Shown: positions 1-64,000 of the stretch, piece after piece
Layout of the letters: each line of letters opens with the position of its first letter
How positions within the stretch are numbered: the stretch's first letter is position 1
Source of the DNA: Methylobacterium terrae
GTDB lineage: Bacteria > Pseudomonadota > Alphaproteobacteria > Rhizobiales > Beijerinckiaceae
Assembly (NCBI RefSeq): GCF_003173755.1
Contig: NZ_CP029553.1
Coordinates: 397,001-461,000 of the forward strand
Direction: 5' to 3'
Length of the DNA: 64,000 bases
Made by a program: the position numbers and the translations under genes
Notes under the pieces: model-generated
Told to the model about the DNA's origin: nothing
Databases searched by the model: none
What the model saw: the letters and a program-made list of their open reading frames with translations, nothing else

Positions 1-374
1 CCGGCGCCCGGCCGAAGGAATCCCGCGCCACGGTGCTGCGCAAGGCCGCGGGGCTGAGCCCGCCGGCGGCCGGCCTGCTGCGCGAGGCGGTCCGCGACCT
101 GCCGACGGAGCACGCTTCGCTCGCGGACCTGATCAAGGCGGTGCCGCTGCGCCTGACCGGCCTGCGGCCGATCGAGCGGGCGATCTCGACCGCCGGCGGC
201 GTCGCCTTCGCGGCCCTCGACGAGCGCTTCATGCTGCGGGCACGACCCGGCACCTTCCTCGCCGGCGAGATGCTCGACTGGGAGGCGCCGACCGGCGGCT
301 ACCTGCTCCAGGCGAGCTTCGCCAGCGGTCGGGCGGCGGCGGCGGGGGTGCTGGAATGGCTGGCGGAGCGGTGA
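1..374 (+). CDS. NAD(P)/FAD-dependent oxidoreductase, BaiN/HI0933-like (3' end only)
   Basis: The frame is open from the first base of the window (codons in phase with base 3), so the gene starts upstream and only about 124 C-terminal residues are seen. The tail has the signature end of HI0933-type flavoproteins: an STAGGV segment, then FLAGEMLDWEAPTGGYLLQ and an alanine/glycine-rich last helix (ASFASGRAAAAG). In this family that region closes over the FAD, and the GE-LD-GG-Y pattern is the second FAD contact. The physiological substrate of this group is not established; some relatives reduce bile-acid intermediates, which should not be assumed here. The gene is followed by a repeat-bearing intergenic region and a convergent gene. 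Confidence 0.82.
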   Translation, partial: GARPKESRATVLRKAAGLSPPAAGLLREAVRDLPTEHASLADLIKAVPLRLTGLRPIERAISTAGGVAFAALDERFMLRARPGTFLAGEMLDWEAPTGGYLLQASFASGRAAAAGVLEWLAER

Positions 375-432
375 CGGCCGGCCGTCCCTTCGCCGATCGA
401 GGTCGATGCGACCCGCACATCGACACTGCTCC

Positions 433-588
433 GCGTCGTCCCGGGGCTCGCCGGAGGCGAGAGCCCGGGATCCGTCACCGCCGACGGTGCGGAACAGGGC
501 GACCGGCGATCCGCTTGATCCTGCGACCATCGGCGTTCGTGGATCCCGGGCTCCGCTCCGGCGGCCCCGGGATGGCCGGGAGGGTGCG
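433..588. repeat. Dispersed double-hairpin repeat, family B, copy 1
   Basis: Two GC-rich hairpins flank a less structured core. The left one carries GGGGCTCGCCGGAGGCGAG followed by AGCCCGGGATCC; the right one carries GGATCCCGGGCTCCGC followed by GGCCCCGGGATGGCC. The reverse complement of this block matches 58826-58976 closely in both hairpins and spacing, so this is one repeat family in opposite orientations. It fills the gap between the convergent flavoprotein and collagen-like genes. Confidence 0.7.
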
Positions 589-616
589 GGTCCGGCCGAG
601 AGAGCCGGACCAATCG

Positions 617-1462
617 TCAGAGCTTCGCGCAGAACCCGACCATGCCCGACGAATCCGACGGGCACATCGCCACCGCCTCGCCGCTCTCGCGGCGGGTGAA
701 GTTCGGGGTGCCGCCGCGCAGGCAATAGGCGGACACGAAGGTCTCGCCCTCGTCGCAGGCGAGCTCGCAATGCGGCTTGGCGCAGCCGTCGGTGCGCAGC
801 ATCCGGAACGGCAGGGCGGCACTCGCCGTCGCGGCGCTCCCCGCCGATCCGGCCGGCCCCTGCGGCCCGGCCGGGCCCGCATCGCCCTTCGGGCCTGCGG
901 CGCCCCTGGGACCCGCCTCGCCCTTGGGACCGGCGTCGCCTTTGGGACCTGCCTCGCCCTTGGGCCCGGCGTCGCCTTTGGGGCCCGTCTCGCCGCGGGG
1001 CCCCGCAGGGCCCGGCTCGCCTTTCGGCCCCGCGTCGCCCTTCGGCCCGGCGAGCCCGGCCATGCCCTGCGGCCCGGTCAGGCCCGGCTCGCCCTTGGCG
1101 CCCGGGGCGCCGGTGGCGCCGCAATTCGCCACCGCGATCTCGCGCGAGGCCTCGCCGGCCTTGAGCGTCGCGACGCAGTTCTGCGGCACGTAGGGCACCT
1201 TCAGGGTGAAGCGCCCGCGCTTGTCGGAGGTGACCGGGATGTCGTCGTCGAGGGTGACGACCACGCCGGCCTTGCCGACGCTGCCGGAGACGGTGAGGTC
1301 GCCGGCCTCGATCCGGGCGTCCCAGACCGTGATGGCCGGCTGCGCCGGGGCGGCGGCGCGTCCGCCGGCCGGGGCCGGCTGCTGCGCGAGGCCCGGGCCT
1401 GCCAGGACGGCACCCGCGGACAGGAGAGCGGACAGGATCAACGCGGCGCGGCGTGGACGCAT
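617..1462 (-). CDS. Secreted collagen-like triple-helix repeat protein
   Basis: This is a 281-residue protein in four parts. Residues 1-27 form a signal peptide ([17 protein letters not shown], cleavage probably after GLA). Residues 45-113 look like a small beta-sandwich with Cys96 and Cys114. Residues 115-210 are an uninterrupted run of 32 Gly-X-Y triplets rich in GPK, GDA and GEP. Residues 211-281 form a C-terminal head with six cysteines (positions 227, 232, 236, 247, 267, 278). The Gly-X-Y run is the hallmark of bacterial collagen-like proteins, which trimerise and often act at the cell surface; the cysteine-rich end may be the trimerisation or binding head (inference). An in-frame ATG six codons upstream (1480) is also possible; neither start has a strong Shine-Dalgarno sequence. 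It lies 107 bases downstream of the Fae paralogue. Confidence 0.85.
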
Positions 1463-1569
1463 CGTTCGGCCCCAAGGCATGACGGGAAGCCCCGCTCTCG
1501 CGGGCGGCGCACCTTGGGGCGCGGTCAAGCTGCGGTCAACTGCGTAGATCCGGCCCGGTCGGGCGGTCC

Positions 1570-2115
1570 TCAGGCCTCGTCGTCGAGCACGCCCTCGAGG
1601 GCGTAGTGGCGCACCGTGCGGCGGTTGGCGATCAGCTCGTCGACGCTCGGCTCGCCCTTCAGCGCCCGGGCGATGGCGAGCTTCGTCGCCTCGTAGTTGG
1701 TGCGGTAGAGGTCCTTCCGGTCGAGGTTCGGGTCCTCGGGGCAGCGCGGGTCGAGCCAGATCATGATGATCATGCAGAGCTCGTCGAGCCCGTCGCGCGG
1801 CAGGATGCCCTCGATGATGCAGTCGACGATGGCGTCGCCGGTGGCGGCCTGGACTACGCCGCCGAGGAGCTCGACGTACTCGGCGGTGTGGATCGTCGCC
1901 TTGGTGGTCATCATCGTGGCCGGGCGCACCAGCTGGTTGAGGTCGCGCACCACGAACATCCGGGTATGGCCCTGGACCTGCCCCATCATCGAGGCGAAGG
2001 CCTGACCGACCGGCCCGCGCACCGAACCGATCAGCACCTCGGGCATCGCGTCGGTGTACTGGCCCTCGGCCGCCAGCACCGTGGCCTCGCCGGTCCGGAA
2101 GACGATCTCGCTCAT
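1570..2115 (-). CDS. Formaldehyde-activating enzyme (Fae) paralogue, catalytic His replaced
   Basis: The 181-residue protein aligns by eye over its whole length with Fae of Methylobacterium extorquens. Shared landmarks are the GEA start, [12 protein letters not shown] (Fae IGPRGSPAETAF), the IIEGILP segment (Fae VAEGIIP) and [17 protein letters not shown] (Fae NYEATKLSIQRAVNGEP). Fae condenses formaldehyde with tetrahydromethanopterin. At the position of the proposed general-acid histidine (VAHIDLIIG in Fae) this protein has DAMPEVLIG, with Met24 in place of His. It is therefore probably not an efficient Fae and better compared with the Fae2/Fae3-type paralogues of methylobacteria, whose role is unclear. 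The ATG at 2115 has GAGGAA upstream. No other one-carbon gene is adjacent. Confidence 0.82.
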
Positions 2116-2265
2116 GGTCCGATTCCTCGTTGGATTTCCGGCGCGGGTCGACCACGGCGGCGGTCGCAGCGTCAACGGTGCCGAACCCATCGACCTGCCC
2201 GGAAATTGGTCTATAGGGCCGAGACCACGGGGACTTGGCACCCGTGAAACAGCTGAAGCGGACGG

Positions 2266-2478
2266 ATGAGCGATCGCGACTGGACCCTGCGGGTGACGCC
2301 GACCGAGGCGGGCGTGCGGCTCGAACTGGACCTCGCCGACCTCGACGGCGCGCCGGTCACGGCGGCGATCGCCCTCGACCGGGCGGAGGCGCGCCACTTC
2401 GCCCGCGCGATGCTGGCCGCCGCCGGCGACGCGGCCGAGCGCACCTTCCCCCACCCGCCGACCGGGCGCGAGGACTGA
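2266..2478 (+). CDS. Small hypothetical protein
   Basis: This 70-residue acidic protein is divergent from the Fae paralogue. Codon use is strongly G/C at the third position from the ATG to the stop, as in the neighbouring genes. The sequence alternates like a short beta-sheet ([22 protein letters not shown]) followed by a helix ([20 protein letters not shown]). There is no signal peptide, membrane segment or cysteine. I do not recognise a family. The Shine-Dalgarno sequence is weak. The 150-bp gap to the Fae paralogue must hold both divergent promoters, but no convincing -35/-10 pair was identified. Confidence 0.55.
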
Positions 2479-2488
2479 CCGGCACGGG

Positions 2489-2998
2489 TCAGCTCCGCGG
2501 CGGTTCCCGCCGCCCGATCCGCGCCGCGAACCAGTCGGCGAGGATGTCGCGCTCGTAGGCGAGGGCGGACGCCCCTCCCCTCCGGGCGCGCAGCAGGAAG
2601 TTGACGTCCGTCACCGTCTCCTCGGCCGCCAGGACCACCCGGCCGCGCTCCCGCAGGGCGTAGCGCAGGCGCAGGCGCGGCGGGGTGGCGTCGGTGACGA
2701 GGCGCGGGGCGGTGGGACCGGCGCCGGGCAGGTCGGTGCCGGCGAGGTCGACGTCGAGCACGTCGACGGCGAGGCTCTGCCCGGGTCGGAGCGTCCGCGC
2801 GGCGAGGTCCCGGAAGATCCGCTCCAATTCGCCGATCGTCGTGCGCAGGGTCGGGCCGGAGCCGAAGCGGCTCTCGGCGTCGGTGTAGCGCTCGGGCGCG
2901 ACGAAGGTGAGGCTGAAGGGCGACTCGGGACGCGCGGCTTGCGCGCCCGCGGCGGCGACGAGGCCGAGACACAGGCAGATCGCCAGGACGCTCCGCAC
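2489..2998 (-). CDS. DUF3016 family exported protein
   Basis: The 169-residue protein has an N-terminal signal peptide (VRSVLAICLCLGLVAAAGAQA) and a mature part that opens FSLTFVAPERYTDA, the typical start of DUF3016 proteins, followed by RTTIGELERIFRDLAARTL, DVLDVDLAG and a C-terminal ERDILADWF. The function of DUF3016 is not known; its members are periplasmic. The GTG at 2998 is preferred because GGGAGGGG lies seven bases upstream; an ATG at 3025 would add nine residues before the signal peptide. It converges with the small gene ending at 2478, leaving only 10 bases between stop codons. Confidence 0.75.
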   Translation of the reverse strand: MRSVLAICLCLGLVAAAGAQAARPESPFSLTFVAPERYTDAESRFGSGPTLRTTIGELERIFRDLAARTLRPGQSLAVDVLDVDLAGTDLPGAGPTAPRLVTDATPPRLRLRYALRERGRVVLAAEETVTDVNFLLRARRGGASALAYERDILADWFAARIGRREPPRS

Positions 2999-3081
2999 GG
3001 CCGAACCCCTCCCACCTGGCGGCACCTCGCCGCGATCGAGGGTCCAACGCGGCGGGGAAGCCGGGGTTCTGCCGCCCGCGG

Positions 3082-3507
3082 TCAGTACCGGCCCGGCAGG
3101 CGCGGCACCTTCGTGCCGGGCTTCTCGATCGGCTCGGCGCAGGAATAGACGAACTCGGTCTGGAGATCGGTGAACACCGTCTCGCCGACGATGGTGCAGG
3201 TCTCCCGCGCCGTCTCCTTGAGGTAGGTCGCGGCGGCCTCCGAGAAGCGGCGCCGGCGGGTGAGCGCCGGGTCCTGGCCGGACAGGCCGCAGCCGGTGAG
3301 CTCGCGCAGGTTGTTCGAGACGATCAGGACCTTGCGCTCCCGGCGCTGGTCGTAGACCTCGTAGGGATCGTTGCAGCCGATCGTGACCACCTGCGGCTGG
3401 AGGCCGACATAGGTCTTCGAGATGTAGGAGAACTCGGTGCAGCCGGCCGCCGCCGCGACGGCGCCCGCCACGGCGACGAGGGCGAGCCTCCCTGGTCCTG
3501 TCCGCAT
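3082..3507 (-). CDS. Putative lipoprotein of unknown function
   Basis: The 141-residue protein begins MRTGPGRLALVAVAGAVAAAAGC, a short lipoprotein signal with an AAGC lipobox, so it is predicted to be lipidated at Cys23. The mature part has five further cysteines, suggesting disulfides in the periplasm, and a charged central segment (YEVYDQRRERKVLIVSNN). I do not recognise the family. The ATG at 3507 has GGAAGGAT upstream. It is co-directional with the DUF3016 gene 83 bases downstream, so the two may share a transcript. Confidence 0.7.
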   Translation of the reverse strand: MRTGPGRLALVAVAGAVAAAAGCTEFSYISKTYVGLQPQVVTIGCNDPYEVYDQRRERKVLIVSNNLRELTGCGLSGQDPALTRRRRFSEAAATYLKETARETCTIVGETVFTDLQTEFVYSCAEPIEKPGTKVPRLPGRY

Positions 3508-3660
3508 CCCCGATCCTTCCCGCCCAATCTCTTCGGCGCCCTCAAGCCCAAGCTTTGAGCCGGGGCGGGCGCGGCGGTCAAGCCCGGGTCGGGAGGTGGG
3601 ATCAAGCTCCTCCACTGCGTCGTCCGCAGGGCTGTCCAAGGGAAAGAAAAAGGCGCGGGT

Positions 3661-3857
3661 TTCCCCTCTCCCCGCTGGCGGGGAGAGGCCTGAGCTCCGA
3701 AGGGGCTCAGGAAGCCCGAAGGGCGAGGGTGAGGGGGTGTTTCCGGAGGAGCCTCATCCTGAGACACCCCCTCACCCTCGCTCCGGCTTTCGCCTGCGCT
3801 CACTGCGGACCCAACAAGGGGTCCGCAGTCCTCTCCCCGCCCGCGGGGAGAGGAGAA
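3661..3857. repeat. Dispersed palindromic repeat, family A, copy 1 (with the 3508-3936 intergenic region)
   Basis: The gap 3508-3936 holds no gene. At its centre is an inverted-repeat unit. CCTCTCCCCGCTGGCGGGGAGAGG starts the left arm (a hairpin by itself), CGAGGGTGAGGGGGTG and CACCCCCTCACCCTCG face each other across a short centre containing CCTCATCCTGAG, and CTCTCCCCGCCCGCGGGGAGAG ends the right arm. The transcript could fold into one long cruciform-like structure with terminal hairpins. Related copies lie at 9906, 29798, 41480, 46584 and 57069. Confidence 0.8.
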
Positions 3858-3936
3858 ACCCGCGCTATGCTCGTCTCGAAGGTCTCCTCAGATAGCCATG
3901 CGTCGTCCGACGGGCCGCCCCCGGAGGCGAGCCCCC

Positions 3937-7686
<3,750 letters not shown>

Positions 7687-7783
7687 CGGGGTGGGGTTCC
7701 AGCGGGTCGGGCAGGTGCGGAATCGGACCGGGCCGCGCTATGCGGCCCGGGAACATGTCAGTGGTGAGGAGACCTTGGGGAAA

Positions 7784-8698
7784 TCAGGCCGCCGCCTTCT
7801 CCGCCGCCACCGGCGCCGCGCGCAAGCCCAGCAGGTGGCAGATCGCGTAGACGAGGTCGGCGCGGTTCATGGTGTAGAAGTGGAAATCGGTGACGCCGCG
7901 GTCGACGAGATCCAGCACCTGCTCGGCGGCGACCGCCGCGGCCACCAGCTTGCGGGTGGCGACGTCGTCCTCCAGCCCCTCGAAGCGGGCGGCGAGCCAG
8001 TCCGGCACCGAGGCGCCGGTGCGGCGGGCGAAGTTGGCGGCCTGCTTGAAGTTCTGCACCGGCAGGATGCCGGGGATGATCGGGATGTCGATGCCGCGCG
8101 ACTGCACCCGGTCGAGGTAGCGGAAGAACAGGTCGTTGTCGAAGAAGAACTGGGTGATGGCGCGGTCGGCGCCGCAATCGACCTTGGCCTTCAGCGCGTC
8201 GAGATCCTGGTCGAGGGAGCCGGCTTCGGGGTGGCGCTCGGGATAGGCCGAGACCGAGACCTCGAAGTCGCCGATGCGCTTGATGCCGGCGACGAGGTCG
8301 CAGGACCGTTCGTAGCCGCCCTGATGCGCCGAGTAGGCGGTGCCGACGCCCTCCGCCGGGTCGCCGCGCAGGGCCACGATGTGGCGCACGCCGGCCTCGT
8401 GGTAGGCGCGCACCACGTCGTCGACCTCAGCCTTGGTGGCCGCCACGCAGGTGAGGTGGGCGGCGGGCTTCAGGTCGGTCTCGCGCACGAGGCGAGACAC
8501 GGTGTTGTGGGTGCGCTCGCGGGTCGAGCCGCCGGCGCCGTAGGTCACCGAGACGAAGCTGGGGTTCAGCGGCGCGAGGCGCTCGATCGACGACCACAGG
8601 GTCGTCTCCATCTCGGGGGTCTTCGGGGGAAAGAACTCGAACGAGACCCGGATCGGGCGGCAGCTCTCGCGGCTCGGGCGGAAGGAGGTGGCGTACAT
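7784..8698 (-). CDS. metF: Methylenetetrahydrofolate reductase
   Basis: The 304-residue protein is of normal MetF length. It has the early SFEFFPPKTPEME motif, the FVSVTYGAGGS strand and loop, HLTCVAATKAEVD, HIVALRGDP, and ITQFFFDNDLFFRYLDR, all standard FAD and substrate-binding segments of the single-domain bacterial enzyme. It reduces 5,10-methylene-THF to 5-methyl-THF, the methyl donor for the MetH encoded next to it. The start lies 33 bases after the stop of the ArsR-methyltransferase gene, so the two are likely cotranscribed and controlled from the 20-bp palindrome upstream of that gene. Confidence 0.96.
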   Translation of the reverse strand: MYATSFRPSRESCRPIRVSFEFFPPKTPEMETTLWSSIERLAPLNPSFVSVTYGAGGSTRERTHNTVSRLVRETDLKPAAHLTCVAATKAEVDDVVRAYHEAGVRHIVALRGDPAEGVGTAYSAHQGGYERSCDLVAGIKRIGDFEVSVSAYPERHPEAGSLDQDLDALKAKVDCGADRAITQFFFDNDLFFRYLDRVQSRGIDIPIIPGILPVQNFKQAANFARRTGASVPDWLAARFEGLEDDVATRKLVAAAVAAEQVLDLVDRGVTDFHFYTMNRADLVYAICHLLGLRAAPVAAEKAAA

Positions 8699-8731
8699 CG
8701 GCGGCCTCGGGCGAAAAAGACGGTGACGGGT

Positions 8732-9733
8732 TCAGGCGACGGCGCGGTCGGGCAGGCCGATCTGTCGATCGGCAGCGGCCTGCGCGTGATGGGCGAGCCA
8801 GAGCGTGACGGTGAGCTGGTGCTCCGCGCCCCCGGAGGGCGCGAGGTGGCGCAGCCGCACGTCGGTCAGGCCGGCCTCGGAGAGCCACCCCGCGACCTGC
8901 TCCGGGGCGAAGCCGAGGCGGCGATGCGCCTCGTCCGCGCGGAGGAATTCCAGGCTGTGGGGGGCGAAATCGACGACAAGGAGGCGGCCGCCGGGGGCGA
9001 CGAGGCGGGCGGCCTCGCGCAGGGCCCGGGCCGGGTCGTCGAGGTAGTGCAGCACCTGATGGATCAGCACGAGGTCGAAGCTCGCCCGGCCGAAGGGCGG
9101 GGCGTGGATGTCGCCCTGGCGCAGGTCGACCCGGGTCAGGCCCTGGCGCTCCAGGTTGGCGCGGGCCACCGACAGCATCGCGTGGTTGGCGTCGAGTCCC
9201 GTCGCCCGGGCGGCGCGCGGCGCCAGGAGGCCGAGCATCCGGCCCGTGCCGGTGCCGAGATCGACGAGGCTGCCGATCGGATCCGTCCCGAGCGCGTCGA
9301 GCACCGCCGCCTCGACGGTGGCCTCCGGCACGTGGAGCGAGCGCACCCGGTCCCATTGCGGCGCGAGCCGGGCGAAGAAGCTCTGGGCGGCGTCGGCGCG
9401 CTGCGCCCGCACCGCCTGGAGCCGGGCGCGGTCCTCGGAGAGCGGCGGCTCGGCGGCGTCGAGCGCGGCGATGAGCGGCGCCACCAGCCCGGACGCGCCC
9501 TCGCGCAGGCGGAAGAACGCCCAGGCGCCCTCGCGGTGGCGCACCACCAGCCCGGCCTCGACCAGGAGCTTGAGGTGCCGGGAGATCCGCGGCTGCGACT
9601 GGCCCAGGATGTCGGTGAGATCGGAGACCGACAGCTCGCCGTCGCCGAGCAGCACCAGGATGCGCAACCGCGTCTCCTCCGCGGCGGCCCGCAGCACGCC
9701 CAGGGCGTCGGCGAAGGGGACGGTGGCGGTCAT
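8732..9733 (-). CDS. ArsR-family regulator fused to a SAM-binding methyltransferase-like domain (SahR-like)
   Basis: The protein has 333 residues. Residues about 5-95 form an ArsR winged helix-turn-helix (EETRLRILVLLGDGELSVSD, then DILGQSQPRISRHLKLLVEAGLV). Residues about 140-300 form a class I methyltransferase fold with the SAM loop LVDLGTGTGRMLGLL, acidic strand end GLDANHAML and LRQGDIHAPPF. Proteins with this layout next to methionine-cycle genes include SahR, a proteobacterial repressor that senses S-adenosylhomocysteine. That role is inferred here from architecture, from the metF-metH neighbours and from the palindrome 30 bases upstream of the start, which suggests autoregulation. The canonical metal-sensing cysteines of arsenic-type ArsR are absent. 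It could instead be an active methyltransferase; the domain looks intact. Confidence 0.85.
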   Translation of the reverse strand: MTATVPFADALGVLRAAAEETRLRILVLLGDGELSVSDLTDILGQSQPRISRHLKLLVEAGLVVRHREGAWAFFRLREGASGLVAPLIAALDAAEPPLSEDRARLQAVRAQRADAAQSFFARLAPQWDRVRSLHVPEATVEAAVLDALGTDPIGSLVDLGTGTGRMLGLLAPRAARATGLDANHAMLSVARANLERQGLTRVDLRQGDIHAPPFGRASFDLVLIHQVLHYLDDPARALREAARLVAPGGRLLVVDFAPHSLEFLRADEAHRRLGFAPEQVAGWLSEAGLTDVRLRHLAPSGGAEHQLTVTLWLAHHAQAAADRQIGLPDRAVA

Positions 9734-9762
9734 TCCGGGGTGCTCCTCGCCTCCAATACGAA

Positions 9763-9782
9763 ACATAAAGATATCTTTATGT
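9763..9782. promoter_or_regulatory. Perfect 20-bp palindromic operator upstream of the sahR-like, metF, metH unit
   Basis: ACATAAAGATATCTTTATGT is a perfect palindrome, strikingly A/T rich in a 70% GC context. It lies 30 bases upstream of the ATG of the ArsR-methyltransferase gene. Symmetric sites of this size with an A/T-rich centre are typical for ArsR dimers. It is the only such element found upstream of this operon, and no SAM or SAH riboswitch-like structure was recognised. Repression of the operon by its own first product is the simplest reading. The plus-strand topoisomerase gene starts about 260 bases away and may not be affected. Confidence 0.8.
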
Positions 9783-9905
9783 GAGGAATACGGAGGGCGC
9801 AAGCGGCGTTTCGTGGGCGGGATCGTGGCAGGGCGGGTGGATTGACCGGGATGGCGGCGGGACGGTGTCCGTCGGGCCGACAGGGCGAGGTAGGCGCGGG
9901 TCGTC

Positions 9906-9935
9906 GCCTCTCCCCGCGGGCGGGGAGAAGAGAGG
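9906..9935. repeat. Single hairpin of repeat family A
   Basis: CCTCTCCCCGCGGGCGGGGAGA is the terminal hairpin of the family A palindrome found at 3661-3857. Only this one arm is present. The remainder of the 9734-10044 gap holds the operator at 9763-9782 and otherwise nothing recognised. Confidence 0.6.
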
Positions 9936-10044
9936 CCCACGCCCAATCTTTTCCCCGCAGCCCCGCGTTGACCGGCCCCGTCCTCCTCCGCTATGTTCCC
10001 GCTTCGTTCGGGCCACCCCGCCCGTCCAGGAGCGTCCCGCTGCC

Positions 10045-12429
10045 ATGGCGCAGGCCACCTCCCCCGGCAAACCCACTTCCGGCAAACCCACTTCCGGCAA
10101 GACGCTGTTCTTCTTCGAGAAGCCCTCGGCGATGCGCCAGGTGCAGCGGTTCTTCCGTTCGCCGAGCACGGTCTGCGTCGCGGCCGAGGGGCACCTCCTG
10201 GAGGTGGCGGAGCCCGGGGAGATCCGGCCGGACTGGAAGCCCTGGCGCTTCGACGCGCTGCCGATCGCCATGGAACGGCTGCCGGTCGCCCCCGGCCACG
10301 GCCGCTCGGGGCAATCGCACGCGCCGAAGCTCGCGGCGATCCGCCAGGCGCTCAGCGGCGTCGAGCGCGTCATCATCGCCACCGATCCGGGCCGGGAAGG
10401 CTCGATGATCGCCTGGGAGGTCCTGGAGCATCTCGGCTGGCGCGGCCGGGTCGATCGCCTCCGCCTCGGGGCGCTCGACGAGATCTCGATCCGCCGCGCC
10501 TTCGGGCTGCTGGCGCGCGAGGACGATTCCGGCGAGCGCGACTACGCGGCCTATCTCGAGGCCCTGTGCCGGCAATACGAGGACTGGCATCTCGGCCTCA
10601 ACGGCACCCGGGCGGTGTCGTTGCGCCTGCGTCCGCCGGCCTTCCGCGAGCCCTGGCGCTTCGGCGGCGTGCAGACGCCGACGCTGGCGATCCTCGCCGA
10701 CCTCGAGGAGCGCATCCGCCACTTCGTGCCGCGCGACTTCTACAAGATCGCCCTGCCGGTGACGACCGAGAGCGGCGCGAGCCTGACGCTCTGGCACGCG
10801 CCGAAGGAGAAGATCTTCGAGATCGAACAGGCCGAGACGATCCGCGACGCGGCGGCGGGCTGGGCAGGCCCGCTCGCGGTGGCGCAGAAGGACGTGCGCC
10901 GGGCGCCGCCGAAGCTGTTCTCGAAGGACACCCTGGCGCGCGCCTGCGCCAAGCGCTTCGGCTGGGACCCGCAGGTGACCGCGCGCCACGCGCAGGCGCT
11001 CTACGACAAGGGATATCTCAGCTATCCCCGCACCGAATCGATCCATCTGCCGGAGTCGCAAGCCAAGGACGCCGCCGCGGTGATCGAGGCGATCGCCAAG
11101 GCCGACAAGGACATCGCCGCCCACGCGCCCGCGACGCCGCAGATCCGCCGCGGCCCGAAGGGTCATTACGTCAAGGATCCGGGCGAGCACCACGCCATCG
11201 TGCCCCTGCGCAAGGTGCCGGGGCCGGGCGACGTCGCGCCCGAGGCGTTGCGGCTGTGGCTGCTCGTCGCCAAGAACTTCCTCGCCGCCCACATGGCCGA
11301 CGGGATCGACGCCCGCACCACGGTCACGGCGGAGGTCAGGACGCCGCTCGGCCCGAAGCGCTTCGCCATCACCGGCAGCGTGGTGAAGGTGCCGGGCTGG
11401 CGCGCCCTCTACGGCACCGAGGCCGACGAGGACGAGGTCGTGCCCGGCAAGGCCAAGGCCGACGACGAGCCGACCACCGGGCGGCTGCCGCCGGTGCGCG
11501 ACGGCGAGGGAGGCCAAGGCGGCGAGCCGACGATCGAGACCGCCCGGACCGAGCCGCCGCGGCGCATCACCCGGGGCGAGTTGCCGGTGGTGATGGGCCG
11601 GCTGATCGACCAGATCGAGGACCCGGCCCTGAAGCGGGCGCTGGAGAACCCCGCCAACCCCACCGAGCCGAAGGGCCTCGGCACCGCGGCCACCCGCGAC
11701 GCGGTGCTGCCGAAGCTGATCAAGAGCCACTACGTCACGCTGCTCAAGGGCAAGGACCCGGCCATCACCGTGACGGAGGTCGGCCTCGCCTTCGTCGCCG
11801 CGGTGCGCCGGGTGTTTCCGGCCTACGGCGACCCGGTCGGGCGGGCGGTGTTCGAATCGGAACTGGCCGAGATCGGCCGGGCGACGACCAGGGCGGAAGC
11901 GTTACGCCGGGCCGAGGCCTTCCGGCAGCGCACCCGCGAGCGGGTCGAGGCGCTGATCGGCGCGGTCTCGGGCGCCGAGCGGCTGGCGGTGGACGCCGAT
12001 GCGCCATCCCGGAGCGGCCGCGCGCCGACCGCCGCGATGGTGTCGTTCGCGCGTTCGCTGGCTGCCCGCAAGGGGATCCCCCTCCCCCCGGAGGCGACGC
12101 GCGAGGTCGGCGCCTGCCGGGTGTTCCTCAACACCCATGCGGGGCCGAAGCTCGCCCCGGCGGGCGAGGGCGGAACCCGCCCGCCGACCCCGGCGATGCT
12201 GCGCTTCGCCGCCTCGCTCGCCCGCGAGAAGCGGATGGAGGCGCTGCCGCCCGAGATCGAGACCGACTTCGCGGCCTGCCGCGCCTTCCTCGACGCCCAT
12301 GCGGGCGGCGACGGCACGACGGGGAAGGCGCCCCCCACCCGCGAGGCCCCGGCGAAGAAGTCCCGCCGCCCCCGCGCGGCGGGCCCAGCCCGCGCCCCGC
12401 GCCGACGCCGCGCCGCCGGCGGGGCGTGA
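10045..12429 (+). CDS. Type IA DNA topoisomerase (topoisomerase III-like)
   Basis: The 794-residue protein starts with a TOPRIM domain (FFFEKPSAM with Glu25; ATDPGREGSMIAWE with Asp114), then the type IA gate domains (GLNGTRAVSLRLR, FGGVQTPTLAIL). The active-site tyrosine is Tyr327 in GYLSYPRTES. EHHAIVPL and PKGLGTAATRDAVLPKL mark the later DNA-binding parts. It relaxes or decatenates DNA through a 5'-phosphotyrosine link. The second TOPRIM aspartate is Gly116, a change also seen in TopB-like proteins (DAGREG type). There are no C-terminal zinc fingers; instead two related segments of about 50 residues (PTAAMVSFARSLAARKG and PTPAMLRFAASLAREKR, each ending VFLNTHAG or AFLDAHAG) precede a Lys/Arg/Pro-rich tail. 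The start at 10045 has AGGAG 12 bases upstream; the N terminus holds a duplicated GKPTS. Confidence 0.9.
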   Translation: MAQATSPGKPTSGKPTSGKTLFFFEKPSAMRQVQRFFRSPSTVCVAAEGHLLEVAEPGEIRPDWKPWRFDALPIAMERLPVAPGHGRSGQSHAPKLAAIRQALSGVERVIIATDPGREGSMIAWEVLEHLGWRGRVDRLRLGALDEISIRRAFGLLAREDDSGERDYAAYLEALCRQYEDWHLGLNGTRAVSLRLRPPAFREPWRFGGVQTPTLAILADLEERIRHFVPRDFYKIALPVTTESGASLTLWHAPKEKIFEIEQAETIRDAAAGWAGPLAVAQKDVRRAPPKLFSKDTLARACAKRFGWDPQVTARHAQALYDKGYLSYPRTESIHLPESQAKDAAAVIEAIAKADKDIAAHAPATPQIRRGPKGHYVKDPGEHHAIVPLRKVPGPGDVAPEALRLWLLVAKNFLAAHMADGIDARTTVTAEVRTPLGPKRFAITGSVVKVPGWRALYGTEADEDEVVPGKAKADDEPTTGRLPPVRDGEGGQGGEPTIETARTEPPRRITRGELPVVMGRLIDQIEDPALKRALENPANPTEPKGLGTAATRDAVLPKLIKSHYVTLLKGKDPAITVTEVGLAFVAAVRRVFPAYGDPVGRAVFESELAEIGRATTRAEALRRAEAFRQRTRERVEALIGAVSGAERLAVDADAPSRSGRAPTAAMVSFARSLAARKGIPLPPEATREVGACRVFLNTHAGPKLAPAGEGGTRPPTPAMLRFAASLAREKRMEALPPEIETDFAACRAFLDAHAGGDGTTGKAPPTREAPAKKSRRPRAAGPARAPRRRRAAGGA

Positions 12430-12537
12430 GGGGAGCGCCGGCAAACAATCGCCCGCGCGCCCGCACGAGACGGCTGGACAGGCGATCCGAGCGTCTCTAT
12501 ACCGCCGCTCAACGCCGCTGCCCCAGGCAGCCGGCGG

Positions 12538-12613
12538 GCCCGGGTAGCTCAGTTGGTAGAGCATGCGACTGAAAATCGCAGTGTCGGCGGTTCGACTCCG
12601 TCCCCGGGCACCA
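12538..12613 (+). tRNA. tRNA-Phe (GAA), copy 1
   Basis: This is a 76-nt cloverleaf with CCA encoded. The acceptor stem GCCCGGG pairs with CCCGGGC (7 bp), the D arm contains AGCTCAGTTGGTAGAGC, the anticodon stem TGCGA/TCGCA encloses loop CTGAAAA (anticodon GAA), and the T arm contains GGTTCGACTCC. It is identical to the copy at 12699. Confidence 0.97.
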
Positions 12614-12698
12614 CTTCCTCGTCCCTGACGTGAGTGGTGCCGTCCTTGGACAAGGACGATCTCTGGTGCTTGGACCGTCGCCTTCGCGCGGCCGGTGC

Positions 12699-12774
12699 GC
12701 CCGGGTAGCTCAGTTGGTAGAGCATGCGACTGAAAATCGCAGTGTCGGCGGTTCGACTCCGTCCCCGGGCACCA
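12699..12774 (+). tRNA. tRNA-Phe (GAA), copy 2
   Basis: An identical 76-nt duplicate of the tRNA-Phe at 12538, starting 85 bases after the end of the first copy and on the same strand. Both are probably processed from one transcript. No integrase or partial tRNA 3' end is seen nearby, so this is a tandem gene duplication, not an integration scar. Confidence 0.97.
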
Positions 12775-12907
12775 TTTCTTCAGACATTCTGAGCAATAGC
12801 CTGATGCTGGCGCGAGAGCTGACCAAGCTCTTGAATCGCTCTCTCGACTTGTTGGACGGACAATAACTCGCATTCATATGCGAGTTGAGCGTCAGGCAAT
12901 GACTCCC

Positions 12908-12961
12908 TCCGCGTCATTCCTGGGCTCGCCGCAGGCGAGAACCCAGGACGACGCGGAGTGT
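12908..12961. repeat. Partial copy of repeat family B
   Basis: One hairpin: CTGGGCTCGCCGCAGGCGAG followed by AACCCAG, flanked by the inverted pair CCGCGTC and GACGCGG. It resembles the left hairpin of the family B element at 433-588. It lies between the tRNA-Phe pair and the end of cyoD. Confidence 0.55.
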
Positions 12962-12983
12962 TGTCACCGGCCTCGTCAGCCAC

Positions 12984-13442
12984 TCAATGATGCCCGCCAC
13001 CCCCATGCTGCATCGGCATCCCCGGCCCCGGCTGCAGCGGCACCCCCTTCTGCAACGGCATCCTCACCCCGCCCTCGATCGGCGCCATCATGTTGGTATT
13101 CATGTGGTGCATGATCCACACCGACCCGCCGAACAGCAGGAAGACGATCAGCACGCCGAACGCCAATGCCATGATGTTGTTGGTGTTGTCCGGCCCGCTG
13201 GTGAGGTGGAGGAAGAAGACGAGGTGCACGCCCATCTGCGCGATGGCGAAGGTGAGGAGCGCGACGGGGATCGCCGGCGCCCACATCACCTGCGTGTGCG
13301 TGACCCAGAACGAGGCGGCAGTGAGGAGCAGTGCCAGGGCGAGCCCGATCAGGTAGCTGCGCAGGCCCGAGCCGAATTCCTCGTGGGCGTATTCGTCGCC
13401 GGGGGCGACATCGGCATGCGCCCGGTCGTCAGTCTGGCTCAT
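12984..13442 (-). CDS. cyoD: Cytochrome bo3 ubiquinol oxidase subunit IV
   Basis: The 152-residue protein has three transmembrane helices (SYLIGLALALLLTAASFWV; AIPVALLTFAIAQMGVHLVF with FLHL; AFGVLIVFLLFGGSVWIMHH), matching subunit IV. The C-terminal tail is long and rich in Met, Gly and His (PGMPMQHGGGGHH), longer than in E. coli CyoD, and could bind copper, though this is not shown. Subunit IV assists assembly of the CuB centre. The ATG at 13442 overlaps the stop of cyoC by four bases (ATGA), so translation is coupled. Confidence 0.93.
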   Translation of the reverse strand: MSQTDDRAHADVAPGDEYAHEEFGSGLRSYLIGLALALLLTAASFWVTHTQVMWAPAIPVALLTFAIAQMGVHLVFFLHLTSGPDNTNNIMALAFGVLIVFLLFGGSVWIMHHMNTNMMAPIEGGVRMPLQKGVPLQPGPGMPMQHGGGGHH

Positions 13443-14134
13443 GCGGCGGATCCCATCAGGTAGACGACCGTGAAGACGGCGACCCAGACGATGTCGAGGG
13501 CGTGCCAGAACAGCGAGAAGCACATCACCCGGCGCAGGATGTCCGGGCGAAACCCCTTGGCGAAGACCTGCGCCATCATGGTGAGCAGCCAGAGCAGGCC
13601 GGCGGTGACGTGCAGGCCGTGGCAGCCGACGACGGTGAAGAAGGCCGACAGGAAGGCGCTGCGGGTCGGTCCGGCGTCCCGGGCGACGAGGTCGGTGAAC
13701 TCGCGCAGCTCCAGCGCCAGGAAGCCGGCGCCGAGGAGGAAGGTCACCGCCATCGCGGCCTGGAAGAGGAGGGCCCGGCGGGCGTTCAGCGCCAGCGTGG
13801 CGACGCCGCAGGCGAAGCTCGAGAGCAGCAGCAGGACCGTCTCGATCGCCACGTTGGCGATGTCGAACAGCTCCGCGCCGGTCGGGCCTCCGGCGGTGCC
13901 GCCGCGCAGGACCGCGAAGGCCGCGAAGAACGCGGCGAACATCACGATGTCGCTGAGGAGGAAGATCCAGAAGCCGTAGGCGACGACGATGCGCTTCGAC
14001 GACGGACCGCCGGTGCCGTGCCCGGTGGCACGGCTCTCCCCCTCCCCGGCGGCGTGGTGGCCGAGATGGTTGGGGTCGCGCCGCATCGGCACGACGTCCG
14101 GGAGACCGCCCGGGATCGCGGCCGAGCTGCTCAT
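13439..14134 (-). CDS. cyoC: Cytochrome bo3 ubiquinol oxidase subunit III
   Basis: The 231-residue protein has five transmembrane helices after a hydrophilic N terminus of about 50 residues that is rich in His and Gly. Family landmarks are [31 protein letters not shown] and a C-terminal [22 protein letters not shown]. Subunit III stabilises subunit I in the inner membrane. Its ATG overlaps the end of cyoB and its stop overlaps the start of cyoD, so this is a tightly packed operon. Confidence 0.95.
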
Positions 14135-16146
14135 GCGGCCTCCTTGCGGCGGGCCTGCTGCAAGGCGTCGAGGCGGCTCGCCCGGTTCTCGCGGTTGATG
14201 CGCGCGACGGCGTCCGCCGGGATCTCGTACTCGACCCGGTCGCGCCAGGCGAAGGCCACGAAGGTGGCGAAGGCGCCGGCGAGCCCCAAAGCCGCCAGCC
14301 ACCAGATGTGCCAGATCATCGCGAAGCCCACGAGCGTGGCGAAGAAGGCGCAGACGAAGCCGGTCGGGCTGTTCAGCGGCATCTCGACCGGCTCGTAATC
14401 CGGCTCCTCGCGCAGGCGCGCCTGCTCGCGGGCGCGCTGCTTGATCGCCCAGTAGGCCTCCTCGCCCTCGACGTGGGGCATGACCGCGAAGTTGAACGAG
14501 GGCGGCGGCGAGGCGGTGGCCCATTCGAGGGAGCGACCGTCCCACGGGTCGCCGGTGAGATCACGAAGCTGTTCGCGGCGCCGGATGCTGACGACGAGCT
14601 GCACCACCTGGCAGACCACGCCGACCGCCATCACGATGACGCCGAGGCTCGCGGCGACGATCCACGGATACCACTCGGCGACGGAGAAATGCTGCATCCG
14701 CCGCGTCATGCCCATCAGGCCGACGACGTAGAGCGGCGTGAACACCCAGACGTAGCCGACGAGGGAGAACCAGAACGCCGCCTTGCCCCACCGCTCGTCG
14801 AGGGTGAAGCCGAAGGCTTTCGGGAACCAGTAGGCGTAGCCGGCGAACGCCGCGAACACGACCGCGCTGACGATGACGTTGTGGAAGTGGGCGACCAGGA
14901 ACAGCGAGTTGTGCAGGACGAAGTCGGCCGGCGGGATCGCCAGCAGCACGCCGGTGGCGCCGCCGACCACGAAGGTGACGAGGAAGGCCACCGACCACAG
15001 CATCGGCGTGGTGAAGCGCACCCGGCCGCCGTACATCGTGAACATCCAGTCGAAGATCTTCACCCCCGTCGGCACCGCGATGATCATCGAGGTGATGCCG
15101 AAGACGCCGTTGACGTCGCCGCCCGGCCCCATGGTGAAGAAGTGGTGCAGCCAGACGGTGAAGGAGAGCAGGCAGATCGCCAGCGTCGCCCAGACCATCG
15201 AGCGGTAGGCGAAGAGCGGCTTGCCCGAGAAGGTCGAGATGACTTCCGAGAAGATGCCGTAGGCCGGCAGCGCCAGGATGTAGACCTCCGGATGCCCCCA
15301 CGCCCAGAAGAGGTTCATGAACAGCATCGAGTTGCCGCCGGCCTCGTCGGTGAAGAAGTGGAAGCCGAGGTAGCGGTCGAGGGTCAGCATCGCGAGGGTC
15401 GCGGTCAGGATCGGGAAGGCCGCGATGATGAGGAGGTTGGAGGCGAGCGCGGTCCAGCAGAACATCGGCATGCGCAGGTAGCTCATGCCCGGCGCCCGCA
15501 TCTTGAGGATGGTGGTCACGAGGTTGACGCCGGACATCAGCGTGCCGATGCCGGAGATCTGGATCGCCCAGAGATAGTAATCGACGCCGACCCCGGGCGA
15601 GTAGGTGGTTTCCGAGAGCGGCGGGGCCGGCCACCAGCCGGTGCGGGCGAACTCGCCCACCACCAGCGAGACGTTGACGAGGAGCGCCCCGGTCGCGGTG
15701 AGCCAGAAGCTGACCGAGTTGAGGGTCGGGAAGGCGACGTCGCGCACGCCGAGTTGCAGCGGCACCACGAAGTTCATCAGCCCGATCATGAACGGCATCG
15801 CGCCGAAGAAGATCATGATCGTGCCATGCGCCGAAAAGATCTGGTCGTAGTGCTCCGGCGGCAGGTAGCCCAGCGCGTTGTAGGCGAGCGCCTGGTGCGA
15901 GCGCATCAGGATCGCATCGGAGAAGCCGCGGATCAGCATGACGAGCCCGAGGAGGACGTACATCACGCCGATGCGCTTGTGGTCGACGCTCGTGATCCAC
16001 TCGCGCCACAGGTACGGCAGCCAGCCCGCGACCGCCACCCAGGCGATGATTCCGAGGAGGACCACGCCGACCAGGGCCGCGGCGACGAGCGGAATCGGCT
16101 GGTCGAAGGGAATCGCCGACCAGGTCAGCTTGCCGAGCATGCTCAC
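14131..16146 (-). CDS. cyoB: Cytochrome bo3 ubiquinol oxidase subunit I
   Basis: The 671-residue protein is the catalytic heme-copper subunit with about 15 membrane helices. Visible signatures are [15 protein letters not shown] (low-spin heme His), [21 protein letters not shown] (CuB His and the cross-linked Tyr, plus the K-channel) and [20 protein letters not shown] (the heme ligand pair). It oxidises ubiquinol, reduces O2 to water and pumps protons. The length and the extended C terminus match quinol oxidases, not cytochrome c oxidases. Its start overlaps the end of cyoA (ATGA). Confidence 0.97.
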
Positions 16147-17084
16147 GAGCCCCCTTTGGGTTTGACGTTCGGAGGCGCTCCGTTGTCGGCGCCCTGCGCG
16201 GGGCCGGGGCCCTTCGGGATGGTCTGGTCGACGATGCGCCGGAACAGGTCGGGCTCGACGCTGCCGAAGGTGCGGGGAGCGTCGGCGATGCTCTGCTTCG
16301 CAAGCTCGGTGTAGGACGCGGTGTCGAGGACGGGACCGCCCCTGGCGCCCTGCACCCAGGCCGCGAAGGCGCCGTCCGACACCGCGCGGACCGGGAAGTG
16401 CATGTCGGAGAAGCCGTCGCCGCTGAAATGCGTCGAGAGGCCGTGCAGCGTGTCCTCCCGGTCGGCCATCAGGTTGAGCTGCGAGGTCATGCCCCGCATC
16501 GTGTAGATCATGCTGCCGAGCCGCGGCACGAAGAACGAGTTCCAGACGCTGCTCGAGGTCAGGATGAACTGCACCGGCGTGCCGGCCGGCACGACGAGTT
16601 CATTGACCGAGGCGACCTGCTGCTCGGGGTAGAGGAACAGCCACTTCCAGTCGAGCGAGACGACCTGGACCACCAGGGTCTTCTTGTCGGAGTCGAGGGG
16701 CACCGCCGGATCGAGCCGGTGCGCGCCGATCCAGGCGATGCCGCCGAGGAACACGATGGTGAGGAACGGCACCGACCAGACGACGAGCTCGATCTTGCCC
16801 GAGAACGCCCAGTCCGGCCGGTAGCGCGCCTTCGTGTTCGAGGCGCGGAACCACCAGGCGAAGACCAGCGTGACGACCATCGTCGGGACGATGATGGCGA
16901 GCATGATGATCGACGCCACGACCAGGATGTTCGCCTCGTCGGCGCCGATCGGGCCCTTGGCGTTGAGCAGGCTCATCTGGCAGCCGGACAGGGCGAGACC
17001 GGCGGCGATGACGGTGCCGAGACGGGAGAGCGTGGCGAGGACTTGCCTCCTCCGGCGCGGCGGCCGGCCCGCAGCCGCTCTCAT
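16143..17084 (-). CDS. cyoA: Cytochrome bo3 ubiquinol oxidase subunit II
   Basis: The 313-residue lipoprotein subunit has a signal ending LALSGC (lipidation at Cys35), two membrane helices ([40 protein letters not shown]) and a periplasmic cupredoxin domain ([40 protein letters not shown]). The CuA Cys ligands of cytochrome c oxidases are absent, as expected for a quinol oxidase. It is the first gene of cyoABCD. cyoE (heme O synthase) is not in the window, so heme O must be made by an enzyme encoded elsewhere. The ATG at 17084 lacks a clear Shine-Dalgarno sequence; no better in-frame start precedes the signal sequence. Confidence 0.96.
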
Positions 17085-17183
17085 CGGGGCGACGCTGGGC
17101 GAGATGCGGCACGAGACGTGGGCAGGAACTTGCCGACATCTCCGTGAGGCGGATTGCGTCGCATACGGCCCTCCGGCGCATCC

Positions 17184-17207
17184 GGTCGATCGAACGACGG
17201 TCGATCG
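17184..17207. promoter_or_regulatory. Direct repeat upstream of cyoA (candidate regulator site)
   Basis: GGTCGATCG occurs twice at 17184 and 17199, a 15-base period, about 100 bases upstream of the cyoA start. Tandem half-sites of this kind can be bound by response regulators. No matching regulator gene is adjacent. The gap 17085-17370 contains nothing else recognised. This is a candidate only. Confidence 0.25.
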
Positions 17208-17370
17208 GAGCCTACACCCCTGTTGTGCCGTCGAAAAAGACCGCGCTGCACTGACGCATGTTAAGAGAGAGCGGATTTAAGCGACGCTCGACCGAACGCT
17301 CGTCGCAGAAGATCTGGACTGCCGCGGCCTTGACCTATGTGGTTGCGCCGATGGGGACGATTCCGTCCTG

Positions 17371-17598
17371 TCAGAACGCCCGGCGCGGCCGCGTCATCGT
17401 CAGGGCGAGGCCGATCCCGGCGACGATCCCGAAGGCCAGGAGGGGGTTGCGGCGAGAGACGACGACCACCCGCTCGATCCCCGCCTCGACCGCGCCCGCC
17501 GCGTTGGCGAGCGCCGGTACCACCGTCTGATCCAGGAACAGCTTCGATGCCGAAGGTCCGGGAGGCTTCTCCAGCATGTAATCGCGGTCGATCAGCAT
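17371..17598 (-). CDS. Small membrane-anchored protein of unknown function
   Basis: The 75-residue protein has a hydrophilic N-terminal half (MLIDRDYMLEKPPGPSASK), an alanine-rich amphipathic helix (LANAAGAVEAGIERVV) and one C-terminal membrane segment preceded by arginines (RRNPLLAFGIVAGIGLALTM). The layout recalls short inner-membrane proteins of the ElaB/DUF883 type, but I cannot assign it. The ATG at 17598 has GGAG nine bases upstream. It is divergent from the molybdoenzyme gene. Confidence 0.6.
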   Translation of the reverse strand: MLIDRDYMLEKPPGPSASKLFLDQTVVPALANAAGAVEAGIERVVVVSRRNPLLAFGIVAGIGLALTMTRPRRAF

Positions 17599-17693
17599 AC
17601 GTCGTGCTCCGGATGTGGTGACCCACAACCCCTAGCACGACGAGTTCGTCCCTCCCCCATCATCCGTCAACCTGAACCAGCGGAGCCGATTGC

Positions 17694-20027
17694 ATGGCAA
17701 GACGCGTCACGTTCAGACCCTATGCGGGCCCGGCGGGGGGCTGGGGTTCGGCCCGGTCGGTCGGCACCATCCTGGCGCGGGAGAACGTGCTGGCCAGCGG
17801 CGCGCTGCTGCTCACCCGCCACAACAAGGTCGACGGCTTCCAGTGCGTCGGCTGCGCCTGGGTGAAGCCGGCCCAGCCGCTGCCGTTCGAGTTCTGCGAG
17901 AACGGCGCCAAGACGGTGGCCTGGGAGATCACCAACCACCGCTGCGGCCCCGAATTCTTCGCAGCGCACACCGTGACCGAGCTGCTCGACTGGGACGATT
18001 ACCACCTCGAACGGCCCGGCCGCCTCACCCACCCGCTGCGCTACGACCCCGACACCGACAAGTACCGCCCGGTCTCCTGGGGCACGGCCCTCGACGAGAT
18101 CGCCCGCGAGCTGCGGGCGAGCCGCGCGCGCGACCCGAAGCGCGCGGTGTTCTACTCGTCGGGCCGCTGCTCGAACGAGGCGAGCTACCTCTACGGGCTG
18201 TTCGCCCGGCTCTACGGCAACAACAACCTGCCGGATTCCTCGAACCTCTGCCACGAGACCACCTCGGTGGCGCTCCCCGAGAGCATCGGGCAGGCGGTCG
18301 GCAGCGTGTCGCTCGCCGATTGGGGCCACACCGACTGCATCCTGTTCTTCGGCCAGAACCCGGGCAGCAACAGCCCGCGGATGCTCCATCCGCTGCAGGA
18401 GGCGAGCGAGCGGGGCGTGCCGATCATCACCTACAATCCCCTGAAGGAGCGGGGGCTCGAGCGCTTCACCAATCCCCAATCGCCGACCGAGATGCTGACG
18501 ACCCGGGAGACCCGGATCAGCTCGCAGTACCACCAGGTGAAGACCGGCGGCGACCTCGCGGCGCTGACCGGCATCTGCAAGGCGCTGCTGGAGCGCGAGG
18601 AGGCCGGGGAAGCGGCGCTCGATCACGCCTTCATCGCCGAGCACACCCACGGCTTCGCGGCGTTCGCGGCCTTCCTGCGCGCCCAGGACTGGGACGACCT
18701 CGTGCGCCGGGCCGGCCTGCCGCGCACGGCGATGGAGGCGACGGCGGCGGTCTATGCCCGGGCCCGCGCCACGATCGGCGTCTACGGGATGGGGCTGACC
18801 CAGCACCGCGCCGGCGTCGCGACGGTGCAGATGCTGGCGAACCTCCTCCTGATGCGCGGCAATATGGGCCGCAGCGGCGCCGGCATCTGCCCGGTGCGGG
18901 GACACTCCAACGTCCAGGGCCAGCGCACCATGGGCGTGACCGAGAAGCCGGAGCTCGTCCCCCTCGACCGGCTGGGCGCGCAATACGGCTTCGCGCCGCC
19001 GCGCGAGGCCGGCTACACGAGCGTCGAGGCCTGCGAGGCGATCCTCAGGGGCGAGGTCGATTGCTTCGTCGAGCTCGGCGGCAACTTCGTGCGCGCGGTG
19101 CCGGACCGCAGCCTCGTCGAGCCGGCCTGGCGCGGCCTGCGGCTTACCGTCAACGCCATCACCAAGCTCAACCGCACCGCCCTGATCCCCGGCGAGATCT
19201 CCTACATCCTGCCGGTGCTCGGCCGGATCGAGACCGACCGCCAGCGGACCGGGATCCAGTCCCTGTCGATGGAGGACACGACCGGGTGCGTGCACGGCTC
19301 GCGCGGGATGCGCCGACCGGCCTCGCCCCACCTCATCAGCGAGGTCCGGCTCGTCGCGGAACTGGGCAAGCGGGTGCTCGAACCGAACCCGCGGGTCCCG
19401 TGGGACGAGTGGTGCGACGATTACCGGCTGATCCGCGACGCGATCGGCGAGACCTACCCCGACACCTTCCACGATTACGACCGGCGGATGTGGGAGCCCG
19501 GCGGCTTCCAGCGGCCGCTGCCGGCCTGCAAGCGCGAATGGCACACGAAGACCGGGAAGGCGAACTTCCTCGTGCCGGGGAGCCTCGACGAGGATCCGGA
19601 CATGCCGGAGGGCGGGCACGACGTGCTCCGGATGATGACTTTGCGCAGCAACGACCAGTTCAACACCACGGTGTTCGGCTACGACGACCGCTTCCGCGGC
19701 ATCAAGGGCACCCGCGACGTGATCCTGATGAACCGCCTCGACATCGACCGGCTCGGCCTCGCCGACGGCGCGATGGTGCGGGTCGAGACGGTGGCGAATG
19801 ACGGCGTCCGCCGCGAATTGCCGGGGCTCACAATCGTCGGTTACGACATCCCGGTCGGCTGCGTCGGCGCCTACTACCCGGAGGCGAACGTGCTGCTGCC
19901 GCTCTGGCACTACGCCGTCGGCAGCATGACGCCGGCGGCGAAGTCGATCCCGGTGCGGGTCCACCGGATGGACGGCGACGCCGCCCGCACCCGGCACGGC
20001 CGGCCGCAAGCGACGTTGCAGCCGTAA
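17694..20027 (+). CDS. FdhF/YdeP-type molybdopterin oxidoreductase
   Basis: The 777-residue protein belongs to the molybdopterin bis-MGD superfamily, in the branch with E. coli YdeP. The N-terminal Fe-S region has Cys51 and Cys54 (QCVGCAW), Cys68 and Cys84. Cofactor-binding landmarks include RYDPDTDKYRPVSWGTALDE, SNEASYLYGLFARLYGNNNL, LFFGQNPGSNSPRM, MRGNMGRSGAGICPVRGHSN and a C-terminal MNRLDIDRLGLADGAMVRV. In E. coli YdeP is linked to acid resistance; its substrate is unknown, and formate dehydrogenase activity should not be assumed. There is no Tat signal, so it is cytoplasmic. An FdhD-like sulfurtransferase partner is not adjacent. A 96-bp gap separates it from the divergent small membrane protein. 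Confidence 0.92.
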   Translation: MARRVTFRPYAGPAGGWGSARSVGTILARENVLASGALLLTRHNKVDGFQCVGCAWVKPAQPLPFEFCENGAKTVAWEITNHRCGPEFFAAHTVTELLDWDDYHLERPGRLTHPLRYDPDTDKYRPVSWGTALDEIARELRASRARDPKRAVFYSSGRCSNEASYLYGLFARLYGNNNLPDSSNLCHETTSVALPESIGQAVGSVSLADWGHTDCILFFGQNPGSNSPRMLHPLQEASERGVPIITYNPLKERGLERFTNPQSPTEMLTTRETRISSQYHQVKTGGDLAALTGICKALLEREEAGEAALDHAFIAEHTHGFAAFAAFLRAQDWDDLVRRAGLPRTAMEATAAVYARARATIGVYGMGLTQHRAGVATVQMLANLLLMRGNMGRSGAGICPVRGHSNVQGQRTMGVTEKPELVPLDRLGAQYGFAPPREAGYTSVEACEAILRGEVDCFVELGGNFVRAVPDRSLVEPAWRGLRLTVNAITKLNRTALIPGEISYILPVLGRIETDRQRTGIQSLSMEDTTGCVHGSRGMRRPASPHLISEVRLVAELGKRVLEPNPRVPWDEWCDDYRLIRDAIGETYPDTFHDYDRRMWEPGGFQRPLPACKREWHTKTGKANFLVPGSLDEDPDMPEGGHDVLRMMTLRSNDQFNTTVFGYDDRFRGIKGTRDVILMNRLDIDRLGLADGAMVRVETVANDGVRRELPGLTIVGYDIPVGCVGAYYPEANVLLPLWHYAVGSMTPAAKSIPVRVHRMDGDAARTRHGRPQATLQP

Positions 20028-20047
20028 TCTTCGACGGGTTCGACACC

Positions 20048-20093
20048 CGCGTCGTCGTCCTGGGTTCCGCTGCGCGGCCACGGGATGACGCGG
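20048..20093. repeat. Partial copy of repeat family B
   Basis: CGCGTCGTC, then TCCTGGGTTCCGCTGCGCGG and CCACGGGATGACGCG, an imperfect hairpin related to the family B elements at 433 and 58826. It sits between the convergent stops of the YdeP-like gene and msrQ, where it could act as a bidirectional terminator. Confidence 0.5.
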
Positions 20094-20121
20094 AGGGTTT
20101 CAGTTCCGACGGTGCGATCGA

Positions 20122-21078
20122 TCAGGCCTTCACTGCCCGCGCAGGCCGCGCCACCGGTCCCTTCGCCACCGGTCCCTTGCCAGCGGGCGCGTTCCGGTTC
20201 TGCCACAGGTTGAGCGGGACGATCAGGATCACCGTGCCGAGCACCCACCAGGCGGGCCGCACGTCGTAGGAGACGTCGAGGTTGGCCGCGAGCACGGCCT
20301 CGGCCGGCACCCCGGTGGCGATCGCGTACCACGCCGCCTCCAGGGCCGCGGTGGCGAGGCCGGCGGCCAGGCTCAACCCTAGGAGCGGCAGCGGCGCGGT
20401 CGGCACCTTGAACCGGTGCATCAGCCGCCAGCCCATCAGGGCCAGGAACAGACCGCTCCAGTAGACCGGCTTCGAGACGTCGATCTTCGATTGCAGGAAG
20501 AAGTGCAGCAGCGCCAGCGCGGTCAGGGGGTAGACCAGCCGGTGCAGCCGCGGCCAGGCCTTGCCGAGGCGGCGGATCATCCCGTCGGTCGAGGTGAGCC
20601 CGAGCACCACGAGCCCGAGCAGGCCGGCAAAGCCGATGGTGAGGTAGATGCGGAACACGATCTCGCTCGCCACGCGGGCGAGGTCGAACTTCTGGTCGGC
20701 GACGTAGAGCGTGAAATGGACCAGCGCGTAGGCGAGCGCGGTGAGCCCGAGCATCCGCCGCACCAGGATGAGCTTGGGCGCGTTGGCGATCCGCCGCATC
20801 GGCGTGACCGCGAGCGAGACGATCAGGAACCGCACCGACCAGTCGCCCATGGCGTGCAGGTAGGCGGTGAGGGGCTTCGCGCCGAGCTGGTCGAGGGCGT
20901 AGGCCCCGGTGAACCACAGGCCGGGCGCCAGCGCCAGGAGGAAGACCGCGAGCTTGAACCGCGACAGGCGGCCGGCCCGGTCGAGCCACGGCCAGGCGAT
21001 GCTGGACGAAGAGATGCCGGACGAGGCGGGGCGCGGCGGAGCGGGACGAGGATCGGCGATCCGGGGGTGGACGGTCAT
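20122..21078 (-). CDS. msrQ: Heme-binding membrane subunit of the MsrPQ methionine sulfoxide reductase
   Basis: The 318-residue protein has a hydrophilic N terminus of about 40 residues and then six membrane helices in the ferric-reductase-like fold: LALAPGLWFTGAYALDQLG, WSVRFLIVSLAVTPMRRI, RRMLGLTALAYALVHFTLYV, RIYLTIGFAGLLGLVVLGLTS, LHRLVYPLTALALLHFFLQSK and a C-terminal hydrophobic pair. Histidines in ALVHFTLY, WPRLHRLVY and LLHFFLQSK are the expected heme ligands. MsrQ passes quinol electrons to the periplasmic Mo enzyme MsrP to repair oxidised proteins. msrP is not adjacent, and the neighbouring Mo enzyme is of a different type, so the partner must be elsewhere. The protein is longer than most MsrQ because of about 50 extra C-terminal residues, including a further hydrophobic segment and an Ala/Gly/Lys tail. 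Confidence 0.92.
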   Translation of the reverse strand: MTVHPRIADPRPAPPRPASSGISSSSIAWPWLDRAGRLSRFKLAVFLLALAPGLWFTGAYALDQLGAKPLTAYLHAMGDWSVRFLIVSLAVTPMRRIANAPKLILVRRMLGLTALAYALVHFTLYVADQKFDLARVASEIVFRIYLTIGFAGLLGLVVLGLTSTDGMIRRLGKAWPRLHRLVYPLTALALLHFFLQSKIDVSKPVYWSGLFLALMGWRLMHRFKVPTAPLPLLGLSLAAGLATAALEAAWYAIATGVPAEAVLAANLDVSYDVRPAWWVLGTVILIVPLNLWQNRNAPAGKGPVAKGPVARPARAVKA

Positions 21079-21211
21079 GCGGGACCTGAATGCGGTGCGG
21101 AATGCGCCACAGATAAGCCGCGAGCGGAGGTTTGACCCGGGCCGCCGACCACACGATGGCGTGAGAGGCCTTCGCGGGCGCGAAGGCCCGCCCCCCTCGA
21201 GGAGACCCGCC

Positions 21212-21538
21212 ATGCCCCGCACCGCCATGCCCCGCACCGCCCTCGCCGCCCTCCTGCTCCTGACGCCCGTCGCGGCCCACGCCGCCTGTACCGCGCCCGT
21301 GCCGCCGCCGGCGAGCGAGAAGCCGGTCAAGCCCGCCCTGCCGCAGAAGCCCGCCTGCCTCGACGCCAAGGGCGGCTGCCCGGGCTGGGAGGCCTACACC
21401 TACAATGACGGGATCAAGGCCTACAACGCGCAGCTCGGCCCCTACCGCACCGGCGCCGAAGCCTACGCCCGCAAGCTCAAGGCCTACGCCGACGGCAGCG
21501 TGGCCTACGCGAATTGCGAGATGCAGTCGCTGCAGTGA
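21212..21538 (+). CDS. Small secreted protein of unknown function
   Basis: The 108-residue protein has a signal peptide (MPRTAMPRTALAALLLLTPVAAHA) and a mature part with five cysteines (ACTAP, KPACLDAKGGCPG, NCEM). A proline-rich stretch is followed by a Tyr/Ala-rich segment (YTYNDGIKAYNAQLGPYRTG). The family is not recognised. GAGGAGACCCGCC precedes the ATG, a good ribosome site. The start has a short direct repeat (MPRTAMPRTA). It is divergent from msrQ and converges on the multicopper oxidase. Confidence 0.72.
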   Translation: MPRTAMPRTALAALLLLTPVAAHAACTAPVPPPASEKPVKPALPQKPACLDAKGGCPGWEAYTYNDGIKAYNAQLGPYRTGAEAYARKLKAYADGSVAYANCEMQSLQ

Positions 21539-21578
21539 CCCGCGGCACGCGGTTCGGGGCGCGCCGCGGGCGGGATCG

Positions 21579-23690
21579 TCAATGGTGCGGCCGCGGCGTC
21601 GCCACCTGGCCGGGGCGCAGCAGGCGGCCGCAATTGGTGCCGCTGCCGTTCGGCAGGTCGACGCAGACGTTCTGCATCATGCCCTGGTCCTCGTGGTCGA
21701 GGATGTGGCAGTGCAGGACGTACTCGCCGATGTAGCGCTGGTAGCGGGTGCGGACCTTGATCGTGTAGGTCGACGAGCCGAGCTTGCCGGGGAAGTCCGC
21801 TGGGTTGTTGATCAGGTTCTTGACCCAGAGCGTGTCCTTCCACACGCCCTTCAGGCCGGGATACTGGGAATCGGGGCCGCCGGCATCGTCGACCGCGCCC
21901 GGGGCGCTGACGTCGACCCCGTTGGGATCGCGGATCTCGACGATCTGGAACGGGTTGACGTGGATGTGGAACGGGTGGCTGACGAAGGCCGATTGCAGCG
22001 TCCACTCCTCGACCCCGCCGAGGGGCAGCAGCCGGTCGACGACGGCCGGATCGTAGGGCCGGGGCTTGAAGGTCGCCGGGTCGAACTTCTTCGGATCGAA
22101 CGACGTGTTGCCGACCTCGAAGCTCACCCCCTTGCTGAGGTCGATGAAGAAGGTCAGCTCCTGGCGGCCGGTGACCTCGCCCGCGGCGATGTCGGGATGG
22201 GGCACGAAGCGGGTGAGCTTGAGGCCGTCCTTCAGGTCGGCGACGACGCCCGGCCTGACGGCCGGCGGCATGGTGCGCCCCGCCGCGGCGACGAGCGCGT
22301 CGGTCAGGGCCGCGCCGGCATCCGGTGCCGGAGTGCCGGGGGCGACCGCCACCGTGGCGAGCAGCTGGCGGTCGCGCGCGGCCTGCGTGACGCTGCCGGC
22401 GCTCACCACCGCCTCGTTCGTGACGCAGTAATCGCCGGCTTCGGGGAAGATCACGAGGGCGTCGTTGCGGTAGCCGGGCTGAAGCGTCGTGGCGGTGGTC
22501 TTGAACGCCGCCTTCATGGTCAGGCCGTCGGCGGCGACCAGATGGTAGGCGATCGGGGCGCCGTCGCAGTACTGGGTGAGGTACTGCGCGGTCTGCGCCC
22601 TGCCGAGGCCGGCGGGATCGGGGGCGCCCGGCTTGCGCGGCCGGAAGGCCAGCACGATCGTGTCGCGCACGCCGCCGTGGATCAGGCGCCAGCGCTCGAC
22701 GCGCCCGGCCCGGGCCTCGAAATGCGGACGCATGAGGCCGTTGATCGTGGTGAAGCGTCCCGAGGCCTGCCAGGATCCCGGCCCGAACTGGTCGTAGCGG
22801 TTCGCGGGATTGGGGCCGAGCTCGATGCCGCCGACATCGCCCGGATCGCAGACCCAGCCGTCGGGTCCCGACTTGATCACCCCTTTGGCGTCCCGGCAGG
22901 CGTACTGGATTTGCTGCAGGACGAGCAGTCGCTCCTCCATGCGGCTGCCGTCGCCGTTGGTCAGCAGCGTGTCGACGTCGCCGTTGGCGTTCGCCTGCGG
23001 CAGGCGGTTCCCGCGCACGATCAGGGCGCCGGCCATGCCGCTCGACACCTGCAGCGCCGTCGAGCCGTGCCGGTGGGTGTGGTACCAGAAGGTGCCGGAC
23101 GGGTGGTCGTCGGGCAGGTCGTAGTAGTAGGTGAAGCTCTGCTTCGGGTCGACCGACACCAGCACGTTGTCGCCGTTGCCGGCAGGGCTCACCCAGAGGC
23201 CGTGCGAGTGGAGGTTGGTGCTGTTCGCGCAGTGCGGCGTGTTCGGCACGGCGTGGCCGGCCGCGCAATCCGGCTCGGGATCGAGGTCGTTGTGCAGGGC
23301 GACGGTGACGCGCTGGCCCGGGGCGACCTCGATGACCGGCGCCACGTAGGGCGCCGACGGGTCGACGCCGTCGCCGGTGTAGCTGCGCAGGTCGACCTTG
23401 TCGTTCCGGCCCGTCGCCGGGTTGAACAGGGTGCCGGCGATCTTCCTGATGTGGAGATCGAGCTCCCGGCGCGGTGCCGGTGCCGTCACCGGCGCGCCCG
23501 GCGCGAGGCTCTGGAGCCGCGGCGTGCCCGCGCCCCGTTCGCCGAGGATCGGCGGGTTGGCGAAGAGCGGGCTCTTCACCTGCGCCGCCGCGGGCCGGCT
23601 CGCGAGGAAGCCTGTCGCGAGCGCCGCCAGGAGGGCGAGGGGCACGGCTCGCCGCCGGCCCGTCGGGCTTCGGGTCTGGTCGTGCGGCAT
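21579..23690 (-). CDS. Multicopper oxidase (laccase/CotA-like), exported
   Basis: The 703-residue protein has a signal peptide (GRRRAVPLALLAALATGFLA, cleavage near AAA-Q). All four copper-binding boxes are seen: NLHSHGLW (His161, His163), GTFWYHTHRHGST (His204, His206), HPFHIHVNPF, and HCHILDHEDQGMM near residues 660-672 with the type 1 Cys, His and axial Met. It should oxidise phenolics or metal ions while reducing O2 in the periplasm; the substrate is unknown. It is longer than CotA or CueO because of insertions between domains 1 and 2. There is no methionine-rich CueO-like loop, so a copper-detoxification role is not indicated. It is followed 47 bases upstream on the same strand by a small gene of unknown function. 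Confidence 0.93.
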   Translation of the reverse strand: MPHDQTRSPTGRRRAVPLALLAALATGFLASRPAAAQVKSPLFANPPILGERGAGTPRLQSLAPGAPVTAPAPRRELDLHIRKIAGTLFNPATGRNDKVDLRSYTGDGVDPSAPYVAPVIEVAPGQRVTVALHNDLDPEPDCAAGHAVPNTPHCANSTNLHSHGLWVSPAGNGDNVLVSVDPKQSFTYYYDLPDDHPSGTFWYHTHRHGSTALQVSSGMAGALIVRGNRLPQANANGDVDTLLTNGDGSRMEERLLVLQQIQYACRDAKGVIKSGPDGWVCDPGDVGGIELGPNPANRYDQFGPGSWQASGRFTTINGLMRPHFEARAGRVERWRLIHGGVRDTIVLAFRPRKPGAPDPAGLGRAQTAQYLTQYCDGAPIAYHLVAADGLTMKAAFKTTATTLQPGYRNDALVIFPEAGDYCVTNEAVVSAGSVTQAARDRQLLATVAVAPGTPAPDAGAALTDALVAAAGRTMPPAVRPGVVADLKDGLKLTRFVPHPDIAAGEVTGRQELTFFIDLSKGVSFEVGNTSFDPKKFDPATFKPRPYDPAVVDRLLPLGGVEEWTLQSAFVSHPFHIHVNPFQIVEIRDPNGVDVSAPGAVDDAGGPDSQYPGLKGVWKDTLWVKNLINNPADFPGKLGSSTYTIKVRTRYQRYIGEYVLHCHILDHEDQGMMQNVCVDLPNGSGTNCGRLLRPGQVATPRPHH

Positions 23691-23737
23691 CCGTCGGGCC
23701 TCCTCCCTGATCGGGTCGATGGGGTGCGCGCGAGGGC

Positions 23738-24142
23738 TCAGGCCTGCCTCACGGCGATGAACGAGGCGACGGTGCCGGCCGGGGCGCCGTCATGCGGCTT
23801 TGCCCGGATCACCGTGCCGACCAGCGCCGGGACCTGGTTGACGCCGTTCGGCCAGCGATGGGCGGGAGCGAAGCGGTAATCGTACTGCCAGCCCGCCGTC
23901 GGCGTCGCGTCGCGGCCCAGGCCGACGAGGGCGACGTCGCCCCCCGCCACGACCCCTCCCGAGAGGTCGAGGACGTAGCCGCCGCCCATGTCCAGCGTTC
24001 CGGCCACGCTCTCGCCGTCGAGGCGAAGATCGAACATCCCTTCTCCGAAGATGTTCTGTACCGCCTTGTCCGGATCACCGGAGATCATCGTGGGATCATT
24101 CCTGTAGCTGCGGTAAGTCCACAGACCGGACACGTCAGCCAT
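23738..24142 (-). CDS. Hypothetical protein linked to the multicopper oxidase
   Basis: The 134-residue protein starts MADVSGLWTYRSYRNDPTMI and has repeated Gly-rich beta segments (GEGMFDLRLDGESVAGTLDM, GGGYVLDLSGGVVAGGDVAL), suggesting a small beta-barrel. There is no signal peptide and no cysteine. The last strand (LVGTVIRAKPHDG) repeats the pattern. The family is not recognised. Spacing of 47 bp suggests cotranscription with the oxidase gene downstream, which it would precede in the message. Confidence 0.65.
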   Translation of the reverse strand: MADVSGLWTYRSYRNDPTMISGDPDKAVQNIFGEGMFDLRLDGESVAGTLDMGGGYVLDLSGGVVAGGDVALVGLGRDATPTAGWQYDYRFAPAHRWPNGVNQVPALVGTVIRAKPHDGAPAGTVASFIAVRQA

Positions 24143-24527
24143 GGATCGCCTCGCTTGCTTAGATGACAGGATTCATCCGGACACCCCCTCTTCCCGAGAG
24201 CGATGTCGATGCGTTTTCGTGAGTACTTGCTGGTCGTCGTGCGGCGACCGATTCGCTTGGAGCACCCGATGATTGGAGCATCTCAGTTGCCGTGACAACC
24301 CTATCGTTGTGGAAATGAAAATTGCTGCAGCACGCGACTGTCGCAGCCCGGCACTGGTCGATCCGTGCCGGAGCCCGGACCCGGATCCTAAAACGGCGGT
24401 CGACGCATCGCGGTCCGCCGAGGATCGCGCTCGCAGCGGGAGACCTCTTCGGCGAGCGGCCTGCTACGATGCCGGGGCAGGAGCCGTCGACAGGACCGAC
24501 GCGAGGCGGCCGCCTTCGTGGACGCGC
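24143..24527. other. Intergenic region without a recognised gene
   Basis: This stretch is less GC rich than its surroundings between about 24160 and 24330. It should contain the promoter of the minus-strand hypothetical/oxidase pair, but no convincing -35/-10 pair was found. The right part runs into the broken Uma2-type gene. No structured RNA or repeat was recognised. Confidence 0.5.
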
Positions 24528-25054
24528 ATGGACGTGGACGAGTGCCTCGCCTGGAGCGCGACGGATCCGGGCGATACGAACTGGTGCAGGGCGAAGGGTT
24601 CGCGATGGCGGCCGAGCGGGCCCGACACGCCAACACGCGGGTCGCCGTCTTCGACGCCCTGCGCAGCGGCTTGCGCGCGACCGGAATCCCCTGCCGGGCG
24701 ATGCCGGACGGGATGACCGTCCGCATCGATGCACGCACCGCCCACGAACCGGACGCTCGGGTCTATGGCGGTCCCCGCATCGACCCCGACGCGGTCGAGA
24801 TGAAGGCCCCGGTCATCGTCGTCGCGGCCTCGTCGCCGAGCCCCCGCCGGACCGACGCGGGCGAGTAGCTCACCGGCTACTTCCGGGTGCCGGGCATCCA
24901 GCACTCCCTGATGGTCGAACCCGACCGGCGCACCGTGAACCATCGTTGCCGGGCGGGAGAGGGAATCGAGACCACGTTCCTGCAGGACGGCACCCTCGCC
25001 CTCGACCCGCCGGGGCCCGAGCTCGCCATCCCGCCCCTGTTCGAGGAGCCGTGA
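24528..25054 (+). pseudogene. Uma2-family (DUF820) nuclease-like gene with a frameshift and a stop
   Basis: Conceptual translation gives a nearly full Uma2 protein, but in pieces. The frame from the ATG at 24528 reads MDVDECLAWS, matching the family start. The continuation GSGRYELVQGEGFAMAAERA is in another frame, so a frameshift lies near 24560-24580. That second frame runs through MTVRIDARTAHEPDARVYGG and VIVVAASSPSPRRTDAGE to a TAG at 24866-24868. After the stop the same frame continues with LTGYFRVPGIQHSLMVEPDR and a normal family end to TGA at 25052. The TAG sits where relatives usually have a lysine codon, one base change away. Uma2 proteins have a PD-(D/E)XK fold and unknown roles. With two independent lesions, loss of function is very likely. 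Confidence 0.82.
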
Positions 25055-25122
25055 GCCCCGCGCTTGACCCCTCCGACCGCGGATGCGACAGGCGGCCCGA
25101 CCCCTTGCGCGCGAGCCCCTGC

Positions 25123-26118
25123 ATGACCGCTTCCCTCGACCTCCTCGTCCTCGGCAACGCCATCGTCGACGTGATGGCCCGCACCGACGAGGCTTTCCTG
25201 GTCCGCGAGGGCGTGCACAAGGGCGCGATGCAGCTCATCGACGAGGCGCGGGCCGAGCACCTGTTTCAGGTGATGGGACCGGCCACGGTCATCTCGGGCG
25301 GCTCGGGCGCCAACACGGCGGTCGGGGCGGCACTCCTCGGCGCGCGCGCCGGCTTCATCGGCAAGGTGCGCGACGACGAGCTCGGCCGCCTGTTCGCGCA
25401 CGACCTCAACGCCACCGGCGTCCGCTTCGGCGTCGCCCCGGCGGCGGAAGGCCCGGCCACCGCCCGCTGCTTCGTGCTGGTGACGCCGGACGGCGAGCGC
25501 ACCATGAACACCTATCTGGGCGCCTGCCAGGGTCTCACCGCCGCGGACGTGGACGAGGACACCGTGAAGGGCGCCCGCCACGTCTACCTCGAGGGCTACC
25601 TGTGGGATCCGCCGGCCGCCAAGGAGGCGTTCCGCAAGGCGGCGAAGATCGCCCACGGCGCCGGCAACAAGGTCGCGCTCACCCTGTCGGACGCGTTCTG
25701 CGTCGACCGCTACCGCGACGAGTTCCTCGGCCTCATCCGCGACGGCAGCCTCGACATCCTGTTCGCCAACATCCACGAGCTGAAGAGCCTGTACCAGACC
25801 GCCGACGCCGACACGGCGCTCGCGGCGCTCCGCCAGGAGAGGGGCCTGCTCGGCGTCGTCACCCGCTCGGAGGAGGGCGCCCTGGTGGTGTCGGGCGACG
25901 ACATCAAGCCGGTGCCGGCCTCACCCGTGCGGGAGGTGGTCGACACCACTGGCGCCGGCGACCTGTTCGCGGCGGGCTTCCTCGCCGGCCTCGCCCGCGG
26001 CCTCGACCACGCCGATTGCGCCCGCCTCGGTGCCGTCGCGGCGGCCGAGGTGATCTCGCATCTCGGCGCCCGGCCGCAGGCGGATCTCAAGGCGCTCGCC
26101 GGAGAGGCCGGCCTGTAA
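25123..26118 (+). CDS. PfkB-family sugar/nucleoside kinase, adenosine kinase-like
   Basis: The 331-residue protein has the two PfkB signatures: the N-terminal GGSGANTAVGAALLGARAGF and the C-terminal DTTGAGDLFAAGFLAGLARG, which holds the catalytic aspartate and anion hole. It starts LDLLVLGNAIVDVMARTDE, as in alphaproteobacterial adenosine kinases. These phosphorylate adenosine to AMP; the substrate here is inferred from similarity only, and a ribokinase-type sugar is possible. The ATG at 25123 follows ribosome-site-poor sequence. The gene is followed by ugpE after 118 bases on the same strand, but a functional link is not evident. If it is an adenosine kinase, it would remove adenosine made by SAH hydrolysis, fitting the methionine cycle genes at 4-10 kb. 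Confidence 0.88.
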   Translation: MTASLDLLVLGNAIVDVMARTDEAFLVREGVHKGAMQLIDEARAEHLFQVMGPATVISGGSGANTAVGAALLGARAGFIGKVRDDELGRLFAHDLNATGVRFGVAPAAEGPATARCFVLVTPDGERTMNTYLGACQGLTAADVDEDTVKGARHVYLEGYLWDPPAAKEAFRKAAKIAHGAGNKVALTLSDAFCVDRYRDEFLGLIRDGSLDILFANIHELKSLYQTADADTALAALRQERGLLGVVTRSEEGALVVSGDDIKPVPASPVREVVDTTGAGDLFAAGFLAGLARGLDHADCARLGAVAAAEVISHLGARPQADLKALAGEAGL

Positions 26119-26236
26119 GGCGTCGACCGGGCGGGCGGCGCTTCCGTCAGAACTTGACCGGTGCTAGGAGCGTCGCACGCCCGTCACGCCGGTGCGGCAC
26201 CGAACGCAAGAAACCATCCGCCAGGGAGCGGCCCCG

Positions 26237-27079
26237 TTGGTCGAGAACCGCCGCTTCGGCAACCTGATCCCGCACCTCGTGCTCTGCCTCGGGGTCGGCA
26301 TCGTCGTCTTCCCGGTCTACCTCGCGCTGATCGGCTCGACCCACGACGCCGCCACCATCGCCAACGGGCAGATGCCGCTCTGGCCGGGCACCCACGGGCT
26401 CGAGACCTACCGGCGGGCGCTGACCGAATCCGGCATGGCCGGCGCCCCCGTCGGGCTGATGCTCCTCAACAGCACGATCATGGCGCTCGCCATCGCGCTG
26501 GGCAAGATCTCGATCTCGCTGCTCTCGGCCTACGCGCTGATCTACTTCAAGTTCCCGTTCCGGCAGACCGCGTTCTGGGCGATCTTCGTCACCCTGATGC
26601 TGCCGGTCGAGGTCCGCATCTACCCGACCTACAAGGTCGCGGCCGACCTCCAGCTGCTCGATACCTATGCCGGCCTCGCCCTGCCGCTGATCGCCTCGGC
26701 GACCGCGACCCTGCTGTTTCGCCAGTTCTTCCTCACGGTGCCGAACGAGCTCGTCGAGGCCTCCCGCATCGACGGGGCCGGGCCGGTGCGGTTCTTCCTC
26801 GACACCCTGCTGCCGCTCTCGCGCACGACGATGGCGGCCCTGTTCGTGATCCAGTTCCTCTACGGCTGGAACCAGTATCTCTGGCCTCTCCTCGTCACCA
26901 CCCGCGACGACATGCAGACGGTGGTGATCGGCCTGCGCAAGATGACCTCGATCACCGACCAGCTCACCGAGTGGCAGATCGTCATGGCGACCGCCGTGCT
27001 GGCGATGCTGCCGCCGGTCGTGGTGGTGTTCGCGATGCAGAAGCTGTTCGTGCGCGGCCTGGTGGAGACCGAGAAGTGA
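26237..27079 (+). CDS. ugpE: ABC transporter permease, sn-glycerol-3-phosphate type
   Basis: The 280-residue, six-helix permease belongs to the MalG/UgpE group. The EAA loop reads [20 protein letters not shown] and the protein ends with a hydrophobic helix and [18 protein letters not shown] start at 26237 is chosen because AGGGAG lies eight bases upstream and the resulting N terminus ([13 protein letters not shown]) lines up with the MIENRP start of E. coli UgpE (281 residues). An upstream GTG (26192) would add 15 residues with no counterpart. UgpE pairs with UgpA, encoded 7 kb away at 33267, to form the channel. Confidence 0.9.
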
Positions 27080-27107
27080 CCTCTTTCCGTACGATCGGAC
27101 GCGTCTG

Positions 27108-28160
27108 ATGGCCGGCCTCGCCCTCGACTCCTTGCGCAAGACCTATTCCGGCGGCGTCGACGCGGTGCGCGGCGTCTCGCTCGACGTGCCCGACGGCGCC
27201 TTCTGCGTCCTCGTCGGCCCCTCGGGCTGCGGCAAGTCCACGGTTCTCCGGATGATCGCCGGCCTCGAGACCGTGACCTCGGGGGCGATCACCATCGGCG
27301 GGCGGACCGTCAACGACGTCGAGCCCGCCGACCGCGACATTGCGATGGTGTTCCAGAACTACGCGCTCTACCCGCACATGCGCGTCTACGACAACCTCGC
27401 CTACGGGTTGCGCAACCGCGGCACGCCGAAGCCCGAGATCGAGACCCGGGTGAAGGAGGCGGCGCGGCTCCTCGGCCTCGAGGGTATGCTGACGCGCTAT
27501 CCGCGCCAGCTCTCCGGCGGCCAGCGCCAGCGCGTCGCCATGGGGCGGGCGATCGTGCGCAAGCCCCAGGTCTTCCTGTTCGACGAGCCGCTGTCGAACC
27601 TCGACGCCAAGCTGCGGGTGCAGATGCGGGTCGAGATCCGCCGCCTGCAGCGCCAGCTCGGCGTCACCACGGTCTACGTCACCCACGACCAGGTCGAGGC
27701 GATGACCATGGCCGACCGGCTGGTGGTGATGAACGGCGGAGAGATCGAGCAGGTCGGCACGCCGATCGAGATCTATCGCCGCCCGGCCACCCGCTACGTC
27801 GCGACCTTCATGGGCTCGCCGCCGATGAACATCCTGCCCGCGGAAAGCCTGGCGGGAGGCGTGCGGATCGACGGGACGGTGATCCCGGTCGCCGGGATCA
27901 CGCCCGGCACGGCGATCGAGGCCGGCATCAGACCGGAAGACCTGCGGATCGCCGAGGACGGCCTGCCGTTCCGCATCGCCTTCGTGGAAGAACTCGGCGC
28001 CACCCGGCTGCTGCACGGGCCGCTCGCCGGTACCGACGTGGCGGTGCAGGTCCCGGCGGGCTCCGCGCCTCAGGAGGGCGACACGGTGCGGCTCGCCGTC
28101 GATCCGGGGGCGCTGCACCTGTTCGACCCCGCCTCCGGGCGGCGGCTGGCGCAGGGCTGA
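27108..28160 (+). CDS. ugpC: ABC transporter ATP-binding subunit, sn-glycerol-3-phosphate type
   Basis: The 350-residue MalK/UgpC-type ATPase has the nucleotide-binding domain at 1-235 with Walker [10 protein letters not shown], the Q-loop [12 protein letters not shown], signature [15 protein letters not shown], Walker [17 protein letters not shown] and the switch VTHDQ. Residues 240-350 form a TOBE regulatory domain. It energises uptake of glycerol-3-phosphate or glycerophosphodiesters through UgpAE. It is 28 bases after ugpE. GC-rich hairpins follow the stop. Confidence 0.93.
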
Positions 28161-28192
28161 CCGGAACCGGGCGGGCTTTTCCGCCGCCCGAG

Positions 28193-28210
28193 CCGCCCGT
28201 ATGCGGGCGG
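28193..28210 (+). terminator. Hairpin after ugpC (candidate terminator)
   Basis: CCGCCCG, loop TATG, then CGGGCGG: a perfect 7-bp stem beginning 32 bases after the ugpC stop. A second GC-rich pairing (CGGGCGG with CCGCCCG around a TTTTCC-containing loop) lies directly before it at 28169-28190. There is no downstream T tract, so it is a weak candidate. Confidence 0.4.
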
Positions 28211-28247
28211 GACGATGAGCGCCATCCCGTCGACGGGAGGCGCGTGA

Positions 28248-28353
28248 CTGGAGCACCGTCCGATCTCGCGGCCATCGGACGATGCTCCAGGTCTTTGATT
28301 TTGGCGCATTTTCTGCGACGAACCGGCATCCACTTCGTCGGACAATGCTCTAG
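28248..28353. repeat. Rhizobiales-type palindromic intergenic repeat
   Basis: The left part is a hairpin, CTGGAGCACCGTCCGAT with ATCGGACGATGCTCCAG. Next comes TCTTTGATTTTGGCGCATTT and TTCTGCGACGAACCGGCATC, then CACTTCGTCGGACAATGCTC. I recognise this as a degenerate member of a short repeat that is widespread between genes in Hyphomicrobiales. It lies between ugpC and the CoA-transferase gene, close to a junction of the split ugp locus. Confidence 0.65.
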
Positions 28354-28368
28354 GGAGGCTCGGTCTTC

Positions 28369-29541
28369 GTGCACAAACCCCTCGCCGGCATCAAGGTGCT
28401 CGAACTCGCCCGCATCCTGGCCGGCCCCTGGATCGGCCAGCTCCTGGCGGATCTCGGCGCCGACGTGGTCAAGGTCGAGCGGCCGGGCGTCGGCGACGAC
28501 ACCCGCTCCTGGGGCCCGCCCTTCGTCGAGGGCGCGGACGGCGGCGCGCTCTCGGCCTCGTATTTCCACTCGACGAACCGCGGCAAGCGATCGGTCGCGG
28601 CCGATTTCGAGACCGCCGAGGGCCAGGCGGTGGTGCGCAAGCTCGCGGCCCACGCCGACGTGGTGATCGAGAACTTCAAGGTCGGCGGCTTGAGGAAGTA
28701 CGGGCTCGACCACGAAGCCTTGAGCGCCCTCAATCCGCGGCTCATCACCTGCTCGGTCACCGGCTTCGGCCAGGACGGTCCCTACGCGCCGCGCGCCGGC
28801 TACGACTTCATGATCCAGGGCCTCGGCGGGATCATGTCGCTCACCGGCGAGCCCGAGGGCGAGCCGGTCAAGACCGCCGTCGCCTTCGCGGACGTGTTCA
28901 CCGGGGTCTACGGCACGGTGGCGATCCTCGCCGCCCTCCAGGGCCGGCACGCGACGGGCAAGGGCTGCCACATCGACATGGCGCTCCTCGACACCCAGGT
29001 CTCGGTCCTCGGCAACCAGGCCCTGGTCTACCTCGTGTCGGGCCTGCTGCCGCCGCGGATGGGCAACGAGCATACCAGCATCGTGCCCTACCAGGTCTTC
29101 CCGACCGCCGACGGCCACATCATCGTCGCCTGCGGCAATGACGGCCAGTTCCAGAAGTTCTGTGGTGTTCTCGGCACCACGTGGCACCTCGATCCGGACT
29201 ATTCCACCAATCCGGGCCGGGTCACCCGGCGCGACGTGCTGATCCCGCTCATCGTGGCCGAGACGAGCCGCCACACCAAGGCCGGCCTTCTCGAACGGCT
29301 CGGCGCCGTCAACGTGCCGGTCGGCCCGATCAACGACCTCGCCGAAGTCTTTTCCGATCCCCAGGTGGTCCATCGCGGGATGCGCCTCGACCTGGCCGAC
29401 CCGCGGGCGAAGGGCGGCACGATCCCGAGCGTGCGCTCGCCGATCGTCATCGACGGCGTGCCGATGGCGGCCGAGACCGCCTCGCCGCAGGTCGGGGATC
29501 ATACGCGGAGCGTGCTGGCGGATCCGGCCTGGGGTGGGTGA
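28369..29541 (+). CDS. Family III CoA-transferase (CaiB/BaiF)
   Basis: The 390-residue protein matches class III CoA-transferases throughout: LAGIKVLELARILAGPW, LADLGADVVKVERPG, STNRGKRSVAADF, VVIENFKVGGLRKYGLD, and GYDFMIQGLGGIMSLTGEP, in which Asp146 is the residue that carries the acyl-anhydride intermediate. CHIDMALLDTQVSVLGNQAL and PVGPINDLAEVFSDPQV follow. These enzymes move CoA between carboxylates such as formate/oxalate or succinate and dicarboxylic acids; the donor and acceptor here are not known. The start is GTG at 28369 with GGGAGG 12 bases upstream. It lies with a ThDP enzyme between ugpEC and ugpBA. Confidence 0.92.
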   Translation: MHKPLAGIKVLELARILAGPWIGQLLADLGADVVKVERPGVGDDTRSWGPPFVEGADGGALSASYFHSTNRGKRSVAADFETAEGQAVVRKLAAHADVVIENFKVGGLRKYGLDHEALSALNPRLITCSVTGFGQDGPYAPRAGYDFMIQGLGGIMSLTGEPEGEPVKTAVAFADVFTGVYGTVAILAALQGRHATGKGCHIDMALLDTQVSVLGNQALVYLVSGLLPPRMGNEHTSIVPYQVFPTADGHIIVACGNDGQFQKFCGVLGTTWHLDPDYSTNPGRVTRRDVLIPLIVAETSRHTKAGLLERLGAVNVPVGPINDLAEVFSDPQVVHRGMRLDLADPRAKGGTIPSVRSPIVIDGVPMAAETASPQVGDHTRSVLADPAWGG

Positions 29542-29544
29542 CGG

Positions 29545-29766
29545 ATGGTGATATCTGGCGTCGAGAATGCCCGAAGCGCTACCGCATCTTCCAGTACGGA
29601 TCCGGCGTATACCGGGTCCTGGCAGCAAGATTGTCGCGAGATGGAAGCGCGCCTGACGCATCGAATCGACACGGCCAAGCGCGACATCATCCTGACGACC
29701 GCGGGTCTGGTCATCGCCCAATATCTCGCGAATGTCGCCGCGGTCACATTTTTCATATTGAGGTAG
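29545..29766 (+). CDS. Small membrane-anchored protein or gene remnant
   Basis: The 73-residue frame starts three bases after the CoA-transferase stop. It has a Ser/Ala-rich N terminus, a short charged helix (EMEARLTHRIDTAKRD) and a C-terminal membrane helix (IILTTAGLVIAQYLANVAAV). That end resembles the C terminus of coiled-coil DUF1640-type proteins, so this may be the tail of a lost gene. Third-position G/C is lower than in neighbours. No strong ribosome site is seen. Real expression is uncertain. Confidence 0.4.
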   Translation: MVISGVENARSATASSSTDPAYTGSWQQDCREMEARLTHRIDTAKRDIILTTAGLVIAQYLANVAAVTFFILR

Positions 29767-29797
29767 GCTGGCTGGAACAGGGACAAGATAGCGCAGG

Positions 29798-29955
29798 GTC
29801 CCCTCTCCCGAGTGGGAGAGGGGTAGGGGTGAGGGTGGAGACGGTTCAGAATTAAGCTCGACGGTTGAGCTGCCGGCACGACGGTCACAGCTTGACTGCG
29901 GAAGCGCGCCACCCTCACCCCCGGCCCCTCTCCCACCCGGGAGAGGGGGGATCCC
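29798..29955. repeat. Dispersed palindromic repeat, family A, copy 3
   Basis: The left end is CCCCTCTCCCGAGTGGGAGA, then GGGGTAGGGGTGAGGGTGG. A variable centre of about 75 bases follows, and the right end is CCACCCTCACCCCCGGCCCC then TCTCCCACCCGGGAGAGGGG. The arms are reverse complements with a hairpin at each tip, as in the copies at 46584 and 57069. It separates the small frame at 29545 from the ThDP enzyme gene. Confidence 0.8.
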
Positions 29956-30009
29956 GCGCCTTCCCTGCTGCCGCCAGCGGCTCTTGAGATGCAGATAGAG
30001 GACACGCCC

Positions 30010-31686
30010 ATGACCGACGCCCCCCGCCCCCGCACCGGCGGGCAGATCCTGGTGGACCAGCTCGCCCGCCACGGCGTCGGCGACATCTTCTGCGTGCCCG
30101 GCGAGAGCTACCTCGCGGTGCTCGACGCGCTGCACGACGCCGAGATCCGCCTCACCGTCTGCCGCCAGGAGGGGGGCGCCGCCATGATGGCGGAGGCGCA
30201 CGGCAAGCTGACGGGGAAACCCGGCATCTGCTTCGTCACCCGCGGCCCCGGCGCCACCAACGCCTCGCCCGGCCTGCACATCGCGAAACAGGACTCGACC
30301 CCGATGATCCTGTTCGTCGGCCAGATCGAGCGGGCGGCGCGCGAGCGCGAGGCGTTCCAGGAGCTCGACTACCGGGCGGTGTTCGGCACCATCGCCAAGT
30401 GGGTGACCGAGATCGACAGCGCCGAGCGCCTGCCGGAGCTGATCGCCCGCGCCTTCCACGTCGCCACCGCCGGCCGGCCCGGCCCGGTGGTGATCGCGCT
30501 GCCCGAGGACATGCTGGTCGAGACCGCCACGGTCGCGGATGCCCCGGCCTTCCAGCCGGTCGAGACCCATCCTGCCCTGTCCCAGATGGTCGCGCTGCAA
30601 ACCATGCTGGCGCAGGCGGAGAAGCCGTTCGCGATCCTCGGCGGCAGCCGCTGGTCGGCGGAGGCCGTGCGGCGCTTCTCGCGCTTCGCCGACCTGTTCT
30701 CGCTCCCCGTCGCCTGCTCGTTCCGGCGCCAGGGCCATTTCCCGGCCGATCACCGCTGCTACGCCGGCGATCTCGGCCTCGGCGTCAACCCGAAGCTCCT
30801 CGCCCGGATCAAGGACGCCGACCTGCTGCTCGTCGTCGGCGGACGGCTGTCGGAAATCCCGTCGCAGGGCTACACGCTCATCGACATTCCAGGACCCCGC
30901 CAGCGACTCGTCCACATCCATCCGGACCCGGAAGAGCTCGGCCGCGTCTACAGCCCGGCGCTCGCCATCAATGCGAGCCCGACCGCGTTCGCAGCCGCCA
31001 TCGAGACGGTGCAGCCGCCCCGCGCCCTGCCCTGGACCACCGGCACCGAGACCCTGCACGCCGATTACCTGAGCTGGAGCGACCCGACCCGGATTGCCAC
31101 GCCGGGCCAGCTCCAGATGGGCGGCGTGATGGCCCACCTGCGCGAGGCCTTGCCGGCCGACGCGATCCTGTGCAACGGCGCCGGCAACTTCGCCACCTGG
31201 GTCCACCGGTTCTGGCCGTTCCGCGCCCATGACGGCCAGCTCGCCCCGACTTCGGGCTCGATGGGCTACGGCGTGCCCGCCGCCATCGGCGCGAAGCGGC
31301 TGCTGCCCGAGCGCACCGTCGTGGTGGTGTCGGGCGACGGCGATTTCCTGATGAACGGCCAGGAATTCGCCACCGCCGTGCAGTACGGCTTGGCCGTGAT
31401 CGTGATCCTGGTCGATAACGGCATGTACGGCACGATCCGCATGCACCAGGAGCGCGAATACCCCGGCCGCGTCTCCGGCACGGCGCTCAAGAACCCCGAC
31501 TTCGCTGCCTACGCCACGGCCTTCGGCGGCTACGGCGAGCGGGTCGAGCGGACGCAAGACTTCCCGGCGGCGCTGGCGCGGGCGATCGAGTCGGGCCTGC
31601 CGGCGATCCTGCACTGCCCGATCGACCCCGAGGCGATCACCCCGACGACGACGATCCAGGCGTTGCGGGACCGGAAGCGGTCCTGA
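30010..31686 (+). CDS. Thiamine diphosphate-dependent enzyme, acetolactate synthase-like
   Basis: The 558-residue protein has the three-domain layout of the POX/ALS family. The N-terminal PYR domain has the cofactor-activating Glu54 (CRQEGGAAMMAEAHGKLTG) and VTRGPGATNASPG. The middle domain has FAILGGSRWSAEAVRRF and ADLLLVVGGRLSE. The C-terminal PP domain has the ThDP motif from GDGDFLMNGQEFATAV to LVDN and TSGSMGYGVPAAIG. It probably decarboxylates or ligates a 2-oxo acid. True acetolactate synthase is unlikely because no ilvN-like small subunit is present. Together with the adjacent CoA-transferase an acyl-CoA substrate is conceivable, but oxalyl-CoA decarboxylase signatures were not recognised. 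An in-frame ATG at 29989 is possible; 30010 gives the usual N terminus. Confidence 0.88.
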   Translation: MTDAPRPRTGGQILVDQLARHGVGDIFCVPGESYLAVLDALHDAEIRLTVCRQEGGAAMMAEAHGKLTGKPGICFVTRGPGATNASPGLHIAKQDSTPMILFVGQIERAAREREAFQELDYRAVFGTIAKWVTEIDSAERLPELIARAFHVATAGRPGPVVIALPEDMLVETATVADAPAFQPVETHPALSQMVALQTMLAQAEKPFAILGGSRWSAEAVRRFSRFADLFSLPVACSFRRQGHFPADHRCYAGDLGLGVNPKLLARIKDADLLLVVGGRLSEIPSQGYTLIDIPGPRQRLVHIHPDPEELGRVYSPALAINASPTAFAAAIETVQPPRALPWTTGTETLHADYLSWSDPTRIATPGQLQMGGVMAHLREALPADAILCNGAGNFATWVHRFWPFRAHDGQLAPTSGSMGYGVPAAIGAKRLLPERTVVVVSGDGDFLMNGQEFATAVQYGLAVIVILVDNGMYGTIRMHQEREYPGRVSGTALKNPDFAAYATAFGGYGERVERTQDFPAALARAIESGLPAILHCPIDPEAITPTTTIQALRDRKRS

Positions 31687-31708
31687 CGCTTCGGCTTCCG
31701 GAGCTTCC

Positions 31709-31746
31709 ATCCCGCCCGCGACCTCATCCTGGGGTCGCGGACGGGA
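31709..31746 (+). terminator. Strong hairpin after the ThDP enzyme gene
   Basis: ATCCCGCCCGCGACC pairs with GGTCGCGGACGGGAT around a loop of about eight bases, with one C/A mismatch. It begins 22 bases after the stop and ends before the ugpB leader. It probably ends transcription of the CoA-transferase/ThDP pair and insulates ugpBA. The core CGACCTCATCCTG also occurs in repeat family C. Confidence 0.6.
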
Positions 31747-31942
31747 TATCCTGCAAATCGCACAGGCAGGTTCCTAGACCTCACAACCTCCCTTGTCCGC
31801 CGATCGCGGCTGTGCTTAGCCAGCTTACAACAAGCGCCCCGCCGCCGTATGACGGCGCGGGCCGCGTGCCCCCGGCGTCCCTGTCGTCGGAGTGTCACGC
31901 CGGCCCCGCATGAGGGGCCGCACACGAGGAGACGACACCCCG

Positions 31943-33262
31943 ATGGCCCCCACCACGACCCTCCGCATCGCGCTCGCCGGCCTCGGCCTGGCCGTGGCGG
32001 CAACCCCGGCGCTCGCCGTGACCGAGCTGCAATGGTGGCACGCGATGACGGGCGCCAACAACGACGCGGTCAACCGCCTCGCCGACGAGTTCAACGCCGC
32101 GCAGAGCGACTACAAGGTGGTGCCGACCTACAAGGGCAATTACGGCGAGACGCTGAATGCCGGCATCGCGGCCTTCCGCGCCGGCACCGCGCCGCACATC
32201 ATGCAGGTGTTCGAGGTCGGCACCGCCACGATGATGTCGGCCAAGGGCGCGGTGAAGCCCGTCTACCAGCTGATGAAGGATGCCGGCGAGCCGTTCGACC
32301 CGAACGCCTACCTGCCGGCGATCACCGGCTACTACTCGACGACCAAGGGCGAGATGCTCTCGTTCCCGTTCAACTCGTCGTCGATGGTGATGTGGGCCAA
32401 CCTCGACGCCCTGAAGGCGATCGGCCTCTCCGAGCCGCCGAAGACATGGCCGGACCTGTTCGCGGCGGCCAAGAAGCTGACGCAGAACGGCTTCCCGAAT
32501 TGCGGCTTCTCGACCACCTGGGTCACCTGGCTCAACATCGAGCAGCTCTCGGCCTGGCACAACCTGCCGGTGGCCACCAAGGCCAACGGCATGGACGGCC
32601 TCGACACCACGCTCGAGATCAACGGCCCGCTGCAGGTCAGGCACATCGGCAACCTGGCCGAGGCGCAGAAGGACAAGTCCTTCGACTATTCCGGCCGCTA
32701 CGACAGCGGCTTCGGCCGCTTCACCGCCGGCGAGTGCCCGATCATGTTCGGCTCGTCCGGCTCCTACGGCAACGTCAAGGGTGCGGCGAAGTTCGCCTGG
32801 GCCTCGGCGCCGATGCCCTACTATCCCGACGTGCCGGGCGCGCCGCAGAACAGCATCATCGGCGGCGCCTCCCTGTGGGTGATGGGCGGCAAGAAGCCCG
32901 ACGAGTACAAGGGCGTGGCGAAGTTCTTCACCTTCCTGTCGGACACCGACCGGCAAGCGAAGCTCCACCAGACCACCGGCTACATGCCGATCACCAAGGC
33001 GGCCTACGAGAAGTCCAAGGCGGACGGCTTCTACGACAAGAACCCGGCCCTCGAGACGCCGATCAAGGAGCTGACCAACAAGCCGCCGACCGAGAATTCC
33101 CGGGGCTTGCGCCTCGGCAACCTGCCGCAGATGCGCGACCTGTGGGCCGAGGAGATCGAGGCGACGCTGGCCGGCAAGAAGACGGCGAAGCAGGCCCTCG
33201 ACGAGGCGGCGACCCGCGGCAACGCGATGCTGCGCCAGTTCGAGAAGCAGGCCGGACGGTAA
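31943..33262 (+). CDS. ugpB: ABC transporter substrate-binding protein, sn-glycerol-3-phosphate type
   Basis: The 439-residue protein has a signal peptide ([21 protein letters not shown]) and a mature part starting [20 protein letters not shown], the hallmark opening of UgpB, then [39 protein letters not shown], a [13 protein letters not shown] segment and the family C terminus. It is a periplasmic binding protein for glycerol-3-phosphate or related glycerophospho compounds. The ATG at 31943 has GAGGAG about 11 bases upstream. It is followed by ugpA after four bases. No PHO-box-like repeat was recognised upstream. Confidence 0.93.
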
Positions 33263-33266
33263 CATC

Positions 33267-34151
33267 ATGGGGCCCGAGCGCATCACCTTCGGAGGCCGGC
33301 TGCTGCCGGCGGCGCTGATCGCGCCGCAGCTCCTCATCGTCGGCCTGTTCTTCTACTGGCCGGCGGTGCAGGCGGTCTGGCAGTCGTTCCAGATGCAGGA
33401 CGCGTTCGGGCTCTCGACCGAGTTCGTCTGGTTCGAGAATTACCGGGCCCTGTTCACGGACCCGGCCTACTACCAGGCCCTCGTCACCACGCTGGTCTTC
33501 GCGGCGGCGGTGGCGGGGCTTTCCTTGGGCTTCGCGCTGCTGCTCGCCGTGATGGCGGACCGGGAGATCCGGGGCTCCGGCATCTACCGGACCCTGCTGA
33601 TCTGGCCCTACGCGGTGGCGCCGGCGGTGGCGGGCGTGCTGTTCGGCTTCCTGTTCCAGCCCGGCCTCGGCCTGATCGCCCGCGGGCTCAACCAGATCGG
33701 CATCCCGTGGAACCCGCTCCTCGACGGGAACCACGCCATGATCCTCGTGGTGATGGCGGCGGCCTGGAAGCAGGTCTCCTACAACTTCCTGTTCTTCCTC
33801 GCCGGCCTGCAGGCGATCCCGGGCAGCGTGATCGAGGCGGCGGCGATCGACGGCGCCGGCCCGGCGCGGCGGTTCTGGACCATCGTCTTCCCGCTGCTGT
33901 CGCCGACCACGTTCTTCCTGATGGTGGTCAACGTCGTCTACGCCTTCTGCGAGACGTTCGGCGTCATCGACGTGCTCACCCATGGCGGTCCGGGCCGGGC
34001 GACGCAGACCCTCGTCTACAAGGTCTACCAGGACGGCCGCATCGGCGCCGACCTCGGCGGCTCGGCGGCGCAGTCGGTGGTGCTGATGGCGATCGTGATC
34101 GGGCTGACGGCGATCCAGTTCCGCTACGTCGAGAAGCGGGTGGCGTATTGA
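33267..34151 (+). CDS. ugpA: ABC transporter permease, sn-glycerol-3-phosphate type
   Basis: The 294-residue permease has six membrane helices and the EAA loop [20 protein letters not shown]. The opening [20 protein letters not shown] and the C-terminal [20 protein letters not shown] fit UgpA. The start is an ATG four bases after the ugpB stop. In the usual operon ugpE and ugpC follow directly; here they lie 7 kb upstream, and the next gene is a flagellin. Confidence 0.92.
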
Positions 34152-34352
34152 GGCGGGAGCCCGACGAGGCAGCCGCCCTCATCGCCCTTCGGGCACGCAT
34201 GGGGCCGAGGGCTCGGCGGTCCTTCGGGCACAACCGCGGGCAGGCCGCGGCCGGGCATTAGCGGTGCCCTAACCATTCTCGTTCACCAAGAAGCGGCATC
34301 TTTCCGGGCATGGCGGCATGGGCCGCCTCATGTCCCGCCGGGTACCGGGTTC

Positions 34353-36098
34353 ATGGCCAGCCTGCTGACGAACGTCGCCGCTCTCGCGGCGCTGACGACG
34401 CTGAAGGGCGTGAACACACGGCTCGACGCGGTCAGCCATCGCGTTTCGACCGGTCGACGCGTGTCCTCGGCCGCCGACAACGCCGCCTACTGGGCGATCG
34501 CCACCGCCGTGCGCACCGACAATTCGTCGCTCTCGGCGCTGAAGGACACGCTGGGTCTCGGCGCCTCGGCGGTGGATGTCGCCTATAACGGTCTCAGCGC
34601 GGTGCTCGGCGATCTGCAGAGCCTGCGCGCCAAGCTGCAGACCGCCCTGGCTCCCGGCATCGACCGCGCCAAGATCCAGGTCGAGATCGCTGCCCTGCAG
34701 GAGCGGATGAAGGCCACCGCCAGCGCCTCGAACGCGTCGGGACAGAACTGGCTCTCGGTGGATTCGACCGATCCGCTCGGCTACCGCCCGGTGCGCGACT
34801 ACGCCTCCGGCTTCTCGCGCAACGCCGCAGGCGGGATCGAGATGACCTACGCGTCGATTCCCGTCGCCGACATCGCGCTCTACAATGCCGGCGCCACCCG
34901 CACGACCGCGCCGGCGACTCCGGCGCGGGTCACCGCCGATTCCGCCTTGACCGGCGGCGTCGACTTCGGCGGCCCCCAGGACGTGCGCTTCACCGTGAGC
35001 CTCGACGGTTCGCCGGGGCGGGACCTCGTCCTGAACGGGACGACGCTGGCCGCGATCGCGGCGAACCTCGCGGGGGTCACCGCACAGGAACTGGTGCGCG
35101 CCCTCAACGTCCAGATCGCGGCCGATCCCGCGCTCGCCAGCGGCCTTCGGGCGGGTCTCGACGGTCAGGGCCTTCTGTACTTCGAGACCACGGCGACGGG
35201 TGCGGCCCGCAGTCTCGTGATCGACCGGACGAGCAGCGGGACGACCGTCGCCGGCGTGAACCTGCTCGCCAACAGCGGCTTCGAGAGCGGCCTGACGGAC
35301 TGGTCGCTCACGGGCGACCTCAGCTACAGCGGCGTTCGAACGGACCGCGCCCATACCGGCAGCAACAGCATCGCCTTCGGCACGGTCAACGGAACGTCGC
35401 GCCTGGCGCAGGCCATCGCGACGGTGCCGGGACAGAGCTACCAGCTGGAGTTCTGGCTCCAGACCCCGGGCGGCGTTCCATCCAACTTCCTGGCGACGTG
35501 GGACGGAACGCCCGTGCTCGCGCTCGCCGATACGCCCTCGCAGCCTTTCACCCGCTACGCCTTCACGGTGACCGCGAGCGGATCCAGCACGACGCTCGCC
35601 TTCGAGGCGCGGCACGTCCCGAGCTACTGGTTCCTCGACGACGTCGCGGTCACTGCGACGCCGACCGGCCCCCCGCTCGGCTTCGGCAGCGCCGGGATCA
35701 CTCGCGCCTCCGGTCACGGCTCGGCCGCCACGACCGCCAACGGCGGCATCCTCGACGCTGTCGACGCCCGGACCGGGACCGCGATCGCATCCCTGACCAT
35801 CACCGGGCTCGGCGATCCTGCCATCGCGGCCCTGGTGGACCAGGTCGACGGCGCGATCGCCCGCGTCACGGATGCCGGCACCCGGCTCGGGGCCAGCAAG
35901 ACCCTGATCGCCGGCCAGACCACCTTCCTCGACACCCTGATCAAGACCAATGCCCGGACCATCGGCATCCTGGTGGATGCCGACATCGAGCTGGAGACGA
36001 CGCGGGTCAAGGCGCTCCAGACGCAGCAGCAGCTCGCGCTGCAGGCGCTCTCCATCGCCAACGCCTCGAACAGCACCGTGCTCAGCCTGTTCCGATAG
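34353..36098 (+). CDS. Flagellin with an inserted carbohydrate-binding-like beta-sandwich domain
   Basis: The 581-residue protein has flagellin D0/D1 ends. Residues 1-140 include LKGVNTRLDAVSHRVSTGRR, SSAADNAAYWAIATAVRTDN and a helical continuation; residues 465-581 end with LETTRVKALQTQQQLALQAL and IANASNSTVLSLFR. These pack as the filament core. Residues about 205-292 look like the flagellin variable repeat (LNGTTLAAIAANLAGVTAQE). Residues about 303-436 are a separate domain: LLANSGFESGLTDWSLTGDL, AHTGSNSIAFG, PGQSYQLEFWLQTPGGVPSN and YWFLDDVAVTA. This is the pattern of CBM4/9-like or galactose-binding-like modules of exported proteins. It would be displayed on the filament surface. No other flagellar gene is near. 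The gene is a little less GC biased than its neighbours. The start has no strong ribosome site, but the N terminus aligns well. Confidence 0.88.
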   Translation: MASLLTNVAALAALTTLKGVNTRLDAVSHRVSTGRRVSSAADNAAYWAIATAVRTDNSSLSALKDTLGLGASAVDVAYNGLSAVLGDLQSLRAKLQTALAPGIDRAKIQVEIAALQERMKATASASNASGQNWLSVDSTDPLGYRPVRDYASGFSRNAAGGIEMTYASIPVADIALYNAGATRTTAPATPARVTADSALTGGVDFGGPQDVRFTVSLDGSPGRDLVLNGTTLAAIAANLAGVTAQELVRALNVQIAADPALASGLRAGLDGQGLLYFETTATGAARSLVIDRTSSGTTVAGVNLLANSGFESGLTDWSLTGDLSYSGVRTDRAHTGSNSIAFGTVNGTSRLAQAIATVPGQSYQLEFWLQTPGGVPSNFLATWDGTPVLALADTPSQPFTRYAFTVTASGSSTTLAFEARHVPSYWFLDDVAVTATPTGPPLGFGSAGITRASGHGSAATTANGGILDAVDARTGTAIASLTITGLGDPAIAALVDQVDGAIARVTDAGTRLGASKTLIAGQTTFLDTLIKTNARTIGILVDADIELETTRVKALQTQQQLALQALSIANASNSTVLSLFR

Positions 36099-36161
36099 CG
36101 GGCGCCGCCTCGTTTCGCGCCGCGCGTCCGGAGCGCCTCCGGGATCGCACCTCGAACGGGC

Positions 36162-36590
36162 TCACATCGCCCGCATCTGCCGGTCGACGAAGGCGTGCAG
36201 GCTCCCGACCTTCTCGGACATCCGCTCGTTGACGCACATCCGCACGGTGGTGCCATAATACAGCATCCCGTGGCTCTTCTGCTTGTGGCACTCGTAGACC
36301 GGCTTGGCGTAGACGCCGCCGGCGAGCAGCACCGGCACGACCAGCACCTTGGCGAGCGCGGCGAGGCCGCCGAGCCAGCGGCTGCCCGACCGCGCGGGGG
36401 CCGGCGTCCAGACGACCTCGACGATGCGCGGCTCGCGGGGTGCGACGTGGACGGGAAGCCGGGAACTCGGCGCGAGATGGTGAGGCGTCCGGTCGGGCAC
36501 GGTGAGGGGCGGCAGCGTCCGTGCAACGCCACCGCGATGCCCGGCGATCATCCTGCGAAAATCGGCGTTGGTCAGGGCCATGGCTGCCAT
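36162..36590 (-). CDS. Hypothetical protein with one membrane segment
   Basis: The 142-residue protein has a basic, proline-rich N-terminal half, one central hydrophobic helix (LGGLAALAKVLVVPVLLAGG), and a C-terminal part with two cysteines (YECHKQKSHGMLYYGTTVRM, then CVNERMSEK) that would face the periplasm. The family is not recognised. A start at 36590 (MAAMALTNADF) is chosen because GGAG precedes it closely; 36620 and 36581 are alternatives. It converges with the flagellin gene 63 bases away, but no shared function is evident. Confidence 0.55.
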   Translation of the reverse strand: MAAMALTNADFRRMIAGHRGGVARTLPPLTVPDRTPHHLAPSSRLPVHVAPREPRIVEVVWTPAPARSGSRWLGGLAALAKVLVVPVLLAGGVYAKPVYECHKQKSHGMLYYGTTVRMCVNERMSEKVGSLHAFVDRQMRAM

Positions 36591-36758
36591 CGTCTCCACG
36601 AAGATCCCAGGGCGAGGCATCCTATGCCTCGGTCACCGGGATCTCTGCGTGCGGCGTGCCAACCGTAACAAGCCGGAAACCATGCCGAACCGGCACATTC
36701 CGCTGCGGCAAGCGGCTCTCGCCGTGAATGTCAGGTCCTGGACGCTGGAGGCGATGTC

Positions 36759-37262
36759 TCAGGATGGGGCAGGTCGGGCGCCCTCCCCTCCCGCGAGCGG
36801 CCTCTCGTAGCGCCAGGCGGTGGTACCGTCCTCGTAGTAGTCCGGCACGGTCTCGAAGCGGCGGTAGCCGCTGCGCTCGTAGAGGCGGATGCCGGCCCCG
36901 TTGTCCTCGCGGACCTCGAGCCGCAAGGCGTCGCAGCCATGGGCCAGGGCCTCCGCCTCGGCGGCCTCGAGCAGCACGCGGCCCAAGCCCGTGCCGGCCC
37001 GGCTCGGCGCTACCGCGATCGAGGACAGGCGGGCGCGGCGGCTGCCGCGGCGGCGCTCGATCGTGGCGGCGCCGATCAGCACCGCGCCGTCGAGGGCGAC
37101 GAGGAGCGAGATCGAGGGCGAGGCGATGGCGTGGCGGATCGCCCGGCGCTCCGCCCGGTCGGTGGCGAAGGCCGCGACCTCGAGCGCCATCAGGGCGTCG
37201 AGGTCCTCTCGGAGTGCCGGCCGGATCGTGACGGCCGACGACGGGGACAGAGAACCGCTCAC
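36759..37262 (-). CDS. GNAT-family N-acetyltransferase (RimI-like)
   Basis: The 167-residue protein has the GNAT fold: motif A is LSSIAVAPSRAGTGLGRVLL with the acetyl-CoA loop, followed by EAEALAHGCDALRLEVREDN and GIRLYERSGYRRFETVPDYY, which closely matches RimI-like acetyltransferases. The acceptor may be a protein N terminus or a small amine; it is not predictable. The start is a GTG at 37262 that overlaps the stop codon of the upstream glucan gene (GTGA), so translation is coupled to it. Confidence 0.85.
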   Translation of the reverse strand: MSGSLSPSSAVTIRPALREDLDALMALEVAAFATDRAERRAIRHAIASPSISLLVALDGAVLIGAATIERRRGSRRARLSSIAVAPSRAGTGLGRVLLEAAEAEALAHGCDALRLEVREDNGAGIRLYERSGYRRFETVPDYYEDGTTAWRYERPLAGGEGARPAPS

Positions 37263-38878
37263 GCGGCCTTCCACGGATAGGTCCAGGTCTCGGTCAGGGT
37301 CTGGCCGCGGGCGCGCAGGAAGGCGCGCAGGTCCGTCGCCTGGCCGGCCTTGTCGAGCCGCACGTCGATCGCGGCGCGAAACCCCTTCACGTGGAGGTTC
37401 GGCACCAGCGAGATCGCGGTGATCTTGCCCGCCGTCGTCGAGGGCACGATCTCGACCGCCTTCGGGTCGGTGAGCCAGTAGGCGAGGTCGCCGCCCGAGA
37501 AGTCGACGAGGAAGCGGCGGGTGAGCGGATCGCTGCCGTCGGCCGTGCCGCCGCTCGCCGTGGTGCGGGCGACGTAGGTGTTCACCACCCGGCCGCCGGG
37601 ATGGAGGTCGTCGGTCTCGGCGAGCGCCCGGACCTTGTAGGACAGCTCCACCGCCTCGCCCGGCTGATAGGGCTGCCTGGGCTGCCAGGAGGCCACGATG
37701 TTGTCGTGGGTCTCGTTCTGCGTCGGCAATTCGACGAGGCGCACCGTGCCCTCGCCCCACTCGCCCTGCGGCTCGACCCAGTAGCCCGGGCGGCGGTGAT
37801 AGAACGCCTCAAGGTCCTGGTAGTCCTCGAACACCCGGTCGCGCTGCATCAGCCCGAACCCCTTCGGGTTGCGGTCCTCGAAGGCGGAGATCCAGCGCTC
37901 CTTCGGGTTGCGCAAGGGGCGCCAGATCCACTCGCCGCCGCCGGACTGCATCAGGAGCCCGTCGGAATCGTGCAGTTCGGGCCGGTAATCGTCCGAGTGG
38001 TGGCGGTCGTTCTCGCCGATGAAGAACATCGAGGTCAGCGGCGCGATGCCGACATTGGTCAGCTCCCGGCGCGGATGCAGCGAGCAGCGCACGTCGACCA
38101 CGGTCTCGTCGCCCGGATAGACCAGGAACTGGAACGCGCCCGTGCAGGACGGCCCGTCGAGGAGCGCGTAGATCACCGCCCGGTCGGCGCCCTTCGGCGG
38201 CATCTCGATCCAGAACTCGCGGAAGACCGGGAACTCCTCCGGTCCGCCGACGCCCTCGACGTTGACGGCGAGGCCCCGTGCCGACAGCCCGTAGAGCTGG
38301 TCGCGGCCGAGGAAGCGGTAGTAGCTGGCGCCGAGGAACGAGATCAGCTCGTCGAGGAGGCCGGGCTTGTTGAGGGGGTAGTGCAACCTGAAGCCCGCGA
38401 AGCCGAGGGTGACCGGCAACGGCTTGTCGATGGTGGTGCGACCGTAATCGAACAGGCCGGGCTGGTAGGGGATCGGCGTCGGCACGCCGTCGCGCACCAC
38501 GTTCACGGTCACCGGCCGGGTGTAGAGGAAGCCGAGGTGGAACAGCTGGAGCCGGAACGGCCCGTCCTGGTCCCCGAGCAGCGCCCGGTCGGGCCGGAAG
38601 CGGATGTCGCGCCACGCGTCGTAGTCGAGCGAGGCGAGCGGCGCCGGCAGCGGCGCCACGTTCGTCTCGAAGGGGGCGCCCGCGAGAGCCTTCGCCCGGC
38701 GCACCACCTCGTCGAAGCGGAAGCGCGGCGGACCGGACGGGGCCGGGCTCGGGGCCGGCGGCGGCAGGGCGCTCGGGCCGGGCTGGGTCGGCCCGACCTG
38801 GGCGGAGGCCGCCCGGGAGAGAGCGGCGGTGGAGAGCAGGCCGGCGAGGAGCGCGCGGCGCGAGGGTGCGAGGGTCAT
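37259..38878 (-). CDS. Periplasmic glucan biosynthesis protein, MdoG/MdoD family
   Basis: The 539-residue protein starts with a twin-arginine-like signal (APSRRALLAGLLSTAALSRA, cleavage near ASA-Q), which is typical for MdoD/OpgD. The mature part matches OpgG/OpgD: FRFDEVVRRAKALAGAPFE, YDAWRDIRFRPDRALL, LFHLGFLYTRPVTVNVV, SSYFR-like GASYYRFLGRDQLYGLSARG, TSMFFIGENDRH, and DYRPELHDSDGLLMQSGGGE. These proteins help build or release osmoregulated periplasmic glucans. The glycosyltransferase partner OpgH is not adjacent. A GNAT gene overlaps its 3' end. The ATG at 38878 is chosen because it begins the signal peptide; an upstream ATG would add a low-complexity leader. Confidence 0.9.
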   Translation of the reverse strand: MTLAPSRRALLAGLLSTAALSRAASAQVGPTQPGPSALPPPAPSPAPSGPPRFRFDEVVRRAKALAGAPFETNVAPLPAPLASLDYDAWRDIRFRPDRALLGDQDGPFRLQLFHLGFLYTRPVTVNVVRDGVPTPIPYQPGLFDYGRTTIDKPLPVTLGFAGFRLHYPLNKPGLLDELISFLGASYYRFLGRDQLYGLSARGLAVNVEGVGGPEEFPVFREFWIEMPPKGADRAVIYALLDGPSCTGAFQFLVYPGDETVVDVRCSLHPRRELTNVGIAPLTSMFFIGENDRHHSDDYRPELHDSDGLLMQSGGGEWIWRPLRNPKERWISAFEDRNPKGFGLMQRDRVFEDYQDLEAFYHRRPGYWVEPQGEWGEGTVRLVELPTQNETHDNIVASWQPRQPYQPGEAVELSYKVRALAETDDLHPGGRVVNTYVARTTASGGTADGSDPLTRRFLVDFSGGDLAYWLTDPKAVEIVPSTTAGKITAISLVPNLHVKGFRAAIDVRLDKAGQATDLRAFLRARGQTLTETWTYPWKAA

Positions 38879-39577
38879 GGTGATCCAGAGAGTAAGGCGC
38901 GCGTCCTGAACGCGCGCCCCTGCGCGTCGCCGGGTTGAATGGCCCGTCCGGCGCCGGTTGAGAAGGCCCCGTCGCATGACGGTTTCTCCATGGGACGAAG
39001 CCCGGCCGTGTCTCCCGCGCCACGCCTGAAAAATCGGGCGGAAATCCGCCCGGCGGGGCTTGCGGCGAGGGGGCATGGTCCGTATCTACCGCCTTGCCCA
39101 ATTTCGCACGTGCCTGTGGCCGCGTGCCGGTTGGTGGGCATCCGGACAAGAGGCCGGACAGCCGCCAGGGGTCTTAAAGGATCGATGGCCGGGAAGGGTG
39201 GATCCCTCCGGCCGGCATCCAGGTGGCGACACCGGACCCCGACAACAACCGGCAGCCGGAGGCAAAACCGGCGAACCCCGCTCTCCACGGGGGACGCAGC
39301 TTAAAGCAACGACGAACGGGCTTTTTTGGTCTCGTCGGCCCTCCAAAGGCCGACACCGAAGAGGCTTGTTTCTCCTTGCCCCGAGTGCGGATCGGGTTTC
39401 CCCGTTCCAAGCAAAGGCAGCTTCCGGGTGCTCTGCGCCCGCGTCGCACGGCGTGTCTCCACAGCACGTTCGCGCCGCGCCGCATCGCCCCCTGACGCCG
39501 GACGGCCGACGCGCGCCGTCTCGATCTCGACTTCGGGTTCCCGCGGGAGCCCTCTCGAACCTTTGGTGGGGCTGATC
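38879..39577 (+). promoter_or_regulatory. Long intergenic leader of the ornithine decarboxylase gene with alternative hairpins
   Basis: About 700 bases without a convincing gene. Near 39310 two stems share bases. CGACGA (39310-39315) can pair with TCGTCG (39332-39337) around a loop containing CTTTTTTGG, or GTCGGCC (39334-39340) can pair with GGCCGAC (39348-39354). The stems are mutually exclusive because 39334-39337 belong to both. In alphaproteobacteria ornithine decarboxylase genes are known to carry a structured leader (the speF motif); whether this is a member cannot be decided by eye. Between 39360 and 39577 nothing else was recognised. Confidence 0.45.
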
Positions 39578-40744
39578 ATGACCGATCGCATCCGCGATTT
39601 CCTGCGCGTGCGCCGCGAGCTCGGCCGGGACGAGGGTCCCGTGATGGTGCTCGACCTCGACGTCGTGCGCGACAACTACACCGCCTTCGCCCGCGCCCTG
39701 CTGGACACCCGGGTCTTCTACGCCGTCAAGGCGAACCCGGCCCCCGAGGTGCTGCGCGCGCTCGCCGAGATGGGCTCCTGCTTCGACACCGCCTCGGTGG
39801 TCGAGGTGCAGATGGCGCTGGCCGCCGGCGCCACCGCCGACCGCGTGTCGTTCGGCAACACCATCAAGAAGGAGCGCTGCATCGCCCGCGCGCTGCAGCT
39901 CGGCGTGCGGCTCTTCGCCGTCGACTGCCAGGCCGAGGTCGACAAGATCGCCCGCGCCGCCGACGCGGTCAAGGTTGCCCGCGAGGACGTGCAGGTGTTC
40001 TGCCGCATCCTGTGCGACGGCGCCGGCGCCGAGTGGCCGCTCTCGCGCAAGTTCGGCTGCGTGCCGGAGATGGCGGTGGACGTGCTCGAGCACGCCACCC
40101 GGGCGGGCCTCCACGCCTACGGCGTGTCGTTCCACGTCGGCTCGCAGCAGGGCAACACGGAAGCCTGGGACGGGGCGCTCGCCTCCGCCTCGATGATCTT
40201 CCGCGAATGCGCGACCCGCGGCATCCATCTGTCGATGGTGAACCTCGGCGGCGGCTTCCCGACCAAGTACCTCAAGGCGGTGCCGGGCGTGGAATCCTAC
40301 GGCGACGCGATCTTCCGGGCGCTGACCAAGCATTTCGGCAACCAGCTCCCCGAGACGATCATCGAGCCGGGCCGCGGCATGGTCGGCAACGCCGGCGTGA
40401 TCGAGGCCGAGGTGGTGCTGGTCTCGCAGAAGTCGGACGCCCCCGACGAGGTGCGGTGGGTCTACCTCGACATCGGCAAGTTCGGCGGGCTCGCCGAGAC
40501 GATGGACGAGTCGATCCGCTACCGCATCGTCACCGAGCACGACGAGGACCGCACGGTCCCCTGCGTGCTCGCCGGCCCGACCTGCGACTCGGCCGACGTG
40601 CTCTACGAGAAGACCCCGTACCCGCTGCCGATCTCGCTGTCGATCGGCGACAAGGTGCTGATCGAGGGGGCTGGCGCCTACACCACCACCTATGCGGCGG
40701 TGGCGTTCAACGGCTTCCCGCCGCTCCAGTCCTACGTGATCTGA
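39578..40744 (+). CDS. Ornithine (or lysine/ornithine) decarboxylase, group IV PLP fold
   Basis: The 388-residue protein has the alanine-racemase-like PLP barrel of eukaryotic-type ornithine decarboxylases. The Schiff-base lysine is Lys51 in FYAVKANPAPEVL. VSFHVGSQQ, NLGGGFPTKY and IIEPGRGMVGNAGV bind the PLP phosphate. The catalytic cysteine is Cys336 in GPTCDSADVLYEK. It makes putrescine, the first step of polyamine synthesis, in the cytoplasm. The ATG at 39578 sits where homologues start. A strong hairpin follows the stop. The next gene is a GNAT acetyltransferase, a frequent neighbour in this group. Confidence 0.93.
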   Translation: MTDRIRDFLRVRRELGRDEGPVMVLDLDVVRDNYTAFARALLDTRVFYAVKANPAPEVLRALAEMGSCFDTASVVEVQMALAAGATADRVSFGNTIKKERCIARALQLGVRLFAVDCQAEVDKIARAADAVKVAREDVQVFCRILCDGAGAEWPLSRKFGCVPEMAVDVLEHATRAGLHAYGVSFHVGSQQGNTEAWDGALASASMIFRECATRGIHLSMVNLGGGFPTKYLKAVPGVESYGDAIFRALTKHFGNQLPETIIEPGRGMVGNAGVIEAEVVLVSQKSDAPDEVRWVYLDIGKFGGLAETMDESIRYRIVTEHDEDRTVPCVLAGPTCDSADVLYEKTPYPLPISLSIGDKVLIEGAGAYTTTYAAVAFNGFPPLQSYVI

Positions 40745-40745
40745 T

Positions 40746-40772
40746 CGTTCTGCGCCTTCGGGGCGCAGAACG
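40746..40772 (+). terminator. Perfect hairpin after the ornithine decarboxylase gene
   Basis: CGTTCTGCGCC pairs with GGCGCAGAACG (11 bp) around loop TTCGG, starting one base after the TGA at 40742-40744. There is no T tract, but stem and position fit a transcription terminator or a 3'-end stabilising hairpin. Confidence 0.7.
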
Positions 40773-40922
40773 CCGGAACGATGCGCCGGGTCGGCCGTTC
40801 TGACGGGCCCCGGCGCGTCCGCGCCTGCATCCATCATCCCACGAGTCCCGGACGGCCTGCCGCGCGCGGCAGGTGCGAGGGCTGTCCTTTGCCCGTTTTG
40901 TCAGTCTCGGGAGGGTACGGCC

Positions 40923-41459
40923 GTGATCGAGATCCGCGACGAGCGCGCCGCCGATATCGCCGCCCGCGAGCACCTGCTCGATGCGTGCTTCGGCGAGGCC
41001 CGCTTCACCAAGACCTGCGAGCGCCTGCGCGAGGGCCGCCTGCCGGCGGACGGCCTCGCCCTGGTGGTCGAGATGCAGGATCGCCTGGTCGCCACATTGC
41101 GCCTGTGGCACGTCGAGGCCGGCGACCGCCCCGCCCTGATGCTCGGGCCGATCGCGGTCGATCCGGGCCTGCACGGGCTCGGGATCGGCAACCGGCTGAT
41201 GCGCGAGGCGCTGGAGCGTGCGGCCTCGCTCGGCCACCGGGCGGTGATCCTGGTGGGCGATGCGCCCTACTACGCCCGCTTCGGCTTCACCCGCGAGCGG
41301 GTCGGGCGCTTGCGCCTGCCCGGCCCCTACGCGCCGGAGCGGTTCTTGGGCCTCGACCTCGTGCCCGGCGCGCTCGACGGCGCGACCGGCATGGTGCGGG
41401 CGACCGGGCGGGTGGTGCCGGGCACCCTGCCGGTGGAGGCGTTCCGCGTGGCGGCGTGA
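40923..41459 (+). CDS. GNAT-family N-acetyltransferase (YhbS-like)
   Basis: The 178-residue protein begins MIEIRDERAADIAAREHLLD and has the GNAT motif A LGPIAVDPGLHGLGIGNRLM with RAVILVGDAPYYARFGFTRE, the typical YhbS/predicted-acetyltransferase end. It starts with GTG at 40923. Being next to ornithine decarboxylase suggests a polyamine or related amine as acceptor, but this is inference. The decarboxylase terminator-like hairpin lies between them, so it may have its own promoter. Confidence 0.87.
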   Translation: MIEIRDERAADIAAREHLLDACFGEARFTKTCERLREGRLPADGLALVVEMQDRLVATLRLWHVEAGDRPALMLGPIAVDPGLHGLGIGNRLMREALERAASLGHRAVILVGDAPYYARFGFTRERVGRLRLPGPYAPERFLGLDLVPGALDGATGMVRATGRVVPGTLPVEAFRVAA

Positions 41460-41479
41460 ATTCCGGAAGGCGCGCGCTT

Positions 41480-41620
41480 CTCCTCTCCCCGCCTGGCGGG
41501 GAGAGGGGGTGTCTCAGTATGAGGCTCTTGCGGGAAATCCCCCCTCACCCTCGGCTGGCGCCTCACTCCGTCGACGACGGGGGCGCCGGGGCCCTCTCCC
41601 CGCCCGCGGGGAGAGGAGGA
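41480..41620. repeat. Dispersed palindromic repeat, family A, copy 4
   Basis: The left hairpin is CTCTCCCCGCCTGGCGGGGAGAG, then GGGGTGTCTCAGTATGAGG. The right end contains CCCCCTCACCCTCGG further in and the hairpin CTCTCCCCGCCCGCGGGGAGAG. The layout matches the copy at 3661 in the reverse direction. It lies between the convergent GNAT and TetR genes, filling almost the whole gap. Confidence 0.8.
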
Positions 41621-41653
41621 CGCGCACGGAGGCGGCGAGAAAACTTCCGGTCT

Positions 41654-42283
41654 TCATCCCCCCACCGCCCGCACCTGCGCCGCCCTCTCCGCCCCGATCC
41701 CCCGCGCGCCCTCGGCGATCAGCCGCGTGACGAGGTCCGCGTAATCCGCCCGGGTCAGCCCGGCGCCGGGCTTGAACCAGAGGTAGTGCCAGTTGACCAT
41801 GCCGAAGAACGACATGGTCACGGGCTTGAGGAGCGCCGTCCCGGCGAGGTGCGGCGCAACCCCGGCGATCGCCTCGGAGAACAGGCGCACCAATTCGCGC
41901 TCGCTCGCCTTCACCTCCGCCTGCCGCTCGGGCGAGAGCAGGCCCAGATGGTTGATCTGCACCTTGTGCTGGGCGTCGGCGTCCCGGTACGCCTCGAGCA
42001 GCGCCTCGCTGAGGCTGCGCAGCCGCGGCTCGGGCGGCAGCCCCGGGCGGTCGGCGGCCTCGACCGCTTCCAGCAGCTCCTCGAGGTGCCGCCGGATCAC
42101 GTCGAACAGGATCTCGTCCTTGTCGCGGTAGTAATGGTAGAGGTTCGCCTTCGAGACGCCGCAGGCCTCGGCGATCCGGCTCATCGAGGCGCGGTCGTAG
42201 CCGTGGGCGGCGAACAGCTCGGCCGAGCGATCGAGGATCGCCCGGCGCTTGTCGTCGTAGTCGCTGGCGCGGGTGCGGGCCAT
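41654..42283 (-). CDS. TetR-family transcriptional regulator (PaaR-like)
   Basis: The 209-residue protein has an N-terminal TetR helix-turn-helix: ILDRSAELFAAHGYDRASMS, then RIAEACGVSKANLYHYYRDK. The C-terminal ligand domain is helical (QINHLGLLSPERQAEVKASE; MSFFGMVNWHYLWFKPGAGL). It lies 27 bases after paaK and at the end of the paaG-paaI-paaK run. TetR regulators in this position repress phenylacetate genes and respond to phenylacetyl-CoA in other proteobacteria; here that is inferred from context. The inverted repeat at 45194-45207, next to the -10 of the paaG promoter, is its best candidate target. Confidence 0.88.
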   Translation of the reverse strand: MARTRASDYDDKRRAILDRSAELFAAHGYDRASMSRIAEACGVSKANLYHYYRDKDEILFDVIRRHLEELLEAVEAADRPGLPPEPRLRSLSEALLEAYRDADAQHKVQINHLGLLSPERQAEVKASERELVRLFSEAIAGVAPHLAGTALLKPVTMSFFGMVNWHYLWFKPGAGLTRADYADLVTRLIAEGARGIGAERAAQVRAVGG

Positions 42284-42310
42284 GGGGTCTCGTCGCTGCT
42301 CGTCTGGTCG

Positions 42311-43645
42311 CTAGCCCCGGGGGCGCTGGTCGATGACGCGGCGGGCCTTGCCGAGGGAGCGCTCGATGCCGCCCGGCGGCAGGACTTCGACCGTCGCGGT
42401 GATCCCGATCGTGTCCTTGACCGCGTGGCAGAGCCGGTCGGCCGCGGCCTCGCGCAGGTCCGCGATGTCGGCCTCCGGCCGCGCCTCGACGCGGATCGTC
42501 ATCGTGTCCATCCGGCCTTCGCGCGCCAGCACCACCTGGTAATGGGCCGAGAGGGCCGGGATCTGGAGGATCTTCTCCTCGATCTGGCTCGGGAAGACGT
42601 TGACCCCGCGCACGATCATCATGTCGTCGGAGCGGCCGGTGATCTTCTCCATCCGCCGCATCGCCCGGGCGGTGCCCGGCAGCAGCCGGGTCAGGTCGCG
42701 GGTGCGGTAGCGGATCACCGGCATCGCCTGCTTGGTGAGCGAGGTGAAGACGAGTTCCCCCTCCTCCCCGTCCGGCAGCACCTCGCCGGTGCGCGGATCG
42801 ACGATCTCCGGGTAGAAGTGGTCCTCCCAGACGTGCAGCCCGTCCTTGGTCTCGACGCACTCGCTCGCCACCCCCGGCCCCATCACCTCGGACAGGCCGT
42901 AGATGTCGACGGCGTGGAGGTCGAACGCCTCCTCGATCTCGCTCCGCATCGCGTTGGTCCAGGGCTCGGCCCCGAAGATGCCGACCTTGAGCGAGGAGGC
43001 CCGCGGATCGAGCCCCTGGCGCCGGAACTCGTCGAGGATCGCCAGCATGTAGGACGGCGTCACCATGATGATGTCGGGCTTGAAGTCCTGGATCAGCTGG
43101 ACCTGGCGCTCGGTCATCCCGCCCGACATCGGGATCACCGTGCAGCCGAGGCGCTCGGCGCCGTAATGGGCGCCCAAGCCTCCGGTGAACAGCCCGTAGC
43201 CGTAGGCGACGTGGATCAGCATCCCGGGCCGCCCGCCCGCAGCGCGGATCGAGCGCGCCACCACGTCGGCCCAGGTGTCGATGTCGGCCCGGGTGTAGCC
43301 GACCACCGTCGGCTTGCCGGTGGTGCCCGACGAGGCGTGGATGCGCGCCACCTCCTCGCGCGGCACCGCGAACATGCCGAAGGGGTAGTTCGCCCGGAGA
43401 TCCGCCTTCGCCGTGAAGGGGAAGCGGGCGAGGTCGGGCAGGTCCCGGAAGTCGCCCGGGTGCACGCCGGCCGCGTCGAAGGCGGCGCGGTAATGGGGGA
43501 CGTTGGAATAGGCGTGGTGCAGGGTCTCGCGCAGCTTCTCGCGCTGCCAGGCGGCGAGTTCGGCCCGCGAGGCGGTCTCGAACCGGTCGAGCTCGGAGGC
43601 GTCCGGCACCATGCGGGCGAGCTTGCGGGGGGCGATCTGGAGCAT
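42311..43645 (-). CDS. paaK: Phenylacetate-CoA ligase
   Basis: The 444-residue protein is the normal length for PaaK. The ATP-binding P-loop is ASSGTTGKPTVVGYT, the later motifs are YGLSEVMGPGVASEC, LVFTSLTKQAMPVIRYRTRD and the hinge TGRSDDMMIVRGVNVFPSQIE; the C-terminal lysine lies in IERSLGKARRVIDQR. It activates phenylacetate (or a related aryl acetate) to the CoA thioester, the first step of aerobic phenylacetate breakdown. A 216-bp repeat-bearing gap separates it from paaI upstream; the tetR gene follows. Confidence 0.95.
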   Translation of the reverse strand: MLQIAPRKLARMVPDASELDRFETASRAELAAWQREKLRETLHHAYSNVPHYRAAFDAAGVHPGDFRDLPDLARFPFTAKADLRANYPFGMFAVPREEVARIHASSGTTGKPTVVGYTRADIDTWADVVARSIRAAGGRPGMLIHVAYGYGLFTGGLGAHYGAERLGCTVIPMSGGMTERQVQLIQDFKPDIIMVTPSYMLAILDEFRRQGLDPRASSLKVGIFGAEPWTNAMRSEIEEAFDLHAVDIYGLSEVMGPGVASECVETKDGLHVWEDHFYPEIVDPRTGEVLPDGEEGELVFTSLTKQAMPVIRYRTRDLTRLLPGTARAMRRMEKITGRSDDMMIVRGVNVFPSQIEEKILQIPALSAHYQVVLAREGRMDTMTIRVEARPEADIADLREAAADRLCHAVKDTIGITATVEVLPPGGIERSLGKARRVIDQRPRG

Positions 43646-43690
43646 GGCGTCTCTCCCTGGCGTGTTTTCGACTTTCTATTCGCAGACTAA

Positions 43691-43851
43691 CCCGATCATC
43701 CCACTTGCGAGCTCATCCTGAGGAGCGAGCCGAGCGAGCCTCGAAGGAAGGCTCCGGAAGTCTACGCTCGCCCTGGAGCCCTCCGTCGAGGTCGGTCGGT
43801 TTTCAATCGACCGACACCTCCTCAGGATGAGGTCGCAGGCGGGATCGGGGA
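43691..43851. repeat. Dispersed palindromic repeat, family C, full copy
   Basis: CCCGATCATCCCACTTGCGA and GCTCATCCTGAGGAG form the left arm; CTCCTCAGGATGAGGTCGCA and GGCGGGATCGGG form the right arm, which is its reverse complement with few mismatches over about 34 bases. Inside is a smaller stem TCGGTCG/CGACCGA. A fragment with CCTCAGCATGAGGTCGCGCG lies at 46816. It separates paaK from paaI, and could affect the message between them. Confidence 0.7.
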
Positions 43852-43861
43852 AAGATGGCGT

Positions 43862-44326
43862 TCAGCCGGGCTCCACTCGGTCCGGCGACGCCGCCCCGCC
43901 CTCCCCCGCCAGCACCGTCCCCGGCACGGTGCGCGAGTGGCCGCGGAACTCCGCCACCGCCCGGCCCTCCGCATCCGTGACCGTCACGTCGTAGATCCCG
44001 GAGCGTCCCTCGCGCACCCGCTCGACGGCCCGCGCCGTCAGCACCTCGCCGCGCTTGCCCGGCCGCAGGAACGTCACCGCACAATGCTGCGCCACCGCCC
44101 GCTGGTCGTAGGCGTTGCACGCGAAGGCGAAGGCCGAGTCGGCGAGCGCGAAGAGGAAGCCGCCGTGGCAGGAGCCGTGGCCGTTCACCATGTCGTCGCG
44201 CACGCGCATCGACAAGACCGCCTCTCCCGGGCCGACATGGTCGAGGGACATCCCGAGCCCCTGGCTCGCCCGGTCCCCGGCCCACATCGCCTCGGCGCAG
44301 GCGCGGGCGAGCTCGTCGGGGCTCAC
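43862..44326 (-). CDS. paaI: Hotdog-fold thioesterase, PaaI type
   Basis: The 154-residue protein has the PaaI hotdog signature VNGHGSCHGGFLFALADSAFAF with the catalytic Asp in the LADS turn, followed by HCAVTFLRPGKRGEVLTARA. It hydrolyses hydroxylated phenylacetyl-CoA or stalled ring-CoA intermediates to free CoA. Its ATG at 44326 overlaps the stop of paaG by four bases, so the two are translationally coupled. The C terminus has an extension rich in Gly and Ala not needed for the fold. Confidence 0.92.
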   Translation of the reverse strand: MSPDELARACAEAMWAGDRASQGLGMSLDHVGPGEAVLSMRVRDDMVNGHGSCHGGFLFALADSAFAFACNAYDQRAVAQHCAVTFLRPGKRGEVLTARAVERVREGRSGIYDVTVTDAEGRAVAEFRGHSRTVPGTVLAGEGGAASPDRVEPG

Positions 44327-45138
44327 CGCTTGCGCCCGGTGAAGCGGGCCGGGCGCTTCTCCAAGAAGGCCGCCACGCCCTCGCGGTAATCCGGCGAGCG
44401 CCCGGCCTCTCCTTGAAGGTCGCTCTCGACCTGGAGCTGCTGGTCGAGGTCGTTCGTCTCCGAGGCGTCCAGCGCGCGGCGGATGAGGGCGAGGCCGTAG
44501 GTCGGGGCCTGCGCGAGCTGGGCGGCCAGCCGATGGGCCTCGGCCATCAGCGCGGCGTCGTCGATCACCCGCCAGATCATGCCCCAGGCCTCCGCCTGCT
44601 CGGCGGTGATCGGCTCGGCCAAGAGCGCCATGCCGCGGGCGCGCGCCCGGCCGGCGAGGCGCGGCAAGAGCCAGGTGCCGCCGGCATCCGGGATCAGGCC
44701 GAGCTTGGCGAAGGCCTGGAGGAACTTCGCCGAGCGCGCGGCGAGGACGAGGTCGCCGTGGAAGGCGAGGCTGGCGCCGGCCCCGGCCGCGACGCCGTTG
44801 ACGGCGCAGATCAGCGGCATCGGCAACTCGCGGATCTGACGCACCAGCGGGTTGTAGAATTCCTCGAGGGTGCGCGAGAGGTCCGGCTCGACGTCGGGCG
44901 CGAAGTTACGGGCCGAGAGGTCCTGGCCGGCGCAGAAGCCGCGGCCCGCCCCGGTGAGGATCAGCGCCCGGCACTCCGGATCGGCCGACGCATCGCTCAG
45001 GGCGGCCCGCAGGGCGAGGTGCAGCGGCTCGTTGAAGGCGTTGAGCCGATCGGGCCGGTTGAGCACCAGCACGCGGTAGCCCGCGTGGCTTTCCGTCAGG
45101 ACCAGCGCTTCGCCCGTCCCGCTCGTTGCCTCACTCAT
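44323..45138 (-). CDS. paaG: Enoyl-CoA hydratase/isomerase, PaaG-like
   Basis: The 271-residue crotonase has the oxyanion segments LTGAGRGFCAGQDLSARN and CAVNGVAAGAGASLAFHGDL, and LPRLAGRARARGMALLAEPI. AFAKLGLIPDAGGTWLLPRL carries an acidic residue where PaaG-type isomerases have their catalytic Asp. PaaG isomerises the ring epoxide of phenylacetyl-CoA to an oxepin. As first gene of the paa run it follows the promoter at 45210-45236. The ATG at 45138 is chosen over an upstream frame extension because it matches homologues. Confidence 0.9.
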   Translation of the reverse strand: MSEATSGTGEALVLTESHAGYRVLVLNRPDRLNAFNEPLHLALRAALSDASADPECRALILTGAGRGFCAGQDLSARNFAPDVEPDLSRTLEEFYNPLVRQIRELPMPLICAVNGVAAGAGASLAFHGDLVLAARSAKFLQAFAKLGLIPDAGGTWLLPRLAGRARARGMALLAEPITAEQAEAWGMIWRVIDDAALMAEAHRLAAQLAQAPTYGLALIRRALDASETNDLDQQLQVESDLQGEAGRSPDYREGVAAFLEKRPARFTGRKR

Positions 45139-45193
45139 CGGTGCGTCCTCCCCGTCGCACCGTGTCGGGTCTCCCCGCCGGCGCGATCTATTG

Positions 45194-45207
45194 ACCAACC
45201 GGACGGT
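45194..45207. promoter_or_regulatory. TetR-type inverted repeat at the paaG start point
   Basis: ACCAACCGGACGGT is an imperfect palindrome (ACC..CCGG..GGT). It lies a few bases downstream of the minus-strand -10 element and so covers the likely transcription start of paaG. A TetR protein bound here would block RNA polymerase. It is also within the divergent region upstream of livK and may control both. Confidence 0.5.
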
Positions 45208-45209
45208 AA

Positions 45210-45236
45210 ATTATAAATCTCGAGGTACGAAGTCAA
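45210..45236 (-). promoter_or_regulatory. Promoter of the paaG-paaI-paaK-tetR unit
   Basis: Reading the minus strand, TTGACT (45236-45231) is followed after 15 bases by a perfect TATAAT (45215-45210). The spacer is two bases short of optimal. The block is strongly A/T rich within a GC-rich region, and is 72 bases upstream of the paaG ATG. A short spacer is typical of promoters that need help or are tightly repressed. Confidence 0.55.
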
Positions 45237-45380
45237 ACGCTCGACGCCGTTAGCCGAACGCCAGGGTGGACGGACGCCGCGCGGGATTGCAAAGCACGAA
45301 CGGACGGGCTCAACGAGGCCCGCGATGGCGGCGACCGGACCGAACGACCGGCGCGGCCCGCATAAGGGGAGGACACCACC

Positions 45381-46538
45381 ATGAGGCGCATCGTCTGGGC
45401 GCTCGCCCTCGCCGGCACCGTTCTGGCCGGACCCGTGCTGGCGCAGCCGATCAAGATCGGCGTCACCATCGCCAAGACCGGCCCGGCGGCCTCGCTGGGC
45501 ATCCCGCAGGCCAACACCGTGACGCTGCTGCCGACCGAGATCGGCGGGCAGAAGGTCGAGTGGATCGTCCTCGACGACGCGACCGACACCACCAAGGGCG
45601 TCGCCAACGCGCGCAAGCTCGCGAGCGACGATCACGTCGACGCCATCGTCGGCTCGTCGGTGACCCCGGTCTCCCTCGCCATGGTGGAGGTCGCTGCCGA
45701 GGCCAAGGTGCCGCTGATCAGCCTCGCCGCCTCCTCCAAGATCGTCGCCCCGATGGACGACAAGCGCCGCTGGGTGTTCAAGGCGCCGCAGAACGACGCC
45801 CTGATGGCCGAGGCGATCGCCGCCCACATGGCGAAGGCCGGCGTGAAGTCGGTCGGCTTCATCGGCTTCAACGACGCCTACGGCGACGGCTGGCTCGCGG
45901 AGGTCACCCCCCGGCTCGAGGCCAAGGGCATCAAGCTCGCCGCCACCGAGCGCTACGCCCGCACCGATACCAGCGTCACCGGCCAGGTGCTGAAGGTGAT
46001 GGCGGCGAAGCCCGACGCGGTACTGATCGCGGGCTCCGGCACCCCCGCCGCCCTGCCGCAGAAGACGCTCAAGGAGCGCGGCTACGCCGGCAAGTACTAC
46101 CAGACCCACGGGGTCGCCAATGCCGACTTCCTGCGCGTCGGCGGCAAGGACCTGGAGGGCACGGTGCTGCCGGCCGGCCCCCTGCTGGTGGCCGAGCAGC
46201 TGCCCGAATCGAACCCGGTGCGCAAGGTCGCCCTCGACTACACCAAGGCCTACGAGGCGAAGTTCGGGGCGGGCTCGCTCGCGACCTTCGGCGGCCACGC
46301 CTACGACGCGCAGGTGCTGCTCGCGAACGCGATCCCCGTCGCGCTCAAGACCGCAAAGCCGGGTACCCCTGAGTTCCGCGCGGCCCTGCGCGACGCGATC
46401 GAGGGCCTGAAGGAGGTCGTGTACACCAACGGCGTCGTCACCATGACCCCGACCGACCATGTCGGCCAGGACGACCGCGCCCGCGTGATGGTGACGATCG
46501 AGAACGGCAAGTGGAAGCTGTTGTCGGCGACGAACTGA
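45381..46538 (+). CDS. ABC transporter substrate-binding protein, branched-chain/aromatic type
   Basis: The 385-residue protein has a signal peptide (MRRIVWALALAGTVLAGPVL, cleavage near AQP) and the Leu/Ile/Val-binding fold: IKIGVTIAKTGPAASLGIPQ, DDATDTTKGVANARKLASDD, VDAIVGSSVTPVSLAMVEVA, and AVLIAGSGTPAALPQKTLKE. The family also binds aromatic acids, and being divergent from paa genes makes an aryl acetate or benzoate-like ligand likely here. The ATG at 45381 has GGGGAGG 12 bases upstream. A family A repeat separates it from the permease genes. Confidence 0.9.
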   Translation: MRRIVWALALAGTVLAGPVLAQPIKIGVTIAKTGPAASLGIPQANTVTLLPTEIGGQKVEWIVLDDATDTTKGVANARKLASDDHVDAIVGSSVTPVSLAMVEVAAEAKVPLISLAASSKIVAPMDDKRRWVFKAPQNDALMAEAIAAHMAKAGVKSVGFIGFNDAYGDGWLAEVTPRLEAKGIKLAATERYARTDTSVTGQVLKVMAAKPDAVLIAGSGTPAALPQKTLKERGYAGKYYQTHGVANADFLRVGGKDLEGTVLPAGPLLVAEQLPESNPVRKVALDYTKAYEAKFGAGSLATFGGHAYDAQVLLANAIPVALKTAKPGTPEFRAALRDAIEGLKEVVYTNGVVTMTPTDHVGQDDRARVMVTIENGKWKLLSATN

Positions 46539-46583
46539 TCGGTGGCTGCCGCGCGATCTGTTCAGAGATCTTTTGAAGCGCGG

Positions 46584-46775
46584 GATCCCCTCTCCAGGCG
46601 ATGCCGGGCCTGCCCGGTATCGCTGCAAGGTGTGGGAGAGGGGTAGGGGTGAGGGTGACACGCTTCAGTGTAAAGCTCGAACTGTCGTGCTGGCAGCTCA
46701 ACGATCTGAGCTTCGATCAGGACCGTAGCACCCTCACCCCTAACCCCTCTCCCACACGGGAGAGGGGGACGCGCT
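46584..46775. repeat. Dispersed palindromic repeat, family A, copy 5 (with the 46539-46896 gap)
   Basis: The left arm opens GATCCCCTCTCC, then an extra hairpin insert AGGCGATGCCGGGCCTGCCC, GGTATCGCTGCAAGGTGTGG, then GAGAGGGGTAGGGGTGAGGG. The right arm is CACCCTCACCCCTAACCCCT and CTCCCACACGGGAGAGGGGG. Arms of the copy at 57069 are almost identical, while about 50 central bases differ. The rest of the 46539-46896 gap holds a family C fragment near 46816 and no gene. It lies between the binding-protein and permease genes of one transporter. Confidence 0.85.
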
Positions 46776-46896
46776 CGAATTTCCTCGGATCGATCGAGCG
46801 GAACCCACGCGAGATCGCCCGGCACCTCAGCATGAGGTCGCGCGTGGGATCGATCTAGGCAACGACACCCCTCAAAGACGCCCAGGACCCTCCTCC

Positions 46897-47934
46897 GTGG
46901 ACGCCACGATCCTCCTTCTCCTCCTCCAGGACGGCGTCGTGAACGGCGCGATCTACGCGCTGATCGCCCTGTCGCTGGTCCTGGTCTTCACCGTCACGCG
47001 GGTGATCCTGATCCCGCAGGGCGAGTTCGTCGCCTACGGGGCGCTGACGCTGGCGAGCCTGGAGGCCGGCACCCTGCCGGGCACGGTGCCGCTGCTCTTA
47101 GGCCTCGGCGGTCTCGCGTTCCTCGCCGACTGCGCCGAGGCGCGCCACACCCTCGATCGCCGGACGCTCCTGCGCGTCGCCTCGCGCGACCTCGTCCTGC
47201 CGGCCCTCGTCGCCGTCGCGGCCTGGTTCCTGGCGCCGACGAAGCCGGGGCTCGTGGTGGAGATCCTGATCACGCTCGCCATCGTGACGCCGATGGGCGG
47301 CTTCCTGCACGCGGTGGCGTTCCGCCCGCTCGCCCACGCCTCGGTGCTGGTGCTGCTGATCGCCTCGGTCGGCGTGCACCTGGCGCTGACCGGCCTCGGC
47401 CTCGTGTTCTTCGGCGCGGAAGGCTCGCGCACCCCGCCGCTGTCGGAGGCCTCGTTCCCGGCCGGCCCCCTGCTGGTCAGCGGGCAGTCCCTGTGGATGA
47501 TCGGCCTGACGCTCGCGATCATCGTGGGCCTCTGGTTGTTCTTCTCGCGCACGCTGCTCGGCAAGGCGCTGATCGCCACCGCGGTCAACCGGCTCGGCGC
47601 CCGGCTGATGGGCATCGCGCCCTCGCTCGCCGGCCGGCTCAGCTTCTCGGTCGCGGCCTTCATCGGGGCTTTGTCCGGCGTGCTGATCGCGCCGCTCACC
47701 ACCGTCTACTACGACACCGGCTTCCTCATCGGCCTCAAGGGCTTCGTCGCGGCGATCATCGCGGGGCTCGCCAGCTACCCGGCGGCGGCCGCCGCCGCGA
47801 TCCTCGTCGGCATCATCGAATCCGTCGCCTCGTTCGAGGCCAGCGCCTTCAAGGAGGTGATCGTGTTCATGGCGATCATCCCGGTCCTGCTCTGGCGCTC
47901 CCTGCGCTCGGCCCCGATCGAGGACGAGGAGTAA
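46897..47934 (+). CDS. ABC transporter permease, LivH type
   Basis: The 345-residue membrane protein has eight or nine helices: LLLQDGVVNGAIYALIALSL at the start, a typical LivH opening, then RTLLGKALIATAVNRLGARL (the cytoplasmic coupling loop) and GRLSFSVAAFIGALSGVLIA. It is about 40 residues longer than typical LivH, because of a hydrophilic loop with an extra helix near residues 68-115 (RHTLDRRTLLRVASRDLVLP). The start is GTG at 46897. Only one base separates its stop from the livMG start codon, and the ribosome site of livMG lies within this gene. Confidence 0.9.
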   Translation: MDATILLLLLQDGVVNGAIYALIALSLVLVFTVTRVILIPQGEFVAYGALTLASLEAGTLPGTVPLLLGLGGLAFLADCAEARHTLDRRTLLRVASRDLVLPALVAVAAWFLAPTKPGLVVEILITLAIVTPMGGFLHAVAFRPLAHASVLVLLIASVGVHLALTGLGLVFFGAEGSRTPPLSEASFPAGPLLVSGQSLWMIGLTLAIIVGLWLFFSRTLLGKALIATAVNRLGARLMGIAPSLAGRLSFSVAAFIGALSGVLIAPLTTVYYDTGFLIGLKGFVAAIIAGLASYPAAAAAAILVGIIESVASFEASAFKEVIVFMAIIPVLLWRSLRSAPIEDEE

Positions 47935-47935
47935 G

Positions 47936-49714
47936 ATGCACACCCGCCTCGCTCCCACCAGTCTTCTTGCCGGCCTGACCGCCCTCGCCGTCGTCGCGCT
48001 GCCGTTCCTCCCCGGCGTGCCGCCGTTCTGGCTCACGCTCCTCACCTATGCCGGGCTTTCCGCCATCGTGGTCACGGGGCTCGTGGTGCTCACCGGCGTC
48101 GCGGGCATCACCTCCTTCGGGCAGGCGATGTTCGTCGGCATCAGCGCCTACGCCACGGCGCTCCTCACCACCCAAGGAGGGCTCTCGCCCTGGCTGTCGC
48201 TGCCGGTGGCCCTGCTGCTGTCGGCGGCGGCCGCCTGGGTCATCGGGGCGATCACGCTCCGGCTCTCGGGCCACTACCTGCCGCTCGGCACCATCGCCTG
48301 GAACATCTCGTTCTTCTACGTGCTCGGCAACACCGACGCGCTCGGCCGCTACGACGGCCTGACCGGCCTGCCGCCGATCGCGATCCTCGGTCATCCGATC
48401 CTCGGCGGCGGCGAAGCGCTGCTGCTGACCTGGGGGTTCCTGGGCGCCTGCCTGTGGCTGACCCACCGCCTGCTGCGCTCGCGCACCGGCCGGGCGATCC
48501 GGGCGCTCAAGGGCGGGGTGGTGGCGGCGGAATCCTTCGGGGTCGATACCGCCCGGGTGAAGATCGTCGCCTTCGTGTACGCGGCGATGCTGGCGGCCCT
48601 GTCGGGCTGGCTCTACGCCCACATCCAGCGCGCCATCAACCCGACGCCGTTCGGCATCAATGCGGGCATCGAGTACCTGCTGATGGCGGTGATCGGCGGC
48701 GCCGGCTCGATCGGCGGCGGCGTCCTCGGCGCCGTGCTGGTGACGGTGCTGAAGGACCAGCTCCAGAACGTGCTGCCGCTGGTCTTCGGCAGTCAGGGCA
48801 ACTTCGAGGCGATCGTGTTCGGGGTGCTGCTGGTACTGATGCTCCAGCGCGCACCCGAAGGCCTGTGGCCGCTGATCGTCCGCCGCACGGTCTCGGCCCC
48901 GCCGGACCGCGGGCCGGCGACCGCCCCCCTCGCGCCGCGCCCGGCCGCCGCCCCCGGCACGGTGCTGCTCGAGGCCTCGAACCTCAGGAAGACCTTCGGC
49001 GGCCTCGTCGCGGTCAACGACATCGGCTTCCAGGTCGCGGCCGGCGAGGTGGTGGCGCTGATCGGGCCGAACGGCGCCGGCAAGAGCACCACCTTCAACC
49101 TCGTCACCGGGGTCGCGCGCCTGACCTCCGGGGCGGTGCGCCTCGGGGGCCGCGAGGTCGCCGGCCTGCCGGCCCGGCGCATCGCCCGGCTCGGCTGCGC
49201 CCGCACCTTCCAGCACGTCAAGCTCGTCGCCGGCATGTCGGTGATCGAGAACGTCGCGCTCGGCGCCCACCTGCGCGGCGCGGCCGGCCCGGTGCGCGGC
49301 GCGCTCGGGCTCGATTCCGCGGAAGAGGCGGCGCTGTTCGCCGAGGCCGACCGGCAGCTCGCCCGGGTCGGTCTGTCGGCCTGCCGCGACCTGCCGGCGG
49401 CGAGCCTGGCGCTCGGCCAGCAGCGCATCGTCGAGATCGCCCGGGCGCTGTGCCTCGGCCCGCAGCTCCTCCTCCTCGACGAGCCGGCCGCAGGGCTCCG
49501 CCACCAGGAGAAGCAGGGCTTGAGCGACCTCCTGCGCCGCCTGCGCCAGGAGGGCCTCGGCATCCTGCTCGTCGAGCACGACATGGATTTCGTGATGGGG
49601 CTCGCCGACCGGCTGGTGGTGATGAATTTCGGCGCCAAGCTGTGCGAGGGCGCCCCGGCGACCGTGCGCCGCGACCCGGCGGTGGTCGAGGCCTATCTGG
49701 GGAGCGCCGCATGA
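47936..49714 (+). CDS. Fused ABC permease-ATPase, LivM-LivG
   Basis: A 592-residue natural fusion. Residues 1-315 are a LivM permease (GVAGITSFGQAMFVGISAYA; RSRTGRAIRALKGGVVAAES; LLMAVIGGAGSIGGGVLGAV). Residues 316-342 are a Pro/Ala linker. Residues 343-592 are a LivG ATPase with Walker A GPNGAGKST (377-386), signature-region SLALGQQRIVEIARAL, Walker B LLLLDEPAAGL and the H-loop VEHDMDFV. Fused LivMG subunits are known in the aromatic/branched-chain group. The stop overlaps the start of livF. Confidence 0.93.
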   Translation: MHTRLAPTSLLAGLTALAVVALPFLPGVPPFWLTLLTYAGLSAIVVTGLVVLTGVAGITSFGQAMFVGISAYATALLTTQGGLSPWLSLPVALLLSAAAAWVIGAITLRLSGHYLPLGTIAWNISFFYVLGNTDALGRYDGLTGLPPIAILGHPILGGGEALLLTWGFLGACLWLTHRLLRSRTGRAIRALKGGVVAAESFGVDTARVKIVAFVYAAMLAALSGWLYAHIQRAINPTPFGINAGIEYLLMAVIGGAGSIGGGVLGAVLVTVLKDQLQNVLPLVFGSQGNFEAIVFGVLLVLMLQRAPEGLWPLIVRRTVSAPPDRGPATAPLAPRPAAAPGTVLLEASNLRKTFGGLVAVNDIGFQVAAGEVVALIGPNGAGKSTTFNLVTGVARLTSGAVRLGGREVAGLPARRIARLGCARTFQHVKLVAGMSVIENVALGAHLRGAAGPVRGALGLDSAEEAALFAEADRQLARVGLSACRDLPAASLALGQQRIVEIARALCLGPQLLLLDEPAAGLRHQEKQGLSDLLRRLRQEGLGILLVEHDMDFVMGLADRLVVMNFGAKLCEGAPATVRRDPAVVEAYLGSAA

Positions 49715-50487
49715 CGCGTCCGATGCTCGAGGCGGAGACCGTCTCCGTCGCCTACGGCAAGGTCGAGGCGGTGCGCGGCGTCTCGCTCACGGTCGAGCCC
49801 GGCCGCCTCGTCACGGTGCTGGGCGCCAACGGCGCCGGCAAGACGACGCTCCTCAACGCCCTGATGGGCGTGCTGCCGGCAAAGGGCGCCATCCGCTTCG
49901 AAGGGGACGACCTGACGCGGCTGCCCGTCGAGGCCCGCGTCGCCAAGGGCCTGAGCCTGATCCCCGAGCGCCGCGAGCTGTTCTCGACCATGACCGTCGA
50001 GGACAACCTGAAGCTCGGCGCCTTCCGGTTCCGCGGCAAGGCGGGGGGCACGACAGGGGGCAAGGGCGGCGGCGATCTCGGCGAGATGTACCGCCTCTTC
50101 CCCCGCCTCGCCGAGCGCCGGCGCCAGCACGCCGGCACGCTCTCAGGGGGAGAGCGCCAGATGCTCGCCATGGCCCGGGCGCTCATGGGCCGTCCGCGCC
50201 TCCTGATGCTCGACGAGCCGAGCCTCGGCCTCGCGCCCCTCATCGTCGCCGAGGTGATGCGCACCGTGGCGCGCCTGCGCGACGAGGGGGTGGCGATCCT
50301 CCTCGTCGAGCAGAACGCCCGCGCGGCGCTCCGGATCGCCGATCACGGCTACGTCCTCGACGGCGGCAGCGTGGTGATCGAGGGCGACAGCCGCACCCTC
50401 CAGGGCGACGCCAGGGTGGTCGAGACCTATCTCGGCACCCTCGCGGTCGACGAGTCCCCGCCGAGCCGCGCCGCCTCCGGGCGGTGA
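49711..50487 (+). CDS. ABC transporter ATP-binding protein, LivF type
   Basis: The 258-residue LivF ATPase has Walker A GANGAGKTT, Q-loop LIPERRELFSTMTVEDNL, signature LSGGERQMLAMARALMGRP, Walker B LLMLDEPSLGL and the H-loop segment LLVEQNARAAL. It pairs with the LivG half of the fusion protein. The ATG overlaps the stop of the fusion gene by four bases. A short Gly/Lys insert (GKAGGTTGGKGGGD) is an oddity near residue 115. A hairpin follows at 50507. Confidence 0.93.
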   Translation: MTRPMLEAETVSVAYGKVEAVRGVSLTVEPGRLVTVLGANGAGKTTLLNALMGVLPAKGAIRFEGDDLTRLPVEARVAKGLSLIPERRELFSTMTVEDNLKLGAFRFRGKAGGTTGGKGGGDLGEMYRLFPRLAERRRQHAGTLSGGERQMLAMARALMGRPRLLMLDEPSLGLAPLIVAEVMRTVARLRDEGVAILLVEQNARAALRIADHGYVLDGGSVVIEGDSRTLQGDARVVETYLGTLAVDESPPSRAASGR

Positions 50488-50506
50488 GGCGGCGGCGCGG
50501 ATCGGG

Positions 50507-50529
50507 GCGTCCGGGGGCTTGCCGGACGC
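50507..50529 (+). terminator. Hairpin ending the transporter operon
   Basis: GCGTCCGG pairs with CCGGACGC around loop GGGCTTG, beginning 20 bases after the livF stop. There is no T tract. It lies about 100 bases before the tRNA gene. Confidence 0.5.
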
Positions 50530-50626
50530 GCCCAGCCCAGGTACCTACGGGCAGGGTTCCTGTCGCCGTTTCCGTCGTCGACGCTGCAGTCCGACTGCAG
50601 ATGATGCACTGAAGACGAGAGCCCGA

Positions 50627-50702
50627 GGGCCTGTAGCTCAATGGTTAGAGCCGACCGCTCATAACGGTCTGGTTGCAGGTTCGAGTCCTGCCGGGCCCAC
50701 CA
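50627..50702 (+). tRNA. tRNA with anticodon CAT (Ile2 or elongator Met)
   Basis: This is a 76-nt cloverleaf with CCA encoded. The acceptor stem GGGCCTG pairs with CGGGCCC (one G-U), the D arm is AGCTCAATGGTTAGAGC, the anticodon stem GACCG/CGGTC holds loop CTCATAA, and the T arm has GGTTCGAGTCC. The CAT anticodon may read AUG, or AUA after lysidine modification; the GGTTAGAGC D arm resembles tRNA-Ile2. It does not have the C1-A72 mismatch of initiator tRNA. Confidence 0.93.
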
Positions 50703-50757
50703 TCTGTCCCTGCCGCCAGCGGTTCCGGCAAGCTGTCAGTAGGGGTCGCGCTCCGGC

Positions 50758-51660
50758 ATGGCGAAGATCGTCGCTCTCCATTACTTCGCGGTCGTGACCC
50801 GCTGCACGTCACTGCGCGACGCCGCCTATCAGCTCGACATCCATCCCAACGTGCTGGCGCGGCACATCTCGCAGCTCGAATACTACATGGACGCGCCGCT
50901 GCTGGAGCGCGGGCCGCTCGGCGTCCGGCTGACCGCGGCGGGGGAGCTGCTCGCCGCCAAGCTCGACCGCACGATCAACGAGCTCGACCACGTCGTCCGG
51001 CTGATCGACGACCTGAAGGGGTTGCGCGGCGGCCTCGTCGGGGTGCACGCCGCCGAGGGCGTCGCCTCGGCGATCCTGGTGCCGGTGCTGGCGGCGTTCT
51101 CGGCCCGCCACCCCCACGTCCGCGCTCGGCTGCGCACCGGGACCGCGAAGGACGCGGTGCGGGCGATCGAGGACGCCTCCTGCGACCTCGCCCTCACCTT
51201 CTTCGCCCCGGCCTCCGACGCGGTCGCGGTGGTCCGGCGGGTGCGGCTGCCGCAATTCATCATCGCGCCGCCCGGCCATCCGGTGACGCAGGCCGGCGGC
51301 GCGGCCTGCGCGGCGCTCGGGGGCTACCGCTGGGTGCTGCCGGGGCCGGAATTCGGCGTGCGCACCTTCATCGAGCGGGCAGCGACCGAGGCCGGGTGCC
51401 GCATCGTTCCGACCTTCGAGGCCGCCTCGCTCGCCCTGCAGCGGGCGCTCATCGTGCAGGCCGGCGCCCTCGCGGTCCTGCCGCGCGCCGCCTTCGCCGA
51501 CGAGATCGCCGCCGGCACGATGGTGGCGGTGCCCTTCCCCGAGGCGATGCCGGTCGAGACCTCCCTCGACCTGTGCGTCCCGGCCGACCGCCAGCCGAGC
51601 TTCGCCGCCGACCGCCTGCGCCGGGAGCTGGAAGCGGTCCTGGCGCAGGTGCGGCCGTGA
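50758..51660 (+). CDS. LysR-family transcriptional regulator
   Basis: The 300-residue protein has the LysR helix-turn-helix at the N terminus (LHYFAVVTRCTSLRDAAYQL, IHPNVLARHISQLEYYMDAP) and the linker, then a substrate-binding domain with GLVGVHAAEGVASAILVPVL, LALTFFAP and PGPEFGVRTFIERAATEAGC. It precedes the peptide transporter genes on the same strand, so it may control them, but is not divergent as most LysR regulators are. The ligand is unknown. The HTH deviates from the usual LysR opening (no QPALS-type motif), suggesting a distinct subgroup. Confidence 0.88.
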   Translation: MAKIVALHYFAVVTRCTSLRDAAYQLDIHPNVLARHISQLEYYMDAPLLERGPLGVRLTAAGELLAAKLDRTINELDHVVRLIDDLKGLRGGLVGVHAAEGVASAILVPVLAAFSARHPHVRARLRTGTAKDAVRAIEDASCDLALTFFAPASDAVAVVRRVRLPQFIIAPPGHPVTQAGGAACAALGGYRWVLPGPEFGVRTFIERAATEAGCRIVPTFEAASLALQRALIVQAGALAVLPRAAFADEIAAGTMVAVPFPEAMPVETSLDLCVPADRQPSFAADRLRRELEAVLAQVRP

Positions 51661-51871
51661 GCGCCCGCCACCCCTGACGCGGTGCCACGCAAAGCGGTTC
51701 ACCCCTCGCACGTTTTCGTCGTAGTCAGCCCGCGCGGGCTCCCGCATCCTGCACCCGTCAGCAGCGGCAGGGATCTGCGAAGACCCGCGAGATCCCGCCT
51801 CTGCTTTCCTGACATTGGCCGGCGCCCTGGTCTTCGGCGAAACCGACTTGCACCGCGTGCGGCGGGCAGGA

Positions 51872-51887
51872 TGGTCTGGCGATTGCA
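51872..51887 (+). promoter_or_regulatory. Candidate sigma-54 promoter upstream of the peptide transporter genes
   Basis: TGGTCTGGCGATTGCA has the GG-N10-GC spacing of sigma-54 promoters with a good TTGCA -12 half; the -24 half is TGGTCT, two bases off TGGCAC. It lies 81 bases upstream of the binding-protein ATG. No enhancer-binding protein gene is adjacent. The rest of the 51661-51968 gap holds nothing recognised. Confidence 0.25.
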
Positions 51888-51968
51888 TGGACGCTGCCGC
51901 GGGCGATCGCCCGCGACGCTCGGTTTTCCAAGGCCGCACGGGCGGCGACACTGCGAGGAGACAACTTG

Positions 51969-53543
51969 ATGGCGTTTCGTCGGTCCGTTCTCGGCCTCCT
52001 CGCCGCATCGGCGGCCCTGCTCGCCCCCGGAACCGCGCCGGCGCAGACGCTCAAGGCGGTGATGCATTCGGACGTCAAGATCGTCGACCCGATCTGGACC
52101 ACCGCCTACATCGTCCGCAACCACGGCTACATGATCTACGACACGCTGTTCGCGCTCGACGCCGACGGCCAGGTCAAGCCGCAGATGGTCGACACCTACA
52201 CCGTCTCGCCCGACAACCTGACCTACACGTTCACCCTGCGCGACGGCCTCAAGTGGCACGACGGCAAGCCGGTGACGGCGGAGGATTGCGTCGCCTCGAT
52301 CAAGCGGTGGAGCGCCCGCGACTCGCTCGGGCAGAAGCTGATGACCTTCGTCGACGGCATGAAGGCCGACGACGCGAGGAGCTTCACCGTCACGCTGAAG
52401 TCGCCGACCGGACTCCTCCTGTTCGGCCTCGGCAAGCCGTCCTCGAACGTGCCGTTCATGATGCCGAAGCGGGTGGCCGAGACCGACCCGAACCAGCAGA
52501 TCTCGGACTTCACCGGCTCCGGCCCCTTCGTGATGAAGACCGACGAGTGGAAGCCCGGCGACAGAATCGTCTACACCAAGTTCAAGGACTACAAGCCGCG
52601 GCCCGAGCCGGCCTCGGGGCTCGCCGGCGGCAAGGTCGTCAAGCTCGACCGCGTCGAGTGGCTGGCGGTCTCGGACCAGCAGCAGGCGGTGAACGCGCTG
52701 CTCGCCGGAGAGATCGACCTGATCGAGCAGCCGGCCTACGACCTGATCCCGCTGCTGAAGGGCGATCCGAACGTCGCCCTCGTCGACTACAATCCGCTCG
52801 GCCTGCAATACGCGATGCGGCCGAACCACCTGATCAAGCCCTTCGACAACCCGAAGGTGCGCCAGGCCCTGACCTACGCCCTCAACCAGACCGACTTCCT
52901 CCAGGCGGTGGTGGGTGACCCCGACTACTACAAGACCTGCAAGGCCCTGTTCGTCTGCGGCTCGGCGCTCGCCACCGACAAGGGCATGGACGGCCTGCTC
53001 GAATCGAACTTCGCCAAGTCGAAGCAGCTGCTGAAGGAGGCGGGCTACGACGGCACGCCGATCGTCCTCCTGCACTCGACCGACCTGCCGACCCTGACCA
53101 ATCTCGGCCCCGTCGCCAAGCAGCTGCTCGAGCGGGGCGGCTTCAAGGTCGACATGCAATCCTCGGACTGGCAGACCGTGGTGTCGCGCCGCGTGCGCAA
53201 GGATCCGGCCGACAAGGGCGGCTGGAACCTGATGAACACCTCCTGGGTCTCGGCCGACATCCTCAACCCGGTGATGTCGAGCTTCGTGAACATGAGCTGC
53301 GACAAGGCCCCGTTCGGCTGGCCCTGCGATCCCGAGATGGAGAAGCTTCGCGACGACTTCGCCCGCGAGGTCGACCCGGGCAAGCAAAAGGCGATCGCGG
53401 AAGCGGTGCAGACCCGCTGGCGCGAGGTCGTGCCGTACGTCCACCTCGGCCAGTTCTACATCCCGATCGCGGCACGAAAAAACGTCACCGGCATCCTGAC
53501 CGCCGCGGCGCCGGTATTCTGGAACGTCGAGAAGAAGAAGTAG
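51969..53543 (+). CDS. ABC transporter substrate-binding protein, peptide/nickel type (DppA-like)
   Basis: The 524-residue exported protein has a signal peptide (MAFRRSVLGLLAASAALLAP, then PAQ). The family 5 binding-protein fold is evident: IVRNHGYMIYDTLFALDADG, YTFTLRDGLKWHDGKPVTAE, DCVASIKRW, and KVRQALTYALNQTDFLQAVV. It carries di- or oligopeptides or other amide-containing solutes to the DppBC channel. ATG at 51969 (a TTG directly before it is the alternative). GAGGAG precedes the start. The permease gene follows after four bases. Confidence 0.92.
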   Translation: MAFRRSVLGLLAASAALLAPGTAPAQTLKAVMHSDVKIVDPIWTTAYIVRNHGYMIYDTLFALDADGQVKPQMVDTYTVSPDNLTYTFTLRDGLKWHDGKPVTAEDCVASIKRWSARDSLGQKLMTFVDGMKADDARSFTVTLKSPTGLLLFGLGKPSSNVPFMMPKRVAETDPNQQISDFTGSGPFVMKTDEWKPGDRIVYTKFKDYKPRPEPASGLAGGKVVKLDRVEWLAVSDQQQAVNALLAGEIDLIEQPAYDLIPLLKGDPNVALVDYNPLGLQYAMRPNHLIKPFDNPKVRQALTYALNQTDFLQAVVGDPDYYKTCKALFVCGSALATDKGMDGLLESNFAKSKQLLKEAGYDGTPIVLLHSTDLPTLTNLGPVAKQLLERGGFKVDMQSSDWQTVVSRRVRKDPADKGGWNLMNTSWVSADILNPVMSSFVNMSCDKAPFGWPCDPEMEKLRDDFAREVDPGKQKAIAEAVQTRWREVVPYVHLGQFYIPIAARKNVTGILTAAAPVFWNVEKKK

Positions 53544-53547
53544 GCCG

Positions 53548-54489
53548 ATGCTCGGCTACGTCCTGCGGCGGCTCCTCTCGGCGGTCCCGGTCCTGGCGAT
53601 CGTCGCGGTCCTGGTCTTCCTGATGCTGCGGCTCACCCCCGGCGACCCGGCGGCGGTGATCGCCGGGGACAACGCCTCGAGCGAGCAGATCGCCCAGGTG
53701 CGCCACCAGCTCGGCCTCGACCAGCCGCTGCCGGCGCAGTTCGCGATCTGGATCGGCAACCTCCTCCGGGGTGATCTCGGCGAGTCGTTCTTCTTCAAGA
53801 AGAGCATCGGCGAGCTGATCCTCGGGCGGGTCGAGCCGACCCTGTCGCTCGCCGCCGCCACGATGCTGATCGCGGTCTGCGTGGCGATCCCGCTCGGCGT
53901 GGTGGCGGCCTACCGGCACGGCTCCTGGCTCGACCGGATCATGATGGGCGTGTCGGTGCTGGGCTTCTCGGTGCCGGTCTTCGTGATCGGCTACGGCATG
54001 ATCTACGTCTTCTCGATCACGCTCGGCTGGTTCCCGGTCCAGGGCTACCAGCCGCTCTCCTCGGGCCTCGGCGGCTACCTGCACCGCTTGGTGCTGCCGG
54101 CGCTGACGCTCTCCGTCGTCTACATCGCGCTCATCGCCCGGATGACCCGGGCGAGCGTGCTGGAGGTCCTGAGCGAGGACTACATCCGCACCGCCCGGGC
54201 CAAGGGCCAGGTCGAGCGCAAGATCCTGTTTCGCCACGCGCTCAAGAACGCCGCGGTGCCGATCGTCACGATCGTCGGCATCGGCATCGCGCTCCTCATC
54301 GGCGGCGTGGTGGTGACCGAGAGCGTGTTCGCGATTCCCGGCCTCGGCCGGCTGACCGTCGATGCGGTGCTGGCCCGCGACTACCCGACGATCCAGGCGC
54401 TGATCCTGCTGTTCTCGGGCGTCTACGTCCTCATCAACCTCCTGATCGACCTCACCTACGGCCTGTTCGACCCGAGGATCCGCCAGTGA
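53548..54489 (+). CDS. Peptide ABC transporter permease, DppB-like
   Basis: The 313-residue protein opens MLGYVLRRLLSAVPVLAIVA and has six membrane helices, the PGDPAAVIAG periplasmic loop, and the coupling loop SEDYIRTARAKGQVERKILF. It matches DppB/OppB in length and order. Its stop overlaps the DppC start by four bases. Confidence 0.94.
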   Translation: MLGYVLRRLLSAVPVLAIVAVLVFLMLRLTPGDPAAVIAGDNASSEQIAQVRHQLGLDQPLPAQFAIWIGNLLRGDLGESFFFKKSIGELILGRVEPTLSLAAATMLIAVCVAIPLGVVAAYRHGSWLDRIMMGVSVLGFSVPVFVIGYGMIYVFSITLGWFPVQGYQPLSSGLGGYLHRLVLPALTLSVVYIALIARMTRASVLEVLSEDYIRTARAKGQVERKILFRHALKNAAVPIVTIVGIGIALLIGGVVVTESVFAIPGLGRLTVDAVLARDYPTIQALILLFSGVYVLINLLIDLTYGLFDPRIRQ

Positions 54490-55406
54490 GTACCGAACCG
54501 GCCCTGCTCGCCCCCGCCCCGCCCTCGGCCCCCTCCGCCTCCCTGGCCTGGCGCCTGCTGCGCAACCCCGTCGCGGTCGCGAGCGCGGCCCTCCTCGTGG
54601 CGATGGCGCTCGTCGGCCTCCTCGCCCCCCTCCTCGGCACGATCGACCCGGCGGCGATCAACCCGGCCACCCGCAACCGCCCGCCGGGCTACGAGCGCAC
54701 GATCCGGACTGACGACGGCTCGACCACCCCCTTCCGCCACCGGATGGGCACCGACAGCCTCGGGCGCGACGTCTACAGCCGGGTCCTCTACGGCGCCCGG
54801 GTGTCGCTCGTCATCGCCGTCGCGGTGGCGGCGCTCGCGCTGGCGATCGGGCTGCTGCTCGGGCTGACGGCCGGGTACATCCGCCCCCTCGACGGGCCGA
54901 TCATGCGGCTGATGGACGGCTTGATGGCGATCCCCGGCATCCTGCTCGCCATCGCGGTGGTGTCGCTGTTCCGGGCCGGGCTCCCGGCCGTCATCGCGGC
55001 GATCGTGGTGCCGGAGATCCCCCGGGTGGTGCGGCTGGTGCGCTCGATCGTGCTCTCGGTGCGGGAAGAACCCTACGTCGAGGCCGCGATCATGGCCGGC
55101 ACCCGCCTGCCGCTCCTGATGGCGCGCCACATCCTGCCGAACACGGTCGCGCCGCTGATCGTGCAGGGCACCTTCATCGCCGCCTCGGCGATCCTGGTCG
55201 AGGCGGTGCTCTCCTTCCTCGGCATCGGCATCCCGCCGGAGATCCCGAGCTGGGGCAACATCATGGCGGAGGGGCGCAACCTGTTCCGGGTCTATCCGCA
55301 CACCATCCTGTATCCGGGGATCTTCCTCGGCCTGACCGTGCTCGCCGTGAACATGCTGGGCGACGGCCTGCGCGACACCCTCGATCCGAAGATGGCGGGC
55401 CGATGA
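54486..55406 (+). CDS. Peptide ABC transporter permease, DppC-like
   Basis: The 306-residue protein has the DppC opening with a cytoplasmic N terminus (SLAWRLLRNPVAVASAALLV), the HRMGTDSLGRDVYSRVLYGA motif and the coupling loop EEPYVEAAIMAGTRLPLLMA. Its end, GDGLRDTLDPKM, is typical. The start is ATGA/GTGA-type overlapping the previous gene (GTG at 54486), and its stop overlaps the ATPase start. Confidence 0.94.
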   Translation: MSTEPALLAPAPPSAPSASLAWRLLRNPVAVASAALLVAMALVGLLAPLLGTIDPAAINPATRNRPPGYERTIRTDDGSTTPFRHRMGTDSLGRDVYSRVLYGARVSLVIAVAVAALALAIGLLLGLTAGYIRPLDGPIMRLMDGLMAIPGILLAIAVVSLFRAGLPAVIAAIVVPEIPRVVRLVRSIVLSVREEPYVEAAIMAGTRLPLLMARHILPNTVAPLIVQGTFIAASAILVEAVLSFLGIGIPPEIPSWGNIMAEGRNLFRVYPHTILYPGIFLGLTVLAVNMLGDGLRDTLDPKMAGR

Positions 55407-57043
55407 CCTCGGCGCCCTCCCCCGTCCTCGACGTCGAGAACCTCGCCATCGCGCTCCCCGGCGGCGGCGACCGGCTCCGCGCCGTCGACGGCGTGTCCTT
55501 CACGGTGTCTCCCGGGGAGATCGTCTGCGTCGTCGGCGAATCGGGATCGGGCAAGTCGGTCACCGCCTTCTCGGTGATGGGGCTGCTCGCCCGGGTGCTC
55601 AAGCCCGTCGCCGGGGCGGTCCGGCTCCTCGGCGAGGACGTGCTGAGCGCGAGCCCGCAGCGCCTGCGGGCGCTTCGCGGCGACCGCATGGCGATGATCT
55701 TCCAGGAGCCGATGACGGCGCTGAACCCGGTGCTGACCGTCGGCGACCAGATCGAGGAGGTCCTGCGCATCCACACCGACCTCGGCGCGAAGGAGCGCCG
55801 GGCCAAGGTGCTGGCGATGCTCGACGCCATGCACCTGCCCGAGCCCGAGCGGATGCACGCCTCCTACCCCCACCAGCTCTCCGGCGGGCAGCGCCAGCGG
55901 GTGATGATCGCCGCCGCCCTCATCCTCGATCCGGCGCTCCTCATCGCCGACGAGCCGACGACGGCGCTCGACGTCACCACCCAGGCCCAGATCCTGAAGC
56001 TGATCCGCGAGATGCAGGCGCGGCGCGGCACCGGCGTCCTGTTCATCACCCATGATTTCGGGGTGGTGGCCGAGATCGCCGACCGGGTGGTGGTGATGCA
56101 GAGCGGCCGCATCGTCGAGCAGGGACCGGCGGCGGGGGTGCTGGGCGATCCGCAGCACCCCTACACGAAGATGCTGATCGCGGCGGTGCCGACGATGACG
56201 CCCGCCCGGCGCCCGCCGGTGACCGGCGCGCTGGCGCTCGAGACCGCCGCCCTCGCCAAGACCTATCGCAGCGGCGGCCTGTTCAGGAAGGACCGCATCG
56301 TCCACGCCGCCGCCGACGTGGCTCTCCGGATCCATCGCGGCGAGACCGTCGGCATCGTCGGCGAATCCGGCTCCGGCAAGTCGACCGTCGCCCGCTGCAT
56401 CGCCCGGCTGATCGCCCCGAGCGCGGGGCAGATCCTGGTCGGCGACCGGGACATCGCCCGCCTGCCCGAGCGCCGCCTGAGACCGCTGCGGCGCAAGATC
56501 CAGGTGGTGTTCCAGGATCCGTTCCGCTCCCTCAACCCGCGCCGCACCGTCGGCGCCTCGATCGTCGAGGGGCCGGTGAATTTCGGCACCGGCCCGGAGG
56601 CCGCGACCGCGCGGGCGCGCGAGCTGATGAACCTCGTCGGCCTCGACCCCGCGGCGCTCTCCCGCTACCCGCACCAGTTCTCCGGCGGCCAGCGCCAGCG
56701 CATCGCGCTCGCCCGCGCGCTCGCGATGGAGCCCGAGATCCTGATCGCCGACGAGGCGGTCTCAGCCCTCGACGTCTCGGTGCAGCGCCAGGTCCTCGCG
56801 CTCCTCGACGACGTGCAGCGCCGCTTCGACCTCGCGATCCTGTTCATCACCCACGACCTGCGGGTGGCCGCGCAGATCTGCGACCGGCTGATCGTGATGC
56901 AGCGCGGGCGCATCGTCGAGGAGGGTCCGACGGCGGAGGTCTTCGCCCGGCCGAGGGCGGCCTACACGCGCGCCCTGATCGAGGCGGCGCCGGGGCGGGA
57001 ATTCGGGCGGGGGGAACACGTTCAGGAAGCGGCCTCCGCCTGA
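55403..57043 (+). CDS. Peptide ABC transporter ATPase, fused DppD-DppF
   Basis: A 546-residue protein with two complete ATPase domains. The first (about 1-265) has Walker [11 protein letters not shown], signature [15 protein letters not shown], and Walker [12 protein letters not shown]. The second (about 275-530) has Walker [10 protein letters not shown], signature [15 protein letters not shown], and Walker [12 protein letters not shown]. The first domain has a [18 protein letters not shown]-loop and the second [15 protein letters not shown], as in DppD and DppF. Fused ATPases of this type occur in glutathione (GsiA) and some peptide transporters. Its start overlaps the DppC-like stop. A family A repeat follows. 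Confidence 0.94.
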
Positions 57044-57068
57044 TGCATCCGGATCAAGGCGAGTCGCA

Positions 57069-57261
57069 GGATCCCCTCTCCAGGCGATGCCGGGCTTGCC
57101 CGGTATCGCTGCAAGGTGTGGGAGAGGGGTAGGGGCGAGGGTGACACGCTTCAGTGTAAATCGCTCAGCGTTGTGCTGGCAGCGCAACGGTCGGAGTCTG
57201 ACTCAGAACCGTAGCACCCTCACCCCTAACCCCTCTCCCACACGGGAGAGGGGGACGCGCT
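57069..57261. repeat. Dispersed palindromic repeat, family A, copy 6
   Basis: The layout is the same as at 46584: GATCCCCTCTCC, the insert AGGCGATGCCGGGCTTGCCC (one base different), GGTATCGCTGCAAGGTGTGG, GAGAGGGG, then ACACGCTTCAGTGTAAA, a divergent centre, and the right arm CACCCTCACCCCTAACCCCT. It lies between the fused ATPase gene and the amidase gene, in the same orientation as the copy 10.5 kb upstream. Confidence 0.87.
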
Positions 57262-57309
57262 TCGTCTTGAAACGACAGTTCGACGCGTAACGAGAACAGG
57301 ACGACACCG

Positions 57310-58788
57310 ATGACCCTCGCCATGACTTGGGAGGAATGGGCGCAGCACGATGCCTGCGCGCTCGCCGCGCGGGTGCGCGCCGGGGAGGTGAGTGCGGCCG
57401 AGCTCGCCGCCCAGGCGGCGGCCGGCGTGGCGCGCGTCAACCCGCAGACCAGCGCCGTGATCGAGCTGTTCGAGGATGCGGTCGCGGATCCGGCCCGGAA
57501 CGGCACCGATCCGGAGGGCGCCTTCGCGGGCGTGCCGTTCCTGATGAAGGATCTCGGGCCGACCCTGAAGGGGCGGCTGCAGGAGATGGGCTCGCTCCTG
57601 ATGCGCGGCAACCGCGCCGACAGCGACAGCCACCTCACGGGCAAGATGCGCCGGGCCGGCCTCAACCTGATCGGGCGCACCACCACGCCGGAATTCGGCG
57701 TGTGCAGCTCGGCCGAGAACCCGGCGGTCTACGTCACCCGCAACCCGTGGAACCTCGACTACACCACCTGCGGCTCCTCGGCCGGCTCGGCCGCCGCGGT
57801 GGCGGCGGGCGTGGTGCCGATGGCGCATTCGACCGATGGCGGCGGCTCGATCCGCATCCCGGCCGGCGTCAACGGCAATCTCGGGCTCAAGCCCTCGCGC
57901 GGCGTGTTCTCGATCGCGCCCTACGGGTCGGACCTCACCAGCATCGTGTCGATCCAGGGCTGCCAGACCCGGACCGTGCGCGACACCGCGGCCTTCGTCG
58001 ACCGGTGCCGCGGGGCTGCGCCCGGCGAGTTCATGCCGTACTGGACCGCGCCCGAGCCCTACGGGACGCTGATCGGGCGCGATCCGGGCCGGCTGCGGAT
58101 CGCGCTGTCGCACGAATGGGGCGAGTACCGCGCCGTAGCGCACCACGTCGCCGAGCTGGAGCGGGTCGGGCGCTTCCTCGAGGGCCTCGGCCACCACGTC
58201 GACTGGGCGCTGCCGGCGGTCGACCTGCCGGCCGCCTTCCGGGCCCAGACCACCTGCTACATCACCAACTTCGCCCAGACCATCAACGGGCTCATCGCCG
58301 CCAAGGGCCTCGACCGGCCGCCCGAAGACCTCGTCGAGCCGATGAACGTCCGGATCTGGGAGGCCGGGCGCCACGCCTCCTACACCGAGCGGGCGGCGAT
58401 GCAGGCGGCGTTCAACACCACGGCGCGGGGCTTCGGCGCCTTCTTCGAGGAATGGGACATCATCCTCACCCCGATCACAGCCCTGCCGACGCCGCGGGTC
58501 GGCACGACGGAGTACCTGACCATCAGCGACGAGCCGTCGGTGCACGCCTGGTTCGAGAACCTGTGGCGCAACTTCGCCTACACGCCGCTCGCCAACCTGT
58601 GCGGCCTGCCGGCGCTCTCGATGCCGCTCGCCTGGAACGAGCACGGCCTGCCGCTCGGCATCCAGGCCCAGGCGCGCCAGGGCCAGGACGGGCTGCTGCT
58701 GCAGCTCGCCGCGCAGGTCGAGCGGGCGATCGGGGGGAAGTGGAACGACGGGCGCCGGCCGGGGGTGCACGTGGCGGCGGGGGGATGA
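57310..58788 (+). CDS. Amidase signature family hydrolase
   Basis: The 492-residue protein has the Ser-cisSer-Lys triad of this family: Lys80 (PFLMKD), the cis-serine in [16 protein letters not shown] (Ser156/157; the usual GSSGGS has Ala in place of one Gly) and the nucleophile Ser180 ([12 protein letters not shown]). The C-terminal part includes [11 protein letters not shown] and [11 protein letters not shown], as in aryl- and acyl-amidases. It hydrolyses an amide to acid and ammonia in the cytoplasm; the substrate is unknown. It follows the peptide transporter and precedes an M81 hydrolase, so it may act on imported amides. The ATG at 57310 is the first in frame. Confidence 0.92.
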
Positions 58789-58825
58789 GCGACCGCGAAC
58801 CAGCCTGATCGTCGAACGGCCGATA

Positions 58826-58976
58826 CACCCTCCTGGCCATCCCGGGGCCGCGAAAGCGGAACCCGGGATCCATGGCCGCTGACGTTTTCGAAAAGGCGAA
58901 TTGCGTTCCGGCTCGTTCGGCTCCCTCCGCGGTCACGGATCCCGGGTCCTCGCCTTCGGCGAGCCACAGGAGGACG
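58826..58976. repeat. Dispersed double-hairpin repeat, family B, copy 2 (inverted)
   Basis: CACCCTCCTGGCCATCCCGG and GGCCGCGAAAGCGGAACCCG form the first hairpin, followed by GGATCCATGGCCGC; the second is GGATCCCGGGTCCTCGCCTT then CGGCGAG. It matches the reverse complement of 433-588. It sits between the amidase and the M81 gene. Confidence 0.72.
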
Positions 58977-59047
58977 TCCAGGGTGTGGAATACCTTGGAT
59001 CGACCGTCGACTTCCCCTCCGAACGGCCCACAGAGGAGACCCCACCC

Positions 59048-60511
59048 GTGAAGCTCTTCATCGCCGCGCTCGGCACCGAGACCAACACCTTCTCGCCGAT
59101 CCCGACCGGGCGCACCGCCTTCCTGGACGACCTCTACGTCGAGACCGAGGCCTCCCGCCGCTCGGCGCACTGGTTCGTCGGGCCGCTCAGGGTCTGGCGC
59201 GCGCTCGGCGAAGCGGCCGGCTACGCGGTGGTGGAGAGCCTGGCGGCCTTCGCCCCGCCCGGCGGGCCGACGCGCCAGGACGTCTGGGAGGACTTGCGCG
59301 ACCGCGTCCTCGCCGATCTGCGCGCCGCCGGCCCGGTCGACATGGTGCTGTTCGACCTTCACGGCGCGATGATCGCCGAGGCGCAGGACGATTGCGAGGG
59401 CGAGCTCGTCGCCGCAGCCCGGGAGATCGTCGGCCCGTCGGTCACGATCGGGGTCGAGCTCGACCTGCATTGCCACCTGACCGACCGCATCGTCGGGGCC
59501 TGCGACGTCCTGCTCACCTACAAGGAATACCCCCACATCGACGTCGACGACCGGGCGCGCGACCTGTTTCGCCTCTGCGACGACGCCCGGGCCGGCCGCA
59601 CCCGGCCGACCATCGCGGTCGCCGACTGCCGGATGCTGGCGGTGTGGCGCACGCCGAACCAGCCGACCCGCGGCTTCGTCGACCGCATGAGCGCCGCGGA
59701 GAAGCGGGACGGGATCCTGTCGCTGTCGCTCGCCCACGGCTTTCCCTGGGCCGACATCCCGGATGTCGGCGCCAAGGTGGTGGCGGTGACCGACGGCGAT
59801 CCGGATCTCGCCCGGCGCACGGCCGAGGCGCTCGCCCGCGAATTGTGGGAGATGCGGGAGGCGACGACCGACCGCCTCCTGACCCTCGACGAGGCGGTGC
59901 GGGTGGCCCTGGCGCCCGAGGCCGGCGTGACCGTGCTCGCCGACGTCTCGGACAATGCCGGCGCCGGCTCGGCGAGCGATTCCACCTTCCTCTTGCGCGC
60001 CCTGGTGGAGGCCGGCGCGACCGCCTGCGCCATCGGCAGCTTCTGGGATCCGGTCGCGGTGCGGCTGTGCCGCGAGGCCGGTCCCGGCGCGCGGCTGAGC
60101 CTTCGCATCGGCGGCAAGACCGGCCCGATGTCGGGCGATCCCGTGGATCTCACCGTGCGGGTGCTGGGCCTGCGGTCGGATGCGGTCCAGACCTACGGCA
60201 ACGGCAAGCAGCCGATGGGCGATTGCGCGCTCGTCGAGGCGGGCGGCCTGCACATCCTGCTCAACGCCCTGCGCACCCAGGTCTTCCACCCGGAAGCCTT
60301 CGAGCAGTTCGGCGTGCACCTGAACGATTACGCCACCGTCTTCGTCAAGTCGGCCCAGCACTTCAACGCCGCCTTCGCACCGCGGGCCGACCGCATCCAC
60401 TACGTCGCCGTGCCGGGCAGCGCGAACCCGGATTTCGCGCGCCTGCACCTGCCCAGGGCCGCCCGCCCGCTCTGGCCGATCGTCGCCGACCCGTTCCGCG
60501 ACCCCGCCTGA
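59048..60511 (+). CDS. M81 family metallopeptidase, MlrC-like
   Basis: The 487-residue protein matches the M81/MlrC family: the start KLFIAALGTETNTFSPIPTG, FDLHGAMIAEAQDDCEGEL, ELDLHCHLTDRIV and TYKEYPHIDVDDRARDLF, with histidines (FDLHGAM, LDLHCH, PHID) that can bind zinc. The second half holds GHSF-like AHGFPWADIPDVGAKVVAV, DNAGAGSASDSTFLLRAL and SAQHFNAAF. MlrC degrades linearised microcystin peptides, but family members elsewhere have other amide substrates. The start is GTG at 59048 with GAGGAG about nine bases upstream. Together with the transporter and amidase it suggests breakdown of a non-standard amide or peptide. Confidence 0.9.
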   Translation: MKLFIAALGTETNTFSPIPTGRTAFLDDLYVETEASRRSAHWFVGPLRVWRALGEAAGYAVVESLAAFAPPGGPTRQDVWEDLRDRVLADLRAAGPVDMVLFDLHGAMIAEAQDDCEGELVAAAREIVGPSVTIGVELDLHCHLTDRIVGACDVLLTYKEYPHIDVDDRARDLFRLCDDARAGRTRPTIAVADCRMLAVWRTPNQPTRGFVDRMSAAEKRDGILSLSLAHGFPWADIPDVGAKVVAVTDGDPDLARRTAEALARELWEMREATTDRLLTLDEAVRVALAPEAGVTVLADVSDNAGAGSASDSTFLLRALVEAGATACAIGSFWDPVAVRLCREAGPGARLSLRIGGKTGPMSGDPVDLTVRVLGLRSDAVQTYGNGKQPMGDCALVEAGGLHILLNALRTQVFHPEAFEQFGVHLNDYATVFVKSAQHFNAAFAPRADRIHYVAVPGSANPDFARLHLPRAARPLWPIVADPFRDPA

Positions 60512-60727
60512 TCGCGGGGCGCGGCCGCGCGGAGGAACGTCCCACGCCACCCGCACCCTCGTCCCGGGGGCGTCGGTGGCGTGCCTGTTGCCGAACGAAA
60601 CCCCGACGAGCGTGCCCCGCGCCCTTCGGACGGCAGAACCGGGCCTGCGAGAAGAATCCTTCTGCCGCTTCGCCAAGTCCGCAACACCCGTCCCAACAAA
60701 GCCTAACATAAAAACAATCCCGTCTCG

Positions 60728-60756
60728 TTGACGATGAGTGTCAGCGAAGACAAGAT
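60728..60756 (+). promoter_or_regulatory. Candidate promoter upstream of the OsmC gene
   Basis: TTGACG (60728-60733) and CAAGAT (60751-60756) are 17 bases apart, within the AT-richer end of the 60512-60815 gap, and about 60 bases upstream of the OsmC ATG. The -35 is strong and the -10 poor. The rest of the gap holds no gene and no known element other than the hairpin at 60759. Confidence 0.3.
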
Positions 60757-60758
60757 CA

Positions 60759-60813
60759 AGGCCTCACGACCCGTCGAGCCTCGCGACACGTTCGCACTCA
60801 ACGCATGAGGCCT
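60759..60813 (+). promoter_or_regulatory. Stem that could cover the OsmC ribosome-binding site
   Basis: AGGCCTCA (60759-60766) can pair with TGAGGCCT (60806-60813), an 8-bp stem whose 3' strand contains the GAGG ribosome site just before the ATG at 60816. The loop is 39 bases. Such a fold would lower translation until opened. AGGCCT is itself palindromic, so the pairing may be fortuitous. Confidence 0.3.
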
Positions 60814-60815
60814 GC

Positions 60816-61364
60816 ATGACATCGCTCAACGAATACTTGGTCGAGAAGCGCGCGGCCGTGGCGGCGCGGGAGGCGCGGATCGAGGCCGGGAGCCTGGGGG
60901 CGGTGCCGCTCTCAGCCCGGGTCGCCGTCGAGGGCCGCAGCGGCGTGCGCCGGATCCGGATCCGCGACCACCAGGTCGTCACCGATTCGCCCCCCGACTT
61001 CGCCGGCTACGACCTCGGGCCCGGCTCGCCGGAATTGCAGCTCGGCATCCTCGGGAGCTGCCTTGCCCATTCCTACCTGATCCAGGCCGCCCGGCTCGGC
61101 GTCCCGGTCGAGGCGATCGACGTCGAGGTCTCGGGCCGGATCGAGGCGCGGGCCGGGCGCCCGGGCTTCGAGGCGGTGCCGGTGAGCCCGCACGACCTCG
61201 CCTACACGGTGCGGATCGTCTCGCCAGCCGCCCGGGAGGCGGTGGCACGGCTCGAGGCCGAGGTCGACCGCGCCTGCCCGATCCTCAACCTCCTGCGCGC
61301 GCCGCAGACGGTGCGCGGCACGCTCGAGCACCGCACGCCCGACGCGCCCGCGCGGGCCGCCTGA
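60816..61364 (+). CDS. OsmC-family protein
   Basis: The 182-residue protein has the OsmC fold with its two redox cysteines in ELQLGILGSCLAHSYLIQAA and EVDRACPILNLLR. The middle contains DFAGYDLGPGSPELQ. OsmC and Ohr proteins reduce organic hydroperoxides; this one has a longer N terminus like those linked to sulfur metabolism or transport genes. It is followed after 57 bases by TauA/SsuA-like transporter genes, so it may act in the same response. ATG at 60816. Confidence 0.88.
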   Translation: MTSLNEYLVEKRAAVAAREARIEAGSLGAVPLSARVAVEGRSGVRRIRIRDHQVVTDSPPDFAGYDLGPGSPELQLGILGSCLAHSYLIQAARLGVPVEAIDVEVSGRIEARAGRPGFEAVPVSPHDLAYTVRIVSPAAREAVARLEAEVDRACPILNLLRAPQTVRGTLEHRTPDAPARAA

Positions 61365-61421
61365 CCGTCCTCCCGCCAAAGCCCCCCGCCAAAGCCCCCG
61401 ACCCCGCGAAGCCCCAGGACG

Positions 61422-62498
61422 ATGACGCTCCCCCCACTCCCCCATACCCGCCGCCGTTTCCTCGCCCGCGCCGGCACCCTCGGCCTCGCGGCGCCGCTCG
61501 GCCTCGTCGGCTCGCCCTCCTCGGCCGGGCTCCTGCCGGTGCCCGACCTCGCCGACGCGCCGATCTGCCGGGTCGCGGCCGAGGCGCCGGCCGCCGGCGG
61601 CGCGCCCCGCCCGATCAAGCTCGCCTGGAACGCCTCGGCGATCTGCACCGCCGCGGCTCCCGTCGCCAAGGAGAGCGGGGTGTTCGCCCGGCACGGGCTC
61701 GACGTCGAGTTCGTCAATTTCGGCGGCTCGACGGAGCAGCTGCTGGAGGCGATCGCGACCGGCAAGGCCGATGCCGGCATCGGCATGGCGCTGCGCTGGC
61801 TGAAGCCCCTGGAGCAGGGCTTCGACGTCAAGGTCACGGCGGGCATCCACGGCGGCTGCATGCGGCTGCTCGGCGCGAGATCCGCCGGCGCGACCAGCCT
61901 GGACTCCCTGAAGGGCAAGGTGATCGCGGTGAGCGACCAGGCCTCGCCGGCCAAGAACTTCTTCGGCCTGCTGCTCGCCAAGCGCGGCATCGATCCCGAG
62001 CGCGACGTCGAGTGGCGGGTCTATCCGATGGATCTCCTCAACCTCGCGGTCGAGAAGGGGGAGGCGCAGGCGCTCGCCGACGGCGATCCCCGCACCTTCC
62101 TGTGGGCCAAGGACGCCCGCCTGACCGAGATCGCCAACAATCTCTCGGCCGAGTACCACGACCGCACCTGCTGCATCCTGGCGCTTCGCGGCGCGCTGGT
62201 GCGCGACGAGCGGCCGGTGGCCGCGGCGCTGACCCGGGCGCTGCTCGAGGCCGGGACCAGGGTCGCGCACGATCCCGACTACGCCGCCAAGGTCTATGCC
62301 GGCTACGGCGGCAAGGGCTCGGTCGAGGACCTCGCCGCGATGCTGCGCAGCCACACCCATCACCACCACCCCCTCGGGGCCGAGCTCAAGCAGCAGATCG
62401 CGGCTTACGTCGACGAGCTGAAGGTCGTGAAGGTGATCCGCGCCCGCACCGACGCGCGGCAATTCGCCGAGCGCGTCACCGCCGACGTCCTGAGCTGA
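61422..62498 (+). CDS. ABC transporter substrate-binding protein, NitT/TauT type
   Basis: The 358-residue protein has a twin-arginine signal ([20 protein letters not shown]) and an NMT1/TauA-like fold: [80 protein letters not shown]. Near the C terminus it has a histidine cluster (His311 and His313-316), unusual for this family. The ligand may be a sulfonate, a nitrate-like ion or a pyrimidine; none is indicated. ATG at 61422; the permease follows after eight bases. Confidence 0.9.
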
Positions 62499-62506
62499 GG
62501 TGCCCG

Positions 62507-63502
62507 GTGAGCGACATCGCGCTTCCCCGTGCGGACGGCGCCGGCCGGCGCCCCGCCTTCCTGCCCGCCCCGGCCTCGGTCGCGGCGGCCGCCGCCTGGA
62601 TCGGGCTCTCCGCCCTCGTCGCCCTGCCGCCCGACCTCGGGGATTTCGACCTCACCCGCGAGTTCGCCATCGGCCTGGCCGGGTTCGGGGCCCTCGTCCT
62701 GGCGGCGGGCTTCCTGCGCCCCGGCGAGGCCGGCCCCGTGCGGCGGGTCCAGGGCTGGTCGCCCTGGCTCGTCGTGCTCGCCGGCCTGATCGGCCTGTGG
62801 GAGTTCGCGACCGCGAAGCGCGCATGGCTGCCGATGCCGTTCTTCCCGCCGCCGCAGGCGATCCTGGAGGTCTTCGTCGAGGATTACGCGCGGCTCGCCG
62901 ACAGCGTCTGGCACTCCCTGCGGCTGCTGGCCGGCGGCTACCTCCTCGGGGCGCTCGCGGGCTTCACCCTCGGGGTCGCGGTCGGCTGGTCGCGGAGCGT
63001 CGGTTACTGGGTGCACCCGGTCCTGCGCTTCGTCGGCCCGCTGCCGGCGACCGCTTGGCTGCCGCTCGCCTTCTTCGTCTTCCCGTCGAGCGGCGCGGCC
63101 TCGACCTTCCTCGTCGCGCTGGCCACCGGCTTTCCCGTCACGGTGCTGACCTGGTCGGGCATCGCCGGGGTCAACAAGGCCTATTACGACGTTGCCCGCA
63201 CGCTCGGCGCCCGCGAGGGCTTCCTGATCCTCAAGGTGGCGATCCCGGCGGCCCTGCCGCACGTCTTCGTCGGCCTGTTCATGGGGCTCGGCAGCTCCTT
63301 CGCGGTGCTGGTGGTGGCCGAGATGCTCGGCGTGAAGGCCGGACTCGGCTGGTACCTGCAATGGGCGCAGGGCTGGGCGGCCTACGCCAACATGTACGCG
63401 GCGCTCGCCGTCATGGCGCTCGCCTGCTCGGGCCTGATCACCCTGCTGTTCCGGCTGCGCGACCGTCTCCTGTCCTGGCAGAAGGGCCTCGTCCAATGGT
63501 AG
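62507..63502 (+). CDS. ABC transporter permease, SsuC/TauC type
   Basis: The 331-residue permease has an extra N-terminal hydrophobic region ([20 protein letters not shown]) and then the SsuC core: [40 protein letters not shown], and the coupling loop [20 protein letters not shown]. The start is GTG at 62507. The stop overlaps the start of the ATPase gene, and the gene is longer than typical SsuC (about 260) because of the N-terminal domain with two more helices. Confidence 0.92.
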
Positions 63503-64000
63503 CCGGCCTGATCGCGCCGTCGCGGGCGCCTGACCCCGTCCCGACGGGGGTTCCCGCCCGCGGCGCCCACCTGTCGCTGCGCGACGTGCGCCACGCCTTC
63601 GCGCTCGGGAAGGCGCCGCTCCCGGTCCTCGACGGCGTCTCGTTCGACGTCGAGCCCGGCGCCTTCGTGGCCCTGCTCGGGCCGTCGGGCTGCGGGAAGT
63701 CGACGCTCCTGCGCTTCGTGGCCGGGCTCGAGCCGCCGAACGAGGGCCGGATCGACGTCGACGGCTCGGCCTTGCGCGGCCCGGACCCCTCCCGCGGCCT
63801 CGTGTTCCAGGACCCGACGCTCTATCCCTGGCGCAGCGTCCTCGGCAACGTCGCGGTCGGGCCGGAGGCCCGCGGGCGCCTGTCGCGGGAGCGCGGCCGG
63901 GTCGAGGAGGCGCTCGCCCTCGTCGGGCTCTCGGGCTTCGCCGACGCCTTCCCGCACCAGCTCTCGGGCGGCATGGCCCAGCGGGTGGCGCTCGCCCGGG
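63496..64000 (+). CDS. ABC transporter ATP-binding protein, SsuB/TauB type (3' end outside the window)
   Basis: The frame starts at ATG 63496 inside the end of the permease gene and runs to the window end (168 codons seen). Walker A is [16 protein letters not shown], the Q-loop [16 protein letters not shown], and the signature [13 protein letters not shown] is just at the edge. Tight overlap with the permease shows one operon. The Walker B and the C terminus lie outside. Confidence 0.93.

Follow-up and report, generated by a model that had tools for sequence, protein, structure and literature searches.

The flagellin gene at 34353..36098 of the window (the whole 64,000-nucleotide stretch of Methylobacterium terrae DNA analysed here) raises the question of what the module within its outer part is, where it came from, and what it would do on a flagellar filament. 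The 581-residue frame is whole, and Flagellin_N and Flagellin_C, both above their Pfam cut-offs, lie one at each end of the protein; by domain content this is a bacterial flagellin, and the first-pass annotation was right to describe its core ends as intact. Its parts are arranged as follows.

34353..36098, + strand: flagellin gene with inserted CBM-like module, 581 amino acids
34368..34757, + strand: Flagellin_N core, residues 6-135 (Pfam PF00669, E 5e-19)
34770..35258, + strand: outer (D2-like) part 5' of the insert, common to insertless flagellins (alignments)
35259..35660, + strand: inserted module, a predicted beta-sandwich, residues 303-436, CBM_4_9-like (Pfam, predicted fold, profile searches)
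35661..35837, + strand: return into the ordinary outer part, with an LGFG motif from residue 442 (alignments, empty-site test)
35838..36092, + strand: Flagellin_C core, residues 496-580 (Pfam PF00700, E 7e-12)

A frame check places the start of residue 303 at 35259 and the end of residue 436 at 35660, so the boundaries first proposed are correct, and both the predicted fold and clean cut-out alignments bear out the proposal that these residues form a separate module within the outer part. Both flanks of the insert are common to the window protein and ordinary Methylobacterium flagellins in alignments. When residues 303-441 were cut from the window protein and the remainder was realigned to ten hand-picked ordinary flagellins, the score rose against all seven that have no filler at this place (L015, L071, L021, L019, L026, L020 and L029) and fell against the three that have another filler (L001, L002 and L014). 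The gain in seven of seven indicates a clean insertion, and the results of this empty-site test mark the position just before the GFG motif as a tolerated insertion point. The module and its insertion in a flagellin are firm. Identity as a metallopeptidase (a flagellinolysin) was rejected, the HExxH motif being absent from the window protein; nor does that protein have a PEP-CTERM Pfam match at E up to 1, its C-terminal end being that of a flagellin.

An AlphaFold2 model of residues 303-436 is a beta-sandwich of the CBM4/16/61 type, and structural alignments to TmCBM61, CBM16 and CBM4 span the whole module at about 16-22% identity; at the level of a predicted model, this agrees with the CBM4/9-like fold that had been suggested from sequence patterns. 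The same fold also matches domains with no CBM role (meprin, a gingipain adhesin) and the C-terminal portions of further large proteins. As a control we modelled a second flagellin of the same genome (L002) in the same way (mean pLDDT 78.6), which has strands mixed with helices at the place of the insert. Its Foldseek search against the PDB gave 44 matches at E 0.001 or better, none of them a CBM, and all 50 structure matches listed, like all 50 in the VIA rows, are flagellar and include no CBM. An ordinary flagellin D2/D3 domain, the outcome that would have undone the original suggestion, is thus ruled out by a control that holds a different filler there and finds only flagellar matches.

The sequence evidence for family membership is more graded. 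A Pfam search of residues 303-436 alone does give CBM_4_9 (PF02018) as the best match, as anticipated, but the window copy falls below the cut-off of 25.9 bits, at 22.9 bits for the domain alone and 19.2 in the whole protein. Of the four carriers scanned, the other three exceed it, P0003 with 32.9, P0005 with 27.6 and P0006 with 30.9 bits; P0002 has no precomputed CBM_4_9 annotation. The same residues match DUF642 more weakly than CBM_4_9, and NCBIfam gives sub-threshold matches to choice_anch_C and NTTRR-F1. When PDB sequences were searched with a profile of ten sequences, TmCBM61 came up at E 5.9e-7 and CBM16 at roughly 0.001. A second profile, built from five inserts and searched against 5.8 billion proteins, returned 300 at E 0.001 or better out of 4158 candidates, with a best E of 1.6e-36; this, together with the recurrence of the module between flagellin ends in six genomes, shows that the similarity is not due to chance. 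The search took in proteins of about 77-245 residues only, and is therefore silent on long proteins.

The nearest relatives so found are secreted proteins of about 190 amino acids, the 120 listed being 32-46% identical to the window module, and by manual count some 52 of the 120 carry a PEP-CTERM motif. Three small secreted proteins of CBM_4_9 type (P0007, P0045 and P0078) are named 'flagellin' at JGI, a name perhaps carried over from insert-bearing flagellins. The seven flagellin-borne copies of the module agree in a number of aromatic and acidic residues, part of which may have a purely structural role; the position of W426 is tryptophan in 44 of the 120 relatives, and so is not a platform common to the whole family.

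Within Methylobacterium the module was found in 6 of 111 genomes, each time with flagellin ends flanking it within the same 2.7-3.4 kb, while Flagellin_C is present in 110 of the 111. This rarity disposes of the possibility that the insert is universal in plain flagellins, the other outcome that would have counted against the first-pass annotation. Four of the copies are complete open frames, that of G101 is open but ends at a contig end, and that of G058 (Leaf108) comes from an assembly with gaps. Three of the carriers can be named, M. tarhaniae, M. symbioticum and Methylobacterium sp. Leaf108; of these, M. tarhaniae is a soil species and M. symbioticum came from the spores of fungi. A first protein search had recovered three module-bearing flagellins, those of M. 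tarhaniae and M. symbioticum being absent from its matches. Among genomes of the order, 397 were searched and up to 10 candidates scored per genome; 20 of them, besides the window's own genome, matched the module (E from 1.3e-14 down). None of 19 loci from these had flagellin ends around it, and in this sample no flagellin with the module was seen outside Methylobacterium. Two of the three best matches in the order (L090 and L092) lie in long, repetitive, extracellular-looking proteins.

In a core tree of 50 sequences, which left out the Leaf108 and G101 copies, six carriers form a clade with the insertless L015 of M. crusticola (support 99), and the carriers alone group at support 65. The domain tree, which includes small secreted relatives, unites the seven inserts (69) and places next to them (99) P0012, a protein of 198 residues whose PEP-CTERM match is sub-threshold. 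One capture of the module is the simplest reading of these data. The two trees disagree on M. tarhaniae, which falls within the window's group by core (95) but outside the six other inserts by domain (100), a difference that makes exchange possible.

In proposing an explanation, our best reading, which we hold at an even chance, is a specialised minor flagellin that displays a glycan-binding-type fold on the filament. A Methylobacterium flagellin gene would have taken up, probably in one event, the sole domain of a small secreted CBM_4_9-fold protein, which landed at a tolerant site in the outer domain. After export, the product would join the two major flagellins in the filament as a minor subunit; if it is assembled, the position of the module in the outer domain implies display on the filament. 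Repeated along it, the module could bind extracellular polysaccharide (of plant walls, of fungi, or a self-made exopolysaccharide) and so serve adhesion. Whether the module binds glycans at all seems to us about evenly balanced, and we advance only tentatively the fuller idea of the filament as a multivalent, lectin-like fibre, in which a captured exoprotein CBM arrayed along the flagellum gives the cell, as it swims, a long tether for polysaccharides, possibly of galactan- or arabinan-type specificity as in the proteins holding the closest structural matches. Against our reading weigh the matches of the fold to meprin and gingipain domains and to parts of large proteins, the variability at W426, the CBM16-like domain of AlyQ discussed below, the sub-threshold Pfam score of the window copy and the missing annotation of P0002, and the core departures and absent leader described below.

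The alternative that survives best is that the module is only a spacer or stiffener on the filament surface, outer domains being freely exchanged and tuning stiffness or inter-subunit contacts without a ligand. Sibling flagellins of the same genome do carry another filler at this site, seven of the ten ordinary flagellins compared have nothing there, and outer-domain dimerisation is reported to modulate motility in other bacteria (PMC8931119). Yet the family of the module is one of secreted proteins of CBM_4_9 type, and its aromatic and acidic set is kept in all seven flagellin-borne copies, albeit perhaps in part for structural reasons; we consider a mere spacer rather unlikely.

It is less probable again that the gene is a decaying or recently recruited copy, rarely or never present in filaments, although its position, its core and its upstream region each offer something to this view. 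As had been noticed at the outset, the gene is isolated from other flagellar genes. Of ten neighbours scanned, nine belong to non-flagellar families (ABC ATPase, CoA-transferase, TPP enzyme, solute-binding protein, permease, MdoG, decarboxylase, GNAT and TetR) and one small gene has no family; a gene for an AMP-binding enzyme lies further out. The two major flagellin genes are about 1.8 Mb off in contig coordinates; closer in, at about 0.53 Mb, there is a weak Flagellin_N match, the nearest apart from the gene's own. Immediately upstream (31892-34151) are genes for a solute-binding protein and a single ABC permease, the flagellin starting some 200 bases past the permease; there is no second permease among the genes scanned downstream. 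When the window was compared with each of five other carrier stretches, two of them short, no window gene beyond the flagellin and overlapping frames was matched in them at E 1e-20.

The core of the insert-bearing flagellin is, as judged by sequence comparison, fast-evolving. At 138 core positions kept by at least 97% of 38 ordinary flagellins, carriers depart at 11-21, and ordinary flagellins, taken by leave-one-out, at a median of 1 and a maximum of 13 (n=38); divergent or gapped rows (L059 and the second genes of L023 and L027) were removed before this count. Several changes recur among the six carriers compared, at position 523 in six of six, S125A in five and K551R in five, and such sharing suggests specialisation, which speaks against decay, as do the complete open frame in four of six carrier genomes and the frame of G101, open to its contig end.

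The upstream region bears on the same question. A conserved leader with predicted structure lies 5' of both major flagellins (G000:C1:2246931-2247060 and 2249240-2249372; by locus, L001 1317-1446 and L002 1314-1446), 150 candidates having been scored in this genome, and occurs also at L013 5830-5963, L014 5823-5955 and other loci. It comprises two CCGG-N7-CCGG hairpins, a GACA-TGTC hairpin and a long-range stem, and 7 of 21 predicted pairs changed on both sides among 16 sequences. The leader stands about 40-170 bases upstream in 14 of 21 ordinary Methylobacterium flagellin loci, five of which were the model-building set; short forms precede Afifella flagellins (L046, L058), and under stricter filters 9 of 199 genomes of the order have matches. 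No Rfam 15 family reached its gathering score in 12 loci, and none was convincing in two closer looks; the flg-Rhizobiales family has a sub-threshold match elsewhere in the genome.

At E 0.01 or better the insert-bearing genes in the window, M. tarhaniae, M. symbioticum and G037 have no leader match, which would fit decay, but a match is missing likewise at 7 of the 21 ordinary loci (L010, L011, L016, L018, L034, L059 and L071), and its absence is therefore not peculiar to carriers. The Leaf108 insert-bearing gene, near flagellar hook-type genes (L012 and L111, about 7500-9850), does have a leader match; that locus has assembly gaps and repeated starts. By simple patterns, which prove little, no sigma-28 or sigma-54 site was found upstream in four carriers, and one ordinary flagellin gene matched a bare half-site. 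On balance we regard decay as improbable. That the protein is a cell-surface polysaccharide receptor rather than a filament subunit, by analogy with P5 of Sphingomonas sp. A1, we consider very improbable indeed.

Should the module of our preferred minor flagellin bind glycans, domain capture would have turned a natural flagellum into a sugar-binding fibre, for which the insertless sister genes would be ready controls. It would also offer a direct test of whether flagellin outer domains confer ligand-specific adhesion, and the insertion site would be a natural spot for displaying binding domains on filaments.

The features of this gene have partial analogues in other systems. P5 is a flagellin homologue reported to bind the polysaccharide alginate; binding is proposed there as a general property of flagellins, and the accessible text of the review names no inserted module (PMC8286568). 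The small secreted proteins with one CBM_4_9 have the same domain, 32-46% identical among those listed, but it is free-standing and often followed by a C-terminal sorting motif, whereas the window domain sits inside a flagellin. TmCBM61 (which binds galactan), CBM16 and CBM4 share the predicted fold over the whole module, and CBM61 and CBM16 also profile similarity, yet identity in the structural alignments is about 16-22%; for the CBM16-like domain of the alginate lyase AlyQ, carbohydrate binding is unreported in the available part of its description (PMC5651945). Closest in architecture are flagellinolysins and other insertions, in which a foreign folded domain likewise stands between the flagellin N and C cores; flagellinolysins carry a peptidase with HExxH, and the window protein a CBM-type fold. 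As far as the accessible text of Eckhard et al. 2017 (PMC5595980) extends, 61 domain kinds are reported in flagellin hypervariable regions; sialidase and vWFA are among the ten commonest, and no CBM is. Our literature search turned up no account of a flagellin bearing a CBM; the insertion of domains into flagellins is already known, and an insert of CBM type looks new.
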